The notes beneath the pieces are model-generated. The model did no database searches. It was not told the DNA's origin and was given only the letters and a program-made list of their open reading frames with translations. Of a DNA stretch of 64,000 bases, positions 1-64,000 are shown piece after piece. The stretch is from positions 1 to 64,000 of the forward strand of contig DAIDLH010000008.1 in assembly GCA_027449605.1 (NCBI GenBank). The letters run 5' to 3'. Made by a program: the position numbers and the translations under genes. Each line of letters begins with the position of its first letter. Within the stretch, counting starts at the first letter, position 1. Source of the DNA: Candidatus Muproteobacteria bacterium (GTDB taxonomy: Bacteria > Pseudomonadota > Gammaproteobacteria > Acidiferrobacterales > Sulfurifustaceae).

Positions 1-116
1 CCTAGTATTGCGCCTACCTCATGCTCGGCGATTCTCTTTTCAAGATTATCTGTGTGGCCGGTGTAGTAACTGCCATCGGCGCATTTCAGGATATAAACCC
101 AGAAGGCCATGCCCAT
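1..116 (-). CDS. GIY-YIG nuclease family protein, C-terminus cut by the window edge
   Basis: Manual minus-strand translation MGMAFWVYILKCADGSYYTGHTDNLEKRIAEHEVGAIL..., which carries the GIY-YIG N-terminal signature (VYILKCADGSYYTGHT). Not in the ORF track because it is truncated. Confidence 0.85.
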   Translation of the reverse strand, partial: MGMAFWVYILKCADGSYYTGHTDNLEKRIAEHEVGAIL

Positions 117-130
117 CCTATTTGTTGTGT

Positions 131-165
131 GCCGTTCGCACTTCGACTGGCTCAGTGCGAACGGC
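131..165. repeat. REP-like hairpin gccgttcgcac-(13 nt)-gtgcgaacggc
   Basis: 11-bp perfect arms read directly. The core (TTCGACTGGCTCAGTGCGAACGG) resembles the TTCGACAGGCTCAG...GAACGG type of dispersed intergenic repeat. Confidence 0.6.
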
Positions 166-172
166 TTCTAAC

Positions 173-210
173 CAAACAAAAGCCCCTGCCCGGACTTCCG
201 GACAGGGGCT
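173..210 (-). terminator. Rho-independent terminator of cbbL-cbbS
   Basis: Hairpin agcccctgcccggacttccggacaggggct followed on the minus strand by TTTTGTTTG, just downstream of the cbbS stop. Confidence 0.8.
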
Positions 211-235
211 CGGACTTCCCCAAAACCGGAAGCGG

Positions 236-592
236 TTACTTCATCTTGCCGCGGTAAATCACCATCGCGGCGCCCTGCGACTGCTTGAAGTTGTCGTAGC
301 CGACCAGGCGCACGTGATTGTTCGGGTGCGCCTTGTGGCAGGCATCGGCCTCGGCCAGGATGCGCGTCACGTCGGTCTCGCCGAACATCGGCAGTTTCCA
401 CATGTACCAGTAATGGTCGAAGGCGTTCTCCGGCTCGGTGTGCTCGATGGCCGGGTTCCAACCGCGCTTGACGATGTATTCCACCTGCTTCTTGATCTCG
501 TCGGTGTTCATGGCCGGCAGGTACGAGAAGGTCTCGAACTTGCGGCTCGATACGTCGGTCAGGCTCGATTTGTAGTCTTGCATTTCGCTCAT
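236..592 (-). CDS. cbbS: Ribulose bisphosphate carboxylase small subunit
   Basis: 118 aa [28 protein letters not shown]...; RuBisCO small subunit motifs; immediately downstream of cbbL. Confidence 0.97.
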
Positions 593-618
593 GGTATGAA
601 TCCTCTATATGAGTTTCC

Positions 619-694
619 GCCGCAGAGACGCAAAGTTCGCAAAGAAAACTGGATTAACTTCCCTTTCCCTTTGCGTTCTTCGCGTCTTTGCGGC
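619..694. repeat. Inverted-repeat element copy 1 (cbbL-cbbS spacer)
   Basis: 26-nt arms gccgcagagacgcaaagttcgcaaag / ctttgcgttcttcgcgtctttgcggc, 22/26 complementary. Confidence 0.8.
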
Positions 695-703
695 AGGTGT
701 TAA

Positions 704-2134
704 TTACTTATGGACAACGTCGAGTTTGTCGACGGTGTCGAACTCGAACTTGATCTCTTTCCACGTTTCCATGGCGATCTTGAGTTCGGGCGAGGATTGC
801 GCGGCCTTGGTGAGGACGGCCTTGCCTTCCTTCTCGATAGGAATGCCCTGATTGCGCGCTTCCACGCAGGCTTCCAGCGCCACGCGGTTCGCGGCCGCGC
901 CCGCGGCGTTGCCCCACGGATGGCCGAGTGTGCCGCCGCCGAACTGCAGCACCGAGTCATCGCCAAAGATGGTCACGAGCGCCGGCATGTGCCAGACGTG
1001 GATGCCGCCGGAGGCCACGGCGAACGCGCCGGGCATGGAGCCCCAGTCCTGATCGAAGAAGATGCCGCGCTTGCGGTCTTCCTTCACGTACTTCTCACGC
1101 AGCAGGTCGATCCAGCCGAGGGTCGCCTCGCGGTCGCCTTCGAGCTTGCCAACCACCGTACCGGTGTGCAGATGATCGCCGCCCGACAGGCGCAGGATCT
1201 TGGTCAGCACGCGGAAGTGGATACCGTGGTGCGGATTTCGGTCGAGCACGGCGTGCATGGCGCGGTGGATGTGCAGCAGCATGCCGTTGTCGCGGCACCA
1301 GTTGGCCAGGCCGGTGTTGGCGCAGAAACCCCCGGTGATGTAGTCGTGCATGATGATCGGCGCGCCGATTTCCTTGGCGTACTCGGCGCGCTTGTACATC
1401 TCTTCCGGGGTCGGCGCGGTGACGTTGAGATAGTGACCCTTGCGCTCGCCGGTCTCCTTCTCGGCCTTGTGGATGGCTTCCATGACGAAGTCGAAACGCG
1501 CACGCCAGCGCATGAACGGCTGGCTGTTGACGTTCTCATCGTCCTTGGTGAAGTCGAGACCGCCGCGCAGGCACTCGTACACGGCGCGGCCGTAGTTCTT
1601 GGCCGACAGGCCGAGCTTCGGCTTGATGGTGCAGCCGAGCAGCGGACGGCCATACTTGTTCATGATGTCGCGCTCCATCTGGATGCCCTGGGGCGGACCG
1701 CCGCAGGTCATCACGTAGGCGATCGGAAAGCGCACGTCCTCGAGGCGCAGCGCGCGCACGGCCTTGAAGCCGAACACGTTGCCGACCAGCGAGGTAAACA
1801 CGTTGACGACCGAGCCTTCCTCGAACAGGTCAATCGGGTAGGCGATGAAGGCATAGAAGCAGGTGTCGTCGCCGGGCACGTCTTCGATCCGGTAGGCGCG
1901 GCCCTTGTAATAGTCGAGGTCGGTGAGGAGATCGGTCCACACCGTGGTCCAGGTGCCCGTGGACGATTCGGCGGCGACCGCGGCGGCGGCCTCTTCGCGC
2001 GGCACGCCGGCCTGCGGCGTGATCTTGAAGCACGCCAGGAGATCGGTCTCCTTCGGCGTGTAATTCGGCATCCAATAGGTTTCGCGGTACTCTTTGACGC
2101 CCGCTTTGTACGTCTTTACTTTGCCCTGGCTCAT
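704..2134 (-). CDS. cbbL: Ribulose bisphosphate carboxylase large subunit, form IA type
   Basis: 476 aa; [38 protein letters not shown] and other form I motifs. Confidence 0.98.
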
Positions 2135-2224
2135 GTGGCCTCCTCGTTAGAAAACGTGTGAATTCCGGTATTTCGCCTGCTTTCTCCGGGCGAACCCGTA
2201 TCCTGGGCGCTAACCCTACTCCCT

Positions 2225-2290
2225 GCTTACCATAAATAATACTCACAATATATAATTGTTATGATAATTTATTACTTATAGTAATAGCGG
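2225..2290. promoter_or_regulatory. AT-rich divergent cbbL/cbbR promoter region with dyads (candidate CbbR operator)
   Basis: Strongly AT-rich tract between divergent cbbL and cbbR; perfect dyad attac-ttata-gtaat at 2271-2285. Confidence 0.5.
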
Positions 2291-2300
2291 GGCCGATACT

Positions 2301-3221
2301 TTGCACCTCACGTTGCGCCAACTCAAGGTCTTTGAATCGGTCGCGCGCCACCTGAATTACACACGGGCGGCGGAAGAGCTTTTTCTGACCCAGCCGGCCG
2401 TATCCATGCAGGTCAAGCAACTTGAGGAAAGCCTGGGCGTGGCGCTGTTCGAACAACTGGGCAAGCGCATCCACCTCACCGAGGCCGGGCGCGAGGTGCT
2501 CGCCTACGCGCGCACCGTGACCCAGCAACTGGACGAGCTCGAATCGGTGCTGAACCGCATCAAGGGGCTGTCGGGCGGGAAACTGCGCATCTCGGTCGCC
2601 ACCACGGCCAACTACTTCATCCCCACCCTGCTCGGCACCTTCTCGCGCCGCTATCCGGAGATGACGGTCAGTCTCGACGTGACCAATCGCGAGGCGCTGC
2701 TGCGGCAGCTTTCGGAGAACACCGTGGACCTCGTCATCATGGGCCAGCCGCCGTCGAGTCTTGACGTGGAAGCCGATGCCTTCATGGAAAACCCGCTGGT
2801 CATCGTCGCGCCGCCGGGACATCCGCTGGCGCACCAGAAAAAAATCCCGCTGAAGCGCTTGCAGGAAGAGGTGTTTCTCGTGCGCGAGCCGGGTTCGGGC
2901 ACGCGCAGCGCCATGGAGCGCTTTTTCGCCGAGCGCGAAATCCACCTGAAAACCGGCATGGAAGTCGGCAGCAACGAGGCGATCAAGCAGTCGGTGCAGG
3001 CGGGGTTGGGGCTGGGACTGCTGTCGCGCGCCACCATCGAACAGGAGCTGGAACTGAAGCGGCTGGTGGTGCTCGACGTCGCCGAGTTTCCCATCATGCG
3101 CCACTGGTACGTGGTGCACCGGCGCGGCAAGCGCCTTTCGGCCGTGGCCGAGGTGTTCAAGGATTTCATGCTGAAGGAAGCGCGCGCGTTACTGCACAAA
3201 ACAACCCGAGGCAAGAAATAA
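2301..3221 (+). CDS. cbbR: LysR-type regulator CbbR
   Basis: 306 aa MHLTLRQLKVFESVARHLNYTRAAEELFLTQPAVSMQVKQLEESLGVALFEQ...; LysR HTH, divergent to cbbL. Confidence 0.95.
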   Translation: MHLTLRQLKVFESVARHLNYTRAAEELFLTQPAVSMQVKQLEESLGVALFEQLGKRIHLTEAGREVLAYARTVTQQLDELESVLNRIKGLSGGKLRISVATTANYFIPTLLGTFSRRYPEMTVSLDVTNREALLRQLSENTVDLVIMGQPPSSLDVEADAFMENPLVIVAPPGHPLAHQKKIPLKRLQEEVFLVREPGSGTRSAMERFFAEREIHLKTGMEVGSNEAIKQSVQAGLGLGLLSRATIEQELELKRLVVLDVAEFPIMRHWYVVHRRGKRLSAVAEVFKDFMLKEARALLHKTTRGKK

Positions 3222-3222
3222 A

Positions 3223-3618
3223 TCAGCTGGCGAACCGCCGCCAGTAGGTTTCGCGCCAATAATAGAGAACGGTGGTGTCCGCCAGCGGATAGGAATCGGC
3301 GTAATCGACGCCGCGCTCGGGTTCCTCGATGTTGTCGTGCGCCGGGTCGAGCGGACGCCAGCCGGCTTCGCGCGGTTCTTCCGCGAACGGCACGCGGCCT
3401 TCGCCGCGATGGCGTCGTTCGGCGGTTCCGAGCTCGGCGTAATTCTGCTGCCCCTGTTCGAGCGACACGTGGTTGGCGCTGCCCGGCAGGCGCGGAAAGC
3501 GCAATTGCGCAAGGTCGTCCTCCCACAGGCAGATCGGGCACTTCTCGTGATTGCCGGGCTGGCGCTGAAACACGAGGTAGCCGCAGCAGGGACAGGGATA
3601 TTTCTGGCGGTCCATCAT
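3223..3618 (-). CDS. CPCC family cysteine-rich protein
   Basis: KYPCPCCGYLVFQRQPGNHEKCPICLWEDD motif. Confidence 0.85.
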   Translation of the reverse strand: MMDRQKYPCPCCGYLVFQRQPGNHEKCPICLWEDDLAQLRFPRLPGSANHVSLEQGQQNYAELGTAERRHRGEGRVPFAEEPREAGWRPLDPAHDNIEEPERGVDYADSYPLADTTVLYYWRETYWRRFAS

Positions 3619-3673
3619 GCTTCAAGAATAGGCCTGTCTGTACCGCACCGCAAACTTAGCGGCGAAAAATAAA

Positions 3674-3695
3674 AAGGGGCGGTTACCCGCCCCTT
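3674..3695 (-). terminator. Rho-independent terminator of the tkt-gap-pgk-pyk-fba operon
   Basis: aaggggcggttacccgcccctt hairpin followed by a minus-strand TTTTTATTTTT tract. Confidence 0.75.
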
Positions 3696-3786
3696 CGGTT
3701 GTTCCGCATTCAGCGCTTACCCCTCATCCCCATCCCTTCTCCCGCAAGGGGAGAAGGGAGCGAGCCGAGGCGCGCTACGCGCGCAC

Positions 3787-4851
3787 TTAGTTCACCTTGG
3801 GATCGAGCTCGCCCTTGGTGTAACGCGTGGTCATGGCCTCGAGCGACAGCACCTTGATCTTGCTCGCCTGACCGGAGCAGCCGAAGGCCTCGTAGCGAAG
3901 CTTGCAGATTTCCTTCATGCCCTTGGTCGCGGCGTTGAGCCACTTGCGCGGATCGAATTCCTTCTTGTTCTCGGCGAGGAACTTGCGCACCGCGCCGGTC
4001 GACGCCATGCGCAGATCGGTGTCGATGTTCACCTTGCGCACGCCGTGCTTGATGCCCTGCTGGATTTCTTCCACCGGCACGCCGTAGGTCTGGCCCATGT
4101 CGCCGCCGTAGGTGTTGATCATCTTGAGCCAGTCCTGCGGCACCGAGCTGGAACCGTGCATGACGAGATGCGTGTTGGGTATGCGCTTGTGGATCTGCTT
4201 GATGCGCTCGATCGCGAGGATCTCGCCCGTGGGCGGACGCGTGAACTTGTACGCGCCGTGCGAGGTGCCGATGGCGATCGCGAGCGCGTCGACCTTGGTT
4301 TTCTTCACGAAGTCCGCGGCCTGGTCGGGGTCGGTGAGCAGTTGCGAATGATCGAGCTTGCCTTCGGCGCCGGAGCCGTCTTCCTCGCCGGCCATGCCGG
4401 TTTCGAGCGAGCCGAGACAGCCGAGCTCGCCTTCGACGGACACGCCGCAGGCATGGGCCATGTCGACCACGCGCTTGGTGACGTCGACATTGTATTCATA
4501 AGTCGCCGGCGTTTTCATGTCTTCCTTGAGCGAGCCGTCCATCATCACCGACGAGAAGCCGAGCTGGATCGAGCGCTGGCACACCGCCGGCGAGGCGCCG
4601 TGGTCCTGGTGCATCACGACGGGAATATGCGGCCACTCTTCGATGGCGGCGAGAATCAGGTGGCGCAGGAACGGGGCGCCCGCGTACTTGCGCGCGCCGG
4701 CCGAGGCCTGCACGATCACCGGGCTGTCGGTCTCGTGCGCGGCTTCCATGATGGCGCGCATCTGTTCCAGATTGTTGACGTTGAACGCCGGTACGCCGTA
4801 GGTATGTTCGGCGGCGTGATCCAGAAGCTGGCGAAGAGTGACTAGGGCCAT
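3787..4851 (-). CDS. fba: Class II fructose-bisphosphate aldolase, Calvin-cycle subtype
   Basis: 354 aa [31 protein letters not shown]...; HQDHG and GTSHGAYKF motifs. Confidence 0.96.
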
Positions 4852-4885
4852 AAATCCTCCTAAAACGGTTAGCGGTAAATTTAAA

Positions 4886-6325
4886 TCAGAATTCGGGCAG
4901 ATTTCCCACCATCGCCACTTTCATGGCGTTGGTGCCTCCCATCACGCCGGTCAGATCGCCCTTGGTGATGATGACCAGATCGCCGTCACGCACGGTGCCC
5001 CGGCGGCGCAGTTCATCGATCGCCTCCTTGTTGACCGTTGCATGATCCGACGTTGTGACTTCGAACGCGACGGGATAAACGCCGCGGTAAAGACTGACCT
5101 TTCTACGCGTGTCCACCTGGCTCGTCAAGGCGTAGATCGGCACCGCCGAGCTGATGCGCGACATCCACAGCACGGTGGAGCCGGATTCCGTCAGGGCGGC
5201 GATGGCCTTCACCGCCAGATGATTCGCGGTGTACATCGCGGCCATGGCGATGGCCTCGTCGACGCGCTTGAACATGGCGCGCATGCGGTGCGCGGACATG
5301 GTGACGTCGGGCTCCTGCTCGGCCACGCGGCACACCCGGTCCATGGCCATCACCGCCGCCACCGGATGCTTGCCGGCGGCGGTCTCGGCCGACAGCATCA
5401 CCGCGTCGGTGCCGTCGATCACGGCGTTGGCCACGTCGGAAACCTCGGCGCGCGTGGGAATGGCGTTCTCGATCATCGACTCCATCATCTGCGTCGCGGT
5501 GATCGACACCTTGTTGCGTTCGCGCGCCATCTTGATCAGCCGTTTCTGGATCGGCGGCACGGCGGCATCGCCGATTTCGACGCCGAGATCGCCGCGCGCG
5601 ATCATGATCGCGTCCGCGGCGTCGATGATCGCCTCGATGTTCTGCACCGCCTCGGCGCGCTCGATCTTGGCGATGATGCCGCCGTGGCCGCCGGCGGCGC
5701 GCAACAGTTGGCGCGCCTCGTTCACGTCGTCGGCGCTGCGCGGGAAGGAAATGGCGACGTAATCGGCGCGGATTTTGGCGGCGGTGCGGATATCCTCGCG
5801 GTCCTTGTCGGTCAGCGCCTTGGCGGTGAGCCCGCCGCCCTGGCGATTGATGCCCTTGTTGTTCGAGAGATCGCCGCCGACCACGACGCGGCAGATCACC
5901 GCGCTGCCGTCGACCTTGTCCACCCACAACACGATGCGTCCGTCGTCGAGCAGCAGCGTCGCGCCGCGGTCCACGTCCTGCGGCAGGGACTTGTACGTGA
6001 CGCCCACGCGTTCCTGGGTGCCGGCTTCCAGCGGATGATCCACGTCCAGAACGAACATCTCGCCTTCCTGCAAGGTGATCGGACCGGCCTTGAACTTGCC
6101 GATCCGGATCTTCGGTCCCTGCAGATCCACCACGAGGCCGATCTCGCGGCCGAGCGCCTTGGCGCGCTCACGCACGGTCTCGGCGCGCTGTATGTGCACT
6201 TCGTGCCGGTCGTGCGAAAAGTTGAGGCGCACCACGTCCAGACCGGCCTCGATGAGCTTATCGATGACTTTCGGATCTTCCGTGGCCGGACCGAAGGTGG
6301 CGACGATTTTGGTTCTACGCAGCAA
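4886..6325 (-). CDS. pyk: Pyruvate kinase
   Basis: 479 aa [18 protein letters not shown]...; [12 protein letters not shown] and [27 protein letters not shown] motifs. Confidence 0.97.
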
Positions 6326-6348
6326 ATGAATTCCCCAAGAAACACTTC

Positions 6349-6425
6349 ACCGCAAAGACGCGAAGAGCGCAAAGAATTTCAAATATTATTCCCATTTATC
6401 TTTGCGTCCTTTGCGCCTTTGCGGT
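6349..6425. repeat. Inverted-repeat element copy 2 (pyk-pgk spacer)
   Basis: Arms accgcaaagacgcgaagagcgcaaag / ctttgcgtcctttgcgcctttgcggt. Confidence 0.8.
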
Positions 6426-6431
6426 GATGAT

Positions 6432-7613
6432 TTACTTCTTCGCCCGCTCTTCGAGCATGGCCACTGCCGGCAGTTTCTTGCCCTCGAGGAACTCGAGGAA
6501 CGCGCCGCCGGCCGTGGAGATGTACGACACCTTGTCGTAGATGTTGTACTTCTGGATCGCGGCGATGGTGTCACCGCCACCGGCCAGCGTGAACGCCTTG
6601 GTATTGGCGATCGCCTCGGCGATCTTTTTGGTGCCGGCGCCGAACTGGTCGAACTCGAACACGCCGACCGGGCCGTTCCACACCACGGTGCCGGCCTTCA
6701 TGATGATGTCGGCCAGCTCCTGGGCGCTCTTCGGGCCGATGTCGAAAATCATGTCGTCGTCGGCGACGCTGCCCGCGTCCTTGAGCACAGCCTTCTCGTT
6801 GGCGTCGAACTTCTTGCCGACCACCACGTCGACGGCGATCGGAATCGTCGCGCCGCGCTTGCTCATTTTCTCCATGAGCGTCTTGGCGGTCGGGATGAGA
6901 TCCGCCTCGGCCAGCGACTTGCCGATTTTCTTCCCGGACGCGGCGAGAAAAGTGTTGGCGATGCCGCCGCCGACCACCAGCTGGTCGACCTTCTCGGACA
7001 GCGATTCGAGCACGGTGAGCTTCGTGGAAACTTTCGAGCCGCCGACGATGGCGACCATCGGCCGCTTCGGATTGAGCAGCGCCTTGGTCAACGCGTCCAG
7101 TTCCTCGGTCAGCAGGATACCGGCGCAGGCGATCGGCGCGAACTTGGCGACGCCGTGGGTCGAACCCTCGGCGCGGTGCGCGGTGCCGAACGCGTCCATC
7201 ACGAACACGTCGCACAGCTTGGCGTATTTCTGCGCGGTCTCGTCGACGTTCTTCTTCTCGCCCTTGTTGAAACGCACGTTCTCGAGCAGCACCAGCTCGC
7301 CCGCGGCCACGTCGAAGCCGCCGTTGATCCAGTCCTTCACCAGCCGCACCGGCTTGCCGAGCTTATGGGACAGGTCGTTAGCCACCGGCTTGAGCGAGTT
7401 CTCCTCGCTGTACTCGCCTTCGGTCGGACGGCCGAGGTGCGACATCACCATCACCTTGGCGCCGGCCTTGATGCAGTGATTAAAGGTGGGCAGCGAGGCG
7501 CTGATGCGCGCGTCGGACGTGACCTTGCCGTCCTTCACCGGCACGTTGAGATCGGCGCGGATCAGCACGCGCTTGCCCTGGAGGTCGAGATCGGTCAGCT
7601 TGATGACGGACAT
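6432..7613 (-). CDS. pgk: Phosphoglycerate kinase
   Basis: 393 aa [31 protein letters not shown]... Confidence 0.98.
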
Positions 7614-7639
7614 GGTTATAAGAACCTATATGAGTTTCT

Positions 7640-7717
7640 GCCGCAAAGGCGCGAAGGACGCAAAGAAAAGCAAAAGATTTTGATCAAAAACCTTTGCGCT
7701 CTTTGCGTCTTTGCGGC
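7640..7717. repeat. Inverted-repeat element copy 3 (pgk-gap spacer)
   Basis: Arms gccgcaaaggcgcgaaggacgcaaag / ctttgcgctctttgcgtctttgcggc. Confidence 0.8.
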
Positions 7718-7735
7718 AAGAGATATTACAAATAA

Positions 7736-8752
<1,017 letters not shown>

Positions 8753-8768
8753 TTATTTATGAATCTTT

Positions 8769-8844
8769 GCCGCAGAGACGCAAAGGGCGCAGAGGTTTTG
8801 AAATTGAAAACCGCTTTTCTCTGCGTTCTCCGCGTCTCTGCGGC
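8769..8844. repeat. Inverted-repeat element copy 4 (gap-tkt spacer)
   Basis: Arms gccgcagagacgcaaagggcgcagag / ctctgcgttctccgcgtctctgcggc. Confidence 0.8.
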
Positions 8845-8852
8845 GAAAACTA

Positions 8853-10892
8853 TTACAATATTTCTTCGACAACTTTGGCGACGTTCTCGCCGGTGAAGCC
8901 GAAGTGCTTGAACAGCGCACCGGCCGGGGCGGATTCGCCGAAACGGTTGAGGCCCACGACCTTGCCGTCAAGGCCGACGTACTTGTACCAGCCGTCGGTG
9001 ACGCCGGCTTCGACCGCCACGCGCTTCACGCCCTTGGGCAGCACACTGTCGCGCCAGGCCGCGTCCTGGGCGTCGAAGGTATCCGTGGACGGCATCGACA
9101 CGACGCGCACCTTCTTGCCCTTGGCGGCGAGCAGCTTCTGCGCCTCGACCGCGAGCCCCACTTCGGAGCCGGTGGCGATGATCACCGCCTGCGGCTGGCC
9201 GCTCTCGGCCTCGGACAACACGTAACCGCCGCGCGCGATCGCCTTGAGCTGCGCGGCGTCGCGTTTCTGGTGCGGCAGATTCTGGCGCGAGAAGATCAGG
9301 CTCGACGGACCGGCCTTGCGTTCGATGGCGAACTTCCAGGCCACGGCCGATTCGACCGCGTCGCACGGGCGCCATACCGACATGTTCGGAATCAGGCGCA
9401 GCGTCGCGGTCTGTTCGACCGGCTGATGGGTCGGGCCGTCCTCGCCGAGACCGATGGAGTCGTGGGTGTAGACGAAGATCGAGCGGATCTTCATCAGCGC
9501 CGCCATGCGCAGCGCGTTGCGCGCGTACTCGGAGAACATCAGGAAGGTGGCGCCGTAAGGGATGAAGCCGCCGTGCAGGGCGATACCGTTCATGATCGCC
9601 GACATGCCGAACTCGCGCACACCATAATAGATGTAGTTGCCGTCGGAGACGGTGTTGCTCACGCCCTTCGAGCCTTTCCAGATCGTCAGGTTCGAGCCGG
9701 CCAGGTCGGCCGAGCCGCCCAGGAACTCCGGCAATACCGGCCCGTAGCCGTTCAGCGTGTTCTGCGAGGCCTTGCGCGAAGCGATGGTCTCGGCCTTGGC
9801 GTCCACGGCCTTGATGAACTCCTCGGACTTGGCGCTCCAGTCCTTCGGCAGCTCGCCCTTCATGCGCCGCTCGAATTCGGCGGCCAGGTCCGGAAACTCC
9901 TTGCGGTAGGCGGCGAACTTGTCGTTCCATGCCTTCTCGGCGGCGGCGCCCTTGGCCTTGGCGTCCCAGCCGGCGTAGATGTCCGGCGGAATCACGAACG
10001 GCGCATGGCGCCAGCCCAGGTTCTCGCGGGTCGCGGCGACCTCGGCCTCGCCCAGCGCGGCGCCGTGGCAATCGTGCGAGCCGCACAGGTTCGGCGCACC
10101 GTAACCGATCACGGTCTTGCAGCAGATCATCGACGGCTTGTCGTTGACCGAGCGTGCCTCGAGGATCGCCCGTCTGACGGCTTCGGGGTCATGGCCGTCG
10201 ACGTCGCGCACCACGTGCCAGCCGTAGGCTTCGAAACGCTTCGGCGTGTTGTCGGTGAACCAGCCCTCGACGTGACCGTCGATCGAGATGCCGTTGTCGT
10301 CGTAGAACGCGATCAGCTTGCCCAGGCCGAGCGTGCCGGCCAGCGAACAGGCCTCGTGCGAGATGCCTTCCATCAGGCAGCCGTCGCCGAGGAATACATA
10401 AGTATAGTGATCGACGATGTGATGCCCGTCGCGGTTGAACTGGCCGGCCAGCGTCTTCTCGGCGATCGCCATGCCCACGGCGTTGGTGATGCCCTGGCCG
10501 AGTGGACCGGTGGTGGTCTCGACGCCCGGCGCATAGCCGTACTCGGGATGGCCCGGGGTCTTGGAATGCAGCTGGCGGAATTGCTTCAACTCGTCCATCG
10601 GCAGATCGTAGCCGGTGAGATGCAGCAGCGAATAAATCAACATCGAGCCGTGTCCGTTCGAGAGCACGAAGCGGTCGCGGTCGACCCACTTCGGGTTGGC
10701 CGGGTTGTGCCGGAGGAAGTCGTTCCACAGCACCTCGGCGATGTCGGCCATGCCCATGGGCGCCCCGGGATGCCCGGAGTTCGCCTTCTGTACCGCGTCC
10801 ATCGCGAGCGCGCGGATGGCGTTCGCCAGCTCGCGCCGTTGGGTTAATGCTTTGCCTTCACCCGCCTTGTGGGCGTGAATTTTTGCTGTCAT
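8853..10892 (-). CDS. tkt: Transketolase
   Basis: 679 aa; [19 protein letters not shown] and [13 protein letters not shown] motifs. Confidence 0.98.
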
Positions 10893-11250
10893 GGATTAAT
10901 CCTCAATGCTTGAAAACCGGCGGAACCTGAAACCGGCGACACCTTACCGCTCCGCGACCCTCGCGCATGGCCGATCAACAACAAAAACCCCTTGGTGGAG
11001 TTTGGATGGATCAGTCGCCAAAGGGAGCGGAAACCGGTGACGCCAGATGATTCTTGTCTTCTGGGATTGCCGTTTCCCTTCTTTACGGCTCGGCAACCTG
11101 GGCCTGGTAAAGGCTCCTCGAACCGCGCGCATTTTCGCTCACGCCCGGACTTAGGGCAAGCCAAACGTCCCGCGGCAATCTGTTATCCGCCCATAAACAG
11201 GACTTTGTGCGACAAACGGAGGTTTGATATTCCGGGAAAATCTCGCGGGA

Positions 11251-12060
11251 TCAGCTCCGGCCCGAGGGACGGTGGCGGTCGATCCAGGCTTTCCATTCCG
11301 CGAACAACGACGAATTCACCGCCGCCACGACGGAACGCGGCGCGAGCCCGTAACTGAACACCGCTTCGTCGTCGAGCGTGCGCGCGTGCCCGCCGGCCTG
11401 CGCCAGGATCAGGCTGCCGCCGGCGTAGTCCCACAGCTTCTGCCCGCCGTGCAGATAAAGCTGAAAGCGCCCGTCCGCGAGCCAGCACCACTCGAGGCTG
11501 CTGGCGCCGAAATTGCGCTGCGAACCGTACGGCGGCTGGGCGCCGAGCCGGGCGGCGAGCAGCGGCGCCAGACGCTTGAAATCCACCGAGGCGATGCAAC
11601 GGCGCAAGGGCGGCGATGCCTCGCGCGCCGCGAGCACGACGTCGTTGAGCCACGCGCCTTCGCCGCGTCGCGCCGTGAAGCATTCGTCACGCACCGGGTC
11701 GTAGACCAGTCCGAGCTCCTGGCGCCCGTCGACGAGCAGCGCCAGCGACACGGCGAAATACGGAATGCCGGTGGCGAAATTGCTGGTGCCGTCGAGCGGG
11801 TCCACGCACCACAAGCGCCTGCCCGTGCCGCCGGTGAGCTGCTCATGCTCGTGCCCGGCCATTTCCTCGCCCAGGAATTCGTATTCCGGCCAACGCCGCG
11901 CGAGATCCGACTTCAGTCGCTGCTGCATCGCCACGTCAGCCTCGGTCACGACGCTGCCGTCGTGCTTGACGTGACGGATGACGTCGGCGAATCGCGGCAA
12001 CAGCTCCTCGCGCGCCGCCGTCAACACGATCTGGCGCACGGCTTCGAGCGGGGGCAGCAT
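11251..12060 (-). CDS. Inositol monophosphatase family protein
   Basis: 269 aa; GEEMAG, DPLDGTSNF and WDYAGGSLILAQAGG motifs. Confidence 0.93.
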   Translation of the reverse strand: MLPPLEAVRQIVLTAAREELLPRFADVIRHVKHDGSVVTEADVAMQQRLKSDLARRWPEYEFLGEEMAGHEHEQLTGGTGRRLWCVDPLDGTSNFATGIPYFAVSLALLVDGRQELGLVYDPVRDECFTARRGEGAWLNDVVLAAREASPPLRRCIASVDFKRLAPLLAARLGAQPPYGSQRNFGASSLEWCWLADGRFQLYLHGGQKLWDYAGGSLILAQAGGHARTLDDEAVFSYGLAPRSVVAAVNSSLFAEWKAWIDRHRPSGRS

Positions 12061-12473
12061 CAGTGGTTGCCGCCGGTCAATTTGATCACCCGCGCCGGAC
12101 CCGGAGGCACGGTTTTCTGTTCCACTTCGCGTAGCGCCTTGGGGAACTCACTCTGCGCGCGACGCATGATCTCCGCGCTCGCCGGCGAGTAATACACGGC
12201 CTCGTAGCAAACCGGATCGTCGAGCGACCGGCGTGCCTGGGGCATGAAGCGCTGCCAGGCAAGCTCGATCATCCTGCCTCCCTCGCGATCCACGAAAATG
12301 AATTCTTCCGTATCCAGCACCGCCAGGAACTGCATGCCGCGCAGCGGCACGAACAGACAGCCGTTCGCGGCCCGCGTCAACAACCGGTGCGCGAGATTGT
12401 AGGTCTCGGCCGGCAGCGTGCGCGGCGCGCGCGACAGCTCGGGCGGACGATAGAAGGTTTCCTCGACTATCAT
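12060..12473 (-). CDS. Conserved hypothetical protein
   Basis: 137 aa; 1-nt overlap with the downstream IMPase gene; no family recognised. Confidence 0.7.
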   Translation of the reverse strand: MIVEETFYRPPELSRAPRTLPAETYNLAHRLLTRAANGCLFVPLRGMQFLAVLDTEEFIFVDREGGRMIELAWQRFMPQARRSLDDPVCYEAVYYSPASAEIMRRAQSEFPKALREVEQKTVPPGPARVIKLTGGNH

Positions 12474-12483
12474 ATGAACTCTC

Positions 12484-12625
12484 GCCGCAAAGTCGCAAAG
12501 AACGCAGAGAGAATCATTTATAAATACTGAACCATGAATTTAAAACCGGGCATATTCACTGTCCTTCACTCAGCATTGAACATTCACAATTCAGTTTTTC
12601 TTTGCGTCCTTCGCGTCTCTGCGGC
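12484..12625. repeat. Inverted-repeat element copy 5 (long-loop variant)
   Basis: Arms gccgcaaagtcgcaaagaacgcagag / ctttgcgtccttcgcgtctctgcggc separated by about 90 nt. Confidence 0.7.
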
Positions 12626-12633
12626 AAAAATTC

Positions 12634-13188
12634 TTATGCAACTTTCCACTTGATCGAACAGCCCATGCTCGGAATCTGGTCCTTCGGTCCCTGCCCGGTC
12701 TGCGCCACCTGCTTCATCGCCTCGAACAGGTCGCGGCGCGCGTTCGGCGCCGGCTCCTTGCGCGACTCGTCGAGACGGCCACGGTACTGGAGCTTGAGAT
12801 CCTGGTTGTAACCGAAGAAATCCGGCGTGCACACCGCGCCGTAGGCCTTGGCGACCTGCTGGGTTTCGTCGTAGAGATACGGAAACGGAAAGCGGAGCTC
12901 GGCGGCGATCTTTTTCATGTTGTCGAACGAATCCTCGGCATACTCCGTGGGATCGTTGGACATGATCGCCACCGCGTTCACGCCCAGGTCTTTCAGTTCG
13001 CGGGTATCGCGGATAATGCGGTCGCGCACCGACTTGACGTACGGACAGTGATTGCAGATGAACATCACCAGCAGGCCGTTTTTTCCGCGGACATCGTTCA
13101 GCGTCCAGATTTTCCCGTCCACGCCCGGCAGGCGAAAATCCGGGGCTGGACGTCCGAAATCACATACCGGGGTTTCCGTACGGACCAT
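12634..13188 (-). CDS. Thioredoxin/AhpC-TSA family protein
   Basis: MVRTETPVCDFGRPAPDFRLPGVDGKIWTLNDVRGKNGLLVMFICNHCPYVKSV... thioredoxin-like fold with CNHC. Confidence 0.88.
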   Translation of the reverse strand: MVRTETPVCDFGRPAPDFRLPGVDGKIWTLNDVRGKNGLLVMFICNHCPYVKSVRDRIIRDTRELKDLGVNAVAIMSNDPTEYAEDSFDNMKKIAAELRFPFPYLYDETQQVAKAYGAVCTPDFFGYNQDLKLQYRGRLDESRKEPAPNARRDLFEAMKQVAQTGQGPKDQIPSMGCSIKWKVA

Positions 13189-13252
13189 AATTTGTTTCTC
13201 CGAAAAACCTTCATTAACACATGGCGAATCGCCCTGTATCATCGTCCAGTCT

Positions 13253-14599
13253 ATGGACAACGACCGGCTTACGCAACGAGACCTGCGCGTGCTGTGGCAC
13301 CCGTGCACGCAGATGCGCGATCACGAAACCATCCCGCTGATTCCGATCCGCCGCGGACGCGGCGCGTGGCTCGAGGATTTCGACGGTAAACGCTATCTCG
13401 ACGCCATCAGCTCGTGGTGGGTCAACCTGTTCGGCCACGCCAACCCGCGCATCAACGCCGCGATTACGGACCAGCTGCAAAATCTGGAACACGTGATCCT
13501 GGCGGGTTTCACGCATGAACCGGTGGTACAGCTTTCCGAGCGGCTCGTGCAGATCGCGCCCATCGGCCTGCGCCGCTGCTTTTACGCCGACAGCGGCTCC
13601 GCCGCGGTCGAGATCGCGCTCAAAATGAGCTTTCATTACTGGCGGAATCTCGGCGACAGGAAGCGCACGCGCTTCATTCATCTCGCGAACAGCTACCACG
13701 GCGAAACACTGGGGGCGCTGGCGGTCGGCGACGTGGCCATGTACAAGGAAACCTACCAGCCGCTGCTGCTCGAAGCGATCACGGTCAAGTCGCCGGACTG
13801 CTATTACCGCGAGCCCGGCGAGTCCTGGGCCGATTATTCGGCGCGCGCCTTCGCCGAAATGGAAACGGCACTGGCGCGCCATGCCGGCGAGGTCTGCGCC
13901 GTGATCGTGGAACCGCTGGTGCAGTGCGCCGGGTCGATGCGCATGTACGATCCGGTTTATCTGAAATTATTGCGTCAGGCTTGCGACAAGCATGGCGTGC
14001 ACCTGATCGCGGATGAAATCGCCGTCGGTTTCGGGCGCAGCGGCACGATGTTCGCCTGCGAACAGGCCGGGATCGCGCCGGATTTCCTGTGCCTCGGCAA
14101 GGGACTGACCGGCGGTTACCTGCCGCTGTCCGTGTGCCTGACCACCGATGAAGTTTACGCGGCGTTCTACGCGGAATACACGGCGCGCAAGGCGTTCCTG
14201 CACTCGCACAGTTACACCGGCAACCCGCTCGCCTGCCGCGCCGCGCTCGCGACGCTCGATATTTTCCGCGACGACGACGTGATCGACCGCAACAAGCAAC
14301 TCGCGGCGCACATGGGACGCGCGGCGGCGTCGCTGTCCGATCACCCGCACGTGGCCGAGGTGCGGCAGACCGGCATGATCCTCGCGATCGAAATGGTCAG
14401 GGACAGGAAAACCCGCGCGCCGTATCCGTGGCAGGAGCGGCGCGGACTGGCGGTTTACCGTCATGGACTGGAACGCGGTGTGCTGCTGCGGCCGCTCGGC
14501 GACGTGATCTATTTCATGCCGCCGTACGTGATCACACCGGAAGAGATCGACCTGCTGGCGACGGTGGCGCGGGAAGGAATTGATCGCGCCAGCGCGTGA
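13253..14599 (+). CDS. bioA: Adenosylmethionine-8-amino-7-oxononanoate aminotransferase
   Basis: HPCTQMRDHETIPLIPI, ISSWWVNLFGHANPRIN, and class III aminotransferase motifs (IADEIAVGFGRSG). Confidence 0.94.
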   Translation: MDNDRLTQRDLRVLWHPCTQMRDHETIPLIPIRRGRGAWLEDFDGKRYLDAISSWWVNLFGHANPRINAAITDQLQNLEHVILAGFTHEPVVQLSERLVQIAPIGLRRCFYADSGSAAVEIALKMSFHYWRNLGDRKRTRFIHLANSYHGETLGALAVGDVAMYKETYQPLLLEAITVKSPDCYYREPGESWADYSARAFAEMETALARHAGEVCAVIVEPLVQCAGSMRMYDPVYLKLLRQACDKHGVHLIADEIAVGFGRSGTMFACEQAGIAPDFLCLGKGLTGGYLPLSVCLTTDEVYAAFYAEYTARKAFLHSHSYTGNPLACRAALATLDIFRDDDVIDRNKQLAAHMGRAAASLSDHPHVAEVRQTGMILAIEMVRDRKTRAPYPWQERRGLAVYRHGLERGVLLRPLGDVIYFMPPYVITPEEIDLLATVAREGIDRASA

Positions 14600-14602
14600 A
14601 GT

Positions 14603-15067
14603 TTACGCCGGATAAAACACCTTCTTCAGCGCTTCCACGTCGGGGATGAGCATCAGCCTGCCGTCCACCTTGAGTCCCGCCGCGATGTACGGCAGGTCGG
14701 GCATTTCCGCCTCGGTGACGACGGGCTCGCTGCGAGTCAGCAGCTGCGGGCGCGGCTCCGCGGTGGCGAACATGGCGTAGAACTCCCAGTCGCTGCGTCC
14801 GCTCAGGGGATAAAAGATGACGATCTTGCCGGTCGCGGTGTTGACCGGCGTCGGCGCGCCCACCAGCGTCTCGAACGAAATCACCGGCACCGCGAGCGTG
14901 CGCCAGCCGATCACGCCCTTGAGCCACGGCTGGCTGAACGGAACCGGCGCCATCGTCGCCTGCGGGTTGATCACCTCGGCCACCGCCGCGCTGGGCACGA
15001 GCAGCGTGACCCCGTCGAGCGGCAGCTCGAGCGAGTGCAGGCGCGGACCCGGGGCCGGCTTTTTCAT
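14603..15067 (-). CDS. CheW domain protein, ChpC-like
   Basis: MKKPAPGPRLHSLELPLDGVTLLVPSAAVAEVI...LKGVIGWRTLAVPVISFE; CheW fold, downstream of chpA. Confidence 0.83.
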   Translation of the reverse strand: MKKPAPGPRLHSLELPLDGVTLLVPSAAVAEVINPQATMAPVPFSQPWLKGVIGWRTLAVPVISFETLVGAPTPVNTATGKIVIFYPLSGRSDWEFYAMFATAEPRPQLLTRSEPVVTEAEMPDLPYIAAGLKVDGRLMLIPDVEALKKVFYPA

Positions 15068-15507
15068 TCCTCCCCCAGGCTCTGCAGATAGGCGATCAGC
15101 GCCTTCGGTTCGAACACCAGTATCGCGCGCTGGCCGGTGATCCAGGCGCCGGAAAACAGGTGACCGAGACGCGTCGGCGGCAACCCGAGCGGCGTGAACG
15201 GAGAAATCACGGTCTCGGCGCGTGGCAGCAGCTGAACCTCGTCGACGACCAGTCCCACCGTCTGCGGCGACACGTCCAGAAACACCGCGCGGCGCCAGCG
15301 CGGAGGCCGGGTCACGCGCAGCGCGGCATCGAGCCCGTACGCCGGCAGGCGCCGGTTCTGCACCGCGCGCCATGCCGCGACATTGCCTTCGGGGGATTTG
15401 TTGGTGATCAGGTTCTCGCGCTGCTCGATGGTGAAACCCGGCATGCTCGGCAGCAGATAGCCGGTGTCGCCGAGTTGCAGGCGCATGAACTGTTGCGGAT
15501 CGGTCAC
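15064..15507 (-). CDS. Divergent CheW domain protein
   Basis: 147 aa; LFSGAWITGQRAILVFEPKALI resembles the CheW C-terminal strand; 4-nt overlap with the next gene. Confidence 0.65.
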   Translation of the reverse strand: MTDPQQFMRLQLGDTGYLLPSMPGFTIEQRENLITNKSPEGNVAAWRAVQNRRLPAYGLDAALRVTRPPRWRRAVFLDVSPQTVGLVVDEVQLLPRAETVISPFTPLGLPPTRLGHLFSGAWITGQRAILVFEPKALIAYLQSLGEE

Positions 15508-15568
15508 GGTCGCGGAATCCCAGAACCGGGCATGGCGCCGCGTCGCTCAGCGGACCGGGGTCGGCATG

Positions 15569-18500
15569 TCACGGCGCCCGGCCCTTCGCGAGCAGAGTGT
15601 CGATGTTCTTGAACAACTCGTCTTCCTGATAGGGCTTGCTCATGTACATGTCCACGCCCAGGTCGAACGCCTTCTGCCGGTGCTTGGCGCCGGCGCGCGA
15701 CGTGATCATGATGATCGGGATGTGCTTGAGGTTCTCGTCGGAACGCACGCGCGTGGTCAGCTCGTAACCGTCCATGCGCGGCATCTCGATGTCGACCAGC
15801 ATCACGTCGGGCAGATGGTCGCGCAATTGCTCGACAGCATCGAGGCCATCCTTCGCGACCAGCACGTCCATGCCGCGCTTCTGCAGGTGCTTGCTCGTGA
15901 CCTTGCGCACGGTAAGCGAATCGTCGACCACCATGACGACCGGCCGCGCGCGGACGTCCTGCGCCACCTTGCCCTCCGGCCGGTGTTCGAAGTGGACCAC
16001 GTCATCGCGGTACCACAGGCCGGGAAGGTCCAGGATCAGCACCACGCGCCCGTCGCCGAGGATGGTCGCGCCGGCCAGGCCCTTGAGCGCGGACAATTGC
16101 GGCCCGAGAGACTTGATCACCACTTCGCGCGTGCCGGCCAGGCCGTCGACCTGGATCGCGACCTCGCGGGTGCCGGTGCGCGCCAGCAGGATCGGCACTT
16201 TCCTGCCGTTGCGCGGGCTCGAGGCGATGCCGAGGCGGCTCCCGAGGTGCATGTACGGATACACCTGTTCGTTGTAGGTCAGCAGCGGATTGTTGCCCAT
16301 CGACAGCCCGGCGATCTTCTCGATCGGGAATTCGACGATGTTCACGACCGAACCGAGCGGCAGGGCGAACAACTGGTCGCCGACATAGGCCATCAAGGCC
16401 TGCGTGATGGAAAGCGTCAGCGGCAGACGGATGATGAAGGTCGTGCCGACGCCGCGCTCGGTGTCCACCGACATGCTGCCGCCCAGTTGCTTCACTTCGC
16501 TGTGCACCACGTCCATGCCCACGCCGCGGCCGGAGAGATGGGTGATGCTCTGCGCCGTGGAGAATCCGGACATGAGGATGAACTGGATCAGCTCTTCCTC
16601 GCTCAGGTTGGCGTCGGCCGGCATGAGCCCGCGCTCGATCGCCTTGGCGCGGATGCCCTCGATGTTGAGACCCGCGCCGTCGTCGGAAAAACGGATGACC
16701 ACTTCGGAGCCTTCCTGCGAAGTGGCGATGTTGATGCGCCCGACCGGCGGCTTGCCCTTGCGGCGGCGTTCCGCCTCGGACTCGATGCCATGGTCGATGC
16801 TGTTGCGGATCATGTGCTCGAACGGCCCGATCATGCGCTCGAGCACGTTGCGGTCGATTTCGACCTCCGCGTTCTCGAGATTCAATTCCACGCGCTTGCC
16901 GAGCTCGCGCCCGGTCTGGCGCACGATATGCCGCAGCCGCGCCGCCTGCGTCGAAAAACCGACCATGCGCGTGCGCATCAGTCCTTCCTGCAGCTCGGTG
17001 TTGATGCGCGCCTGCTGTTGCAGCACCGATTCGGCCTCGCCCACGAAATTGCCCAGGTTGTTCTGGATCGTGCCCAGATCGTGCAGGCTTTCCGCGAGCG
17101 AGCGTGACAGCTGTTGCAGGCGACTGAAACGGTCGAACTCCAGCGGATCGAAATCGACGTCGCGGCCGCCGGCCCCCGCTTCCTGTTCCATGCGATAGAG
17201 AATCTGCGACTCGGACTGGATTTCGAGCTCGCGGATCTGTTCGCGGAAACGCGTGATGTTGCGCGACAGCTCGGAAAGGTTGTCGCGGACGCTGTAGATC
17301 TGCTGCTCCATGCGCGAACGCGAGATGCTCACTTCGCCGGCGTAATTGACCAGCTCGTTCAGCAGGCTGGTGTTGACGCGCACCTGGCCGCGGCGCTCCA
17401 TCTTTTCCGGCCACTGCTTGTCCTCGGTCTCGGGAAGGTCGCGGCGTTCGTCGATCTCCGCCGGCGTTTCCGGCATCACCGCCGGCGCCTCCACGGCGGA
17501 CACGACCTCGACGACCGGCTCGGGCTCCGCCACGGGCGACGGTGCGAGCGGTTCCGTTTCCGGCGTCGCCGGGGGCGGCGCGACGCTGACGGCTGGCGTC
17601 GCGGCCGGCATTACCGGCACGGGCTCGCCGGCGGCCAGCGCCTGCAGTTTGGCGTCGAGCTCGTGAACGTCCGGGACCGGCTTGCCGTTCTGGGCGTGAT
17701 CGAGCATGGTCACCAGCATGTCATGCACTTCATCGAACAGGTCGAACAGTTCGCCGCTGACGGCCACCTCGCCGTCCTCGATGTGCTTGAGCAGGGTTTC
17801 GGTATCGTGGCTGAGATGGCCCATGGTCATCGCGCCGGCCATGCGCGCGCCGCCCTTGAGCGTATGCAGCGAACGCTTCAGATCCTGCACCAGGGCTTTT
17901 GCTTCCGGCTGGCCGCGCCAGCGGGTGAGCGCCTCCTCGATATTGCCGAGAATATCGGCGGCTTCTTCCTGGAAGATTTCCAGCAACTCGGGGTCGATCT
18001 GCTCGGTCACGGCAGGCGCTGTCGGCGCCGCGGCGGCCGGCAACGGCGGTTTCGGCGGCACCGGCCGTGGCGCCTCCACGCGTGGTACGGGCTCGGGTTC
18101 TTCGAGGGCTTCCTCCGTACGCGCTTCCAGCTCCGCCGGTTCCTCCGCGCGCGGTTTTTCCTCCGGCGCCTGGATTTCGACGCTGGCTTCGGCGGACGAC
18201 GTCGGTGCGGCGACTTCCATCCCAGGTTCGGGATGCACCAGATGCGCGCTTTCCGCGCGCAGCTGGTGCGACAACTCGATGAACCGATGCCGCAGATCGC
18301 CGGACGAAGTCGCCCCGCTGTTCATGCGCTCGACCAGCTCGGCGACGGCCGCCTCGAAGCGGCCGACCAGCTCGAGATGGGTTTCCGTCAGCGGAATGTT
18401 TTCGGTCTTGAGCGCGTTCAGCAGCTTCTCGATTTCCGCGCAGGGCTCGGACACCGTCTCGAGACCGAGCGAGCGCGCGTTACCGGCGAGCGTGTGCACG

Positions 18501-21337
18501 GAACGGAAAAGGGTTTCCGACACGAAGCAGATGCCGCCGGCTTCGCGGCAGGCGGCAACCTGCTGACGGATGTTGGCGAGATTGCCATGCGCCTCGGTGG
18601 TGAATATCTCGAGCAGCGTCGGTTCGAGTCTCGGCAGGTCCCCGGCTTCCGCAACGGCGGCCGGCGTCTCCGCCCGCGCCGGGGTCGCCGCCGCCGGTTT
18701 GGACGCCGCCGCGGGCGCGACGCCCGGCTGAGCCAGCAGCTGCGCCTCCTCGCGCAATGCCTCGACATCGATGCCATGCGGCGGTCCGCCCGCGAGCACG
18801 TCGACCATCCGCGGCAGCGCTTCCTGGACCCGCACGAGCAGGTCGATGATCTCCGGCGAGGGCGCGATCTTGGCCTCGCGCACCTTGTTCAGCACATTCT
18901 CGACCGCCCACGACAATTCCGCCACCTCGCTCGCGCCGACCATGCGGCCGCTGCCCTTCAGCGTGTGATAGCCGCGACGCAATTCGGTCAGCGCGCCCTG
19001 GTTCTCGGTATCGCCGCGCCAGACGACGAACTTGTTCTTGATGTTTTCGAGCACGTCGCGCGCGTCCTCGATGAAGATGTCCATGATCTCGGCGTCGAAT
19101 TCCTCGTCCGCGGCGGCGCGCGCCGGCGCGGAGGACGGCTTCGGGGGCGCAGCGGCGACAGGAGCGGGCGCCTCAATCTCCTCGGGCGGTTCGGCGGCCG
19201 CCGGCTCGTTCATGTCGGACTGCTGCGTTTCCATTTCAGGTTCCACGGCCGGTTCGACCGGAGACGCCGGCGACACGGTACGCAGGGTCATGCGGCGCCC
19301 GGCCAGCACCGACATCGCCGTGAACGACTGCTTCAGCGTGTCGACGATCTCTCCGGACAGGCGCGACGGATCCTCGGCCACCAGCTCGAGCAGATGATTC
19401 ATTTCCGCGCTGATGCGGGCGATTTTCTCCTGCCCCTGGGTCCGGGCCAGTTGCGTGAGTTCTTCGATCTGCTGCGCCAGCGTCTCGCGCGCGACCTCGT
19501 TGTCGGAGTCGTCGATCCACGACTCGAGGCTCAGACGCACGCCGTCGATGAGCAGGGCCGGATCGCGCTGCTTGCCGTGGCCGCTGCCCAGCGCTGCATT
19601 CATTTCCTTGAGCGCCAAATCGATCAGCGCCTCCAGGTTCGGCCGGTCGGCGCGCAAGCCCTCAACAAAGGCGCCGATCGTGCCGACACACACGGCCAGT
19701 CCGTCCATGATGGCGCTGTCGGCCACCAGCGCGCCGCTGCGGATGTCCTCGACGTGCTGTTTGGTCGCCTCCACCAGTTCGGCGGCGCGCGCCTGGCCCA
19801 GGATCTGCATCGCGCCCAGAATCTGCGACAGCAGTTGCGGGACATCGTCGAGCGCCTGCACGCGCGCGGTATCGGCGGCGAAGCCCTCCAGCGCTTCCTC
19901 GATGCGGCCGAGGTTGACGCTGACTTCGCCAGCCACCACGTTCAGCAATTGCTTGTAATCGGATTCCGTCAGCTCGCCGTCCGTGACCTCGAGACCTTCG
20001 GCCGCGGGCGCGGCGCCGGCGTCGTCCGGCGAATGCAGCCGGTGCAGCCGCTGGACCGCGTCGTCGATCTGCCGCTTCCATTCGGCGGGCGAGCGACTGA
20101 TGTCGCGGGTGCTGCTCTCGACCATGAGCAACGCCTCGGCCATGGGCATGGAGACCGCTTCGGGGTTCGCGATCCGGTTGTCGATCAGGGCGCGACAGAC
20201 TTGCGACAGTTCGTCCACCAGTGCTTTCAGCATCGGCACGTTGAGCATGTCGAGCGTGCCGGACATTTTATGGAACGATTCGAGCAGCGGTTCGAGCGAC
20301 ACCGTGGCGCGGTTTTCCGGATCGAAATACGTCGACATCAGGTCCTGCGCCGCCTCGATTTCCTTGCCGAGCGCCGCCGACACCGATTCCAGCGCCTCGG
20401 GCGTGGGCAGATCGCCGGTCGCGGGAATCTCGGCGTCGCCGCCGGTCAACAGGAAGTCCAGTTCGAACGCCTGCTTGAGTTGCGTGACCCGGGGGCCGGT
20501 GGATTTCGCGTGCGCGACGTCCCACAGGATCGCCTGCGTGAGCGATTCGGACGCGTGACGCAGCGCCGACTTTTCCGCGCCGTCGATGATCTTCTTGATC
20601 TGCTGATCGAGACGCGCGAACAGTTTCTTGCGTTCGGCCGTCACTTCGAGCCCGTCGTCGATCAGGGCCTCGAACAGGCCGCTGGCGACCCAGAACAGCT
20701 GCTCGAGCGCGGCCACCCCGGTCGCGGCGCGCAGTTGCTCGAAAACGTCCATGATCGTGCGCAGCGGTTCTTTCTTCGAAGTATCGCGCAACCAGCCGAG
20801 CAGCGCCGGCTGAAAGCTGCCGCGCAGCTGTTTGGCGAAATCGCGATATTCCGCCTCGCCGCGTTTCTCCGCGGGAGGTTCGACGGGCGGAGGGCGCACC
20901 GAAAGATCGGGATGGAACAATTCCAGTTCCGAGATCGGCGCGACGTCGTGCGCGGCGCGCAGCTCGTTGATCAGCGCGACGTGCTTGAGCGGCACGTCCA
21001 GCTGGCCGTACTGAAGCCGCGCCAGATAATCCGGCAGCGTGAGGATGCCGCGCGTCAGAACGTCGAAGATTTTCGAATCGGCGGCGGCTTTGTCGTTGAT
21101 GACCGCTTCGGCCAGCGCCTCGGTTTCCCTGGCGAGCATGGCCGCGCCGTCGAGTTCGACCATGAGCAGCGTGCCCACCACCTGGTGCAGGTGGGTGGCG
21201 CAGAAACGCAGACGCGTCTTGTCGGAGGGATTTTCGGCGAACGACTCGAGCGCGAGACGCGCCTGTTTCAGCGTCTCGTCGATCTCGGTCTTCACCCAAC
21301 CGAGCGTGCTCAGGTCAACTTTGCTGTGCGTGCTCAT
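15569..21337 (-). CDS. chpA: ChpA/PilL-type hybrid histidine kinase (multiple Hpt, HATPase, CheW, REC)
   Basis: 1922 aa; three clear Hpt motifs (YHTLKGSGRMVG, VHTLAGNARSLG, LHTLKGGARMAG); MIRNSIDHGIE and GRGVGMDVV ATPase motifs; C-terminal receiver (MVVDDSLTVRK, VDIEMPRMDGYE). Confidence 0.95.
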   Translation of the reverse strand: MSTHSKVDLSTLGWVKTEIDETLKQARLALESFAENPSDKTRLRFCATHLHQVVGTLLMVELDGAAMLARETEALAEAVINDKAAADSKIFDVLTRGILTLPDYLARLQYGQLDVPLKHVALINELRAAHDVAPISELELFHPDLSVRPPPVEPPAEKRGEAEYRDFAKQLRGSFQPALLGWLRDTSKKEPLRTIMDVFEQLRAATGVAALEQLFWVASGLFEALIDDGLEVTAERKKLFARLDQQIKKIIDGAEKSALRHASESLTQAILWDVAHAKSTGPRVTQLKQAFELDFLLTGGDAEIPATGDLPTPEALESVSAALGKEIEAAQDLMSTYFDPENRATVSLEPLLESFHKMSGTLDMLNVPMLKALVDELSQVCRALIDNRIANPEAVSMPMAEALLMVESSTRDISRSPAEWKRQIDDAVQRLHRLHSPDDAGAAPAAEGLEVTDGELTESDYKQLLNVVAGEVSVNLGRIEEALEGFAADTARVQALDDVPQLLSQILGAMQILGQARAAELVEATKQHVEDIRSGALVADSAIMDGLAVCVGTIGAFVEGLRADRPNLEALIDLALKEMNAALGSGHGKQRDPALLIDGVRLSLESWIDDSDNEVARETLAQQIEELTQLARTQGQEKIARISAEMNHLLELVAEDPSRLSGEIVDTLKQSFTAMSVLAGRRMTLRTVSPASPVEPAVEPEMETQQSDMNEPAAAEPPEEIEAPAPVAAAPPKPSSAPARAAADEEFDAEIMDIFIEDARDVLENIKNKFVVWRGDTENQGALTELRRGYHTLKGSGRMVGASEVAELSWAVENVLNKVREAKIAPSPEIIDLLVRVQEALPRMVDVLAGGPPHGIDVEALREEAQLLAQPGVAPAAASKPAAATPARAETPAAVAEAGDLPRLEPTLLEIFTTEAHGNLANIRQQVAACREAGGICFVSETLFRSVHTLAGNARSLGLETVSEPCAEIEKLLNALKTENIPLTETHLELVGRFEAAVAELVERMNSGATSSGDLRHRFIELSHQLRAESAHLVHPEPGMEVAAPTSSAEASVEIQAPEEKPRAEEPAELEARTEEALEEPEPVPRVEAPRPVPPKPPLPAAAAPTAPAVTEQIDPELLEIFQEEAADILGNIEEALTRWRGQPEAKALVQDLKRSLHTLKGGARMAGAMTMGHLSHDTETLLKHIEDGEVAVSGELFDLFDEVHDMLVTMLDHAQNGKPVPDVHELDAKLQALAAGEPVPVMPAATPAVSVAPPPATPETEPLAPSPVAEPEPVVEVVSAVEAPAVMPETPAEIDERRDLPETEDKQWPEKMERRGQVRVNTSLLNELVNYAGEVSISRSRMEQQIYSVRDNLSELSRNITRFREQIRELEIQSESQILYRMEQEAGAGGRDVDFDPLEFDRFSRLQQLSRSLAESLHDLGTIQNNLGNFVGEAESVLQQQARINTELQEGLMRTRMVGFSTQAARLRHIVRQTGRELGKRVELNLENAEVEIDRNVLERMIGPFEHMIRNSIDHGIESEAERRRKGKPPVGRINIATSQEGSEVVIRFSDDGAGLNIEGIRAKAIERGLMPADANLSEEELIQFILMSGFSTAQSITHLSGRGVGMDVVHSEVKQLGGSMSVDTERGVGTTFIIRLPLTLSITQALMAYVGDQLFALPLGSVVNIVEFPIEKIAGLSMGNNPLLTYNEQVYPYMHLGSRLGIASSPRNGRKVPILLARTGTREVAIQVDGLAGTREVVIKSLGPQLSALKGLAGATILGDGRVVLILDLPGLWYRDDVVHFEHRPEGKVAQDVRARPVVMVVDDSLTVRKVTSKHLQKRGMDVLVAKDGLDAVEQLRDHLPDVMLVDIEMPRMDGYELTTRVRSDENLKHIPIIMITSRAGAKHRQKAFDLGVDMYMSKPYQEDELFKNIDTLLAKGRAP

Positions 21338-21427
21338 CGAAATAACAAAACTCCGCCGCGATCCGTCTTCTCATTCATGCGGAAGACGTGAAACCCGCCT
21401 CCGAACCTTGCCGCCCGGCGGGCGGCA

Positions 21428-23572
21428 TCAGGCCGGCAACTTGAAGCCCGCCACGGAGGCCTGCAGCTCACGCGCCAGGTCGGAGAGCTTGCCGATGGCT
21501 TCCGCGGTCTGCCGGCTGCCCGAAGAGGTCAACGTGGTCGTTTCCTGAATCTTCGCCATGCTGCCGGACACGTCGGTCGCCGTCTGCGATTGACGCTGGG
21601 CGTCGCGCGCGATGTTCACGATCAGGCTCGACAGCTGCTCGGACACCGATTCGATTTCTCCCAGCGCCTGTCCGGCGGCGTCGGCCAGTCGCGTGGCCTG
21701 CACCACGCCGTTGGTCGCCTGTTCCATGGACACCACCGCTTCGTTGGTGTCGGCCTGAATGGTTTTCACCAGATCAGCGATCTGCTTGGTCGCCTCGGCC
21801 GAGCGCTCCGCCAGTCGTTGCACTTCGTCCGCCACCACCGCGAAGCCGCGTCCCGCCTCGCCCGCCATGGCCGCCTGAATCGCGGCGTTCAAGGAAAGGA
21901 TGTTGGTCTGTTCGGCGATGTCGTTGATCAGTTCCACGATTTCACCAATCTGCTGTGACGATTCACCGAGTCGCTTGATGCGCTTGGCGGTCTCCTGGAT
22001 CTGCTCGCGCATGCCGTCCATGCCGTGGATCGTGTCCTGCACCGCGGCGGCGCCGCGCTTGGCGGTGGCCACCGAACCCTGCGCCACTTCGGCGGAACGC
22101 TCGGCGCTCTTGGACATGTCCTCCATCGAGCGCGCCATCGCCACCATCTTGCCGGTGGCCTCGGTGATCTGCGCCGCCTGGCGCAACGCGGCTTCGGTCA
22201 GTTCGGTCGCCGTCTGCCGCGAGTGTTCGGAAGCCACGGCCACCTGTTGCGCGGCGTTCTTGATGCGCACGACGAGGTTGCGCATTTCGCGCACCGCGTA
22301 ATTGATCGAGTCCGCGATCGCGCCCGTGATCTGCTCGGTCACTTCCGGCTGGATGGTGAGGTCGCCGTCGGCGAGGTCGCCCATTTCATCGAGCAGTTTC
22401 AGAATCGCGTCCTGGCTCTGCCGGTTCTGCTCCGAACTTTGTTTCGCGCGGTCGCGGGCGTCCACGACCAGTTTGCGCGCCAGCAGGAACAGGAACAGCA
22501 CCGAGGCGAAACCGGCGACGAAAATCATGGTGCGAATGCCGGCGCGCTGCTCGGCCAGTCTGGAATAGGCTTCGACCAGTTCCCGGGATTTTTTGAGCAG
22601 CGGATCGGACTGTTCGAACACCGTCTGGCTGGCGCGCTGGGAGACGAACAATTCCGCGGCATTGCCCAGGATACTTTCGACGTGGTTGTTGATCTCGCCG
22701 AAAATGGCGGCCGACTCGTCGAGCTTGGGACGCACGCTCGCGGGCGCCATTTTGCGCAGCTTTTCGTCGGTTTCCTTGAAGATCTTGGCGTCCTTGCCGA
22801 ATTCGGCGGCGGCCACCGCCGCTTCGTTGCCGCCCTGGGAGAAGAGATTGACGTCCTTGGCGATTCGTTGCGACAGCATGCCCTGGCGGCCCGCCAGGTA
22901 AAGCTGGTCCTGCTTCATGCCGGCCCTGGCGCCGAGCTCGATGATTTCGTCGGAGGCCGTCAGCAGCATCGGGCTCATCTGGTTGATCGCCATCACCGAG
23001 TCGTGCATGCTGAAAAGCGACTTTTCCAGGGAAAGAATCTGGTCCACCTGCGAACGCAAACCCTCGTTCGGCTTCGGCGACCACATCTTGACGATCTCTT
23101 TCAGCTGGTTCTCGGCGATATCCGGCGGGCTCGGCGCGACGCCCTGGCCGGCGTTGCCGTCGCGCAGCGCGGTGACGATGCTGTCGAACCGGTCGCGCGA
23201 TTCCTTGAGGGTGCGGAACGCGGTCGGCTGACCGACCACCGCTTCGCGCGCGTCCTTGGCGAGTCGCTGCGACAACATCAGCAACTGCGAGGACTGCTCG
23301 ATGTATTTCGCTTCGCGCTCGGACCGCTGGGCGTTCAGCACCAGCAGCCAGATCATGGCGATCATGGCGATCACCAGCCCGCCCAGGAGGAACGACAGCC
23401 CGGAGAACATATTAAGGACGCCGCCCGAAAGCAGGGACGAGGCCGGCTTGCCGACGTCGACAAAGTCGTCCGCCGCCGCTCCCGACGATCCGTCCGAAAG
23501 ATCGATAATATCCTCGGAAGGCTGATCGATCAGGCCGTCCTGCGCTGCATTTTTCCTAGCCATACTGTCCAC
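21428..23572 (-). CDS. pilJ: Methyl-accepting chemotaxis protein PilJ
   Basis: 714 aa; PilJ-type N-terminus with TM segments and MCP signalling hairpin ([43 protein letters not shown]). Confidence 0.95.
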
Positions 23573-23645
23573 CTCGTCTCATCTGCGATATGTCACCGTT
23601 TTACCGTTCGACTGCAACAGCCCGTTGCATCTTTTTCCGGGCGGT

Positions 23646-24188
23646 CTAAGCCGCGACATGCCGGAAAGTCTCGCTTTCCGCCAGCGATTTCATGTCAAAA
23701 ACTCCCCACAGCACGTTGTCACGCAAAAAAGCGCCGTTGAGCTGAGCCACCACCGGATCGTCCAGTCCCGACAGATCCTGGCGCTCCAGCTCCTCGTCGA
23801 AATGCCGCAAGCCCAGCACCTCGTTGACCAGCACCCCGGCATTGAGTCCCGCCACGTTCATGATCAGCATGCGCACCCTCTCGTCCAGGAACACCGGCGG
23901 CTTGCCGAAATATTCCGGCAGGTCGACGATCGCGATCAGGTTGCCGCGCACGTTGGCCACGCCCTTGAGCCAGGACTTGACGCCCGGCACCGGCGTCGCC
24001 GGCGGCGGCGGCAGGATTTCGACCACGTGATCGAGCGGCGTCACCAGCATGAGATCGCCGAGCCGGAAACCCACGCCGGACCAAAGCTTCGTGACTTCGG
24101 TTTCCTGCGGGAGCCCCGGCGCGTTTTCCAGGCTCTCCTGCCGCATGCGACGCAGCAGTTCGAACGGGTCCTGTCGGATCTTGGTCAT
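23646..24188 (-). CDS. pilI: Twitching motility CheW-like protein PilI
   Basis: 180 aa CheW-like protein between pilH and pilJ. Confidence 0.92.
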   Translation of the reverse strand: MTKIRQDPFELLRRMRQESLENAPGLPQETEVTKLWSGVGFRLGDLMLVTPLDHVVEILPPPPATPVPGVKSWLKGVANVRGNLIAIVDLPEYFGKPPVFLDERVRMLIMNVAGLNAGVLVNEVLGLRHFDEELERQDLSGLDDPVVAQLNGAFLRDNVLWGVFDMKSLAESETFRHVAA

Positions 24189-24191
24189 TAT

Positions 24192-24554
24192 CTAAAGCGT
24201 CCTGATCTTCTCCATCAAAACCTTTTCAACGACCGGCTTTACGATGTAATCCTTGGCGCCCTGGCGCAGACCCCAAGCCTTGTCGGTTTCCTGGCCCTTG
24301 GTGGAGCACACGATCACCGGGATGGAAGAGGTCTCCGGATCCTTGGTGATGGCGCGCGTGGCCTCGAAGCCGCTCATGCCCGGCATCACGATGTCCATCA
24401 GGATCAGATCGGGCCTTTCCTGCTTCGCCTTGGCGATGCCCTCTTCGCCGCTGGCGGCGTTCACGACCGCGTATCCGTTCTTCTTGAGCATCTCGCTCAT
24501 GAGGTGGGTGTCCGTCGCCGAATCATCCACGATCAACACCTTTTTAATGGCCAT
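24192..24554 (-). CDS. pilH: Twitching motility response regulator PilH
   Basis: 120 aa receiver MAIKKVLIVDDSATDTHLMSEMLKKNGY... Confidence 0.94.
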   Translation of the reverse strand: MAIKKVLIVDDSATDTHLMSEMLKKNGYAVVNAASGEEGIAKAKQERPDLILMDIVMPGMSGFEATRAITKDPETSSIPVIVCSTKGQETDKAWGLRQGAKDYIVKPVVEKVLMEKIRTL

Positions 24555-24619
24555 ATGACAGCTCCATTCGTCTCGTTATTTATTTAAGAATCCCCGATAC
24601 CGCGGGCGCTCCGGCCCGG

Positions 24620-24985
24620 TCAGTGCACATACTTGTTGATCACGTCGATCAATTCTTCCTGGGTGAACGGCTTGTTGACGTGCTCTTCCGAGCCGGCGAT
24701 CCGTCCGCGGGCGCGATCGAAAAGTCCGTCTTTGCTCGACAGCATGATCACCGGAGTGTCGCGGAACTTCTTGTTGTTCTTGATCAGCTGACAGGTCTGG
24801 TAGCCGTCGAGCCGCGGCATCATGATGTCGACGAAAATGATGTCCGGACGATTGTCGGTGATCATCGACATGGCTTCGAACCCGTCGGCGGCGGTGTACA
24901 CCTCGTAGCCGGCTTTCTTCAGCAACGCCTCGGCCGTGCGACGGATCGTGTTGCTGTCATCGATGATCATTACCTTAATGCTCAC
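24620..24985 (-). CDS. pilG: Twitching motility response regulator PilG
   Basis: VSIKVMIIDDSNTIRRTAEALLKKAGYEVYTAADGFEAM...; probable GTG start, the track gives a longer ORF to 25024. Confidence 0.93.
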   Translation of the reverse strand: MSIKVMIIDDSNTIRRTAEALLKKAGYEVYTAADGFEAMSMITDNRPDIIFVDIMMPRLDGYQTCQLIKNNKKFRDTPVIMLSSKDGLFDRARGRIAGSEEHVNKPFTQEELIDVINKYVH

Positions 24986-25343
24986 GTGCACATTCCTCGC
25001 CGAGATTCTTTCCATTAAAGGCAATTCACGACCACGCCGCGCGAAATTCGCCCGGTTCGTGATGTAATCCGTGCAATTATTTTCCTATTCCAATGATTTG
25101 GTAGCACAAACACCACCCGAAATCCACGCGCTAACCGTGTCGGCCCACCTACACAATATAGTCTATGCCTCGACGCGCTGTCCGAAACCGCTCCCGCCGC
25201 CGGCCCCCGACCCGAAGGCCCCGAAAATGGCGTTAAAACCGCAGATTCAGCGCATGGGTCACGCCGCCTCCCCCGGACTTACCACGGGACAAGGCAATCG
25301 GCTACCATGGAACCGGGACCGTCGCGACCAATCTCAGGGAATC

Positions 25344-26681
25344 ATGGCTAATCACTCCAGACCCGCCGTTCCGCATCTGACCACGGCTCTGACCGGGCCG
25401 CTGCAGAAGCTCGAAACCCATCTGTTGCAGAACCAGGCCGCCATCGAGCGCTGGTTCCGTTCCCAGTGGCTGCTGACGCCGGCGCCGTTCTACTGTTCCG
25501 TCGACCTGCGCAATGCCGGCTTCAAGCTGGCGCCGGTGGACACCAACCTGTTTCCGGCCGGGTTCAACAACCTCAACCCGGCGTTCCGCTCGCTCGCGGT
25601 GCAGGCGGTGCAGGCGGCGATCGAGCGCATCTGTCCGAGCGCGGGGGGCGTGCTGGTCATCCCGGAAAACCACACACGCAATCTTTTCTATTTCGAAAGC
25701 CTGGCGGCCCTGGTGGAAATCCTGACCCTGGCCGGCCTGCGCGTGCGGCTCGGTTCGCTGCTTCCCGACCTGAGCGAACCGAAAACCGTGGAGCTTCCCT
25801 CCGGGCGACAACTCACGCTCGAACCGCTGGTGCGCCAGGAGAACCGGATCACGGTGGCCGGTTTCGAACCGTGCTTCGTGCTGCTCAACAACGATCTCTC
25901 GGGTGGTCTGCCGCCGATCCTGCAAAATATCGAGCAGCCGGTCGCGCCGCCGCTGTCGCTCGGATGGTGGAAACGCCTGAAGTCGAATCACTTCACTCAT
26001 TACCACCATATCGCCACGGAATTCGCCGAACTGATCAAGATCGATCCCTGGCTCATCGATCCGGTCTTCCGCAAGTGCGGCAAGATCGATTTCGAGAAGC
26101 GCACCGGCGAGGAATGCCTCGCCAACTACGTCGAGGAAGTGCTGGCGGAGACCCGGCTCAAATACCGCGAAAACGGCATCGACCAGGAGCCGTTCGCCAT
26201 CGTCAAGGCCGACGCCGGCACCTATGGCATGGCGATCATGTCCGTGAAAAGCGCCGATGAGGTCCGCACGCTCAACCGCAAACAGCGCAACAAGATGGCG
26301 CACATCAAGGAAGGCCACGCCGTCACCGATGTCATGGTGCAGGAAGGGGTATACACCTTCGAGACCTGGGGCGCGAAGAACGCCGTGGCCGAACCGGTGG
26401 TGTACATGATCGATCACTTCGTCATCGGCGGCTTCTACCGCGTGCACACCGAACGCCGTACCGACGAAAACCTGAACGCCCCGGGCATGCATTTCGAACC
26501 GCTCGCCTTCGCCGGTCCCTGCTGTTATCCCGACCCGCATCAGGCGCCGGACGCCAACCCCAACCGCTTCTATGCCTACGGCGTCATGGCGCGACTCGCG
26601 CTGCTGGCGGCGGCGCGCGAATCCAAGGAAGCCGGGGGGCTGGCGCCCGCCGAACGAGACCTGAAACAGGCTGTCGTCTGA
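25344..26681 (+). CDS. gshA: Glutamate-cysteine ligase, Acidithiobacillus ferrooxidans type
   Basis: MANHSRPAVPHLTTALTGPLQKLETHLLQNQAAIERWFRSQW...; followed directly by gshB. Confidence 0.88.
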   Translation: MANHSRPAVPHLTTALTGPLQKLETHLLQNQAAIERWFRSQWLLTPAPFYCSVDLRNAGFKLAPVDTNLFPAGFNNLNPAFRSLAVQAVQAAIERICPSAGGVLVIPENHTRNLFYFESLAALVEILTLAGLRVRLGSLLPDLSEPKTVELPSGRQLTLEPLVRQENRITVAGFEPCFVLLNNDLSGGLPPILQNIEQPVAPPLSLGWWKRLKSNHFTHYHHIATEFAELIKIDPWLIDPVFRKCGKIDFEKRTGEECLANYVEEVLAETRLKYRENGIDQEPFAIVKADAGTYGMAIMSVKSADEVRTLNRKQRNKMAHIKEGHAVTDVMVQEGVYTFETWGAKNAVAEPVVYMIDHFVIGGFYRVHTERRTDENLNAPGMHFEPLAFAGPCCYPDPHQAPDANPNRFYAYGVMARLALLAAARESKEAGGLAPAERDLKQAVV

Positions 26682-26700
26682 ACTTCCATCACCCTCTTTC

Positions 26701-27660
26701 ATGACTATCCGCCTTGGCGTGGTGATGGATCCGATCGGGTCCATCAAGATCCATAAAGACAGCACTTTTGCCATGCTGCTCGAGGCCCAGGCGCGCGGCT
26801 GGGCCGTGCGCTACATGGAACAGGGCGATCTGTTCCTGCGCGACGGACAAGCCTTCGCGCACCATCGTGCGCTCAAATTGATCGAAGACGAACATCGCTG
26901 GCATGAGCTGGGCGATGCCGTCACCGAACCGCTGGCGGCGCTGGACGTCGTCCTGATGCGCAAGGATCCGCCGTTCGACATGGAGTACGTCTACACCACT
27001 TACCTGCTCGAACGCGCCGAGGACGCCGGCGTGCTGGTGGTGAACAAACCGCGCAGCCTGCGCGACGCTAACGAAAAACTTTTCACCGCCTGGTTCCCAC
27101 AGTGCACGCCGCCGACCCTGGTGACACGCTCGGCGGCACAGATTCGCGGGTTTCTGGCCAAACACGGCGATATCATCCTGAAACCGCTCGGCGGCATGGG
27201 CGGCGAGTCGGTATTCCGCCTGCGCCGCGGCGATCCGAACACGAACGTGACGATCGAAACCCTGACCGCCGACGAATCCCGCTTTGCCATGGCGCAGCGT
27301 TTCCTTCCGGAAATCGCTCAGGGCGACAAACGTATCCTGCTAATCGACGGCGAGCCCGTCCCCTACGCCCTGGCACGCATTCCGGCCGAGGGCGAAACCC
27401 GTGGCAATCTCGCCGCCGGCGGCACCGGCGTCGGCGCGCCGCTCGGCGAGCGCGATCGCTGGATCTGCGCCCAGGTCGGCCCGGTGTTGCGGGAAAAGGG
27501 ATTGCTGTTCGCGGGGCTGGACGTGATCGGCGATTACCTGACCGAGATCAACGTCACCAGCCCCACCTGCATCCGGGAACTCGACCGGCTTTACGGGCTC
27601 CATATCAGCGCCAAAATCATGGACGTCATCGCCACACGGCTCTCGCGCCGGCGTGCCTGA
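26701..27660 (+). CDS. gshB: Glutathione synthase
   Basis: 319 aa; GVVMDPIGSIKIHKDSTFAMLLEAQARGW..., ATP-grasp motifs. Confidence 0.97.
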   Translation: MTIRLGVVMDPIGSIKIHKDSTFAMLLEAQARGWAVRYMEQGDLFLRDGQAFAHHRALKLIEDEHRWHELGDAVTEPLAALDVVLMRKDPPFDMEYVYTTYLLERAEDAGVLVVNKPRSLRDANEKLFTAWFPQCTPPTLVTRSAAQIRGFLAKHGDIILKPLGGMGGESVFRLRRGDPNTNVTIETLTADESRFAMAQRFLPEIAQGDKRILLIDGEPVPYALARIPAEGETRGNLAAGGTGVGAPLGERDRWICAQVGPVLREKGLLFAGLDVIGDYLTEINVTSPTCIRELDRLYGLHISAKIMDVIATRLSRRRA

Positions 27661-27786
27661 CGGAGCCCGACGTGCCTGCGCCGACGTTCGGATCCGGTTC
27701 GCCGCAGCCGCCGGCGGAGCCGCGACACACACTGGTTGAGATATAATTTTCAGGCAAATGCCGTCATTCATTTTTTCGCATCGCCC

Positions 27787-28677
27787 ATGAGCGCCCAGAT
27801 CATTTCCGGCCTTTCGCAAAACGACCGTCTCGGCGTGAGCGTGTTCGGCTCGTTCCTCGTGCACATGGTCGTGATTCTGGGCGTCACCTTCAGCCTGCCC
27901 AGGCTGCGCGACATGCCGGGACTGCCCACGCTCGAGATCACGCTGGTGCAGACCGCGAGCGACAAACGCACACTGGATCCGGAATTCCTCGCCCAAGCCA
28001 ATCAGGAAGGCGGCGGCGACAGCGACGCGCCGGAGATCGCCAAGAACCCGCTGCCGGTGCGCGAGATCAGTCCGGTCAACCGCGATTTTCCGACGTTCCA
28101 GAGCTTTCCCCGGAAACGCGTCCAATCCGAGCGCGAAATGACGGCGTTGCTTTCCCAGGAAGCCGCGCGCAAGATCAAGGCGCGCGAAGCCAAACCGGAC
28201 AAGAAAGAACTGCAGTTGTTGCCGCCCAATCTCGGGCTCATGGCGCCGGCGGAAATACTTCAGGAGCGCGCGCGCCTGAACGCCGAGATCAGCCGCACCT
28301 GGCAGGAATACCAGAAACGCCCGCGACACAAGTTCCTCAACGCCCGCACCCAGGAGTACAAATACGCTGCTTACATGGACGCCTGGCGCGCCAAGGTCGA
28401 AAGCGTCGGCAACCTCAATTATCCCAGTGAGGCAAAGCGGCGCCATTTGACGGGGAACCTGCTCCTCGACGTGGCGCTCAATGCCGACGGCAGCATCAAC
28501 GGAATCTCGATCCGGCGCTCTTCCGGCCAGCAACTCCTCGACGACGCCGCCATTCGCATCGTCGAACTATCGGCGCCTTTCGCGCCCTTTCCGTCCGAGA
28601 TTCGCGCGGACCTGGACGTGCTGCACATCACCCGCACCTGGAAATTCAACGAATCCGGTCTCAGCAGCGAAAACTAG
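27787..28677 (+). CDS. Energy transducer TonB family protein
   Basis: N-terminal TM helix plus C-terminal TonB domain (LLLDVALNADGSINGISIRRSSGQQLLDDAAIRIVELSAPFAPFP). Confidence 0.88.
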   Translation: MSAQIISGLSQNDRLGVSVFGSFLVHMVVILGVTFSLPRLRDMPGLPTLEITLVQTASDKRTLDPEFLAQANQEGGGDSDAPEIAKNPLPVREISPVNRDFPTFQSFPRKRVQSEREMTALLSQEAARKIKAREAKPDKKELQLLPPNLGLMAPAEILQERARLNAEISRTWQEYQKRPRHKFLNARTQEYKYAAYMDAWRAKVESVGNLNYPSEAKRRHLTGNLLLDVALNADGSINGISIRRSSGQQLLDDAAIRIVELSAPFAPFPSEIRADLDVLHITRTWKFNESGLSSEN

Positions 28678-28718
28678 GCGTCTTGAGTCGGGCAGCCGAC
28701 TGCCGGATACTGTGGTTC

Positions 28719-29282
28719 ATGAAAGACACGGACTCGCTCGCCAATCATTTCCTGATCGCGATGCCGAACCTCGCGGATTCCAATTTCGCGCGCAGCGTCA
28801 CGCTGATTTGCGAGCATTCGGAAGAAGGCGCCATGGGCGTGGTCATCAACCGCCTGATGGATCTCCGGCTCGGCGACATCTTCGAACAGCTCGGCATCGC
28901 CACGGACAAGACGAGTCACGCCGCCAGCGCCGTCTACTACGGCGGCCCGGTACAGAACAACCGCGGCTTCGTGCTGCATGAGCCGCTCGGTCAGTGGGAT
29001 TCCACGCTGTCGGTCACGGACCGGTTCGGCGTTTCCACTTCGCGCGACATACTCGAAGCCATCGCGCAAAACCGTGGTCCGGAAAAATTCATCGTGGCGC
29101 TCGGTTACGCCGGCTGGGGCGCGGGACAGCTGGAGCGCGAGATTTCCGAAAACTCCTGGCTTTCGGGGCCGGCCAGCCGCGACATCATCTTCGAGCTGCC
29201 GGTGGAACAACGCTGGAAGGCGGCCGCCGGTCTCGTCGGTGTCGATCTCGCCACGCTTTCCGGTGAGGCGGGCCACGCTTGA
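28719..29282 (+). CDS. YqgE/AlgH family protein
   Basis: LANHFLIAMPNLADSNFARSVTLICEHSEEGAMGVVINRLMD... signature. Confidence 0.95.
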   Translation: MKDTDSLANHFLIAMPNLADSNFARSVTLICEHSEEGAMGVVINRLMDLRLGDIFEQLGIATDKTSHAASAVYYGGPVQNNRGFVLHEPLGQWDSTLSVTDRFGVSTSRDILEAIAQNRGPEKFIVALGYAGWGAGQLEREISENSWLSGPASRDIIFELPVEQRWKAAAGLVGVDLATLSGEAGHA

Positions 29283-29710
29283 AGGCGCGTACTTTTTTAG
29301 CCTTCGACTACGGGGAAAAATACATTGGAGTAGCGGCCGGGAGCCGCCATTCGCGCCAGGCCGAGCCCGTCACCACCTTGCGCGGATCGGCCAAAAATCC
29401 CGACTGGGTGCGTCTTTCGCGGCTGATCGAGGAGTGGCGGCCGGACGCCCTGGTGGTGGGTCTGCCGCTCAACATGGACGGCAGCGACAACCCCATGACC
29501 CGCGCCGCCCGGGCGTTTGGACAACGCCTCAAGGACCGCTACAATTTGCCGGTACATATGGTGGATGAACGCCTCTCAACGCTGGCCGCCCGGGATGTCC
29601 TGAACGAGGCGGGCGTTCCCATGAGGCGCCACAAATCCCGGCTCGACCAGGTGGCCGCGCAGACTATCCTGCAGGCCTTTCTCAACGAACTCCCCGGAGA
29701 AACCCCGTGA
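29279..29710 (+). CDS. ruvX: Holliday junction resolvase-like RuvX (YqgF)
   Basis: [16 protein letters not shown] and [14 protein letters not shown] motifs. Confidence 0.95.
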
Positions 29711-30204
29711 CGGCGGTTGTCGACATCGAGACGGCGATGGCGCGCATGGTCGAGCAGTTGCACCCCATGCTCAAGCGCCGTCCGCTCATGGTCGGCATTC
29801 ACACCGGCGGCGTCTGGGTCGCGGAACGGCTGCATACAATGCTGGAGCTCGCGGAACCGCTCGGCACGCTCGACATCTCGTTTTATCGCGACGACTTCAC
29901 GCGCATCGGCATGAACCCGCAGGTGCGCACCTCGCATCTCCCGGTCAACGTCGAGGACCGCCACCTGATCCTGGTGGACGACGTGCTGCACACCGGTCGC
30001 ACCATCCGCGCCGCGCTCAATGAAATCTTCGACTACGGCCGTCCGGCATCGGTGGCGCTCGCCTGCCTCATCGAACGCGGCGGGCGCGAGCTGCCCATCG
30101 AACCGCAGGTCGTGGGCGAACACGTCAAGCTCGGCAAGAACCAGCACGTCAAGCTGCTGGGACCGGAAAAACTCGAACTGCGCATCCAGGAGGTCAACGG
30201 GTGA
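29707..30204 (+). CDS. pyrR: Bifunctional pyr operon regulator/uracil phosphoribosyltransferase PyrR
   Basis: 165 aa; [31 protein letters not shown] site. Confidence 0.95.
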
Positions 30205-31178
30205 AACCGGGCCTTCAGTTCGATGACGCCGGCCGGTTGCGCCATCTGCTCACCATCGAAGGCCTTTCCCGTCAAACCATTCTCGAAATACTCGACACCG
30301 CCGAGTCGTTCCTCTCGGTCGGCGAGCGCGAGATCAAGAAAGTCCCGCTGCTGCGCGGCAAGACCGTCGTCAACCTGTTTTTCGAATCCAGCACCCGTAC
30401 CCGCACCACCTTCGAGATCGCCGCCAAGCGCCTGTCGGCGGACGTGATCAATCTCAACGTCAGCGTCTCGTCGACCTCCAAGGGCGAAACCCTGCTCGAT
30501 ACCATCCGCAACCTGGAAGCGATGCACACCGACCTGTTCGTGGTGCGTCACGCCGAATCCGGCGCCGCGCACATGATCGCGCGCCACCTGCCGGCGCACG
30601 CGCACATCATCAACGCCGGCGACGGACGTCACGCGCACCCCACGCAGGGTCTGCTCGACGTGTTCACCATCCGCCGCTACAAGGGCGAGTTCAATAAGCT
30701 CAAGGTCGCCATCGTCGGCGATATCCTACATTCGCGCGTGGCGCGCTCGCAGATTCACGCGCTGAACGCCCTGGGCGTGGCCGAGCTGCGTGTCATCGCG
30801 CCCAAGACGCTCCTGCCCACGGCGGTCGAGAAACTCGGGGTGCGTCCCTACACACGCATGGAGGAAGGCCTCGACGGCGTCGACGTGATCATGATGCTGC
30901 GGCTGCAACGCGAGCGCATGCAGGGCGCGCTGATCCCGAGCGAACAGGAATATTTCAATCTCTACGGGCTGACGCCGGAGAAACTGGCGCTGACGGCGAA
31001 AGACGCCATCGTCATGCATCCGGGTCCGATGAATCGCGGCCTGGAAATCGATTCCGCCGTCGCCGACGGCCCGCAGTCGGTGATTCTGCCGCAGGTGACC
31101 TACGGCATCGCGGTGCGCATGGCGGTGATGGCGCTGATCATGGGCGGATCCGCGGAACCGGCGGGAGGGAGACGCTGA
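30201..31178 (+). CDS. pyrB: Aspartate carbamoyltransferase catalytic subunit
   Basis: [24 protein letters not shown] motif. Confidence 0.97.
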
Positions 31179-32467
31179 TGGGTCTCGTGATCAAAGGCGG
31201 ACACCTGATCGACCCGGCCCACGGCGTGGACGGGAAAAAAGATCTCTTCGTCGATGACGCCGGCTTCGTGGCCGGCGTCGGCAAGGCGCCGGCGGGATTC
31301 AAGGCCGGAAAGACGATCGAGGCGCGCGGCCGAATCGTCTGTCCGGGCCTCGTGGATCTGCGTGCGCGGCTGCGCGAACCGGGTCTGGAGCACAAAGCGA
31401 CCATCGAATCCGAGGTGCGTGCTGCGGTCGCCGCCGGCATCACCACGCTTTGCTGTCCGCCCGACACCTATCCGGTGATCGACACGCCGGCCATGGCGCA
31501 GATGATCCAGTCGCGCGCCTGGCGCTTCGAGCTGGCTTTCATTCACCCGCTCGGAGCGCTCACCCAGGGGCTGGAGGGAAAGCGGCTGACCGACATGGAG
31601 GCGCTCGACGAAGCCGGCTGCGTCGGGTTCACCAACGCGTTGGCGCCGATCACCGACACACTCGTGTTGCGCCGTGCCATGGAATACGCCGCCACGCTCG
31701 ATCTGACGGTGTTCCTGCACGCCGAGGACCCGTGGCTGCGCAACAGCGGCTGCGTGCACGAAGGCGAGTCCGGCACGCGCCTCGGGCTCCCGGGTATTCC
31801 CGAGGCGGCCGAAACCGTGGCCGTGGCGCGCGACTTGGCGCTGATCGAGCAGACCGGTTGCCGCGCGCACTTCTGCGGCCTGTCCAGCGCGCGCGCCGTG
31901 GCCATGCTGGCCGAGGCGCAGAAACAGGGCCTGCCCGTGAGCGCCGACGTTACGGCGCACCACCTGCACCTGACCGAGCACGACATCGGCGACTTCAACA
32001 CCCAGTGCCATGTACGCCCGCCGCTGCGCGGCTCGCAAGATCGCAAGGGTTTGCGCAAGGCGTTGAAAACCGGTGTCATCGGCGCCATCTGTTCGGACCA
32101 CCAGCCGCACGAACCGGACGCCAAGCTCGCGCCCTTCGCCCAGTCCGAACCGGGCATCTCGGGCCTGGGAACCCTGTTGCCGCTGACGCTCAGGCTGGTG
32201 GACGAGAAGCTGCTGACCTTGCCGGAGGCGATTGCACTGCTGACGCACAAGCCCGCGGAAATCATCGGTGTGGACACCGGTCACCTCGGTGTCGGCGCCA
32301 CGGCGGATATCTGCCTCTTCGATCCGGAGGCGCGCTGGATCCTCACGGAAGACAAGCTCGTTTCGCGCGGACACAATACGCCGTTTCAGGGGCAGGAATT
32401 CCGCGGACGCATCACGCACACATTGATCGGCGGCAAACTTGTTTTCAATCTCGACTCCGCAAATTGA
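31178..32467 (+). CDS. pyrC: Dihydroorotase-like protein, probably catalytically impaired (PyrC'/PyrX type)
   Basis: 429 aa DHOase homologue in the pyrB-pyrC' arrangement; the HxH metal motif is replaced by RAR (VDLRARLREPG). Confidence 0.85.
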   Translation: MGLVIKGGHLIDPAHGVDGKKDLFVDDAGFVAGVGKAPAGFKAGKTIEARGRIVCPGLVDLRARLREPGLEHKATIESEVRAAVAAGITTLCCPPDTYPVIDTPAMAQMIQSRAWRFELAFIHPLGALTQGLEGKRLTDMEALDEAGCVGFTNALAPITDTLVLRRAMEYAATLDLTVFLHAEDPWLRNSGCVHEGESGTRLGLPGIPEAAETVAVARDLALIEQTGCRAHFCGLSSARAVAMLAEAQKQGLPVSADVTAHHLHLTEHDIGDFNTQCHVRPPLRGSQDRKGLRKALKTGVIGAICSDHQPHEPDAKLAPFAQSEPGISGLGTLLPLTLRLVDEKLLTLPEAIALLTHKPAEIIGVDTGHLGVGATADICLFDPEARWILTEDKLVSRGHNTPFQGQEFRGRITHTLIGGKLVFNLDSAN

Positions 32468-32509
32468 TTGCGTCGTTCCCGTTACAGGCAAGCGCGGCAT
32501 ATCCAAAAC

Positions 32510-32534
32510 AAAAAGCCCCTTTCGGGGCTTTTTG
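32510..32534. terminator. Rho-independent (probably bidirectional) terminator between pyrC-like gene and pilU
   Basis: aaaaagcccctttcggggcttttt. Confidence 0.85.
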
Positions 32535-32586
32535 TTTCATATCGCCAAACGGGATTTCCAACGCGCGCAGGGCTGACGACAGGACC

Positions 32587-33702
32587 TTATTTGAAGGTGA
32601 CGTTGCGCATCGATTCGCCGAGCTCGCGGCTCTTCGAATCCTTGCCCTCGAGCTTGATGCGCAGTCGCACGTCGTTGACCGAGTCGGCGTTGCGCAGCGC
32701 ATCGTCGTAGGAAACGAGATCGGCCTCGTAGAGATTGAACAGCGACTGATCGAAAGTCTGCATGCCGGCTTCGCTTGACTTGGCCATGAGATCCTTGATC
32801 TCGGGAATCTTGCCTTCCATGATGAGGTCGGCGATCAGCGGCGAATTGATCATGACTTCCACCGCCGGCACGCGCCCCTTCCCGCTCTTCATCGGGATCA
32901 GTCGCTGCGAAACGATGGCCTTCAGGTTGAGCCCCAGGTCCATCAGCAACTGATTGCGCTTCTCTTCGGGGAAGAAGTTGATGATGCGATCGAGCGCCTG
33001 GTTGGCGTTGTTGGCGTGCAGCGTGGACAGACACAGATGGCCGGTTTCGGAAAACTGGATGGCGAGATCCATGGTTTCGCGTGAACGGATTTCGCCGATC
33101 AGGATCACGTCCGGCGCCTGACGCATGGCATTTTTCAGCGCCACATCGTAGGACACCGTATCCACGCCGACCTCGCGCTGGTTCACGATGCAATTCTTGT
33201 GGTCGTGCACGTATTCCACCGGATCCTCGATGGTGAGGATGTGCCCGTAGCTGTATTCGTTGCGATAGCCGATCATCGCCGCCAGCGAGGTCGATTTGCC
33301 CGAACCGGTGCCGCCGACGAACAGGATCAGACCACGCTTGGTCAGCGCCAGGTCCGCCAGCACCTTGGGCAGATGCAGGTCGTCGAAGCGCGGGATATCG
33401 GTATTGATGGTACGCAGCACCATGCCGACGCGCTGCTGCTGCATGAACACGTTGACACGGAACCGGCCGATCTCCTGAGGCGAGATCGCGAAGTTGCATT
33501 CGTTGCTCGCCTCGAACTGCCGGCGCTGATCCTCGTTCATGATGCCGTAGGCGAACGCGCGCGACTGCTCCGGCGTCAGCGCCTGTTTCGTGACCGGCAT
33601 GATCTTGCCGTCGACCTTGATGGAAGGCGGCACCCCGGCCGTGATGAACAGGTCGGAAGCCTTCTTGTGCTTCATGAGTTTGAGCAGGTCGATGAAATTC
33701 AT
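32587..33702 (-). CDS. pilU: Twitching motility ATPase PilU
   Basis: 371 aa PilT-family ATPase; GGTGSGKSTSLAAMIGYRN; downstream of pilT. Confidence 0.94.
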   Translation of the reverse strand: MNFIDLLKLMKHKKASDLFITAGVPPSIKVDGKIMPVTKQALTPEQSRAFAYGIMNEDQRRQFEASNECNFAISPQEIGRFRVNVFMQQQRVGMVLRTINTDIPRFDDLHLPKVLADLALTKRGLILFVGGTGSGKSTSLAAMIGYRNEYSYGHILTIEDPVEYVHDHKNCIVNQREVGVDTVSYDVALKNAMRQAPDVILIGEIRSRETMDLAIQFSETGHLCLSTLHANNANQALDRIINFFPEEKRNQLLMDLGLNLKAIVSQRLIPMKSGKGRVPAVEVMINSPLIADLIMEGKIPEIKDLMAKSSEAGMQTFDQSLFNLYEADLVSYDDALRNADSVNDVRLRIKLEGKDSKSRELGESMRNVTFK

Positions 33703-34781
33703 TTGGTCTTGCTCCCGGCGGACGACGCAGCCATCGCGGACACGGCGTTAAACATGTCCTTGTTCGCGGCCACGGTGCGCGCATCGTCCACGTGCACCTG
33801 GCGCGTGCGCACCAGGTCCTGCAGGCACTGATCGAGCGTCTGCATGCCGACGTTCTGACCGGTCTGGATGGAGGAGTACATCTGCGCCACCTTGTTCTCG
33901 CGAATCAGGTTACGGATCGCCGGCGTGCCGATCATGATCTCGTGCGCCGCAACGCGGCCGCCGCCGATTTTCTTGAGCAGGGTTTGCGATATCACCGCGC
34001 GCAGCGACTCGGAAAGCATGGCGCGCACCATGTCCTTCTCGGCCGCCGGGAACACGTCGATGATGCGATCGATGGTCTTGGCGGCGGAACTGGTATGCAA
34101 CGTGCCGAACACCAGGTGGCCGGTCTCGGCGCCGGTGAGTGCGAGGCGGATCGTTTCCAGGTCGCGCATTTCGCCGACCAGAATCACGTCGGGGTCTTCG
34201 CGCAGCGCCGAACGCAGGGCGTTGTTGAAGCCGAGCGTGTCCTTGCCGATTTCACGCTGGTTGATCAGGCAGTTCTTGCTGGTATGCACGAATTCGATCG
34301 GGTCCTCGATGGTGAGGATATGCCCGTGCTCGGTCTCGTTGACGTGGTTGACCATGGCCGCCAGCGTCGTGGACTTTCCCGAACCGGTCGGACCGGTCAC
34401 CAGCACCAGACCGCGCGGCTGGTCGGCGATCTGCTTGAACACCGGCGGCGCGTTCAGCTGTTCGAGCGTCAGCACTTTCGACGGAATGGTCCGGAACACC
34501 GCCGCGGGTCCGCGATTCTGATTGAAGGCATTGACGCGGAAGCGCGCGATATTGGGCAGCTCGAAGGAAAAATCGGTTTCGAAAAATTCCTCGAAGTCCT
34601 TCTGCTGCTTGTCCGACATGATGTCATAGATCATGTTGTGGACGGTGCGATCGTCCAGCGGGTCCACGTTGATGCGCTTGATGTCGCCGTCCACGCGAAT
34701 CAGCGGGGGCAGTCCGGACGACAAATGCAGGTCGGAGGCGTTCTGTTTGAAAGCAAACGCCAGCAGTTCGGCGATATCCAT
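33699..34781 (-). CDS. pilT: Twitching motility retraction ATPase PilT
   Basis: 360 aa; MDIAELLAFAFKQNASDLHLSSGLPPLIRVDGD...; GPTGSGKSTTLAAM. Confidence 0.96.
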   Translation of the reverse strand: MDIAELLAFAFKQNASDLHLSSGLPPLIRVDGDIKRINVDPLDDRTVHNMIYDIMSDKQQKDFEEFFETDFSFELPNIARFRVNAFNQNRGPAAVFRTIPSKVLTLEQLNAPPVFKQIADQPRGLVLVTGPTGSGKSTTLAAMVNHVNETEHGHILTIEDPIEFVHTSKNCLINQREIGKDTLGFNNALRSALREDPDVILVGEMRDLETIRLALTGAETGHLVFGTLHTSSAAKTIDRIIDVFPAAEKDMVRAMLSESLRAVISQTLLKKIGGGRVAAHEIMIGTPAIRNLIRENKVAQMYSSIQTGQNVGMQTLDQCLQDLVRTRQVHVDDARTVAANKDMFNAVSAMAASSAGSKTK

Positions 34782-34970
34782 CAGGTTCTCCGTGGGTCGT
34801 GGGACATTAAAAACGTTATAAATTCGACCCTTGCATTAATTTCTAGTCCATTCCGGCCGGTCCTGCAAACGCACGACGGCCCGCCGGTCGGCCGCTTTCG
34901 TCTTTCAGGGCCGGTTTCCGCGGGATTTCGACTTCCGTTCACCGGAGCGTGGCTTTAAACTTCGCCGGCC

Positions 34971-35822
34971 ATGGCCTTTTCTTCCTCGAATTCGGGACAC
35001 CCTCTGGTTGGATTCATCGGCGCCGGCAACATGGCGCGCAGCCTCGCCGGGGGGCTGCTGAAAAACGGCTGGCAGCCCGAGCGGATCATCCTCTCCGACC
35101 CTGAGCCGACCCAGCGCCAGGCAATCGAAACCGTGCTGGGCATCAAGGCTTTCGCCGATAACAACGAGGTTGCGGCGCGCGCGGATATCCTGGTGCTCGC
35201 GGTCAAGCCGCAGATTCTCGCGGACGTGACCAAGGCGCTGGCCGCCGCGGCGCAGAAGAAAAAGCCCCTGATCGTCTCCATCGCGGCCGGCGTGCGCGTC
35301 GAGGAAATCGACCGCTGGCTAGGGGGCGGATTCGCGATCGTGCGCGCCATGCCCAACACCGCCGCGCTGATCGGCAGCGGTGCTTCGGGCCTGTATGCCA
35401 ACGCACGCGCCAACGAAGCCATGCGCAATCAGGCCGAATCCATCCTGCGCGCGGTGGGCGTCGCGGTATGGCTCGATGAAGAATACCTGATGGACGTGGT
35501 GACGGCCCTGTCCGGCAGCGGGCCGGCGTATTTTTTCCTGGTCATGGAGGCGCTCGAACAGGCGGCGATCGAATCCGGCCTCGACCCCAAACAGGCCAGA
35601 CTGCTGACGCTCGAAACCGCCTTCGGCGCCGCCAAGATGGCGCTCGAAGGCCATGAGGAACCGTCACAGTTGCGGCGTCGCGTCACTTCACCCGGCGGCA
35701 CCACGGAGCAGGCGGTAAAGGTGCTGGAAGAAGGCGGCCTGCGGCGGCTTTTCAAGAGCGCCGTGCAAGCGGCCAGCGAACGGGGGCGCGCCATCGCCGA
35801 CATGTTCGGAAAGAACGCATGA
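34971..35822 (+). CDS. proC: Pyrroline-5-carboxylate reductase
   Basis: VGFIGAGNMARSLAGGLL; LSGSGPAYFFLVMEAL. Confidence 0.96.
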   Translation: MAFSSSNSGHPLVGFIGAGNMARSLAGGLLKNGWQPERIILSDPEPTQRQAIETVLGIKAFADNNEVAARADILVLAVKPQILADVTKALAAAAQKKKPLIVSIAAGVRVEEIDRWLGGGFAIVRAMPNTAALIGSGASGLYANARANEAMRNQAESILRAVGVAVWLDEEYLMDVVTALSGSGPAYFFLVMEALEQAAIESGLDPKQARLLTLETAFGAAKMALEGHEEPSQLRRRVTSPGGTTEQAVKVLEEGGLRRLFKSAVQAASERGRAIADMFGKNA

Positions 35823-36376
35823 ATTCATTCTTCAGCGAGGCCGCCGCGCTCATCATCGAGGTGGTTTTCGGTCTCTACATCATGGCGGTGCTGTTGCGGT
35901 TTCTGTTCCAGATGGTGCGCGCGGATTTCTACAACCCGATTTCCCAGTTCCTCGTGGCGCTGACCAACCCGCTGCTGAAGCCGCTGCGTCGCGTGATTCC
36001 CGGCGTGTACGGCATCGATGCCGCCTCGCTGGTGCTGCTGGTGGCGCTCAAGGGTCTGGAGGTGTTTCTTATTTTCCTGCTCAACGGCTACGCGTTCGAG
36101 CCGCTGCCGCTCTTTATCGCCGCCGTCGTGGACTTGTCGCGGCTGACCATCAATATCTACTTCTATGCCGTTTTGCTGCGCGTCATCCTGAGCTGGTTCA
36201 TGCCCTATGGCATGCAACATAACCCTGCGGGCGATCTGCTGGTGAGCCTGACGGAACCGCTGATGCGGCCGGCGCGGCGCCTGATCCCGGCCGTCGGAGG
36301 GCTGGATCTTTCTCCGATCGTCGTGCTTGTGGGCTTGCAGCTGCTGCAACTCGCGCTCGCCCATTTGCTGCGCTAG
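35819..36376 (+). CDS. YggT family membrane protein
   Basis: 185 aa with repeated YggT hydrophobic domains; follows proC. Confidence 0.93.
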   Translation: MNSFFSEAAALIIEVVFGLYIMAVLLRFLFQMVRADFYNPISQFLVALTNPLLKPLRRVIPGVYGIDAASLVLLVALKGLEVFLIFLLNGYAFEPLPLFIAAVVDLSRLTINIYFYAVLLRVILSWFMPYGMQHNPAGDLLVSLTEPLMRPARRLIPAVGGLDLSPIVVLVGLQLLQLALAHLLR

Positions 36377-36500
36377 CGCCCATTGCCTCAGGTGAAAATC
36401 TCATTTCAGAATTAACCTCCCATAACTGCGATAAGCACCTCTCATTGGGCGCTTCTGCCGCCGTCTCCGAAAGAGCTGCGCCTCGAGATCCGGCGGCTAC

Positions 36501-36788
36501 ATGAGCTGGTTTCGTCGTGATGGCTCGGACCTCGTCCTGCAGGTACGAGTCCAGCCACGCGCGAGCCGGGATGCCATTGCCGGCGTCATGGGCGACTGCC
36601 TCAAAATCCGGCTTACCGCTCCGCCGGTGGAAGGCAGGGCCAATGACTGCCTGATCGCCTATCTGGCGGAGCTTTTCGGCGTACCGAAAAGCCAGGTCAT
36701 CCTGGAACGGGGCAATTCCTCCAGGCAAAAGCTGCTACGCATCCGTACCCCGAAAAAACTGCCCAAAAACCTCGACTGGGGCGCTTAA
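36501..36788 (+). CDS. DUF167 (YggU) family protein
   Basis: VQPRASRDAIAGVMGDCLKIRLTAPPVEGRANDCLIAYLAELFGVPKSQV. Confidence 0.94.
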   Translation: MSWFRRDGSDLVLQVRVQPRASRDAIAGVMGDCLKIRLTAPPVEGRANDCLIAYLAELFGVPKSQVILERGNSSRQKLLRIRTPKKLPKNLDWGA

Positions 36789-36803
36789 AAAGACCCTGTT
36801 ACC

Positions 36804-36989
36804 CGACACTGGGTTTGACGTTTAAGCGGGAAGAGTCGCGATGAGTCTGGAAGAGATGGGATGGCGACACGAGACCGAGAAAACAACAGCTTAGGGAAGC
36901 CAGCGGCAGCTTGCTTCAATAATATGCCAAATCGCGGCCGACACTGGGTTTGGCGAAAGTCGCATTAAGGCGCGACACTTGGTTTGGCA
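36804..36989. repeat. Left-end transposase-binding-site array (L1 36804-36820, L2 36939-36955, L3 36973-36989)
   Basis: CGACACTGGGTTTGACG, CGACACTGGGTTTGGCG, CGACACTTGGTTTGGCA in the same orientation. Confidence 0.88.
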
Positions 36990-37145
36990 CCTTAAAATAC
37001 GTAAGTAGCTGATTTCCCGCTAAATCGAAAAATTTAGTTCCTGGTTTCACGGGGAGAAGTTGGACGAAGTTGGACGTTCGCGTCCAACTTCGTCATACAG
37101 CAATGATTTTTAAAAGGAATTGGCCGGAGAAATGATCGACGGTCA

Positions 37146-37583
37146 TCATGTATCGTCAACGCCGGCGGCTTCCTTTGTCTTCATCCAATACCGGTGTAAC
37201 GTGGTTTTTGAGGGTGCTCTACCAGGACCGAAGACATCGCGGCATGATTGCGCGAGCGCGACGAACCCCATCACCGGCAACATTTCATCGACAAAAGCCT
37301 TGATCGCAGCGTCGATCTCAATCTTTGATTTGCGATGTGGGCAGCGCGGTGGTGCCGTGCCGTGCGCAATACGATCTTCCCAGTAGCGAGCGATTTGTTT
37401 CCAAGACGGCGCGCGTTCCTTCCCGAACCGTTCGAGGCATGCACGCGCGACGGTATTGTAGGGCGCCTGAGGCGTGAGTGTATCGACAAATCCGCGGACC
37501 TCCGCGTCGAGCCTAAGGATTGATGGCTGACCAGGTCGATGCTCGCGGCGCCACTGCTTGCGCTGTTCCTCAATTGTGCTCAT
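37146..37583 (-). CDS. Phage protein with two tandem helical (HTH-like) modules
   Basis: DAEVRGFVDTLTPQAPYNTVARACLERFGKERAPSWKQIARYWEDR repeated as DAAIKAFVDEMLPVMGFVALAQSCRDVFGPGRAPSKTTLHRYWMKT. Confidence 0.7.
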   Translation of the reverse strand: MSTIEEQRKQWRREHRPGQPSILRLDAEVRGFVDTLTPQAPYNTVARACLERFGKERAPSWKQIARYWEDRIAHGTAPPRCPHRKSKIEIDAAIKAFVDEMLPVMGFVALAQSCRDVFGPGRAPSKTTLHRYWMKTKEAAGVDDT

Positions 37584-37989
37584 GGCTTTGACGGCGTTCA
37601 ATCATGCCCTTAAGGCCGGTAATCACCTTTGAAATAACCTCCTGGTCCGCAAACCGCAGAGACGAAACGCCGAAATAGTGTTCGAGCCAATGTCCCAACG
37701 CGCGCTCGTCACAAAACCCTGTGTATTGTTCCCACAGTATACGGACCAGGATCACCTGGGCGGGCGTGGCCATGCCTGGGCGATCACCGTAGGCGTTGCG
37801 CGCCGCATCCGATTCGAACCCCAGTAGCTTGAAGGCGCGCATCAGCTCGACAAACCCAGCATCGTCGAGTTCTTTGGAGCTGCAAACGCCGCCGCACGCC
37901 TCAAGCAATTTGCGATACTGCTCATCGGTCAGGCCGAGCTTGGCCTTGGCGACGTGGATCAGGCTGATTTTCTTTTTTGAGATCGACAT
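37570..37989 (-). CDS. Mu gp16/GemA family regulatory protein
   Basis: SLIHVAKAKLGLTDEQYRKLLEACGGVCSSKELDDAGFVELMRAFKLLGF is GemA/gp16-like. Confidence 0.85.
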   Translation of the reverse strand: MSISKKKISLIHVAKAKLGLTDEQYRKLLEACGGVCSSKELDDAGFVELMRAFKLLGFESDAARNAYGDRPGMATPAQVILVRILWEQYTGFCDERALGHWLEHYFGVSSLRFADQEVISKVITGLKGMIERRQSHEHN

Positions 37990-38543
37990 GTGGATGTTGG
38001 GCTGAGTTGAAATCTCACAATTCCGTCATTGTCGGTATCTGCATATACATCCATTCCGCGCGCATGGATGAGACGAAGCCAGGTCATCAACGGTTCGCCG
38101 CTTTGACCTATTTTTGTCTCGCGCACTATGCGATCACTGAGCGCGGCAGCTTTCTTCAGCCATTCTTTATCCCTAGCGGGATCGAGCGCACAGGCCAACA
38201 AATCCACGACCAATCCGATCGGTAGCGAAGAAGCAGGTTGCGTGCTGGGGTGAACGACGACATTATCTTTGGCTGGTGGTGCTGCCTCGTTCCGCTTTTC
38301 GGTCAGCAGGCGCATAAATCCTGCTTCGCAGTTTTCCCCGTCGCTTTTTATGCGCGACATATAATCGATACTGATTTCCAACAAATTATCAACGTTCGAG
38401 AGGTCATCGTCGCTCTCCCTGGCAAAGAGTGGATTGTCGATTGCGGCTTTCAGTAAAGTCTGAACCTTGTTCGTGTTGTACTGCAAATCAAGAAACGCAT
38501 TTAGAGTCGTCTCATATCTTTCGGCAGGGTTGCGTGTCGTCAT
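37959..38543 (-). CDS. Hypothetical phage early protein
   Basis: 194 aa ORF in the minus-strand early operon; no recognised domain. Confidence 0.6.
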   Translation of the reverse strand: MTTRNPAERYETTLNAFLDLQYNTNKVQTLLKAAIDNPLFARESDDDLSNVDNLLEISIDYMSRIKSDGENCEAGFMRLLTEKRNEAAPPAKDNVVVHPSTQPASSLPIGLVVDLLACALDPARDKEWLKKAAALSDRIVRETKIGQSGEPLMTWLRLIHARGMDVYADTDNDGIVRFQLSPTSTCRSQKRKSA

Positions 38544-38596
38544 GGATGATCCTCTACTCCGTGTGTGTTGAATGAATCGTTATCGAGCCCCGTCCC

Positions 38597-38848
38597 TTAT
38601 CGATTGCTACAGGAGACGCTCCCGGGGAATGGCTCGTTCCAGACCGTGATGTCGAGCCCATGCCGCATCCAGGCGCCACTGCATCGCCAGGGGCAGTGCG
38701 CGTTCGTCCACTGGAAGAAGGCGCGATATCTATGCAGAGAAACGCAATGGCGCTTGGTGCGCCCATCGCGCACGACGGTAATCACCGCACCGCCCGTGCG
38801 GCGGTACGCTTTGATCTGAGCAAGGGGCTCGCGTGTCTTATCGTTCAT
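38597..38848 (-). CDS. Hypothetical phage protein
   Basis: 83 aa; 4-nt overlap with the preceding gene. Confidence 0.5.
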   Translation of the reverse strand: MNDKTREPLAQIKAYRRTGGAVITVVRDGRTKRHCVSLHRYRAFFQWTNAHCPWRCSGAWMRHGLDITVWNEPFPGSVSCSNR

Positions 38849-39174
38849 GACTCACTCCCGAGCTTGGAATGCTTACAGCCCTTGCGGCAGGCCATATAGA
38901 GCGCCACGCGCGTCGGATTCGTGGTGGCGAAGGGCCGAGCCTGGTGGTCCTGGCAACGCTTCTTGGAGATCGCGCCGAGCACCGGGCAATCATGCGTCTG
39001 CTTCATCAGCGCGCCCATGACGCGGGCCTCGATGCGGTCCAAACGTCCGGTATAAGTGCCCTTTAAAACCTGATTTATCGTGGTCTGCGACATGCCGATC
39101 AGTCGCGCAACTTTATTTTGCGAGGTACGTTTGCACTCTTCGCGCAGTACTTCGATCCATTCGGCGTCAGTCAT
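38845..39174 (-). CDS. Phage HTH-domain protein
   Basis: WIEVLREECKRTSQNKVARLIGMSQTTINQVLKGTYTGRLDRIEARVMGAL. Confidence 0.75.
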   Translation of the reverse strand: MTDAEWIEVLREECKRTSQNKVARLIGMSQTTINQVLKGTYTGRLDRIEARVMGALMKQTHDCPVLGAISKKRCQDHQARPFATTNPTRVALYMACRKGCKHSKLGSES

Positions 39175-39878
39175 TGGTCACCTCGCTGCGTGGGGCACCG
39201 CCGTAATGACTGGCAATGCGTGATCACGTCTTCGGCAGCAAGGTCGAACTTCTTGCCTAAAATTTTCCTACCCTCCACTGGATCGATCAGCGCGAAACCG
39301 CCGCGGTTGTTGTCGCTGCGCCTCCCGCGCGCTTTATTTGCGACAAGCCCGATGCGCCTTGCTGCTCTGCGTGCCTCAGATTCAATGTTGCGGTTCCGTT
39401 TAATTGTTTGCCTTGCTTGTGGCCCCATGTTCGCGGTTGCAGGGTGGCTTTGCTCGCTTGCTGGCGCCGGCGGCCAATCGATTCCGTTCCTGGTTAGCTC
39501 GCTGTCCGATTGGCCGAACACTTCCCGCACGTTCGGGTCGTAGACCATACCTGATCGCTGCGGGATCGGCTGAAGTGGGCCGGTATTGCGTGCGAGTTGG
39601 AAGACGGTATATGAACCAGGGCGACCGGTCTCGCGTTTTTTGGCGATGCGCAGGTAGCCGGCTTGCACGAGCCGCCGCACGTAGAAAAAAAGATTGTCCA
39701 TTCTGATTTCTGAAGTCATTTTCAATTGCGGTAAGGTAAACATCCTTAAAATCCGCATGCAGCGCCAAGCTTTCGCGCGGTCATCGTTAAAAGGACGGCG
39801 ACGAGTATAACCACGCAATTTAGGAACCGGTTTGATATCCGCCTCAGGATGCACCTGGTCAAGGCTAAAGCTGGCCAT
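39171..39878 (-). CDS. Hypothetical phage early protein (winged-helix-like region)
   Basis: MASFSLDQVHPEADIKPVPKLRGYTRRRPFNDDRAKAWRCMRILRMFTLPQLKMTSEIRMDNLFFYVRRLVQAGYLRIAKK...; overlaps the MuB stop (TGATG). Confidence 0.7.
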   Translation of the reverse strand: MASFSLDQVHPEADIKPVPKLRGYTRRRPFNDDRAKAWRCMRILRMFTLPQLKMTSEIRMDNLFFYVRRLVQAGYLRIAKKRETGRPGSYTVFQLARNTGPLQPIPQRSGMVYDPNVREVFGQSDSELTRNGIDWPPAPASEQSHPATANMGPQARQTIKRNRNIESEARRAARRIGLVANKARGRRSDNNRGGFALIDPVEGRKILGKKFDLAAEDVITHCQSLRRCPTQRGDQ

Positions 39879-40615
39879 CAGGCGACCCTCGCGATGCGCG
39901 TTTGCGGTGCGCCTGACAACACGAAGGCGCGCCCGTTCCAATCCGCGGCGCCGAGGCGCTTGAGCGCGTGCTTTTTGGCATAGGATTCGATGCGCGACAG
40001 CCCGACCACCAGACCGCGCATGCTGCCGCCGGTTTTCTGATGCAGCTCGGCGAGCAGATCGTCCGACACCTCCACTTCGCACACCGTTTCGGCCAGCACG
40101 CGCGCATCCTCGACATCGGCCGGTTTGAATTCCACCCACTGCGAGATGCGCCCGGCCAGTTGCTCGCGGTGCATGATGCGCTGGCGGAAATCCTTCATGC
40201 CGATCAGGATCAACGGCATGGTGGAAAGATCATGCAGATCGCGCAGCGATTCCAGCAGGCGCTTGTTGCCGATGAGGTAATCGGCCTCGTCCACGAACAA
40301 CGGCCGGCCGGTGAGCGCGAGCTTATCGATGATGAAATCCATCATCGCGGAACAGCTCTGCAGCGGCTTGGCATCCAGCTCGCGCATGATCGCGCCGAGC
40401 ATGGCGCTCGGCTTCCATAAAGCCAGCGCGCGCACGTACACAGCGTGCACGTGGTTGGCGTACCAGGCGGCGGCCGTGGTCTTGCCGAGACCAGTGTTTC
40501 CGCAGATGAGGCCGATACCGGGCACGCCAATATCGCGCGAGGCGAGGGACTCGCCGGCCTGTGACAGCAGACGCAGATTTTTCACGGGGGCGATCGCGTG
40601 TTTCATTTTCGGCAC
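39878..40615 (-). CDS. Mu B-like AAA ATPase (transposition target selection)
   Basis: GNTGLGKTTAAAWYANH Walker A, PLFVDEADYL Walker B; downstream of MuA. Confidence 0.92.
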   Translation of the reverse strand: MPKMKHAIAPVKNLRLLSQAGESLASRDIGVPGIGLICGNTGLGKTTAAAWYANHVHAVYVRALALWKPSAMLGAIMRELDAKPLQSCSAMMDFIIDKLALTGRPLFVDEADYLIGNKRLLESLRDLHDLSTMPLILIGMKDFRQRIMHREQLAGRISQWVEFKPADVEDARVLAETVCEVEVSDDLLAELHQKTGGSMRGLVVGLSRIESYAKKHALKRLGAADWNGRAFVLSGAPQTRIARVA

Positions 40616-40626
40616 TCCTGATCGGA

Positions 40627-42795
40627 TTAACTCTTAGCTCCGAGCGCGCGCGAGACCATCACGTTCGCGCGATACTCGGGGGTGGTTTCGTAGGCACGCA
40701 TCCAGGCGACTTCCGCGTCGGTCAGATCACTCCGACGTGAAAGCGCCTGGTAGCGCGCCCACAGATCTTCGTCGTCCTGCTCGCGCGCAGCGCTCATGAG
40801 CCGCTCGACGATGGCGCCGCCGCGATCGAGCGCGTCTTGATTCGGCCGATTCGCCGGCGTGAGCGCCGCGACGGCCTCGGCGGCGGCCGCGAGCCCGGCG
40901 CTGTCATGCGTCTCGGCCGGCGCCGGGAAGAGGCTCAGTTTGCCGCTCTTGAGCGCGCGGTCGCGCAGGATGTCGTCCACGATGTCGTCGGTCTTGATCG
41001 CGCGCGCGGCGGCCTTGAGCGCGCGGCGTTCCTCCTGCACGCGTTGTTTCTGGATCTCGCGCCCGCGCGCGGCGACTTCCTGGCGGTTCATGCCGGTGCG
41101 CTCCGGGCATTCGGCGATACACAGGAATTCGCGGTCCGGACCGCCGAACACGTATATGCGCCCGAGGTCCTGTTCGATGGCATCGAAGCGCACCAGCACC
41201 GATTCGCCGACGTAGGCTTCGAGTTCGGGCGCGATGAACCAGGCGTTGTCGATCTGGATGCCCTTCTTTTGCACCGTGCGCATGCCGTGGTTGTCCGGCG
41301 CTTCGGCGAGCAAGATGTCGAGCGCGCGCTCGTCGTCGATGCGGCGCACCGACTCACGCCAGGCGGCGATGACCTCGAATGGCGTCTTGCCCTGCACGCC
41401 GTCGTGCGGCCGATGCAAATAGATGTCGTCACACCAGGCGTCGCAGAATTTCTGGAATTCGGCCGCCGTCATGTTGACCTCGATCACGGCATTACGCTGC
41501 ATGAGGCGGTCGGAGAAAGACCGGCGATCGCGGATGGCCTGGCGGTCCGCGACGTTATGGCCGATGAAACCATCGAGCAGCTCCACCAGGTCATGGGCGA
41601 AGCTGCGGAAGAAACGCTCGATATGCGGCTTGTGCCAGGGCTGGAACGGCGGGCACAGCGTCTGCTGGATCGCCAGCGAATCGAACACGCGCGTGATGTG
41701 GTGGCCTTTATAATCCGCGCCATTGTCGGTCTTGGCTTCTTCCGGCACGCCCCAATCGAGCAGCGCGTGCCGCACCAGCGTGGCGACCGCCGTGGCCTTG
41801 TTGGTCTTGCTGATAAAAAGCTTCGAGCGCCGGCTGAACACGTCGATTACGCCGAGCACCGTGTGGCGGCCGTCGGCCAGCATTACGTCGGCCGGCGTAG
41901 AGTCGAATTCCCACCGCTGATTGAGGCGCCGCACGCCTTCGCTTTGCGATCCGAAGGCGACCATGTAGCGGCCCTTCCAGGCGTCGGGATTGGCGAGCGC
42001 CATGAGGGTCTGCGCGTTCTCGGATTTCCACTGATTGATCCAGCGTTCCAGCGAGCGCATCGACGGCAGGGCGGTGTCGGTATTGCCAAGGCGCGCTTCC
42101 AGCATCTGCATGACGTGCGTGGCACGCGCATGCGGCTTGGCGGCGAGCAGGCCGACGATGAGATCGCGCACCGCGGGCTGTGTGTCGATCTTGCCTCGTC
42201 CTCTACTTCCTGCATAGCGGCCGGCAAGGCCATCAACTCCGTGATTTTTGATCTCTCGGCGCCAGCGGTTGAGTGAAGTCGGAGAAACATCACGCACTAT
42301 CTCGCGCACGAACGTGGGCATCTCGATCGCGCCGCAATTGTATTGCGCAGCGAATTGATGCTCGGAATCAGTGAGCGAGAGCTTATGCGTCTTTTGGAAT
42401 TCCTTGCGCGCGCGCAGGATGGCAAGCTTGGCGTCGAGCCGACGTTGGCCGCGTTCGGGGAGTGAGGTGGATTTCTTGAGGGATTCGAGGCGACGGTTAT
42501 GTGCCGCTTCAATTGTGGTCTGTTCTTTGACCTGGAGCTTCCGGCCTTCGTCCGCGCCGACTTTCGCGCTTGGAGATTCGCTCAACAGCTCGGCATGTTG
42601 CCGCGTGTGAAAAGCCTGGCGAACGGCCTCCGGCAGCGAGTTGATATGAAACTCAGTTTTGGACCCACCTTGAACCGGTATCTTCCGCGCCTTCCACCCC
42701 TCGCGGCGTCCACGTGCTTTCACCCGTTTCGCTGTGGTTGGCATTCCGGGCAAGCGCAATTCGGCAATCTCTTCAGGACAGAGCCATTCCCTCAT
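40627..42795 (-). CDS. Mu A-like DDE transposase
   Basis: MREWLCPEEIAELRLPGMPTTAKRVKARGRREGWKARK N-terminal Mu DNA-binding domain; catalytic WEFDSTPADVML, KTDNGADYK, PHIERFFRS. Confidence 0.94.
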   Translation of the reverse strand: MREWLCPEEIAELRLPGMPTTAKRVKARGRREGWKARKIPVQGGSKTEFHINSLPEAVRQAFHTRQHAELLSESPSAKVGADEGRKLQVKEQTTIEAAHNRRLESLKKSTSLPERGQRRLDAKLAILRARKEFQKTHKLSLTDSEHQFAAQYNCGAIEMPTFVREIVRDVSPTSLNRWRREIKNHGVDGLAGRYAGSRGRGKIDTQPAVRDLIVGLLAAKPHARATHVMQMLEARLGNTDTALPSMRSLERWINQWKSENAQTLMALANPDAWKGRYMVAFGSQSEGVRRLNQRWEFDSTPADVMLADGRHTVLGVIDVFSRRSKLFISKTNKATAVATLVRHALLDWGVPEEAKTDNGADYKGHHITRVFDSLAIQQTLCPPFQPWHKPHIERFFRSFAHDLVELLDGFIGHNVADRQAIRDRRSFSDRLMQRNAVIEVNMTAAEFQKFCDAWCDDIYLHRPHDGVQGKTPFEVIAAWRESVRRIDDERALDILLAEAPDNHGMRTVQKKGIQIDNAWFIAPELEAYVGESVLVRFDAIEQDLGRIYVFGGPDREFLCIAECPERTGMNRQEVAARGREIQKQRVQEERRALKAAARAIKTDDIVDDILRDRALKSGKLSLFPAPAETHDSAGLAAAAEAVAALTPANRPNQDALDRGGAIVERLMSAAREQDDEDLWARYQALSRRSDLTDAEVAWMRAYETTPEYRANVMVSRALGAKS

Positions 42796-42848
42796 GAGCT
42801 GCTCCTTTCGCGCGGTTCTTGAGCGCCGGCCAATAGCATGGACGGTGA

Positions 42849-43076
42849 TTACGCTGCCCGGTGTTTGTGAGGGTCTATGCCGGAAGCTTTGATAAGCCGG
42901 CCGCGGAGATCCCGCCCTCCCTTTCCATTCCATCCTCCGATCAAAGCCGCCCGGGCGGCAGCGGCGTTGATATCGTGCGCTTTACACCATGCTCCGAGCG
43001 TGGTGCCCTTGGAGATAAAGGCGATGCGCACTTTTCGATAGAGCCCTTGACCGGGAACTGCATTACCAATATTCAT
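42849..43076 (-). CDS. Small Ner/Nlp-like DNA-binding protein
   Basis: 75 aa; RKVRIAFISKGTTLGAWCKAHDINAAAARAALIGGWNGKGGRDLRGRLIKASG; first early gene opposite the repressor. Confidence 0.7.
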   Translation of the reverse strand: MNIGNAVPGQGLYRKVRIAFISKGTTLGAWCKAHDINAAAARAALIGGWNGKGGRDLRGRLIKASGIDPHKHRAA

Positions 43077-43125
43077 GGCGTTGTCTCCGAATTAAATAGA
43101 TACTTAATTTCATGTAAAAAACTTA

Positions 43126-43144
43126 TTGTTTATTTTATAAACAA
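43126..43144. promoter_or_regulatory. AT-rich palindrome TTGTTTAT-TTT-ATAAACAA, candidate repressor/Ner operator
   Basis: Perfect 8-bp dyad between the divergent early operon and repressor gene. Confidence 0.6.
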
Positions 43145-43165
43145 AATTACGTTATTGCAAACAAA

Positions 43166-43915
43166 ATGAAAACCATGGAGTTAGAGGGCGTTTTGGGCAG
43201 GTTAGCCTCGCTAACAGGCGCAAAAACCGATGCAGCCATCTCAAGCGAGCTGAGAGTCACTCCACAGACTCTCGCCAATTGGAAGAGGCGCGGGAAAGTG
43301 CCCTTCGAGGAACTCTGCGAGTTTGCTCAACGACGAGGGGTGTCCCTCGATTATGTCCTGTTCGGGAAAAAGGCACGAATCGATCCCGCCATCTTCAAGG
43401 AAGTACAGCGGGCATTAAGGGGCGAGCTAAGTGAGATGAGGGAATTAGATGACGAAGAATTCGACGCCTACACGGTAACCATCTACAACGAGATTCCATC
43501 AGTCGATGATCCGGAGATGCGGCAGCGAATTGTCGCCGGCTTTGTCGTTATTGCTGGCCGAGAGAAATTGAAGGAATTTATAAGAGTCTCAGAGTGGCTC
43601 ATACCACGATGGGAAACTTTGCCGCCGGAGTTGCGGCAATTTCCAAGTTTCAGCGGCGTCGAGAACCTAACGAAAGATGGTCTGCAAAAGTTGCGTGATG
43701 ACGCAATGAGGCGCCTGGAAGATCTCGATGCATTTCTTAAATCGCTATCTGCACAGAGCGTTAATGCCACGCAAAAGGACAATGCCGCCACGGAACCAGA
43801 AGCATCTCATGTAGTGACTTTGTCGAGACAGAAGAGCATCAAAGATCGCGAGCATAAGGTCGCGCCCAGTCGCGGTACTGTGCGCGGGGGCGGGAAGAAG
43901 AAAAAAAAGAAATGA
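43166..43915 (+). CDS. CI-type HTH phage repressor without recognisable S24 peptidase domain
   Basis: LTGAKTDAAISSELRVTPQTLANWKRRGKVPFEELCEFAQRRGVSLDYVLFG; Lys-rich C-terminus GGGKKKKKK. Confidence 0.82.
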   Translation: MKTMELEGVLGRLASLTGAKTDAAISSELRVTPQTLANWKRRGKVPFEELCEFAQRRGVSLDYVLFGKKARIDPAIFKEVQRALRGELSEMRELDDEEFDAYTVTIYNEIPSVDDPEMRQRIVAGFVVIAGREKLKEFIRVSEWLIPRWETLPPELRQFPSFSGVENLTKDGLQKLRDDAMRRLEDLDAFLKSLSAQSVNATQKDNAATEPEASHVVTLSRQKSIKDREHKVAPSRGTVRGGGKKKKKK

Positions 43916-44363
43916 AGTGCGTCGGCCAGCGGCTGCGCTGATGAGCCAAAAATACCCTTCCTCAGAGTTTTTCAGGCATCCCGTCAAACCGCCTACGATG
44001 CCCCAGGAGCGTTTCAGGGCTATCCCGCCCCGTTCGCAAAAAGATCGCATTTTTTAATAGGGGGTTAATAGGGTTCCCGGGGGTGTTCCGTGGGACTCTG
44101 TGACCCCATTTCCGACCCTGTCACATGTCTGGGCGACATTTTGGTTGTCAGCCCGCCCTCTTCCCGCCTGAATTCAAATCAATTATTAAAACTCTTTACA
44201 AGTATTCCAGTAAGTGAGGTTAGTAGACTTGTCGTCCTATTTTCGACAGGAGCGACCGCAACGTGTCAAAACATTCACATGCCCTTGCAGCAGCCGCGCC
44301 CATACTTGCCTGCGTTCTAACTGAAGCGTTTCAGTATGATCGGACTCTAGCACGCCGCGTAAC

Positions 44364-44447
44364 ATGCCCCTGATGCACTTCATCGTCATGATCGTTATTT
44401 TCTACACCGCCGCCCAACTATTCGCTGGCCGTGCGGTGAAACCATGA
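44364..44447 (+). CDS. 27-aa hydrophobic microprotein
   Basis: MPLMHFIVMIVIFYTAAQLFAGRAVKP*; ATGA overlap with the Mor-like gene at 44444. Confidence 0.5.
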   Translation: MPLMHFIVMIVIFYTAAQLFAGRAVKP

Positions 44448-44824
44448 AGCTCATGCCTGACGATCTGCCGGAGTCGCTGCGCGAGGTCATGGACCTCATC
44501 GGTCTGCAGGCGACATTCAGGCTGGTCCAGCATTTCGGTGGCGCGATCGCCGTGTACGTGCCACACCAGATCGAGACCGATCACCAATTGGCGGTTGCGT
44601 TGGGTCTGCCCGCCGCGCGCAAGCTCGCCGTCTACTATGGCGGCGCTGAACTGCGTAACATTCCACGCTGCGCTTTTGGGCTGCGGCGTATCCGCAACGC
44701 CGAAATCGACCGCCGCCATCGCGCAGGTGATTCCGCACTGAATCTCGCGCGCGCATTCGGCCTCACCGAACGCCAGGTCAGGACGATCCTCAGCGAAGCC
44801 CGCGACCGCACGGACGAGAAATAG
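44444..44824 (+). CDS. Mor-family transcriptional activator
   Basis: MKLMPDDLPESLREVMDLIGLQATFRLVQHFGGAIAVYVP...NLARAFGLTERQVRTILSEAR. Confidence 0.88.
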   Translation: MKLMPDDLPESLREVMDLIGLQATFRLVQHFGGAIAVYVPHQIETDHQLAVALGLPAARKLAVYYGGAELRNIPRCAFGLRRIRNAEIDRRHRAGDSALNLARAFGLTERQVRTILSEARDRTDEK

Positions 44825-44864
44825 GCAGTGTTCTGATCACCAACACATACCAGGAGAAAGAAAT

Positions 44865-45902
44865 ATGGCTAAGAATTCAAGCGTCGTTGCCGTAGCTGGA
44901 CCCACCCTTCATGAAAAACTCGATCACCGCGCGGAGCTGCGACAGCGCCTCGATGAGGTCACATTGGAATTTATGCATGCTCAGGAAACCGTGCGGAGAA
45001 AAAATTCCGAGTTGATCGAAGCCAAGGCCGAGATCGGCGGTTATCTGAATGCAGAAGGAAAACTCATCGATCAGCGTTATCAGGCGCGGCTTGAGGATGC
45101 GCGCACGCGGGTCGAGAAAACGCAATCGGCACTGGAAGCGGCGCGGAAAAAATCCTCGGTGCTGAAAGACGAAATCAATAGTCTGGAGCGCGAGCTGGCG
45201 CAGTCGCGCGGCGGCATTAAAAGTTCCGAAGAAGTTTTATCGTTTCAGCGCGATATCGGCGCAGCGCGGGCCGAAGTTACGCGCACCGAATCCCTCCTGG
45301 CAGAGCAGCACCGCCGCCGCGCCGATGCGCAAGCGCGCCTACAGGCCGACGAGCGCGGCGCGGAACGCGCAGACCTGGCCGCGAAGGTGGCTCTCGGAGA
45401 GATCGACGACAAGCGTTTGCAGGAATTCGATGCCGAAACCGAGAAGCGACAACAAGCGATGGATGGCGTGGCCGCCGAGGTGCTACCCATCATCGAGGCG
45501 GCGGATTCAGCGATTGCCGGACTGGAGCGACGGCTTGAAGCCGCGCGCCGCGCGCTGTCCGATCTGGAAGCCAAGCGCCCCGCCGTCCTCAGCATGTATT
45601 TTTACTCCCTGGTCGAAGTCGAGGGCGCGCGTTATCTGGAGCTTGCCCACGATCTGAACGACAGCTACCTCAAACTGATGGCTCTGGATGATCTTATCGA
45701 CGGCAATACGCTCAGATCGGATTTTCATCAACCGATGATGGAAATTCCAAACTTCGATCTCAACGCGCACCAGCCGCTCGGATCTCAGGCTGAAAAATGG
45801 ATGCTGTATAAACCGGGGCGCGCTGATTTTGATAAGGCGCGCGGGAAACTGATTGATCAAATGCGCGCACTGGGGATTGAGATAGATTTGGCGGGATGCT
45901 GA
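44865..45902 (+). CDS. Long coiled-coil phage protein of unknown function
   Basis: 345 aa; residues about 20-230 are heptad-like and charged, with a distinct C-terminal region; good RBS (aggagaaagaaatATG). Confidence 0.75.
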   Translation: MAKNSSVVAVAGPTLHEKLDHRAELRQRLDEVTLEFMHAQETVRRKNSELIEAKAEIGGYLNAEGKLIDQRYQARLEDARTRVEKTQSALEAARKKSSVLKDEINSLERELAQSRGGIKSSEEVLSFQRDIGAARAEVTRTESLLAEQHRRRADAQARLQADERGAERADLAAKVALGEIDDKRLQEFDAETEKRQQAMDGVAAEVLPIIEAADSAIAGLERRLEAARRALSDLEAKRPAVLSMYFYSLVEVEGARYLELAHDLNDSYLKLMALDDLIDGNTLRSDFHQPMMEIPNFDLNAHQPLGSQAEKWMLYKPGRADFDKARGKLIDQMRALGIEIDLAGC

Positions 45903-46039
45903 TGATCGCAAGGCTCAGCGGGGTCGCTCCTGATCCTGAGGGTCCCGCCATCTTTTTGCCGCTTCACGGCCTCGGCCTGAGGTTATCTTGAGCGGGCACT
46001 ACGCGCGCGGAATGGCTACTGCATCCGCGCGTGCTGTAT

Positions 46040-46150
46040 CACCCAACGATCGGTCGATTTCGTTGGGTGCTGTCGGTGCAGTAGGCGGGGCTGCCGGTGT
46101 CCGCAAGGCCCGGCGCGCTTCAGCAGCGTCTTTCGGCCCCGCCTATTTTT
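46040..46150 (+). ncRNA. Candidate structured RNA / intrinsic terminator (two successive stems plus U-tract)
   Basis: CACCCAACGA-10nt-TCGTTGGGTG, then TAGGCGGGGC...GCCCCGCCTATTTTT. Confidence 0.4.
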
Positions 46151-46174
46151 CTGTTTTAGTCACGAGGTATCCAC

Positions 46175-46477
46175 ATGCTCATTAATGACATCGGCGTGAA
46201 CGATCAAGAGGCGCTGGTGATCGTCCGCAAAAAAATCGCCACGGCACGGGCCGCGGTCGAGAAGGCCGAGGCGCAACTGCGGGAGTATGAGATGGAGCGT
46301 AAAGCCAATCTTAAGCCCACGGTAAAGGTGCTGTTAAAGCAGCGGAAGATGACCCTGTCACGCGGCAGGCTGGATCGTTTGAAGAAAGCATTAGCTCTCG
46401 CCGAGCGTGCCGAGCGCGAGCTGCTCGATCGTATTTCCAATTCACGGTCAGAGATCACGGCGAGGGAACAAAGATGA
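46175..46477 (+). CDS. Small coiled-coil phage protein upstream of the tape measure
   Basis: 100 aa; 4-nt overlap with the next gene. Confidence 0.7.
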   Translation: MLINDIGVNDQEALVIVRKKIATARAAVEKAEAQLREYEMERKANLKPTVKVLLKQRKMTLSRGRLDRLKKALALAERAERELLDRISNSRSEITAREQR

Positions 46478-48012
46478 GCGGCGCGAAGCTTGTATTCAAA
46501 ATCGAAGCTGTTGATAAGGCCACAGCGACGATCCGCGGGTTAAGCAATAACATCGCGCGATTGAGCAAAGTCGTCGCGGCCACGCGCAATTTTCAGAACC
46601 GACTCAGCAATGTTTCCGATACGCTGCGCAGCTTGCGCACCGGTTTCTTCTACGTCGCTGCGGCGGCCACCTCTGCGCTTTATCCGATGAAGCGCACGAT
46701 CGACAATCTCTCCGAGATCAACGACATCGCCGCCTCGTTCGGGATTTCGGCGCGCGAGCTGCAGCGCCTGACCGCGTCTCTGACGCTCGACGGATCGAGC
46801 ATCAGGGACGCGGCGCAATCGCTTAAGTTTCTGCAGCAGAACGCCGTCGCTGCGCTCACCGGCAGCGAGGAAATGGAGACCTGGTTCCACCGCGCCGGCA
46901 TCTCGGCCGAGTTCCTGAGCAAGAACCTTAAGGACCCGAAGGCGCTGCTCTATGCATTCGCCGACGGGCTCCAGCGCATCGAAACGCCGGCAGTGCGCGT
47001 TGCGATCGCGAACGCGGTGCTCGGCAAGAGCAGCGCGCGCGTGCTGCAGACGCTGTCGCGCGGATCGCAAGAGATCAAGCGCCAGGGCGACGAGGCTGAA
47101 CGGCTCGGCCAGATACTGGACGACAAGACCATCGCGGCGATGGACGCGGCGGGCGACTCGATCTTGACAATGCAACGCACCATCGGCGGCCTGACGGCTG
47201 TCATCACCGCCGCGGCGCTGCCGGTTATCGGGAAAATCACGAACGGCGTGGTTAGCTGGGTGCAGGCGAACCGCAAACTCATCGAGACTCGCGCGCAGGA
47301 GTTCTTCAAGTGGCTGCTCGATGATCTGCCTACTATTTGGAAAAACATCAAGAAAACCGCGAACACGATTTGGGAAATCGTGAGTGCAGTCAACTCCGTG
47401 GTGCAATCTTTTGGGGGCTGGAATACGGCGATCACTGTCCTCGCCGCGTTTATTGCCGCCAAACTTATCATCCAGCTCGCCGCCCTGACATTCTCTATTG
47501 CCAAACTCGGTATCGTGATGCTCGCAACTCCCCTTGGTGCGTTTGGGGCCGCCATCGGTGTATTAGGATTCCTCGTTTATGAGGTGATGTCGCACTGGGA
47601 CAAACTACCTGAATTCTTCAGCGGCATATGGGATGCCATCATCGAAGGCACTCGTGTTTTTATTAAAGTCGCGTTCTACCCACTGATCAAATTGCTCGAA
47701 TTGATTCATAGGCTCATGCCCGAGCGCATCCGCACCGGCACCGACTTTGGGCGCGGCCTGGGCGCGAGCCTCGACTGGGTCAACGGACGCCCGACCAGTC
47801 CGGTATTTGGTACCGGCGGCATGGCCAGCGGCAGGCCGACGGTAGCCTCGCCGTTCGCCGGTGGCGGCCGTGATAGCGTCGCTCAAACACTGGACGGCGA
47901 GATCAGAATCAAGCTCGACAGCGAGGGCCGCCCGCAACTGACGATGCTCAAGAGCAATACTAGGGGCGTGGATTTCAGCGTGGACATGGGCCGCACGCTG
48001 TCTATTCAATAA
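46474..48012 (+). CDS. Phage tail tape measure-like protein
   Basis: 512 aa; N-terminal FKIEAVDKATATIRGLSNNIARLSKVV, central hydrophobic segments, precedes hub and spike genes. Confidence 0.85.
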   Translation: MSGAKLVFKIEAVDKATATIRGLSNNIARLSKVVAATRNFQNRLSNVSDTLRSLRTGFFYVAAAATSALYPMKRTIDNLSEINDIAASFGISARELQRLTASLTLDGSSIRDAAQSLKFLQQNAVAALTGSEEMETWFHRAGISAEFLSKNLKDPKALLYAFADGLQRIETPAVRVAIANAVLGKSSARVLQTLSRGSQEIKRQGDEAERLGQILDDKTIAAMDAAGDSILTMQRTIGGLTAVITAAALPVIGKITNGVVSWVQANRKLIETRAQEFFKWLLDDLPTIWKNIKKTANTIWEIVSAVNSVVQSFGGWNTAITVLAAFIAAKLIIQLAALTFSIAKLGIVMLATPLGAFGAAIGVLGFLVYEVMSHWDKLPEFFSGIWDAIIEGTRVFIKVAFYPLIKLLELIHRLMPERIRTGTDFGRGLGASLDWVNGRPTSPVFGTGGMASGRPTVASPFAGGGRDSVAQTLDGEIRIKLDSEGRPQLTMLKSNTRGVDFSVDMGRTLSIQ

Positions 48013-48034
48013 CGGACGAGTGAGAGAACGGGCG

Positions 48035-49123
48035 ATGCCTGGCGTGGATCTCAGCGTTAACGGCAAGATTTATCGCGGATGGAAGTCCGTGCGCGTGGAG
48101 CGCTCGATCGAGAACGTGTGCGGATCGTTCGAGATTGGCACCTCCGAACGCTTGCTGGCCAATGATTGGGTGTCGGGATTCGACGAAGGGCTACTGGTAG
48201 ATGTCGGCAACGAATGCACGCTCGCTGTCGATGGCACGCCTCTTGTTACCGGCTACGTGGATGACATCGCCCGTGAGATCGATGCCTCTGCTCATGCAGT
48301 ATCGATCAGCGGGCGAGACAAGACCGGCGACCTGGTTGACTGTTCCGCAGTCTACAAAACCGGCATTTTCTATAATTTCGATCTGGCGTATATAGCGCAG
48401 GCACTCCTTAAGCCGTTCAAAATCGGCCTCTTTATAAATACCGATCTTGGAGCACAGTTCCGAAAAGTAAGAATCGAACCCGGCGAGAGCGTCTTCGAAC
48501 TCTTGGACCGCTTGGCGCGCCATCGCGGCGTGCTGCTCACGACCGATGGCCGGGGCAATCTTGTCATTACGCGCGCCGGTGTCGGTTTAAACACGGAAGA
48601 CGCTAATCTTAAACTGACCAGGATCAGCGAGGTTTTGGTCCTGGGCAATAACATCTTGAGCATGCGGATCGAGAGAAGCCAGCGCGACCGTTACAGCGAG
48701 TACACCGTCAAAGGTCAAATCCCGCTCAATGACAACATCACTCCCGTATACAACGATCGACTGAAAGCAGTCGCAAAGAACGAAACCATCGCCCGATATC
48801 GCCCCTTGATTATTGTCGCAGAGCAGCCAGATTACATCGCCAGATTCAACCTGCGCGCGAAATGGGAGCGCAATGTGCGTGAGGGCCGGTCAACGCGCAT
48901 CACTGTGACGGTGCAGGGTTGGCAACACGCAGATGGCTTCTGGACGCCGAACCGCATCGTCCATCTCATAGCCAAACCGCTGGGGATCGAGGGGGGCGAT
49001 CTGCTCATCGTCTCCGTGACGTACACCTTGGATGAAAATGGAACGCGAACCGAGATGTCGCTCACCTGGCCGTGGGCATTCGATCCGTTGCCGACGCCCG
49101 AGAAGGAGTTTCTGATTCCATGA
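48035..49123 (+). CDS. Mu gpP-like baseplate hub protein (gpD/gp44 family)
   Basis: VDLSVNGKIYRGWKSVRVERSIENVCGSFEIGTSER...SISGRDKTGDLVDCS. Confidence 0.9.
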   Translation: MPGVDLSVNGKIYRGWKSVRVERSIENVCGSFEIGTSERLLANDWVSGFDEGLLVDVGNECTLAVDGTPLVTGYVDDIAREIDASAHAVSISGRDKTGDLVDCSAVYKTGIFYNFDLAYIAQALLKPFKIGLFINTDLGAQFRKVRIEPGESVFELLDRLARHRGVLLTTDGRGNLVITRAGVGLNTEDANLKLTRISEVLVLGNNILSMRIERSQRDRYSEYTVKGQIPLNDNITPVYNDRLKAVAKNETIARYRPLIIVAEQPDYIARFNLRAKWERNVREGRSTRITVTVQGWQHADGFWTPNRIVHLIAKPLGIEGGDLLIVSVTYTLDENGTRTEMSLTWPWAFDPLPTPEKEFLIP

Positions 49124-49737
49124 GGGCGTTCAGCAAACTTCTCGCGCCACTTGCGCGGCGACTGCGCTTAATGATTGGTCGCTCGACCATCGTTCTCACC
49201 AACGATAATAAGAACCTGCAAGAGTTGCAGGTTACTATCCTGAACGATGATGTTGACGATTCTATCGAGCGGTTTCAAGAGTACGGATTCACGTCCCGCC
49301 CGAAACCCGGCGCCGAGGCGATCATCTTGTGTGTGGGAGGCAGCCGCGCTCACGCCATCGCCGTGGCCGTCGATGACCGACGTTACCGCCTGAAGTCACT
49401 CGCCGAGGGTGAAGTCGCGTTATATACAGACGAAGGCGATTACATCCACTTCAAGCGCGGTCGCGTGATCGAGGTCATGGCCGGCGCGAAGGTGAAGATC
49501 ACCGCGCCCGAAGTCGAGGTTATCGCGAGCACGAAGGTCACGCTGGACACGCCGCTCGCGCACGTGACGGGCGCGCTGCAGGTGGACGGCCCAGCGGCCG
49601 TGACGGGCGCGCTATCGTCCGCGACCTCCGTGGCGGACCCGAACGGCACGATGCAGTCGATGCGGAACATCTATAACGGGCACATGCATAACGATCCGCA
49701 AGGCGGAACAGTTGGAACGCCGAATCAAACCATGTAG
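49120..49737 (+). CDS. Mu gp45-like baseplate spike protein
   Basis: LQELQVTILNDDVDDSIERFQEYGFTSRPKPGAEAIILCVGGSRAHAIAVAVDDRRYRLKSLAEGEVALYTDEGDYIHFKRG; 4-nt overlap with gpP. Confidence 0.92.
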   Translation: MRAFSKLLAPLARRLRLMIGRSTIVLTNDNKNLQELQVTILNDDVDDSIERFQEYGFTSRPKPGAEAIILCVGGSRAHAIAVAVDDRRYRLKSLAEGEVALYTDEGDYIHFKRGRVIEVMAGAKVKITAPEVEVIASTKVTLDTPLAHVTGALQVDGPAAVTGALSSATSVADPNGTMQSMRNIYNGHMHNDPQGGTVGTPNQTM

Positions 49738-49759
49738 GTCATCAGGGACGCGAGAACGA

Positions 49760-50107
49760 ATGTCAGATACCGATTATCCTGAAATTTTGTCTGATCTCTC
49801 TTCCAAGGTTTGCAACACCTTGGTGAACACCGGGATGGCAAAGCCACAGGCACACGCCGCCGCTTCTGCTGTTACGGAGCATATTTCAGAGCACTGGGGC
49901 GGTCAGCTTATCTACATCCCGAAAGCGTATAAATTCAAGCTGTCTGCCAAGTATCAGGAAATTCTTCGCAAATGGACCGGGCGCAACGCTGGAGAGCTGA
50001 GCCGGGAGATGGGAGTTTCTGTGCAACGCATTTATCAAATCATCAAAGAAGAGCGGCAACGCCAAAAATTGAATAAATCCAAGGAACGGAAATTCCATGA
50101 CCGATAA
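49760..50107 (+). CDS. Second Mor/C-family transcriptional activator
   Basis: YPEILSDLSSKVCNTLVNTGMAKPQAHAAASAVTEHISEHWGGQLIYIPKAYKFKLSAKYQEILRKWTGRNAGELSREMGVSVQRIYQIIKEE. Confidence 0.86.
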   Translation: MSDTDYPEILSDLSSKVCNTLVNTGMAKPQAHAAASAVTEHISEHWGGQLIYIPKAYKFKLSAKYQEILRKWTGRNAGELSREMGVSVQRIYQIIKEERQRQKLNKSKERKFHDR

Positions 50108-50861
50108 CTGTTGCCGTACCAGCTTTGCCGCCTGCATTCTCGAACTCGCCTCAGGCGAACGCGAACTCCAGCTTTTGCCCGCCGGAAAATTCCGCGCACA
50201 TGACGGACGCCCAACCGATATACCCGCCTGGTACATCGATGCCGCGCTCGCGCAACGCGTAATCGCCGCCACGCAGGCGCGCACCAATCCTCTCGTCATC
50301 GACTACGAACACCAGACGCTCAATGCCGAGAAGAACGGCCAGGCCGCGCCGGCGGCCGGCTGGTGGGACGCGAAGAACATGGTCTGGCGCGAAGGCCAGG
50401 GGCTGTTCGTCACCGATGTGACCTGGACCGAGAAAGCCAGCGCCATGATCGCCGCGGGCGAATACAAGTTTTTTTCGCCGGTCTTCAAATACGACAAGAA
50501 GACCGGCGCGGTGACCGCGATCCTCATGGGCGCGATCACCAATTACCCCGCGATCGACGGCATGGAGACGCTCGCTGCTCGCGCCGCCGCCCGGTTTTCA
50601 ACGCAACCGGAGCAGGGTTCTAAAGAAGACGAGATATCGGCGGAGGAACTCGCCGTTTGCCATTTGATGGGGTTGGAGCAAGACGAGTACATTAGGAGCC
50701 GTGCGGCGTCCAGAAAACATGATTCGGCGATCGGTCTCGCAATCACCAGAGGCGGTCAGCCTGCCTGCGATGGAGAAGGCGGCCTGAGCGCGGAAGAGTT
50801 ATCCGTGTGCCGGTCGATGGGCCTTCCCCCGCACGAGTACAAGAAGAATCGCGCACGGTAG
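50097..50861 (+). CDS. Mu gpI-like phage protease/scaffold
   Basis: ELQLLPAGKFRAHDGRP...NPLVIDYEHQTLNAEKNGQAAPAAGWW...YKFFSPVFKYDKKTGAVTAILMGAITNYPAIDGMETLAA. Confidence 0.92.
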   Translation: MTDNCCRTSFAACILELASGERELQLLPAGKFRAHDGRPTDIPAWYIDAALAQRVIAATQARTNPLVIDYEHQTLNAEKNGQAAPAAGWWDAKNMVWREGQGLFVTDVTWTEKASAMIAAGEYKFFSPVFKYDKKTGAVTAILMGAITNYPAIDGMETLAARAAARFSTQPEQGSKEDEISAEELAVCHLMGLEQDEYIRSRAASRKHDSAIGLAITRGGQPACDGEGGLSAEELSVCRSMGLPPHEYKKNRAR

Positions 50862-50903
50862 AGTAGAGTGGAAATGAACGGGACTTACAACAGGGGTTTA
50901 AAG

Positions 50904-51344
50904 ATGCGTTACTGGCTTCTTACGGCGTTCCTTCTGGTCTTCTTTGCGCCTGCCCATGCGGAGATCACCGCTAAGGACTTCGACCTCAAGGAATGCCACT
51001 GGCGGCATTCACTTGATTCGCGCGATTGCGAGAGCCACCGAAACGATCCCGCCGCGTTTAAGAAGTACATCGCTTATCTGAATTCTCTGCCTGGCAAGAC
51101 AGACCTAGAAAAAATGACTGAGGACATGCGGAGGTTCTGCAAACAGAAAGGCTACCGAGGTGGAGCGCCGGGCGAACGTATTCAGATCGTGGACTATTGC
51201 TCAACCCTCGACGGGTTCTACCCGGAACAGATTAACGTCATCCGCTCGACGGAGGGCGAGACTTGGGTCTTTAGAAAGGGTTTTAATCTGCTCTATGTGG
51301 ACCGGCAGTCCGGGATGATCAAGCAGGTAGTCACGAGCAGGTAG
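50904..51344 (+). CDS. Secreted protein of unknown function, putative prophage cargo
   Basis: MRYWLLTAFLLVFFAPAHAEITAKDFDLKECHWRHS...; clear signal peptide, four Cys in the mature region. Confidence 0.7.
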   Translation: MRYWLLTAFLLVFFAPAHAEITAKDFDLKECHWRHSLDSRDCESHRNDPAAFKKYIAYLNSLPGKTDLEKMTEDMRRFCKQKGYRGGAPGERIQIVDYCSTLDGFYPEQINVIRSTEGETWVFRKGFNLLYVDRQSGMIKQVVTSR

Positions 51345-51395
51345 CCCGCCAAATGCCGCCCCGACCAGGCGCACACAGTCGTTGATCCCCTTTTT

Positions 51396-51419
51396 ACGGG
51401 GGCTCAATACCCCGTTTTG
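51396..51419 (+). terminator. Putative terminator at the right end of the element
   Basis: acgggg-gctcaata-ccccgt followed by tttgt. Confidence 0.55.
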
Positions 51420-51474
51420 TAGCCCACTATCTTGCGTCCCCGCAGCGAAAACAGCCTCATTTTTCGTCCCCGTT

Positions 51475-51513
51475 CGCCAAACCCAGTGTCGCCGTTCGCC
51501 AAACCCAGTGTCG
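51475..51513. repeat. Right-end transposase-binding-site array (R2 51475-51491, R1 51497-51513)
   Basis: Two identical CGCCAAACCCAGTGTCG copies with 22-bp spacing, inverted relative to the left-end copies. Confidence 0.88.
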
Positions 51514-51643
51514 CCTTACAGACCCCACCCCATCTCGCCGCACCCCTCAATACCCAGCCCATTTTTCACTCGCGTGGGGGCTGGATATAGTTTTTATTTA
51601 AGTTTATATTCTAACCACCTGTATTAGCGGGGGATTCAATATA

Positions 51644-53617
51644 ATGATAAGCGCGCAAAGGCTGGAAGAAAGGCCCCGGTTGGCCATCAATGAATTCAGC
51701 CGGCGATTGGGGGAATACAAACACTGGCGCGACGAACTGATCGAAATCCTCATCGAATATCAGAACTGGGTCGAAGGCCACGGACTCGCGAGCGGCGATG
51801 AGGATTTGCAGCTTTACGAACTCATTGACGCGCTCCGTTCCGACAAACTCACGATCGCCCTGGTGGGCGAATTCTCCCGCGGCAAAACCGAACTCATCAA
51901 CGCCATCTTCTTCGCCGATCAGCGGCAACGGCTGCTGCCGTCGGAAGCCGGTCGCACCACGATGTGTCCGACCGAATTACGCTACGATGCAACGGAACCG
52001 GCGTGCCTGAAGCTGCTGCCCATCGAGACGCGCAAAACCACCGCCACGATTTCGGAATACCGGCGCACGCCCGCCGCCTGGACCGTGATACCGCTGGATC
52101 TCGACTCGCCGAAAAAAATTGCCGAAACCTTTTTGCAGATCGTCAAAACCAAACCGGTCACCGTGGGCCAGGCCGAGGAGATCGGTCTTTATCATCCGGA
52201 CGTGGAAGCCATGTCGTACATGCTCAACAGCGATGGCATGGTGGAGATTCCCGTCTGGCGTCATGCCATCATCAATTATCCGCACCCGCTGCTGAAACGG
52301 GGACTGGTGGTGCTGGACACGCCGGGGCTCAACTCGCTCGGCACCGAACCGGAATTGACGTTGAGCATGCTGCCGGGCGCGCAGGCGGTGCTGTTCGTGC
52401 TCGCCGCCGACACCGGGGTAACCCGAACCGATCTGGAAATCTGGAAAAACCACGTCTGTCTCACCAAGGGAGGCAGAGCCGAGGGGCGCCTCGTGGCGCT
52501 GAACAAAATCGACACGCTGTGGGACGAATTGAGCAACAACACGGCCGTCGCCACGACCATCGCGCGCCAGACGCAGGATACGGCGCGAACGCTCGGCATC
52601 GGCAAGAACCAGGTGCTGCCCGTCTCCGCGCAAAAAGGCCTGCTTGGCAAGATCAAATCGGACTACGCGCTGATCGATCGCAGCGGTTTGCCGATGCTGG
52701 AAACCACGTTGTCGAACGACATCATTCCGGCGCGCCAGGAACTGCTGCGCGAGCGCGTGATTCACGACATCGGTTCCATGGTCGGAACCACCAGCGCGAT
52801 GATCGAGGCAAGGCTCAACGCGGTCGAGGAACAGATCGAGGAACTGCGGGCGCTCAGCGGCGAGAACCGCGAAGCCATCCAGAATCTGGTTGCGCATTGG
52901 CGCGATGAAAAACAGTCGTATGACCGGACCCTCGCCAGTTTCCAGAATATGCGCGCGGTGCTGTCCGACCAGATCAAGATTCTGCTCGATTACCTGAGCG
53001 TCGAAACCTTCGACGAGCTGGCACAGAGGAGCCGTCAAGACATGGCGGGGTCGTGGACCACACCGGGTCTGCGGGACGGAATGAAAGTCCTGTTCGACGG
53101 GGTTCTGGAAATCATGGAAAAAGCCAACAAACAGACCCAGCAGATACGGTCCCTGGTCCAGTCCGTCTACAACAAATTTCACAGCGAACACGGGCTGGCA
53201 AAGATAAAGCCCATGAATTTTTCACTGCTGCCGTATCGAAGCCAGATGCAGAAACTGCACGATGAGGCCGAACATTTTCGCAACAGTCCGAGGATGATCG
53301 TCACCGAACAGCATTTCGTGGTGCAGAAATTCTTCGTCACGCTGGTGGGCCGGGCGCGCGAGCTGATCCAGGAATGCAACGCCGCCGCCCGCGCCTGGAG
53401 CAAGGCGATCATGGGGCCGATCCTTACGCAGGTACGCGAGCACAAGACCCTGATGGATCAGCGCCTCGATAATCTGAAGAAGGTGCACGAGGATTTTGCC
53501 AATCTGGGCGGCCGCATCGCCGAACTGGAGTCCAACCACCAAAATCTTGAAAACCAGCAGTTGGTCATCCGCAACATGCTGCGCAAGATCAACCAGCCGC
53601 TCCCGCTGGACCCGTAA
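51644..53617 (+). CDS. Dynamin-like GTPase family protein
   Basis: 657 aa; GEFSRGKTELINAIFF P-loop, VVLDTPGLNSLG G3, ALNKIDTL G4, long C-terminal helices. Confidence 0.88.
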   Translation: MISAQRLEERPRLAINEFSRRLGEYKHWRDELIEILIEYQNWVEGHGLASGDEDLQLYELIDALRSDKLTIALVGEFSRGKTELINAIFFADQRQRLLPSEAGRTTMCPTELRYDATEPACLKLLPIETRKTTATISEYRRTPAAWTVIPLDLDSPKKIAETFLQIVKTKPVTVGQAEEIGLYHPDVEAMSYMLNSDGMVEIPVWRHAIINYPHPLLKRGLVVLDTPGLNSLGTEPELTLSMLPGAQAVLFVLAADTGVTRTDLEIWKNHVCLTKGGRAEGRLVALNKIDTLWDELSNNTAVATTIARQTQDTARTLGIGKNQVLPVSAQKGLLGKIKSDYALIDRSGLPMLETTLSNDIIPARQELLRERVIHDIGSMVGTTSAMIEARLNAVEEQIEELRALSGENREAIQNLVAHWRDEKQSYDRTLASFQNMRAVLSDQIKILLDYLSVETFDELAQRSRQDMAGSWTTPGLRDGMKVLFDGVLEIMEKANKQTQQIRSLVQSVYNKFHSEHGLAKIKPMNFSLLPYRSQMQKLHDEAEHFRNSPRMIVTEQHFVVQKFFVTLVGRARELIQECNAAARAWSKAIMGPILTQVREHKTLMDQRLDNLKKVHEDFANLGGRIAELESNHQNLENQQLVIRNMLRKINQPLPLDP

Positions 53618-53628
53618 TTTCCCGGCGC

Positions 53629-53659
53629 AAAAAAAGGCCGGAGGGTTTTCCCTCCGGCC
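53629..53659 (-). terminator. Rho-independent terminator, shared convergent spacer
   Basis: ggccggagggttttccctccggcc with A-tract on its left (minus-strand U-tract). Confidence 0.8.
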
Positions 53660-53681
53660 CGGACAGCTTTATGAAACAGGT

Positions 53682-54734
53682 TTACTTCGCCGCGGACGCG
53701 GTCGCCGTCAGCGTCTGATCGATCGACGAGAAGATGATGCTCGGGATCAGGGTATTCTTGGCGAACGCCATGTAACCGGAATCCCAGAAGTACAGCTGCA
53801 TACGCCACATCTCGCCATACTGCACCACCTTCACTTCCTTGCCGTCATTGATGACCAGCACTTCCATCGGCATGGCCGGCGCATGGTCCACGCCCGGATA
53901 CGGCGCGTCCTTGGACTTGCCATCGCTGCGGAAGTCGGAGTTGATGCGGATGCACTTGTTTTCGGTATAGTCGTTGGTGATGCCGAAGTAGACGGCATTC
54001 GCGCCCACCGGAATCTTGCTCAGCAGACGCCAGCCGGAAGAATCGTCAACGCCCTTGTCCTGGCTCGCGCGCAGCGTGTTTTCCACGCGGGCAACGACGG
54101 CGTTAAAGTTCTCGGCTTTGTCCTTGAAAACATCATTCTGGCTTTCCTTCCAGTTGCGGAACTTGGCCATCATCTTGGCCGGGCCGTCACCGTTGAACTT
54201 GTTCAGCGCCTTCTCGGTACGAACCGGCTCAAGCTGCACGGAAACCTGCTTGCCCGGCACCTTGGCCGCGACGTCCTTGATTTCCTGGGCCGTGGCTTTC
54301 GCCGCCGCCAACAGTTTGTCGTAGTTCTTGGACCCGGCGTAGAAGACCATGGCGTGGGCGGTGGGGTTGCCCATGTTGATATGGACCTTCTTGCCTTCGC
54401 CATACTCGTATACGCCGATGCGAAGCACCTGCGCCGAGATGGTGTTGGGTGTCTCATCCTTGGCCGCTTCCATGTAGGCGGGCGACGTCAGAATGTATAC
54501 ACGGGCCTGCTGCACCTTGTCGGTGTAGGTCAGATCGCGCTTGGCTTGCAGGGTCAGCTTGGATTCGGCCAGGGCCTTTTCCAGTGCTGCGGTCGTGTCA
54601 TTGAACGATCCCGACGCTTCCAGAATGCGCTCAAAAATCCCGTACTCCTCTGCTGCGAACGCGTTGCCGATCCCCAGTACAAACGCAAAAATCAGGGCAA
54701 AAAACCGGCTCAGCTTTGTAGATTTGGACTTCAT
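53682..54734 (-). CDS. Secreted protein of unknown function
   Basis: 350 aa; signal peptide MKSKSTKLSRFFALIFAFVLGIGNAFA; no recognised domain. Confidence 0.75.
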   Translation of the reverse strand: MKSKSTKLSRFFALIFAFVLGIGNAFAAEEYGIFERILEASGSFNDTTAALEKALAESKLTLQAKRDLTYTDKVQQARVYILTSPAYMEAAKDETPNTISAQVLRIGVYEYGEGKKVHINMGNPTAHAMVFYAGSKNYDKLLAAAKATAQEIKDVAAKVPGKQVSVQLEPVRTEKALNKFNGDGPAKMMAKFRNWKESQNDVFKDKAENFNAVVARVENTLRASQDKGVDDSSGWRLLSKIPVGANAVYFGITNDYTENKCIRINSDFRSDGKSKDAPYPGVDHAPAMPMEVLVINDGKEVKVVQYGEMWRMQLYFWDSGYMAFAKNTLIPSIIFSSIDQTLTATASAAK

Positions 54735-54935
54735 AGGACTCTCCTCCTCAAATGCCTCTTAGTTAAAAACTTGTGACAGGTTTCTAATCCGTTATGGATT
54801 TAAATTCCTGCCGGACATTGTGCTGATTCTCGTGCTAGTCTGCAACTGCTTGTCAGAATATAAATGTTAGTTATTGATTTTATTTAGTTTTATTTTTTTT
54901 CGCTTGCGGGACCCGCCTAAGATGAATGGTCCGTG

Positions 54936-54978
54936 AAAAAAGACTTGGCCTCTCACCGGTTTACCGGTGAGAGGCCAA
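54936..54978 (-). terminator. Rho-independent terminator of the Sel1-repeat gene
   Basis: ttggcctctcaccggt-tt-accggtgagaggccaa followed on the minus strand by tctTTTTTC. Confidence 0.85.
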
Positions 54979-55019
54979 TGACCAGCAGACTCCGAATGCC
55001 TTGAACAGGCGGAGATGAA

Positions 55020-55766
55020 TTACGGGGTCAGGTGCAGAACCTTGAGCACGGTGATGGCCTGATTGAAGCCCTGATCGGCGGACAGGCGCCATAACCGCAC
55101 CGCTTCGTCCTGGTTCTCGTCCACACCATCGCCCTTCATATACATGAGGCCTAGATTGAACTGCGCCGCGGCATACCCCTGCTTGGACGCCATGGCCCAC
55201 CACTTCACGGCTTCAGCCGGATCCTGCTTCAAGCCCGTGCCTTCGGCGTAATACAGACCCAGATTGAACTGAGCTTCCGTGTGCCCCTGCAGAGCCGCCA
55301 TGCGCCACCATTGCGCGGCGGCATTGAGATCGCGCGCCACACCGGTGCCGGTGGCATAAAGCACGCCCAGGTTGTACTGGGCAATAACGTGCCCCTGCTC
55401 GGCAGCTCTGCGATACCAGCGCACCGCTTCGATCATGTCTTTGGCCACGCCGCCATCGCCGCGGTTATACAGAACCGCGAGGGTAAACTGCGCCTCGGTA
55501 TCGCCCTGCTCGGCAAGCGAATGCCACACCTTCACTGCTTCGGAGCGACGACCGCTGTTATATTGCACCAACGCAACCTGATCGGTGGCGATCGCCTGAT
55601 GCTCGGCTGGCTGGGACTCCGCACGTATCGGAATCGCCGGGAAAGCCGCTTCCGACAGCGCCGCTGACGCCGAAGCGCCGCACAGCATCGATACCAAGCC
55701 CAACACCGCGCCCACCGCTGTTACAGCGGCAAAACACGTCATTCTTTCCGTAGTAATACCGGGCAT
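55020..55766 (-). CDS. Sel1-like repeat protein, secreted
   Basis: Four to five SLR units (AEQGHVIAQYNLGVLYATGTGVARD...) after a signal peptide. Confidence 0.92.
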   Translation of the reverse strand: MPGITTERMTCFAAVTAVGAVLGLVSMLCGASASAALSEAAFPAIPIRAESQPAEHQAIATDQVALVQYNSGRRSEAVKVWHSLAEQGDTEAQFTLAVLYNRGDGGVAKDMIEAVRWYRRAAEQGHVIAQYNLGVLYATGTGVARDLNAAAQWWRMAALQGHTEAQFNLGLYYAEGTGLKQDPAEAVKWWAMASKQGYAAAQFNLGLMYMKGDGVDENQDEAVRLWRLSADQGFNQAITVLKVLHLTP

Positions 55767-56123
55767 AACCCTCTCCCCAAAAGCAAAAACGATTTAATCC
55801 GGGGAGAAAATGCAAGAGCTATGCCACCCGATATACAGCTTTATAATCAATGGGTTGATATAAGCACCCAAATGCTGATTTCCCTGATAAATGGCCATAA
55901 TCCGGTGCTGGATGACAATTCTGGCGGGATGGACGGCCTGGAAGAGTGGATTTCCCTCCCGCGGGAGGTTGAAGGAAGAATCCCGATTCCATTCGCGTCC
56001 GGGTAGATTCGCCCGTGGACAAAGGAGAAACCGACCGGGAATGGCAGTGCTAAGATGAAACTGTCTTTAGCGCCCGACATCATCGGACGCACGATTTAAA
56101 ACCGAAAACAAACCGAGACATCC

Positions 56124-57599
56124 GTGCCCAAACAATCGCTGCTCAGATCAAAGATGTTCTGGGTGGGTATCCTTTATTTCGCGCAGGGTTTTCCGTTCGG
56201 CCTTTTCTACGACGTCTTCCCGGTGCATTTTCGCCAGCTTGGCGTCGACCTGCGCGAAATCGGCCTGCTCTCGTTGCTCGGGCTCGCCTGGACCATCAAG
56301 TTCCTGTGGGCCCCGGCAATAGATCACTACCGCCATCATCGCCGCTGGATGCTCGCGGTGGATCTCGCCATGGGCGCGGTATCGCTGTACCTCTCGATGC
56401 AGGCGGGTTTCGGGCCGCCGGTGTGGATCGCCATCGGCGTGTTTACGCTGCTCTCCGCCACCAACGACATCGCGATCGACGGCTACACCATCGAGTTCCT
56501 GGATAAAAAAGAATTGGGGCTGGCGAATGGCGTCCGCATCGGCATGGGACGCGTCGGCATTCTCGCCGCGGGCGTAATCCTTATATTGAGCGATTATCTC
56601 GGCTGGCCCGGCGCCTATACCGCCGCGGCCGGCATCCTGGCAGTGCTCGGTGTCGTCTGCCTGTACGCGCCCAGGGAAATGTCTTTCGGCGTGCGCAAAC
56701 CCTTGACGCTCGGGAGCGAATTCGCCGGCATTCTGCGTCGCCCGCGCGCGTTCACGTTTGTGGTCCTGTTCCTGCTTGGAACCTTGTGGCTTATCAACAA
56801 CGCCGCGCATTGGTCTGCCAAACTGGAAGGCTTCTGGTGGTATGCCTGCGCCATTGCCGGAGCGTTGATGGCGCTGAGCTTCCTGTCGCGGGACAGATCG
56901 AAAACGGCAAAAAACAACGAAACCAAACTGACCGAAGGGCCGATGTTCGGCGCGCTGATGGAGATGTTGCAGCGTCCGTACATCATTCCGGTCATCGTGT
57001 TCGTGCTGATCTTCAAGCTTGGCGACAGCTCCATGGGCTTCATGGTAAAGCCGTTCTGGGTCGACGCGGGTTTCAGCGCCACCCAGATCGGCCTGGTGTC
57101 GGTCAACCTCGGGCTGGTCCTGTCGATCACCGGCGGCATCGTCGGCGGCTGGTTCACCGATCGCGTCGGGATTTTCAAGGCGCTGTGGATACTCGGTCTG
57201 TTCCAGGCGTTGTCCAATCTCGGTTACGTCTGGGCCGCTTCCACCCTGCCGCTCGCGAGCAGCGGTGCGCCGATGCTGGCGGAGTACAAAATGATTCTCT
57301 ATGGCGCCAGCGCCTTCGAATCCTTCACCGGCGGGCTCGGCACCGCGGCCTTTCTCGCGTTCCTGATGGCGATCGTGAACAAACAGCATTCGGCGACCGA
57401 ATACGCGATCCTGTCCTCGGTGTTCGCGCTCTCGCGTCAGCTCGCCGGCTACGCTTCCGGCTTCGGCGCGCACTACATGGGCTATGCGCCGTATTTCCTG
57501 CTGACGTTCTTCCTGTCGTTTCCGGCCTATGCGTTGCTGCCGTGGGTGAAGAAGATGCTGGGTTACGCGGAACAGCAGAAAGGCTGGGGGCAGGAATAA
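56124..57599 (+). CDS. MFS transporter, AmpG/PAT-like
   Basis: 491 aa, about 12 TM segments; YFAQGFPFGLFYDVFPVHFRQLGVDLREIGLLSLLGLAWTIKFLWAPAIDHY. Confidence 0.88.
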   Translation: MPKQSLLRSKMFWVGILYFAQGFPFGLFYDVFPVHFRQLGVDLREIGLLSLLGLAWTIKFLWAPAIDHYRHHRRWMLAVDLAMGAVSLYLSMQAGFGPPVWIAIGVFTLLSATNDIAIDGYTIEFLDKKELGLANGVRIGMGRVGILAAGVILILSDYLGWPGAYTAAAGILAVLGVVCLYAPREMSFGVRKPLTLGSEFAGILRRPRAFTFVVLFLLGTLWLINNAAHWSAKLEGFWWYACAIAGALMALSFLSRDRSKTAKNNETKLTEGPMFGALMEMLQRPYIIPVIVFVLIFKLGDSSMGFMVKPFWVDAGFSATQIGLVSVNLGLVLSITGGIVGGWFTDRVGIFKALWILGLFQALSNLGYVWAASTLPLASSGAPMLAEYKMILYGASAFESFTGGLGTAAFLAFLMAIVNKQHSATEYAILSSVFALSRQLAGYASGFGAHYMGYAPYFLLTFFLSFPAYALLPWVKKMLGYAEQQKGWGQE

Positions 57600-57614
57600 C
57601 GGGAAATCGAAAAA

Positions 57615-57884
57615 TCAGTCGCCGCTGTTCGTCTCGATCAGTTCATCCAGCCCGCCTTCCATGTGCAGTTCGGTCAGCTCGGTGAAGCCGCCGATGCATT
57701 TTCCGTCGATCACGATCTGCGGCACGGTGCGCGCACCGTTCGTGACCCGCGCGAATTCGCGCAACGCGCTCTTGTCAACGTCCACGCGCACCTCGTCGAA
57801 CGGGATGTTCCACTTCTGCAACAGTTGCTTGGCCTTGGTGCAATAAGGACAAGAGCCGGTGCTGTAAACTGTCACTCGCGCCAT
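57615..57884 (-). CDS. grxC: Glutaredoxin 3-like
   Basis: MARVTVYSTGSCPYCTKAKQLLQKWNIPFDEVRVD...TVPQIVIDGKCIGGFTEL. Confidence 0.95.
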   Translation of the reverse strand: MARVTVYSTGSCPYCTKAKQLLQKWNIPFDEVRVDVDKSALREFARVTNGARTVPQIVIDGKCIGGFTELTELHMEGGLDELIETNSGD

Positions 57885-57900
57885 ACGATTTTCCAGACTC

Positions 57901-58677
57901 CTATCTAAGCTTGCAGTCGTAATCAATTATCAACGGCGCGTGATCGGAGAAACGCTTGTCCTTGTATATGCGCTCCCGCTCCGCCTTCTTGGCGATACCC
58001 GGTGTGGCGATCTGATAGTCGATACGCCAACCCACGTTCTTTTCATACGCCCGACCGCGGTTGGACCACCAGGTATATTGATCAGGCTTGTCGTTGAGCG
58101 TGCGGAACACGTCCACCCAGCCGAGTTCGTCGAACACCTGCGTCAGCCACGCGCGTTCCTCGGGCAGGAAACCGGAATTCTTCTGGTTCGATTTCCAGTT
58201 CTTCAGGTCGATCTCCTTGTGTGCGATGTTCCAGTCGCCGCAGAGAATATACTCGCGCCCGTCGTGGCGAAGTTTTTTGAGCACGGGATAGAAATGATCC
58301 ATGAAGCGATATTTCGATTCCTGGCGGTGCGGGCCCGCGGAACCCGAAGGCAGATAAAGGGAAACGACGCTGAGTTTGCCGAAGGCGGCCTGCAGATAGC
58401 GTCCTTCGTCGTCGTGCTCCTTGGAGCCGAAGCCGACGCGCACCTTGTCCGGCCGGTCGCGGCTGTAAAGCGCCACCCCGGCATAGCCTTTCTTCTCGGC
58501 GCAGTTGAAAAATCCATGGAACCCCCTGGGCGCCAGCATCTCGGCCGTGAGGTCGGCTTCCTGCGCCTTGACCTCCTGCAGGCACACGACGTCGGCGTTC
58601 CGGCGCGCCAGCCATTCGAACAGGCCCTTCTTGGCCGCGGAACGGAGGCCGTTGACGTTGAGCGTGATGACGCGCAT
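57901..58677 (-). CDS. xth: Exodeoxyribonuclease III
   Basis: [39 protein letters not shown]...; [10 protein letters not shown]. Confidence 0.95.
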
Positions 58678-58733
58678 GGGTTTTTATCATAACCGACTTT
58701 CCACGCCGTGACGCGCCGATTAGAATCGTGGCC

Positions 58734-59366
58734 ATGAAAGATTATCAGCGCGAGTTTCTCGATTTCGCCATCGAGTGTCAGGCGCTGCGCTTCGGCGAAT
58801 TCACCCTCAAATCCGGACGCGTCAGTCCGTATTTCTTCAACAGCGGATTGTTCAACACCGGCCACAAGCTGGCGCGGCTCGGGCGGTTCTACGCCCGCGC
58901 CATCGCCGACAGCGGCATAGCCTTCGACATGGTTTACGGCCCCGCCTACAAGGGCGTACCGCTCGCCTGCGCCACGACCATGGCAATCGCCGACCGTGAC
59001 GTGCCATACGCCTTCAACCGCAAGGAAGTGAAGAAATACGGTGAGGGCGGCATCATTGTCGGCCACCCGCTCCAGGGAAAAGTGCTGATCGTGGACGACG
59101 TCATCTCCGCCGGCACTTCGATCCGGGAATCGGTGCAGATCATCAAGACCGCCGGCGCCACGCCGGTCGGCGTGGCCATCGCTCTCAATCGCCAGGAACG
59201 CGGTGAAGGCACGACATCCGCGGTACAGGAAGTGGAAACGACGCTGGGGTTGCGCGTGATCAGCATCGTCGCGCTGGAAACACTGCTGGATTACCTGGAC
59301 GGGAAAGACGGCGCGCGCCGTTATCTCGACGCCATCGACGCCTACCGCCGCGCCTACGGAACCTGA
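58734..59366 (+). CDS. pyrE: Orotate phosphoribosyltransferase
   Basis: [38 protein letters not shown]. Confidence 0.97.
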
Positions 59367-59401
59367 AACGATCCACGCCGTCTGATCGGACGGAGATCGC
59401 G

Positions 59402-59947
59402 ATGTTGGTCATATCCCGGAATATCCATATCCAGGCCCCGGTCGAACGCGTCTTCGCGCTCATGGCCGACCCGGCCGCGCGCAGCGCGCTCGCGCCGCAG
59501 GTTCGTCCCATTCGGGTCGAGATCGAGGACGGCGGGCGGCTGCAAACGGGCAGCGTCTGCCATTTTCGCCTGCAAGCGGACAATCGCGTGCTGGATTACC
59601 GCACGCGCGTGCGCGAAATTCTGCCAAATCAGCGCATCGTGCTGGTCTCGGACTCCGCGGTATCGTTTGAGGTCGTCCTCGAAACCCGGCCGCAAGACGG
59701 CGGCACCCGGCTCACGCACACCGAGCGTTTCGAACCGAAGGAAGAAATGTTGCGCCTGGCGCTGACGCCGACGCCGGCGGATACGATCATGGAAGAAATC
59801 TGCCGCTGGCTGCCGTTAGTGGATCCGGAATACGCCGCGCGCGTGCGCAGCGGCCGGGAAGAAATGCTGGAGCAGAAGCTGGGCGAGAATCTCGAGCAGT
59901 GGCTGGACGCCATCAAGCAGCATCTCGAAGACACCCGACCCACCTGA
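59402..59947 (+). CDS. SRPBCC family protein
   Basis: MLVISRNIHIQAPVERVFALMADPAARSALAPQVRPIRVE.... Confidence 0.8.
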   Translation: MLVISRNIHIQAPVERVFALMADPAARSALAPQVRPIRVEIEDGGRLQTGSVCHFRLQADNRVLDYRTRVREILPNQRIVLVSDSAVSFEVVLETRPQDGGTRLTHTERFEPKEEMLRLALTPTPADTIMEEICRWLPLVDPEYAARVRSGREEMLEQKLGENLEQWLDAIKQHLEDTRPT

Positions 59948-60454
59948 CTACTTTTCTCCTTCTTTTTCCTTTTCTTTTTCCGGCGACTCGCGCCGCTCGT
60001 GGAAGCGCGTGATCTGCGTCTGCCTGGCCATGCGGATCGAACCGTCGTGCACCGCGCCGCGCGCGATCGCCACCACCGGGCTCGTGATCTTGCCGCGCAC
60101 GAAAGCGGTGCGCGCCAGCTCCAGTTTGGCGATCGCGTGAATGTCGCCTTCCACGTGACCGGCGATCACGATGCTGTTGGCGCGGATGTTTCCCTTCCAG
60201 CGACCGCCCTCGCCGAGCACCAGCGTTCCCTCGATCTCGCACTCGCCCTGCACCTGGCCGTAGACGATGTGATTGTCCTTTCCCTGGATCGTGCCCATGT
60301 ACACGGTCTCCGGCCCGAGCATGCCGGTAAAATCGCCGACGTGATCGAGCGTGCGGCGGCGCTGCTTCCTGCCGAACTTCACCAAGATTTCTTCGATTTT
60401 CAAGTCTGGATTTCCCTGTTTGTACCGGTCGAGGATCGAATGCATCCCGTCCAA
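59948..60454 (-). CDS. Bactofilin family polymer-forming protein
   Basis: GTLVLGEGGRWKGNIRANSIVIAGHVEGDIHAIAKLELARTAFVRGKITSPVVAIARGAVHDGSIRM beta-helix repeats. Confidence 0.9.
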   Translation of the reverse strand: MDGMHSILDRYKQGNPDLKIEEILVKFGRKQRRRTLDHVGDFTGMLGPETVYMGTIQGKDNHIVYGQVQGECEIEGTLVLGEGGRWKGNIRANSIVIAGHVEGDIHAIAKLELARTAFVRGKITSPVVAIARGAVHDGSIRMARQTQITRFHERRESPEKEKEKEGEK

Positions 60455-60485
60455 ATAATACTAGCAGGCGCCGGGAACGGCGTTG

Positions 60486-61238
60486 TCAGAGCACGAGCTT
60501 CAAACCCACGAGTATCGTGACGATCTCGAAGGCGCGCTTGATCCAGAGGTTGCCCTTGACGATCGACCAGTGCGCACCGAGATAGCCGCCAGCGAGCGAG
60601 CCCAGCAGCAAGGCCGGCAGCCACGACCACTTGATCTCGCCCAGAACGCCCAGGGTGACCGCGCCGGCGCCGTTCCAGAACAGCCCCACCAGCACCAGCG
60701 TGTAGGCCACCGCGCGGCGGTAGTCGAGCCCGAACCAGCGCACCAGCCACAGGGTGCAGAACAGGCCGGTGCCCGAGGTGAGCGATCCATTGAGCACGCC
60801 GACCGCGAACAATCCGGCGCCGCCCACGGCGAAGCCGCGGCGCGTGCGATGAATCGGCGCATGTTCCAGGCCCAATTGCTTATGAAGATACGAGTAGACG
60901 CCGATGCCGATCGTGAGGATGCCGAGCGAAACGCGGGCGATCGCGTCCGGCACATCGAGAATATAGGCCGCGCCCAGCACCACGCCGGGAAGTCCGGCGG
61001 CCAGAATGAAGAGCGAAAATTTCCACTCGAGCGATCTTTCGCGCACGTGCCGTAGCGTCGCGCCCACGCCGAGCGCGACGCTGGCGACCTTGTGGGTGGC
61101 GAGCGCCACCCCGAACGGGAGGCCGAGAAAGATCAGCGCCGGGAATTGCAGCAGGCCCGCGCCGCCGCCGGCGAACGCGGAAAACACGTTCGCCACCAAT
61201 GACACCAGCAACAGCACCCACTGCTCGGTCCAGTTCAC
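60486..61238 (-). CDS. Sulfite exporter TauE/SafE (TSUP) family protein
   Basis: FSAFAGGGAGLLQFPALIFLGLPFGVALATHKVASVALG; multiple TM segments; GTG start inferred. Confidence 0.88.
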   Translation of the reverse strand: MNWTEQWVLLLVSLVANVFSAFAGGGAGLLQFPALIFLGLPFGVALATHKVASVALGVGATLRHVRERSLEWKFSLFILAAGLPGVVLGAAYILDVPDAIARVSLGILTIGIGVYSYLHKQLGLEHAPIHRTRRGFAVGGAGLFAVGVLNGSLTSGTGLFCTLWLVRWFGLDYRRAVAYTLVLVGLFWNGAGAVTLGVLGEIKWSWLPALLLGSLAGGYLGAHWSIVKGNLWIKRAFEIVTILVGLKLVL

Positions 61239-61410
61239 CGGCGCGCCGGACCGCGAAAGTTCCGGGGATTCATGGCCGCGGATTATGGCACAGGCCGTGC
61301 CGCCATGGCCGGACGCCGTCCTTCGGCGACGCCGCGCCGCAGGGCGGCCGCGGTTGACACAACGGTGAACCAGCACCTATCTTGGATAATAGTTATCAAG
61401 GAGTCGTCTC

Positions 61411-62073
61411 ATGCCGCGAAATCCCCTCTTTTCCCTGCTTCTGACTCTGGCTCTGTGTCTGCCCGTTGCCGGCATGTCCGCCGTAACGGGTCCGACGATC
61501 AAGAAATGCAAGGACGCCACCGGCCGCTGGCATTACGGCGACACCGCGGCCGAGGAATGCGCCAAGTCCAAGATCACGGTGATGACGGACGAAGGCACGA
61601 CCAAGAAGGTGATTGCCGCGCCGCCGACCGCGCAGGAACTCAAGGAACGCGAGGCGCGCAAGGAAATCGAAGAAGCCGAGCATCAGAAAGCAGCGGACCG
61701 GGAGAAAAAAGACGCGTTGCTCCTGGCCACCTACGGCGTGGAGGACGACATCACCTACATCCGCGACCGCAAGATCGCGCTGATCGAATCCTCGATCAAG
61801 GCTAGCGAGGAGACGCTGAAGTCGTTGCGCGCGGCGCTGACGCGCATGGAAGCGCAGGCGGCGGACGAAGAGAAAAGCGGCAAGGCCGACCCGTCCACGG
61901 CCAGAAACATCGAACAGACCCGGAAACAGATCGCGCGGCATGAATCCGTGGTCGCGGACAAGCGCGGGGAACAGGAGGCGCTGCGCAAGCAATACGCCGC
62001 GGAACTCGAACGCTACCGCGAACTCAAAAAAGGTCAGGCATCCAAGCTGCCCGCGGCCGCGAAAAAACCCTGA
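61411..62073 (+). CDS. DUF4124-like domain protein with coiled coil, secreted
   Basis: Signal peptide; IKKCKDATGRWHYGDTAAEECAKSKITVMTDEG. Confidence 0.75.
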   Translation: MPRNPLFSLLLTLALCLPVAGMSAVTGPTIKKCKDATGRWHYGDTAAEECAKSKITVMTDEGTTKKVIAAPPTAQELKEREARKEIEEAEHQKAADREKKDALLLATYGVEDDITYIRDRKIALIESSIKASEETLKSLRAALTRMEAQAADEEKSGKADPSTARNIEQTRKQIARHESVVADKRGEQEALRKQYAAELERYRELKKGQASKLPAAAKKP

Positions 62074-62130
62074 AACACCCGCACTGAAATAATCTCCGGT
62101 TTACAAAACCCGCGCTCCGGCAAACCGCGC

Positions 62131-62571
62131 TCACTCCGCTTTCGGTTCCGGCGCCACCCAGCGCCGCCCCTGTGGCGTCTGTTCCTGTTTCCAGAACGGC
62201 GCGCGGGTTTTCAATTCGTCGATGACGTAGCGGCAGGCGGCGAACGCCGCCTCGCGGCGCTCCGCCCACACCGCCACACACACGATCGGATCGTTGGGGC
62301 TCAATTCGCCGTAACGGTGGATCACCAGCAGGTCCGCGATCGGCCAGCGCGATGATGCCTCGGCGGCGACGCGCTCCAGATGTTTCTGCGTCATCGGCGC
62401 GTAATGTTCGAGCGTCATGGCCCGCACCGCGCGGTCCTGGTTGAAATCCCGCAGCGTGCCGACGAACACCGTCGTGGCGCCGAACTTTCCGGCCAGAGCC
62501 GATTGCGCTTCCTGATGATGCACGATCTCGCGCCACGGATCGAAAGCCTCAGCCAGCAAACGCACGGTCAT
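62131..62571 (-). CDS. moaE: Molybdopterin synthase catalytic subunit MoaE
   Basis: GATTVFVGTLRDFNQDRAVRAMTLEHYAPMTQKHLERV; DELKTRAPFWKQE. Confidence 0.95.
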   Translation of the reverse strand: MTVRLLAEAFDPWREIVHHQEAQSALAGKFGATTVFVGTLRDFNQDRAVRAMTLEHYAPMTQKHLERVAAEASSRWPIADLLVIHRYGELSPNDPIVCVAVWAERREAAFAACRYVIDELKTRAPFWKQEQTPQGRRWVAPEPKAE

Positions 62572-62804
62572 GGCGCGCCTCCGGTCACGGGCGGGAAGAA
62601 CGCCACCTCGTCCCCGTCGCGCACCGGCTGATCGGGCCGGGCATACTCCATATTGATCGCCGCCAGCAGGTTATCGGGCATGGCAACGCGCGTGCTTTGC
62701 CGCCAGACATCGGCAACATTACTGATGCCCGCGCAGTCGATGGCCTCCCGCTCCTTCCCCACCCGCTCGCGTACACTGGCAAAAAACCTGACCGTAATGC
62801 TCAT
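62568..62804 (-). CDS. moaD: Molybdopterin synthase sulfur carrier subunit MoaD
   Basis: 78 aa ubiquitin-like; VRDGDEVAFFPPVTGGAP with terminal GG region; overlaps moaE. Confidence 0.9.
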   Translation of the reverse strand: MSITVRFFASVRERVGKEREAIDCAGISNVADVWRQSTRVAMPDNLLAAINMEYARPDQPVRDGDEVAFFPPVTGGAP

Positions 62805-63159
62805 GAATTAAATCCCCTGCATTTAATAAGGTGGACGTCAGGACGTTCTGCGATAGAATAACCGCCCTCCCGAGGGTTCGCAGCAAGCTGCCGCAGGGCC
62901 CATGCCTTGCCGCGGGTAAATCGTTTTTTCCAAGGGTCGGTATCACCCTCCGCAAATAAGTGAAACTTATGAGCGGCACCAGTAATTCTAATTAGTTTTG
63001 GGGTCGGTGACGCTATACAGTTCCGCGGCTCAGGCGTGGCGACACCATAAAAATTTCAAGCATTTCCTGGCGCCAAGGGGAAGAGGTTTCCAGTACGTCC
63101 GGACGAGCAAAACACAGCGACTTTTATTACCTCTAGACGAACGGAGTAGAACAACATTT

Positions 63160-64000
63160 ATGTCTAAACTGGTCAATCCACATGGTGGCGGCGAACTGAA
63201 ACCGCTGCTTCTGAAAGACGCGGCGCTCACCGACGAAAAAAAGCGCGCGCAATCCTTACCGAAAGTAAAAATCACCTCACGCGAAACCGGCGATGTCATC
63301 ATGATGGGCATCGGCGGCTTCACCCCGCTCACCGGCTTCATGACCAAGGCCGACTGGCAGGGCGTGTGCGACGGCATGAAAATGGCCAGCGGCCTGTTCT
63401 GGCCGATCCCGATCACCCTGTCCACCGACAAGGTCACCGCACAAGGTATTAAGGAAGGCCAGGACGTGGCGCTCGTGGACGGCGCGTCCGGCGAGATCAT
63501 GGCCACCATGAAGGTGACCGAGAAGTACGCGATCGACAAGGCGCACGAGTGCATGATGGTCTACAAGACCACCGACCTCGCGCACCCGGGCGTGAAGATG
63601 GTCATGGACCAGGGCGAAGTGAACCTCGCCGGTCCGGTGAAGGTGCTGTCCACCGGCAACTTCAAGCAGGAATACGGCGACCAGTTCATGACGCCGGCTG
63701 AAACCCGCGCCACGTTCGAGAAGCTGGGCTGGTCCAAGGTGGCCGCCTTCCAGACCCGCAACCCGATGCACCGCAGCCATGAATACCTGGCCAAGATCGC
63801 CATCGAGACCATGGACGGCGTGCTGATCCACTCGCTGCTCGGCGCGCTGAAGCCGGGCGACATCCCGGCCGAAGTCCGCTCCGAAGCCATCAGCGTGCTG
63901 GTCGAGAACTACTTCGCGCCGAACACCGTCATCCAGGCCGGTTACCCGCTCGACATGCGCTATGCCGGTCCGCGCGAGGCGCTGTTGCACGCGCTGTTCC
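63160..64000 (+). CDS. sat: Sulfate adenylyltransferase (dissimilatory type), 3' end beyond the window
   Basis: [31 protein letters not shown]...[24 protein letters not shown]; open to the window end, absent from the ORF track. Confidence 0.95.

Follow-up and report, generated by a model that had tools for sequence, protein, structure and literature searches.

The late region at positions 44444–51344 forms the right part of a Mu-type transposable element, the ends of which fall outside that region. As the best explanation, with a probability of about 0.4, it belongs to a reduced, mosaic element resembling a natural mini-Mu, of a family kept by selection, which is particle-deficient and may follow a helper-dependent scheme. 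The window analysed is a stretch of 64,000 nt (positions 1 to 64,000) of contig DAIDLH010000008.1 from Candidatus Muproteobacteria bacterium (GCA_027449605.1), a 2.8 Mb assembly that is 92% complete.

The whole element covers 36797..51520 (14,724 bp) and has TG...CA ends, reading TGTTACC at 36797 and CTTACA at 51520, with the 5-bp target duplication GACCC directly repeated outside (36792–36796 and 51521–51525). A motif of about 17 bp, CGACACTGGGTTTGGCG, is present in five copies that are inverted between the element ends. Three lie at the left end on the + strand (36804–36820, 36939–36955 and 36973–36989), where they are probable transposase binding sites, and two at the right end on the - strand (51475–51491 and 51497–51513). 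These repeats are specific to the element: a genome-wide search (2.8 Mb, at most 2 mismatches) returned one extra match, carrying two mismatches. Inverted, repeat-bearing TG...CA ends and a 5-bp duplication are thus found together with a MuA-type transposase and a MuB-like ATPase, as in a Mu-type element. The insertion site is empty in each of the eight congeneric genomes, in which the flanks lie within approximately 0.4 kb of each other. The element therefore inserted cleanly and probably not long ago. The first-pass annotation had named pseudogenes in sister strains as a possible sign of decay; the eight congeners hold no pseudogenes and are without the element altogether, which favours maintenance. 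A dynamin-like GTPase gene (51644–53617) adjoins the insertion and is found in 9/9 genomes of the genus, most of them with three paralogues.

The early block (repressor–ner–A–B...gemA) is inverted in its entire orientation relative to Mu. It consists of a CI-type repressor (43166..43915, + strand; PF07022, 7.8e-11) and, all on the - strand, a small protein in the Ner position (42849..43076; phrog_15281, 2.7e-15), a MuA-type DDE transposase (40627..42933; phrog_310, 4e-110; HTH_Tnp_Mu_1, rve and Mu-transpos_C), a MuB-like ATPase (39878..40615; phrog_296, 2.6e-52; AAA_22) and a GemA-like protein (37570..37989; PF06252, 1.3e-20). At the left end, the same strand encodes a 151 aa protein without a family match (37146–37601) and without similarity to the second Mor protein, Mor2. 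The transposase gene is uninterrupted and present as a single copy in the genome, and the D...D-35-E pattern is readable from its sequence. Its closest phage relatives are the transposases of HS6 (37%) and RC1/RS1 (33%).

The reduced layout is seen again in one further copy, L004 (IMGVR_UViG_3300037515_000571), a partial contig of 8151 bp. It carries the Ner-position gene, the repressor, Mor1, the coiled coil, the small coiled coil, the tail tape measure protein (TMP), gpP, gp45, a gpI remnant and the secreted protein. As noted by the first-pass annotation, the late genes of the window are arranged in the order Mor, coiled coil, small coiled coil, TMP, gpP, gp45, second Mor, gpI and signal-peptide protein. 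All are located on the + strand. The late activator Mor1 (44444..44824; PF08765, 2.2e-10; phrog_836, 9.6e-31) is 93% identical to that of L004, and the coiled-coil protein (44865..45902) is 48% identical to its counterpart. The stop codon of the small coiled-coil gene (46175..46477) overlaps the start of the TMP gene (ATGA), which encodes 512 aa (46474..48012; phrog_2276, 6e-30). Next come the gpP baseplate hub (48020..49123, likely start ATG 48035; phrog_177, 4.6e-107), the gp45 spike (49072..49737; PF06890, 8.5e-26; Phage_spike, 1.1e-6) and the Mor2/C-type activator (49712..50107; PF08765, 1.4e-25), the last of which is missing from L004. The region ends with gpI (50097..50861), a protease domain without the scaffold half, and a protein with a signal-peptide-like N-terminus (50868..51344), 92% identical in L004. 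For the latter, no relative with a solved structure was found, and its predicted model has a mean pLDDT of 52.

To look for head, packaging, lysis and further tail genes, profiles were made from nine gpP loci (L003 and L038–L045; family labels checked with Pfam) and phage HS6, and run on every stop-to-stop ORF of at least 20 aa in the element and in L004. The positive controls were recovered (gpP, 1e-111; gp45, 1e-69; gpI, 1e-32). Among these ORFs, no major capsid protein (MCP), portal, terminase or minor head protein was detected, nor a sheath, tube, gp41, N, gp46 or gp47, nor a holin or endolysin. The initial failure to recognise a capsid, portal, terminase or sheath is therefore upheld, as the search of these ORFs gave no hidden set, and the element falls short of a complete Mu-like phage with its head, portal, terminase and full tail. 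In 9/9 of the comparison loci, N lies next to gpP, with gp46, gp47 and sheath around, making their absence here exceptional. One of these loci, L003, from a Desulfatitalea MAG contig, is identical to IMG/VR contig L005 across 13.2 kb; the two represent a Mu-like phage whose tail genes are complete. Three candidates for hidden functions gained no support. The predicted model of the coiled-coil protein gave only weak coiled-coil matches among viral structures, none with E <0.001, arguing against a hidden capsid or packaging gene; profile similarity to N is likewise absent from this protein, as is similarity to a gp41-type chaperone from the small coiled-coil protein.

With intact hub and spike genes, the element might be thought to build a tailocin or effector-delivery device by itself. 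This is very improbable, unless the missing parts are encoded in an unassembled portion of the genome: sheath, tube, wedge proteins and fibres are all lacking from the element, which thus has none of the sheath, tube and baseplate wedge genes of an R-type tailocin, and the host genome (92% complete assembly) yielded no sheath gene. The earlier judgement that a functional tailocin is unlikely from these genes alone thus holds. A Mu portal was not found in the host genome either, which is a weak negative since the portal profile matched no control genome.

Much of the layout is common to the two copies. Over the TMP–gpP junction, all 70 bp compared are identical and N is absent from both. The two copies also have the gpI end and the beginning of the secreted gene in common; the gp45–gpI interval differs. 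The shared N-less junction together with the shared gpI end and secreted-gene start indicates that most of the reduction predates the split between the element and L004. A search for the same gene order in other genomes had been proposed at first reading as a way to separate maintenance from decay. The order recurs in L004, which favours the former.

A simple counting method was used to estimate dN/dS between the two copies. The values are far below 1 in the tail core: 0.04 for TMP codons 55–260 (p 5e-21), 0.16 for TMP codons 420–512 (p 3e-6), 0.37 for gpP (p 9e-6) and 0.43 for gp45 (p 2e-3). In addition, these three genes are intact in the element, and neither copy has a stop or frameshift in them. 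Because the layout is already reduced in both copies, purifying selection on the TMP core, gpP and gp45 most simply acted on elements that had already been reduced. An exception would be a later gain of the tail-core genes from complete phages, which the N-less junction argues against. The second copy of the layout and the selection on the tail core suggest, from sequence comparison, that the element is maintained, perhaps as a helper-dependent, satellite-like one, and is more than mere debris.

Synonymous divergence is very uneven, at approximately 0.1–0.17 in Mor1, gpP, gp45 and the secreted gene and approximately 1 or more in the repressor, the coiled coil and the middle of the TMP gene. 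This unevenness suggests that recombination among related elements shaped the two copies. Within the TMP, residues 76–260 and 420–512 are near-identical to L004, while residues ~260–420 (window 47250–47740) are strongly diverged. This diverged stretch is hydrophobic, its synonymous sites are saturated, and it looks like a swapped cassette.

The right end may have a different history. The gpI of the element matches PF10123 at positions 2–147 of 330 only, a protease domain after which the gpI C-terminal motif occurs twice. This motif (ISAEELAVCHLMGL... / LSAEELSVCRSMGL...) is duplicated within the truncated gpI at window positions 50700–50860. For gpI, the top matches come from D3112-like Pseudomonas phages, and gpP matches myophage tails, which points to a mosaic. 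According to PMC2628397, the transposable phage KS10 carries its protease gene directly after Mor, so the Mor2–gpI adjacency alone is no anomaly. Mor2–gpI is plausibly the native start of a head module that came from a different Mu-like phage and was attached downstream of a tail fragment. The first-pass annotation held that no single deletion from a Mu-like map would place gpI after gp45; more than one rearrangement is indeed needed, but the oddness of the order was overstated in view of the Mor–protease order in KS10.

In L004, gpI is a frameshifted remnant of the scaffold, and Mor2 is absent. This decay of gpI, truncated in one copy and frameshifted in the other, is evidence of ongoing loss among the late genes. 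It is quite possible that the element is a decaying prophage or passive transposon, in which blocks of late genes of a mosaic Mu-like phage were deleted, the tail genes are passengers, and persistence relies on transposition and vertical descent. TMP, gpP and gp45 are neighbours in a normal tail, and flanking deletions would leave the trio together. The great rarity of the element fits the same explanation. Besides L004, no copy was found in the sampled collections (369 class genomes, 57 order genomes, and IMG/VR and GTDB scanned by exact peptides) with the transposase, coiled coil, Mor1 or TMP as query, and none by the end repeats. The secreted-protein query matched L004 and one 35-residue fragment, and a plasmid search gave nothing but generic gpI matches. 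One other copy, partial, from very large collections counts against a maintained element. Several observations are nevertheless difficult to reconcile with decay: the low dN/dS in the TMP core, gpP and gp45 after a shared reduction, the absence of stops and frameshifts from the tail-core genes of both copies, the clean loss of N with a conserved junction, and a non-coding RNA segment more conserved than its neighbours. In summary, selection, recurrence and the clean junction favour a maintained element; a decaying prophage is favoured by the rarity of the element, by the decay of gpI and by the fact that no helper is known. The two readings remain close.

The non-coding segment mentioned above contains two tandem predicted structured RNAs on the + strand. 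Each is predicted to fold into a three-way junction with a T run after it; copy 1 lies at 45887..45962 and copy 2 at 46081..46156, the latter immediately before the operon of the small coiled coil and TMP. Their counterparts in L004 lie at 3280–3355 and 3474–3548. Non-coding positions 46001–46100 are approximately 95% conserved relative to L004, compared to approximately 60% for the adjacent coiled-coil gene. Folding of the RNA region beats that of shuffled sequences (z -3.5), with a few compensatory changes between copies and between elements. Rfam c4-2 weakly matches both L004 copies, with 24.7 and 23.2 bits (E 0.005 and 0.013) against a gathering score of 41, and does not match the copies of the window. 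As no RNA copy reaches the curated Rfam score, the RNAs are not assigned to the c4 antisense family. A model built from the four RNA copies found one marginal match elsewhere in 321 genomes. The tandem RNAs may control the TMP operon.

If the element is indeed maintained, the following scheme can be proposed. Its own transposase would move it within the cell, and particles of a Mu-like contractile-tailed helper would carry it between cells. At a late stage of helper growth, expression of the TMP–hub–spike operon would be set by Mor together with the two tandem RNAs. TMP, hub and spike might then form a tail-initiation core, and the helper would supply the tube, sheath and baseplate wedges that assemble onto it. 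The outcome would be chimeric tails, by analogy with those of PLE satellites. In its fullest form, this describes a satellite derived from a transposable phage, which combines Mu-type transposition and the use of helper particles with an RNA-gated TMP, hub and spike replacing those of the helper, and which arose independently of PLEs; this full version is doubtful. Against the helper scheme, no close full relative was found, searches of the host genome gave neither a helper nor a sheath gene, no packaging-redirection gene was recognised in the element, and the small coiled coil does not resemble a gp41-type chaperone by profile.

Another possibility might be that the partial tail proteins poison the tail assembly of incoming Mu-like phages and so protect the host. 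Mobile elements are known to block tail assembly, as in the Tai systems (PMC11364771), PLE11 Rta targets the TMP of the helper (PMC12987554), and the element does encode a TMP and hub without partners. The known blockers, however, are dedicated small proteins, unlike TMP, hub and spike, and a search against defence families gave generic coiled-coil matches and nothing more, leaving interference improbable.

Satellites that make chimeric tails with their own TMP and hub are a recent report, from PLEs (PMC12987554). If the preferred reading of a maintained, helper-dependent element is true, an unrelated, transposition-based element with the tail-initiation core alone would suggest more than one origin of the chimeric-tail trick, and would offer a simple test case for mobile elements that steer tail assembly. 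If decay is the correct explanation, the element nevertheless illustrates clearly how a Mu-type element without particles could stay mobile until recently.

Compared to Mu, HS6, RC1/RS1, KS10 and D3112, the element has the MuA-type transposase, MuB-like ATPase, GemA and Mor in common, as well as the TG...CA ends, the 5-bp duplication and homologues of gpP, gp45 and gpI. It differs from these Mu-like phages in having no head, packaging, lysis, sheath, tube, N, gp46 or gp47 genes, in its size (14.7 kb versus approximately 35–40 kb) and, relative to Mu, in its inverted early block. Mini-Mu, i.e. engineered Mu or D3112 derivatives, likewise has two ends and transposition genes with the late functions removed. 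The element, in contrast, is natural, and its Mor genes, its structured RNAs and an operon for the tail core have been kept and conserved; packaging by a helper is putative here. The c4 and c4-2 antisense RNAs (Rfam clan CL00128) resemble the RNAs of the element in having an outer stem around two hairpins and a T-rich 3' side, but lie upstream of an antirepressor, whereas in the element a tandem pair precedes a tail operon. In the PLE satellites of Vibrio cholerae, TMP, chaperone and hub are supplied by the satellite itself, the tails are chimeric and an sRNA is conserved (PMC12987554). Like them, the element has its own TMP and baseplate hub and a conserved, putatively regulatory RNA without a complete tail or head. 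PLEs integrate site-specifically whereas the element uses Mu-type transposition and adds a spike, and in the place of the tail chaperone, upstream of TMP, the element has a small protein without gp41 profile similarity. There is no evidence for common descent of the two; chimeric tails have been reported for PLEs, while the element is known from its genes.
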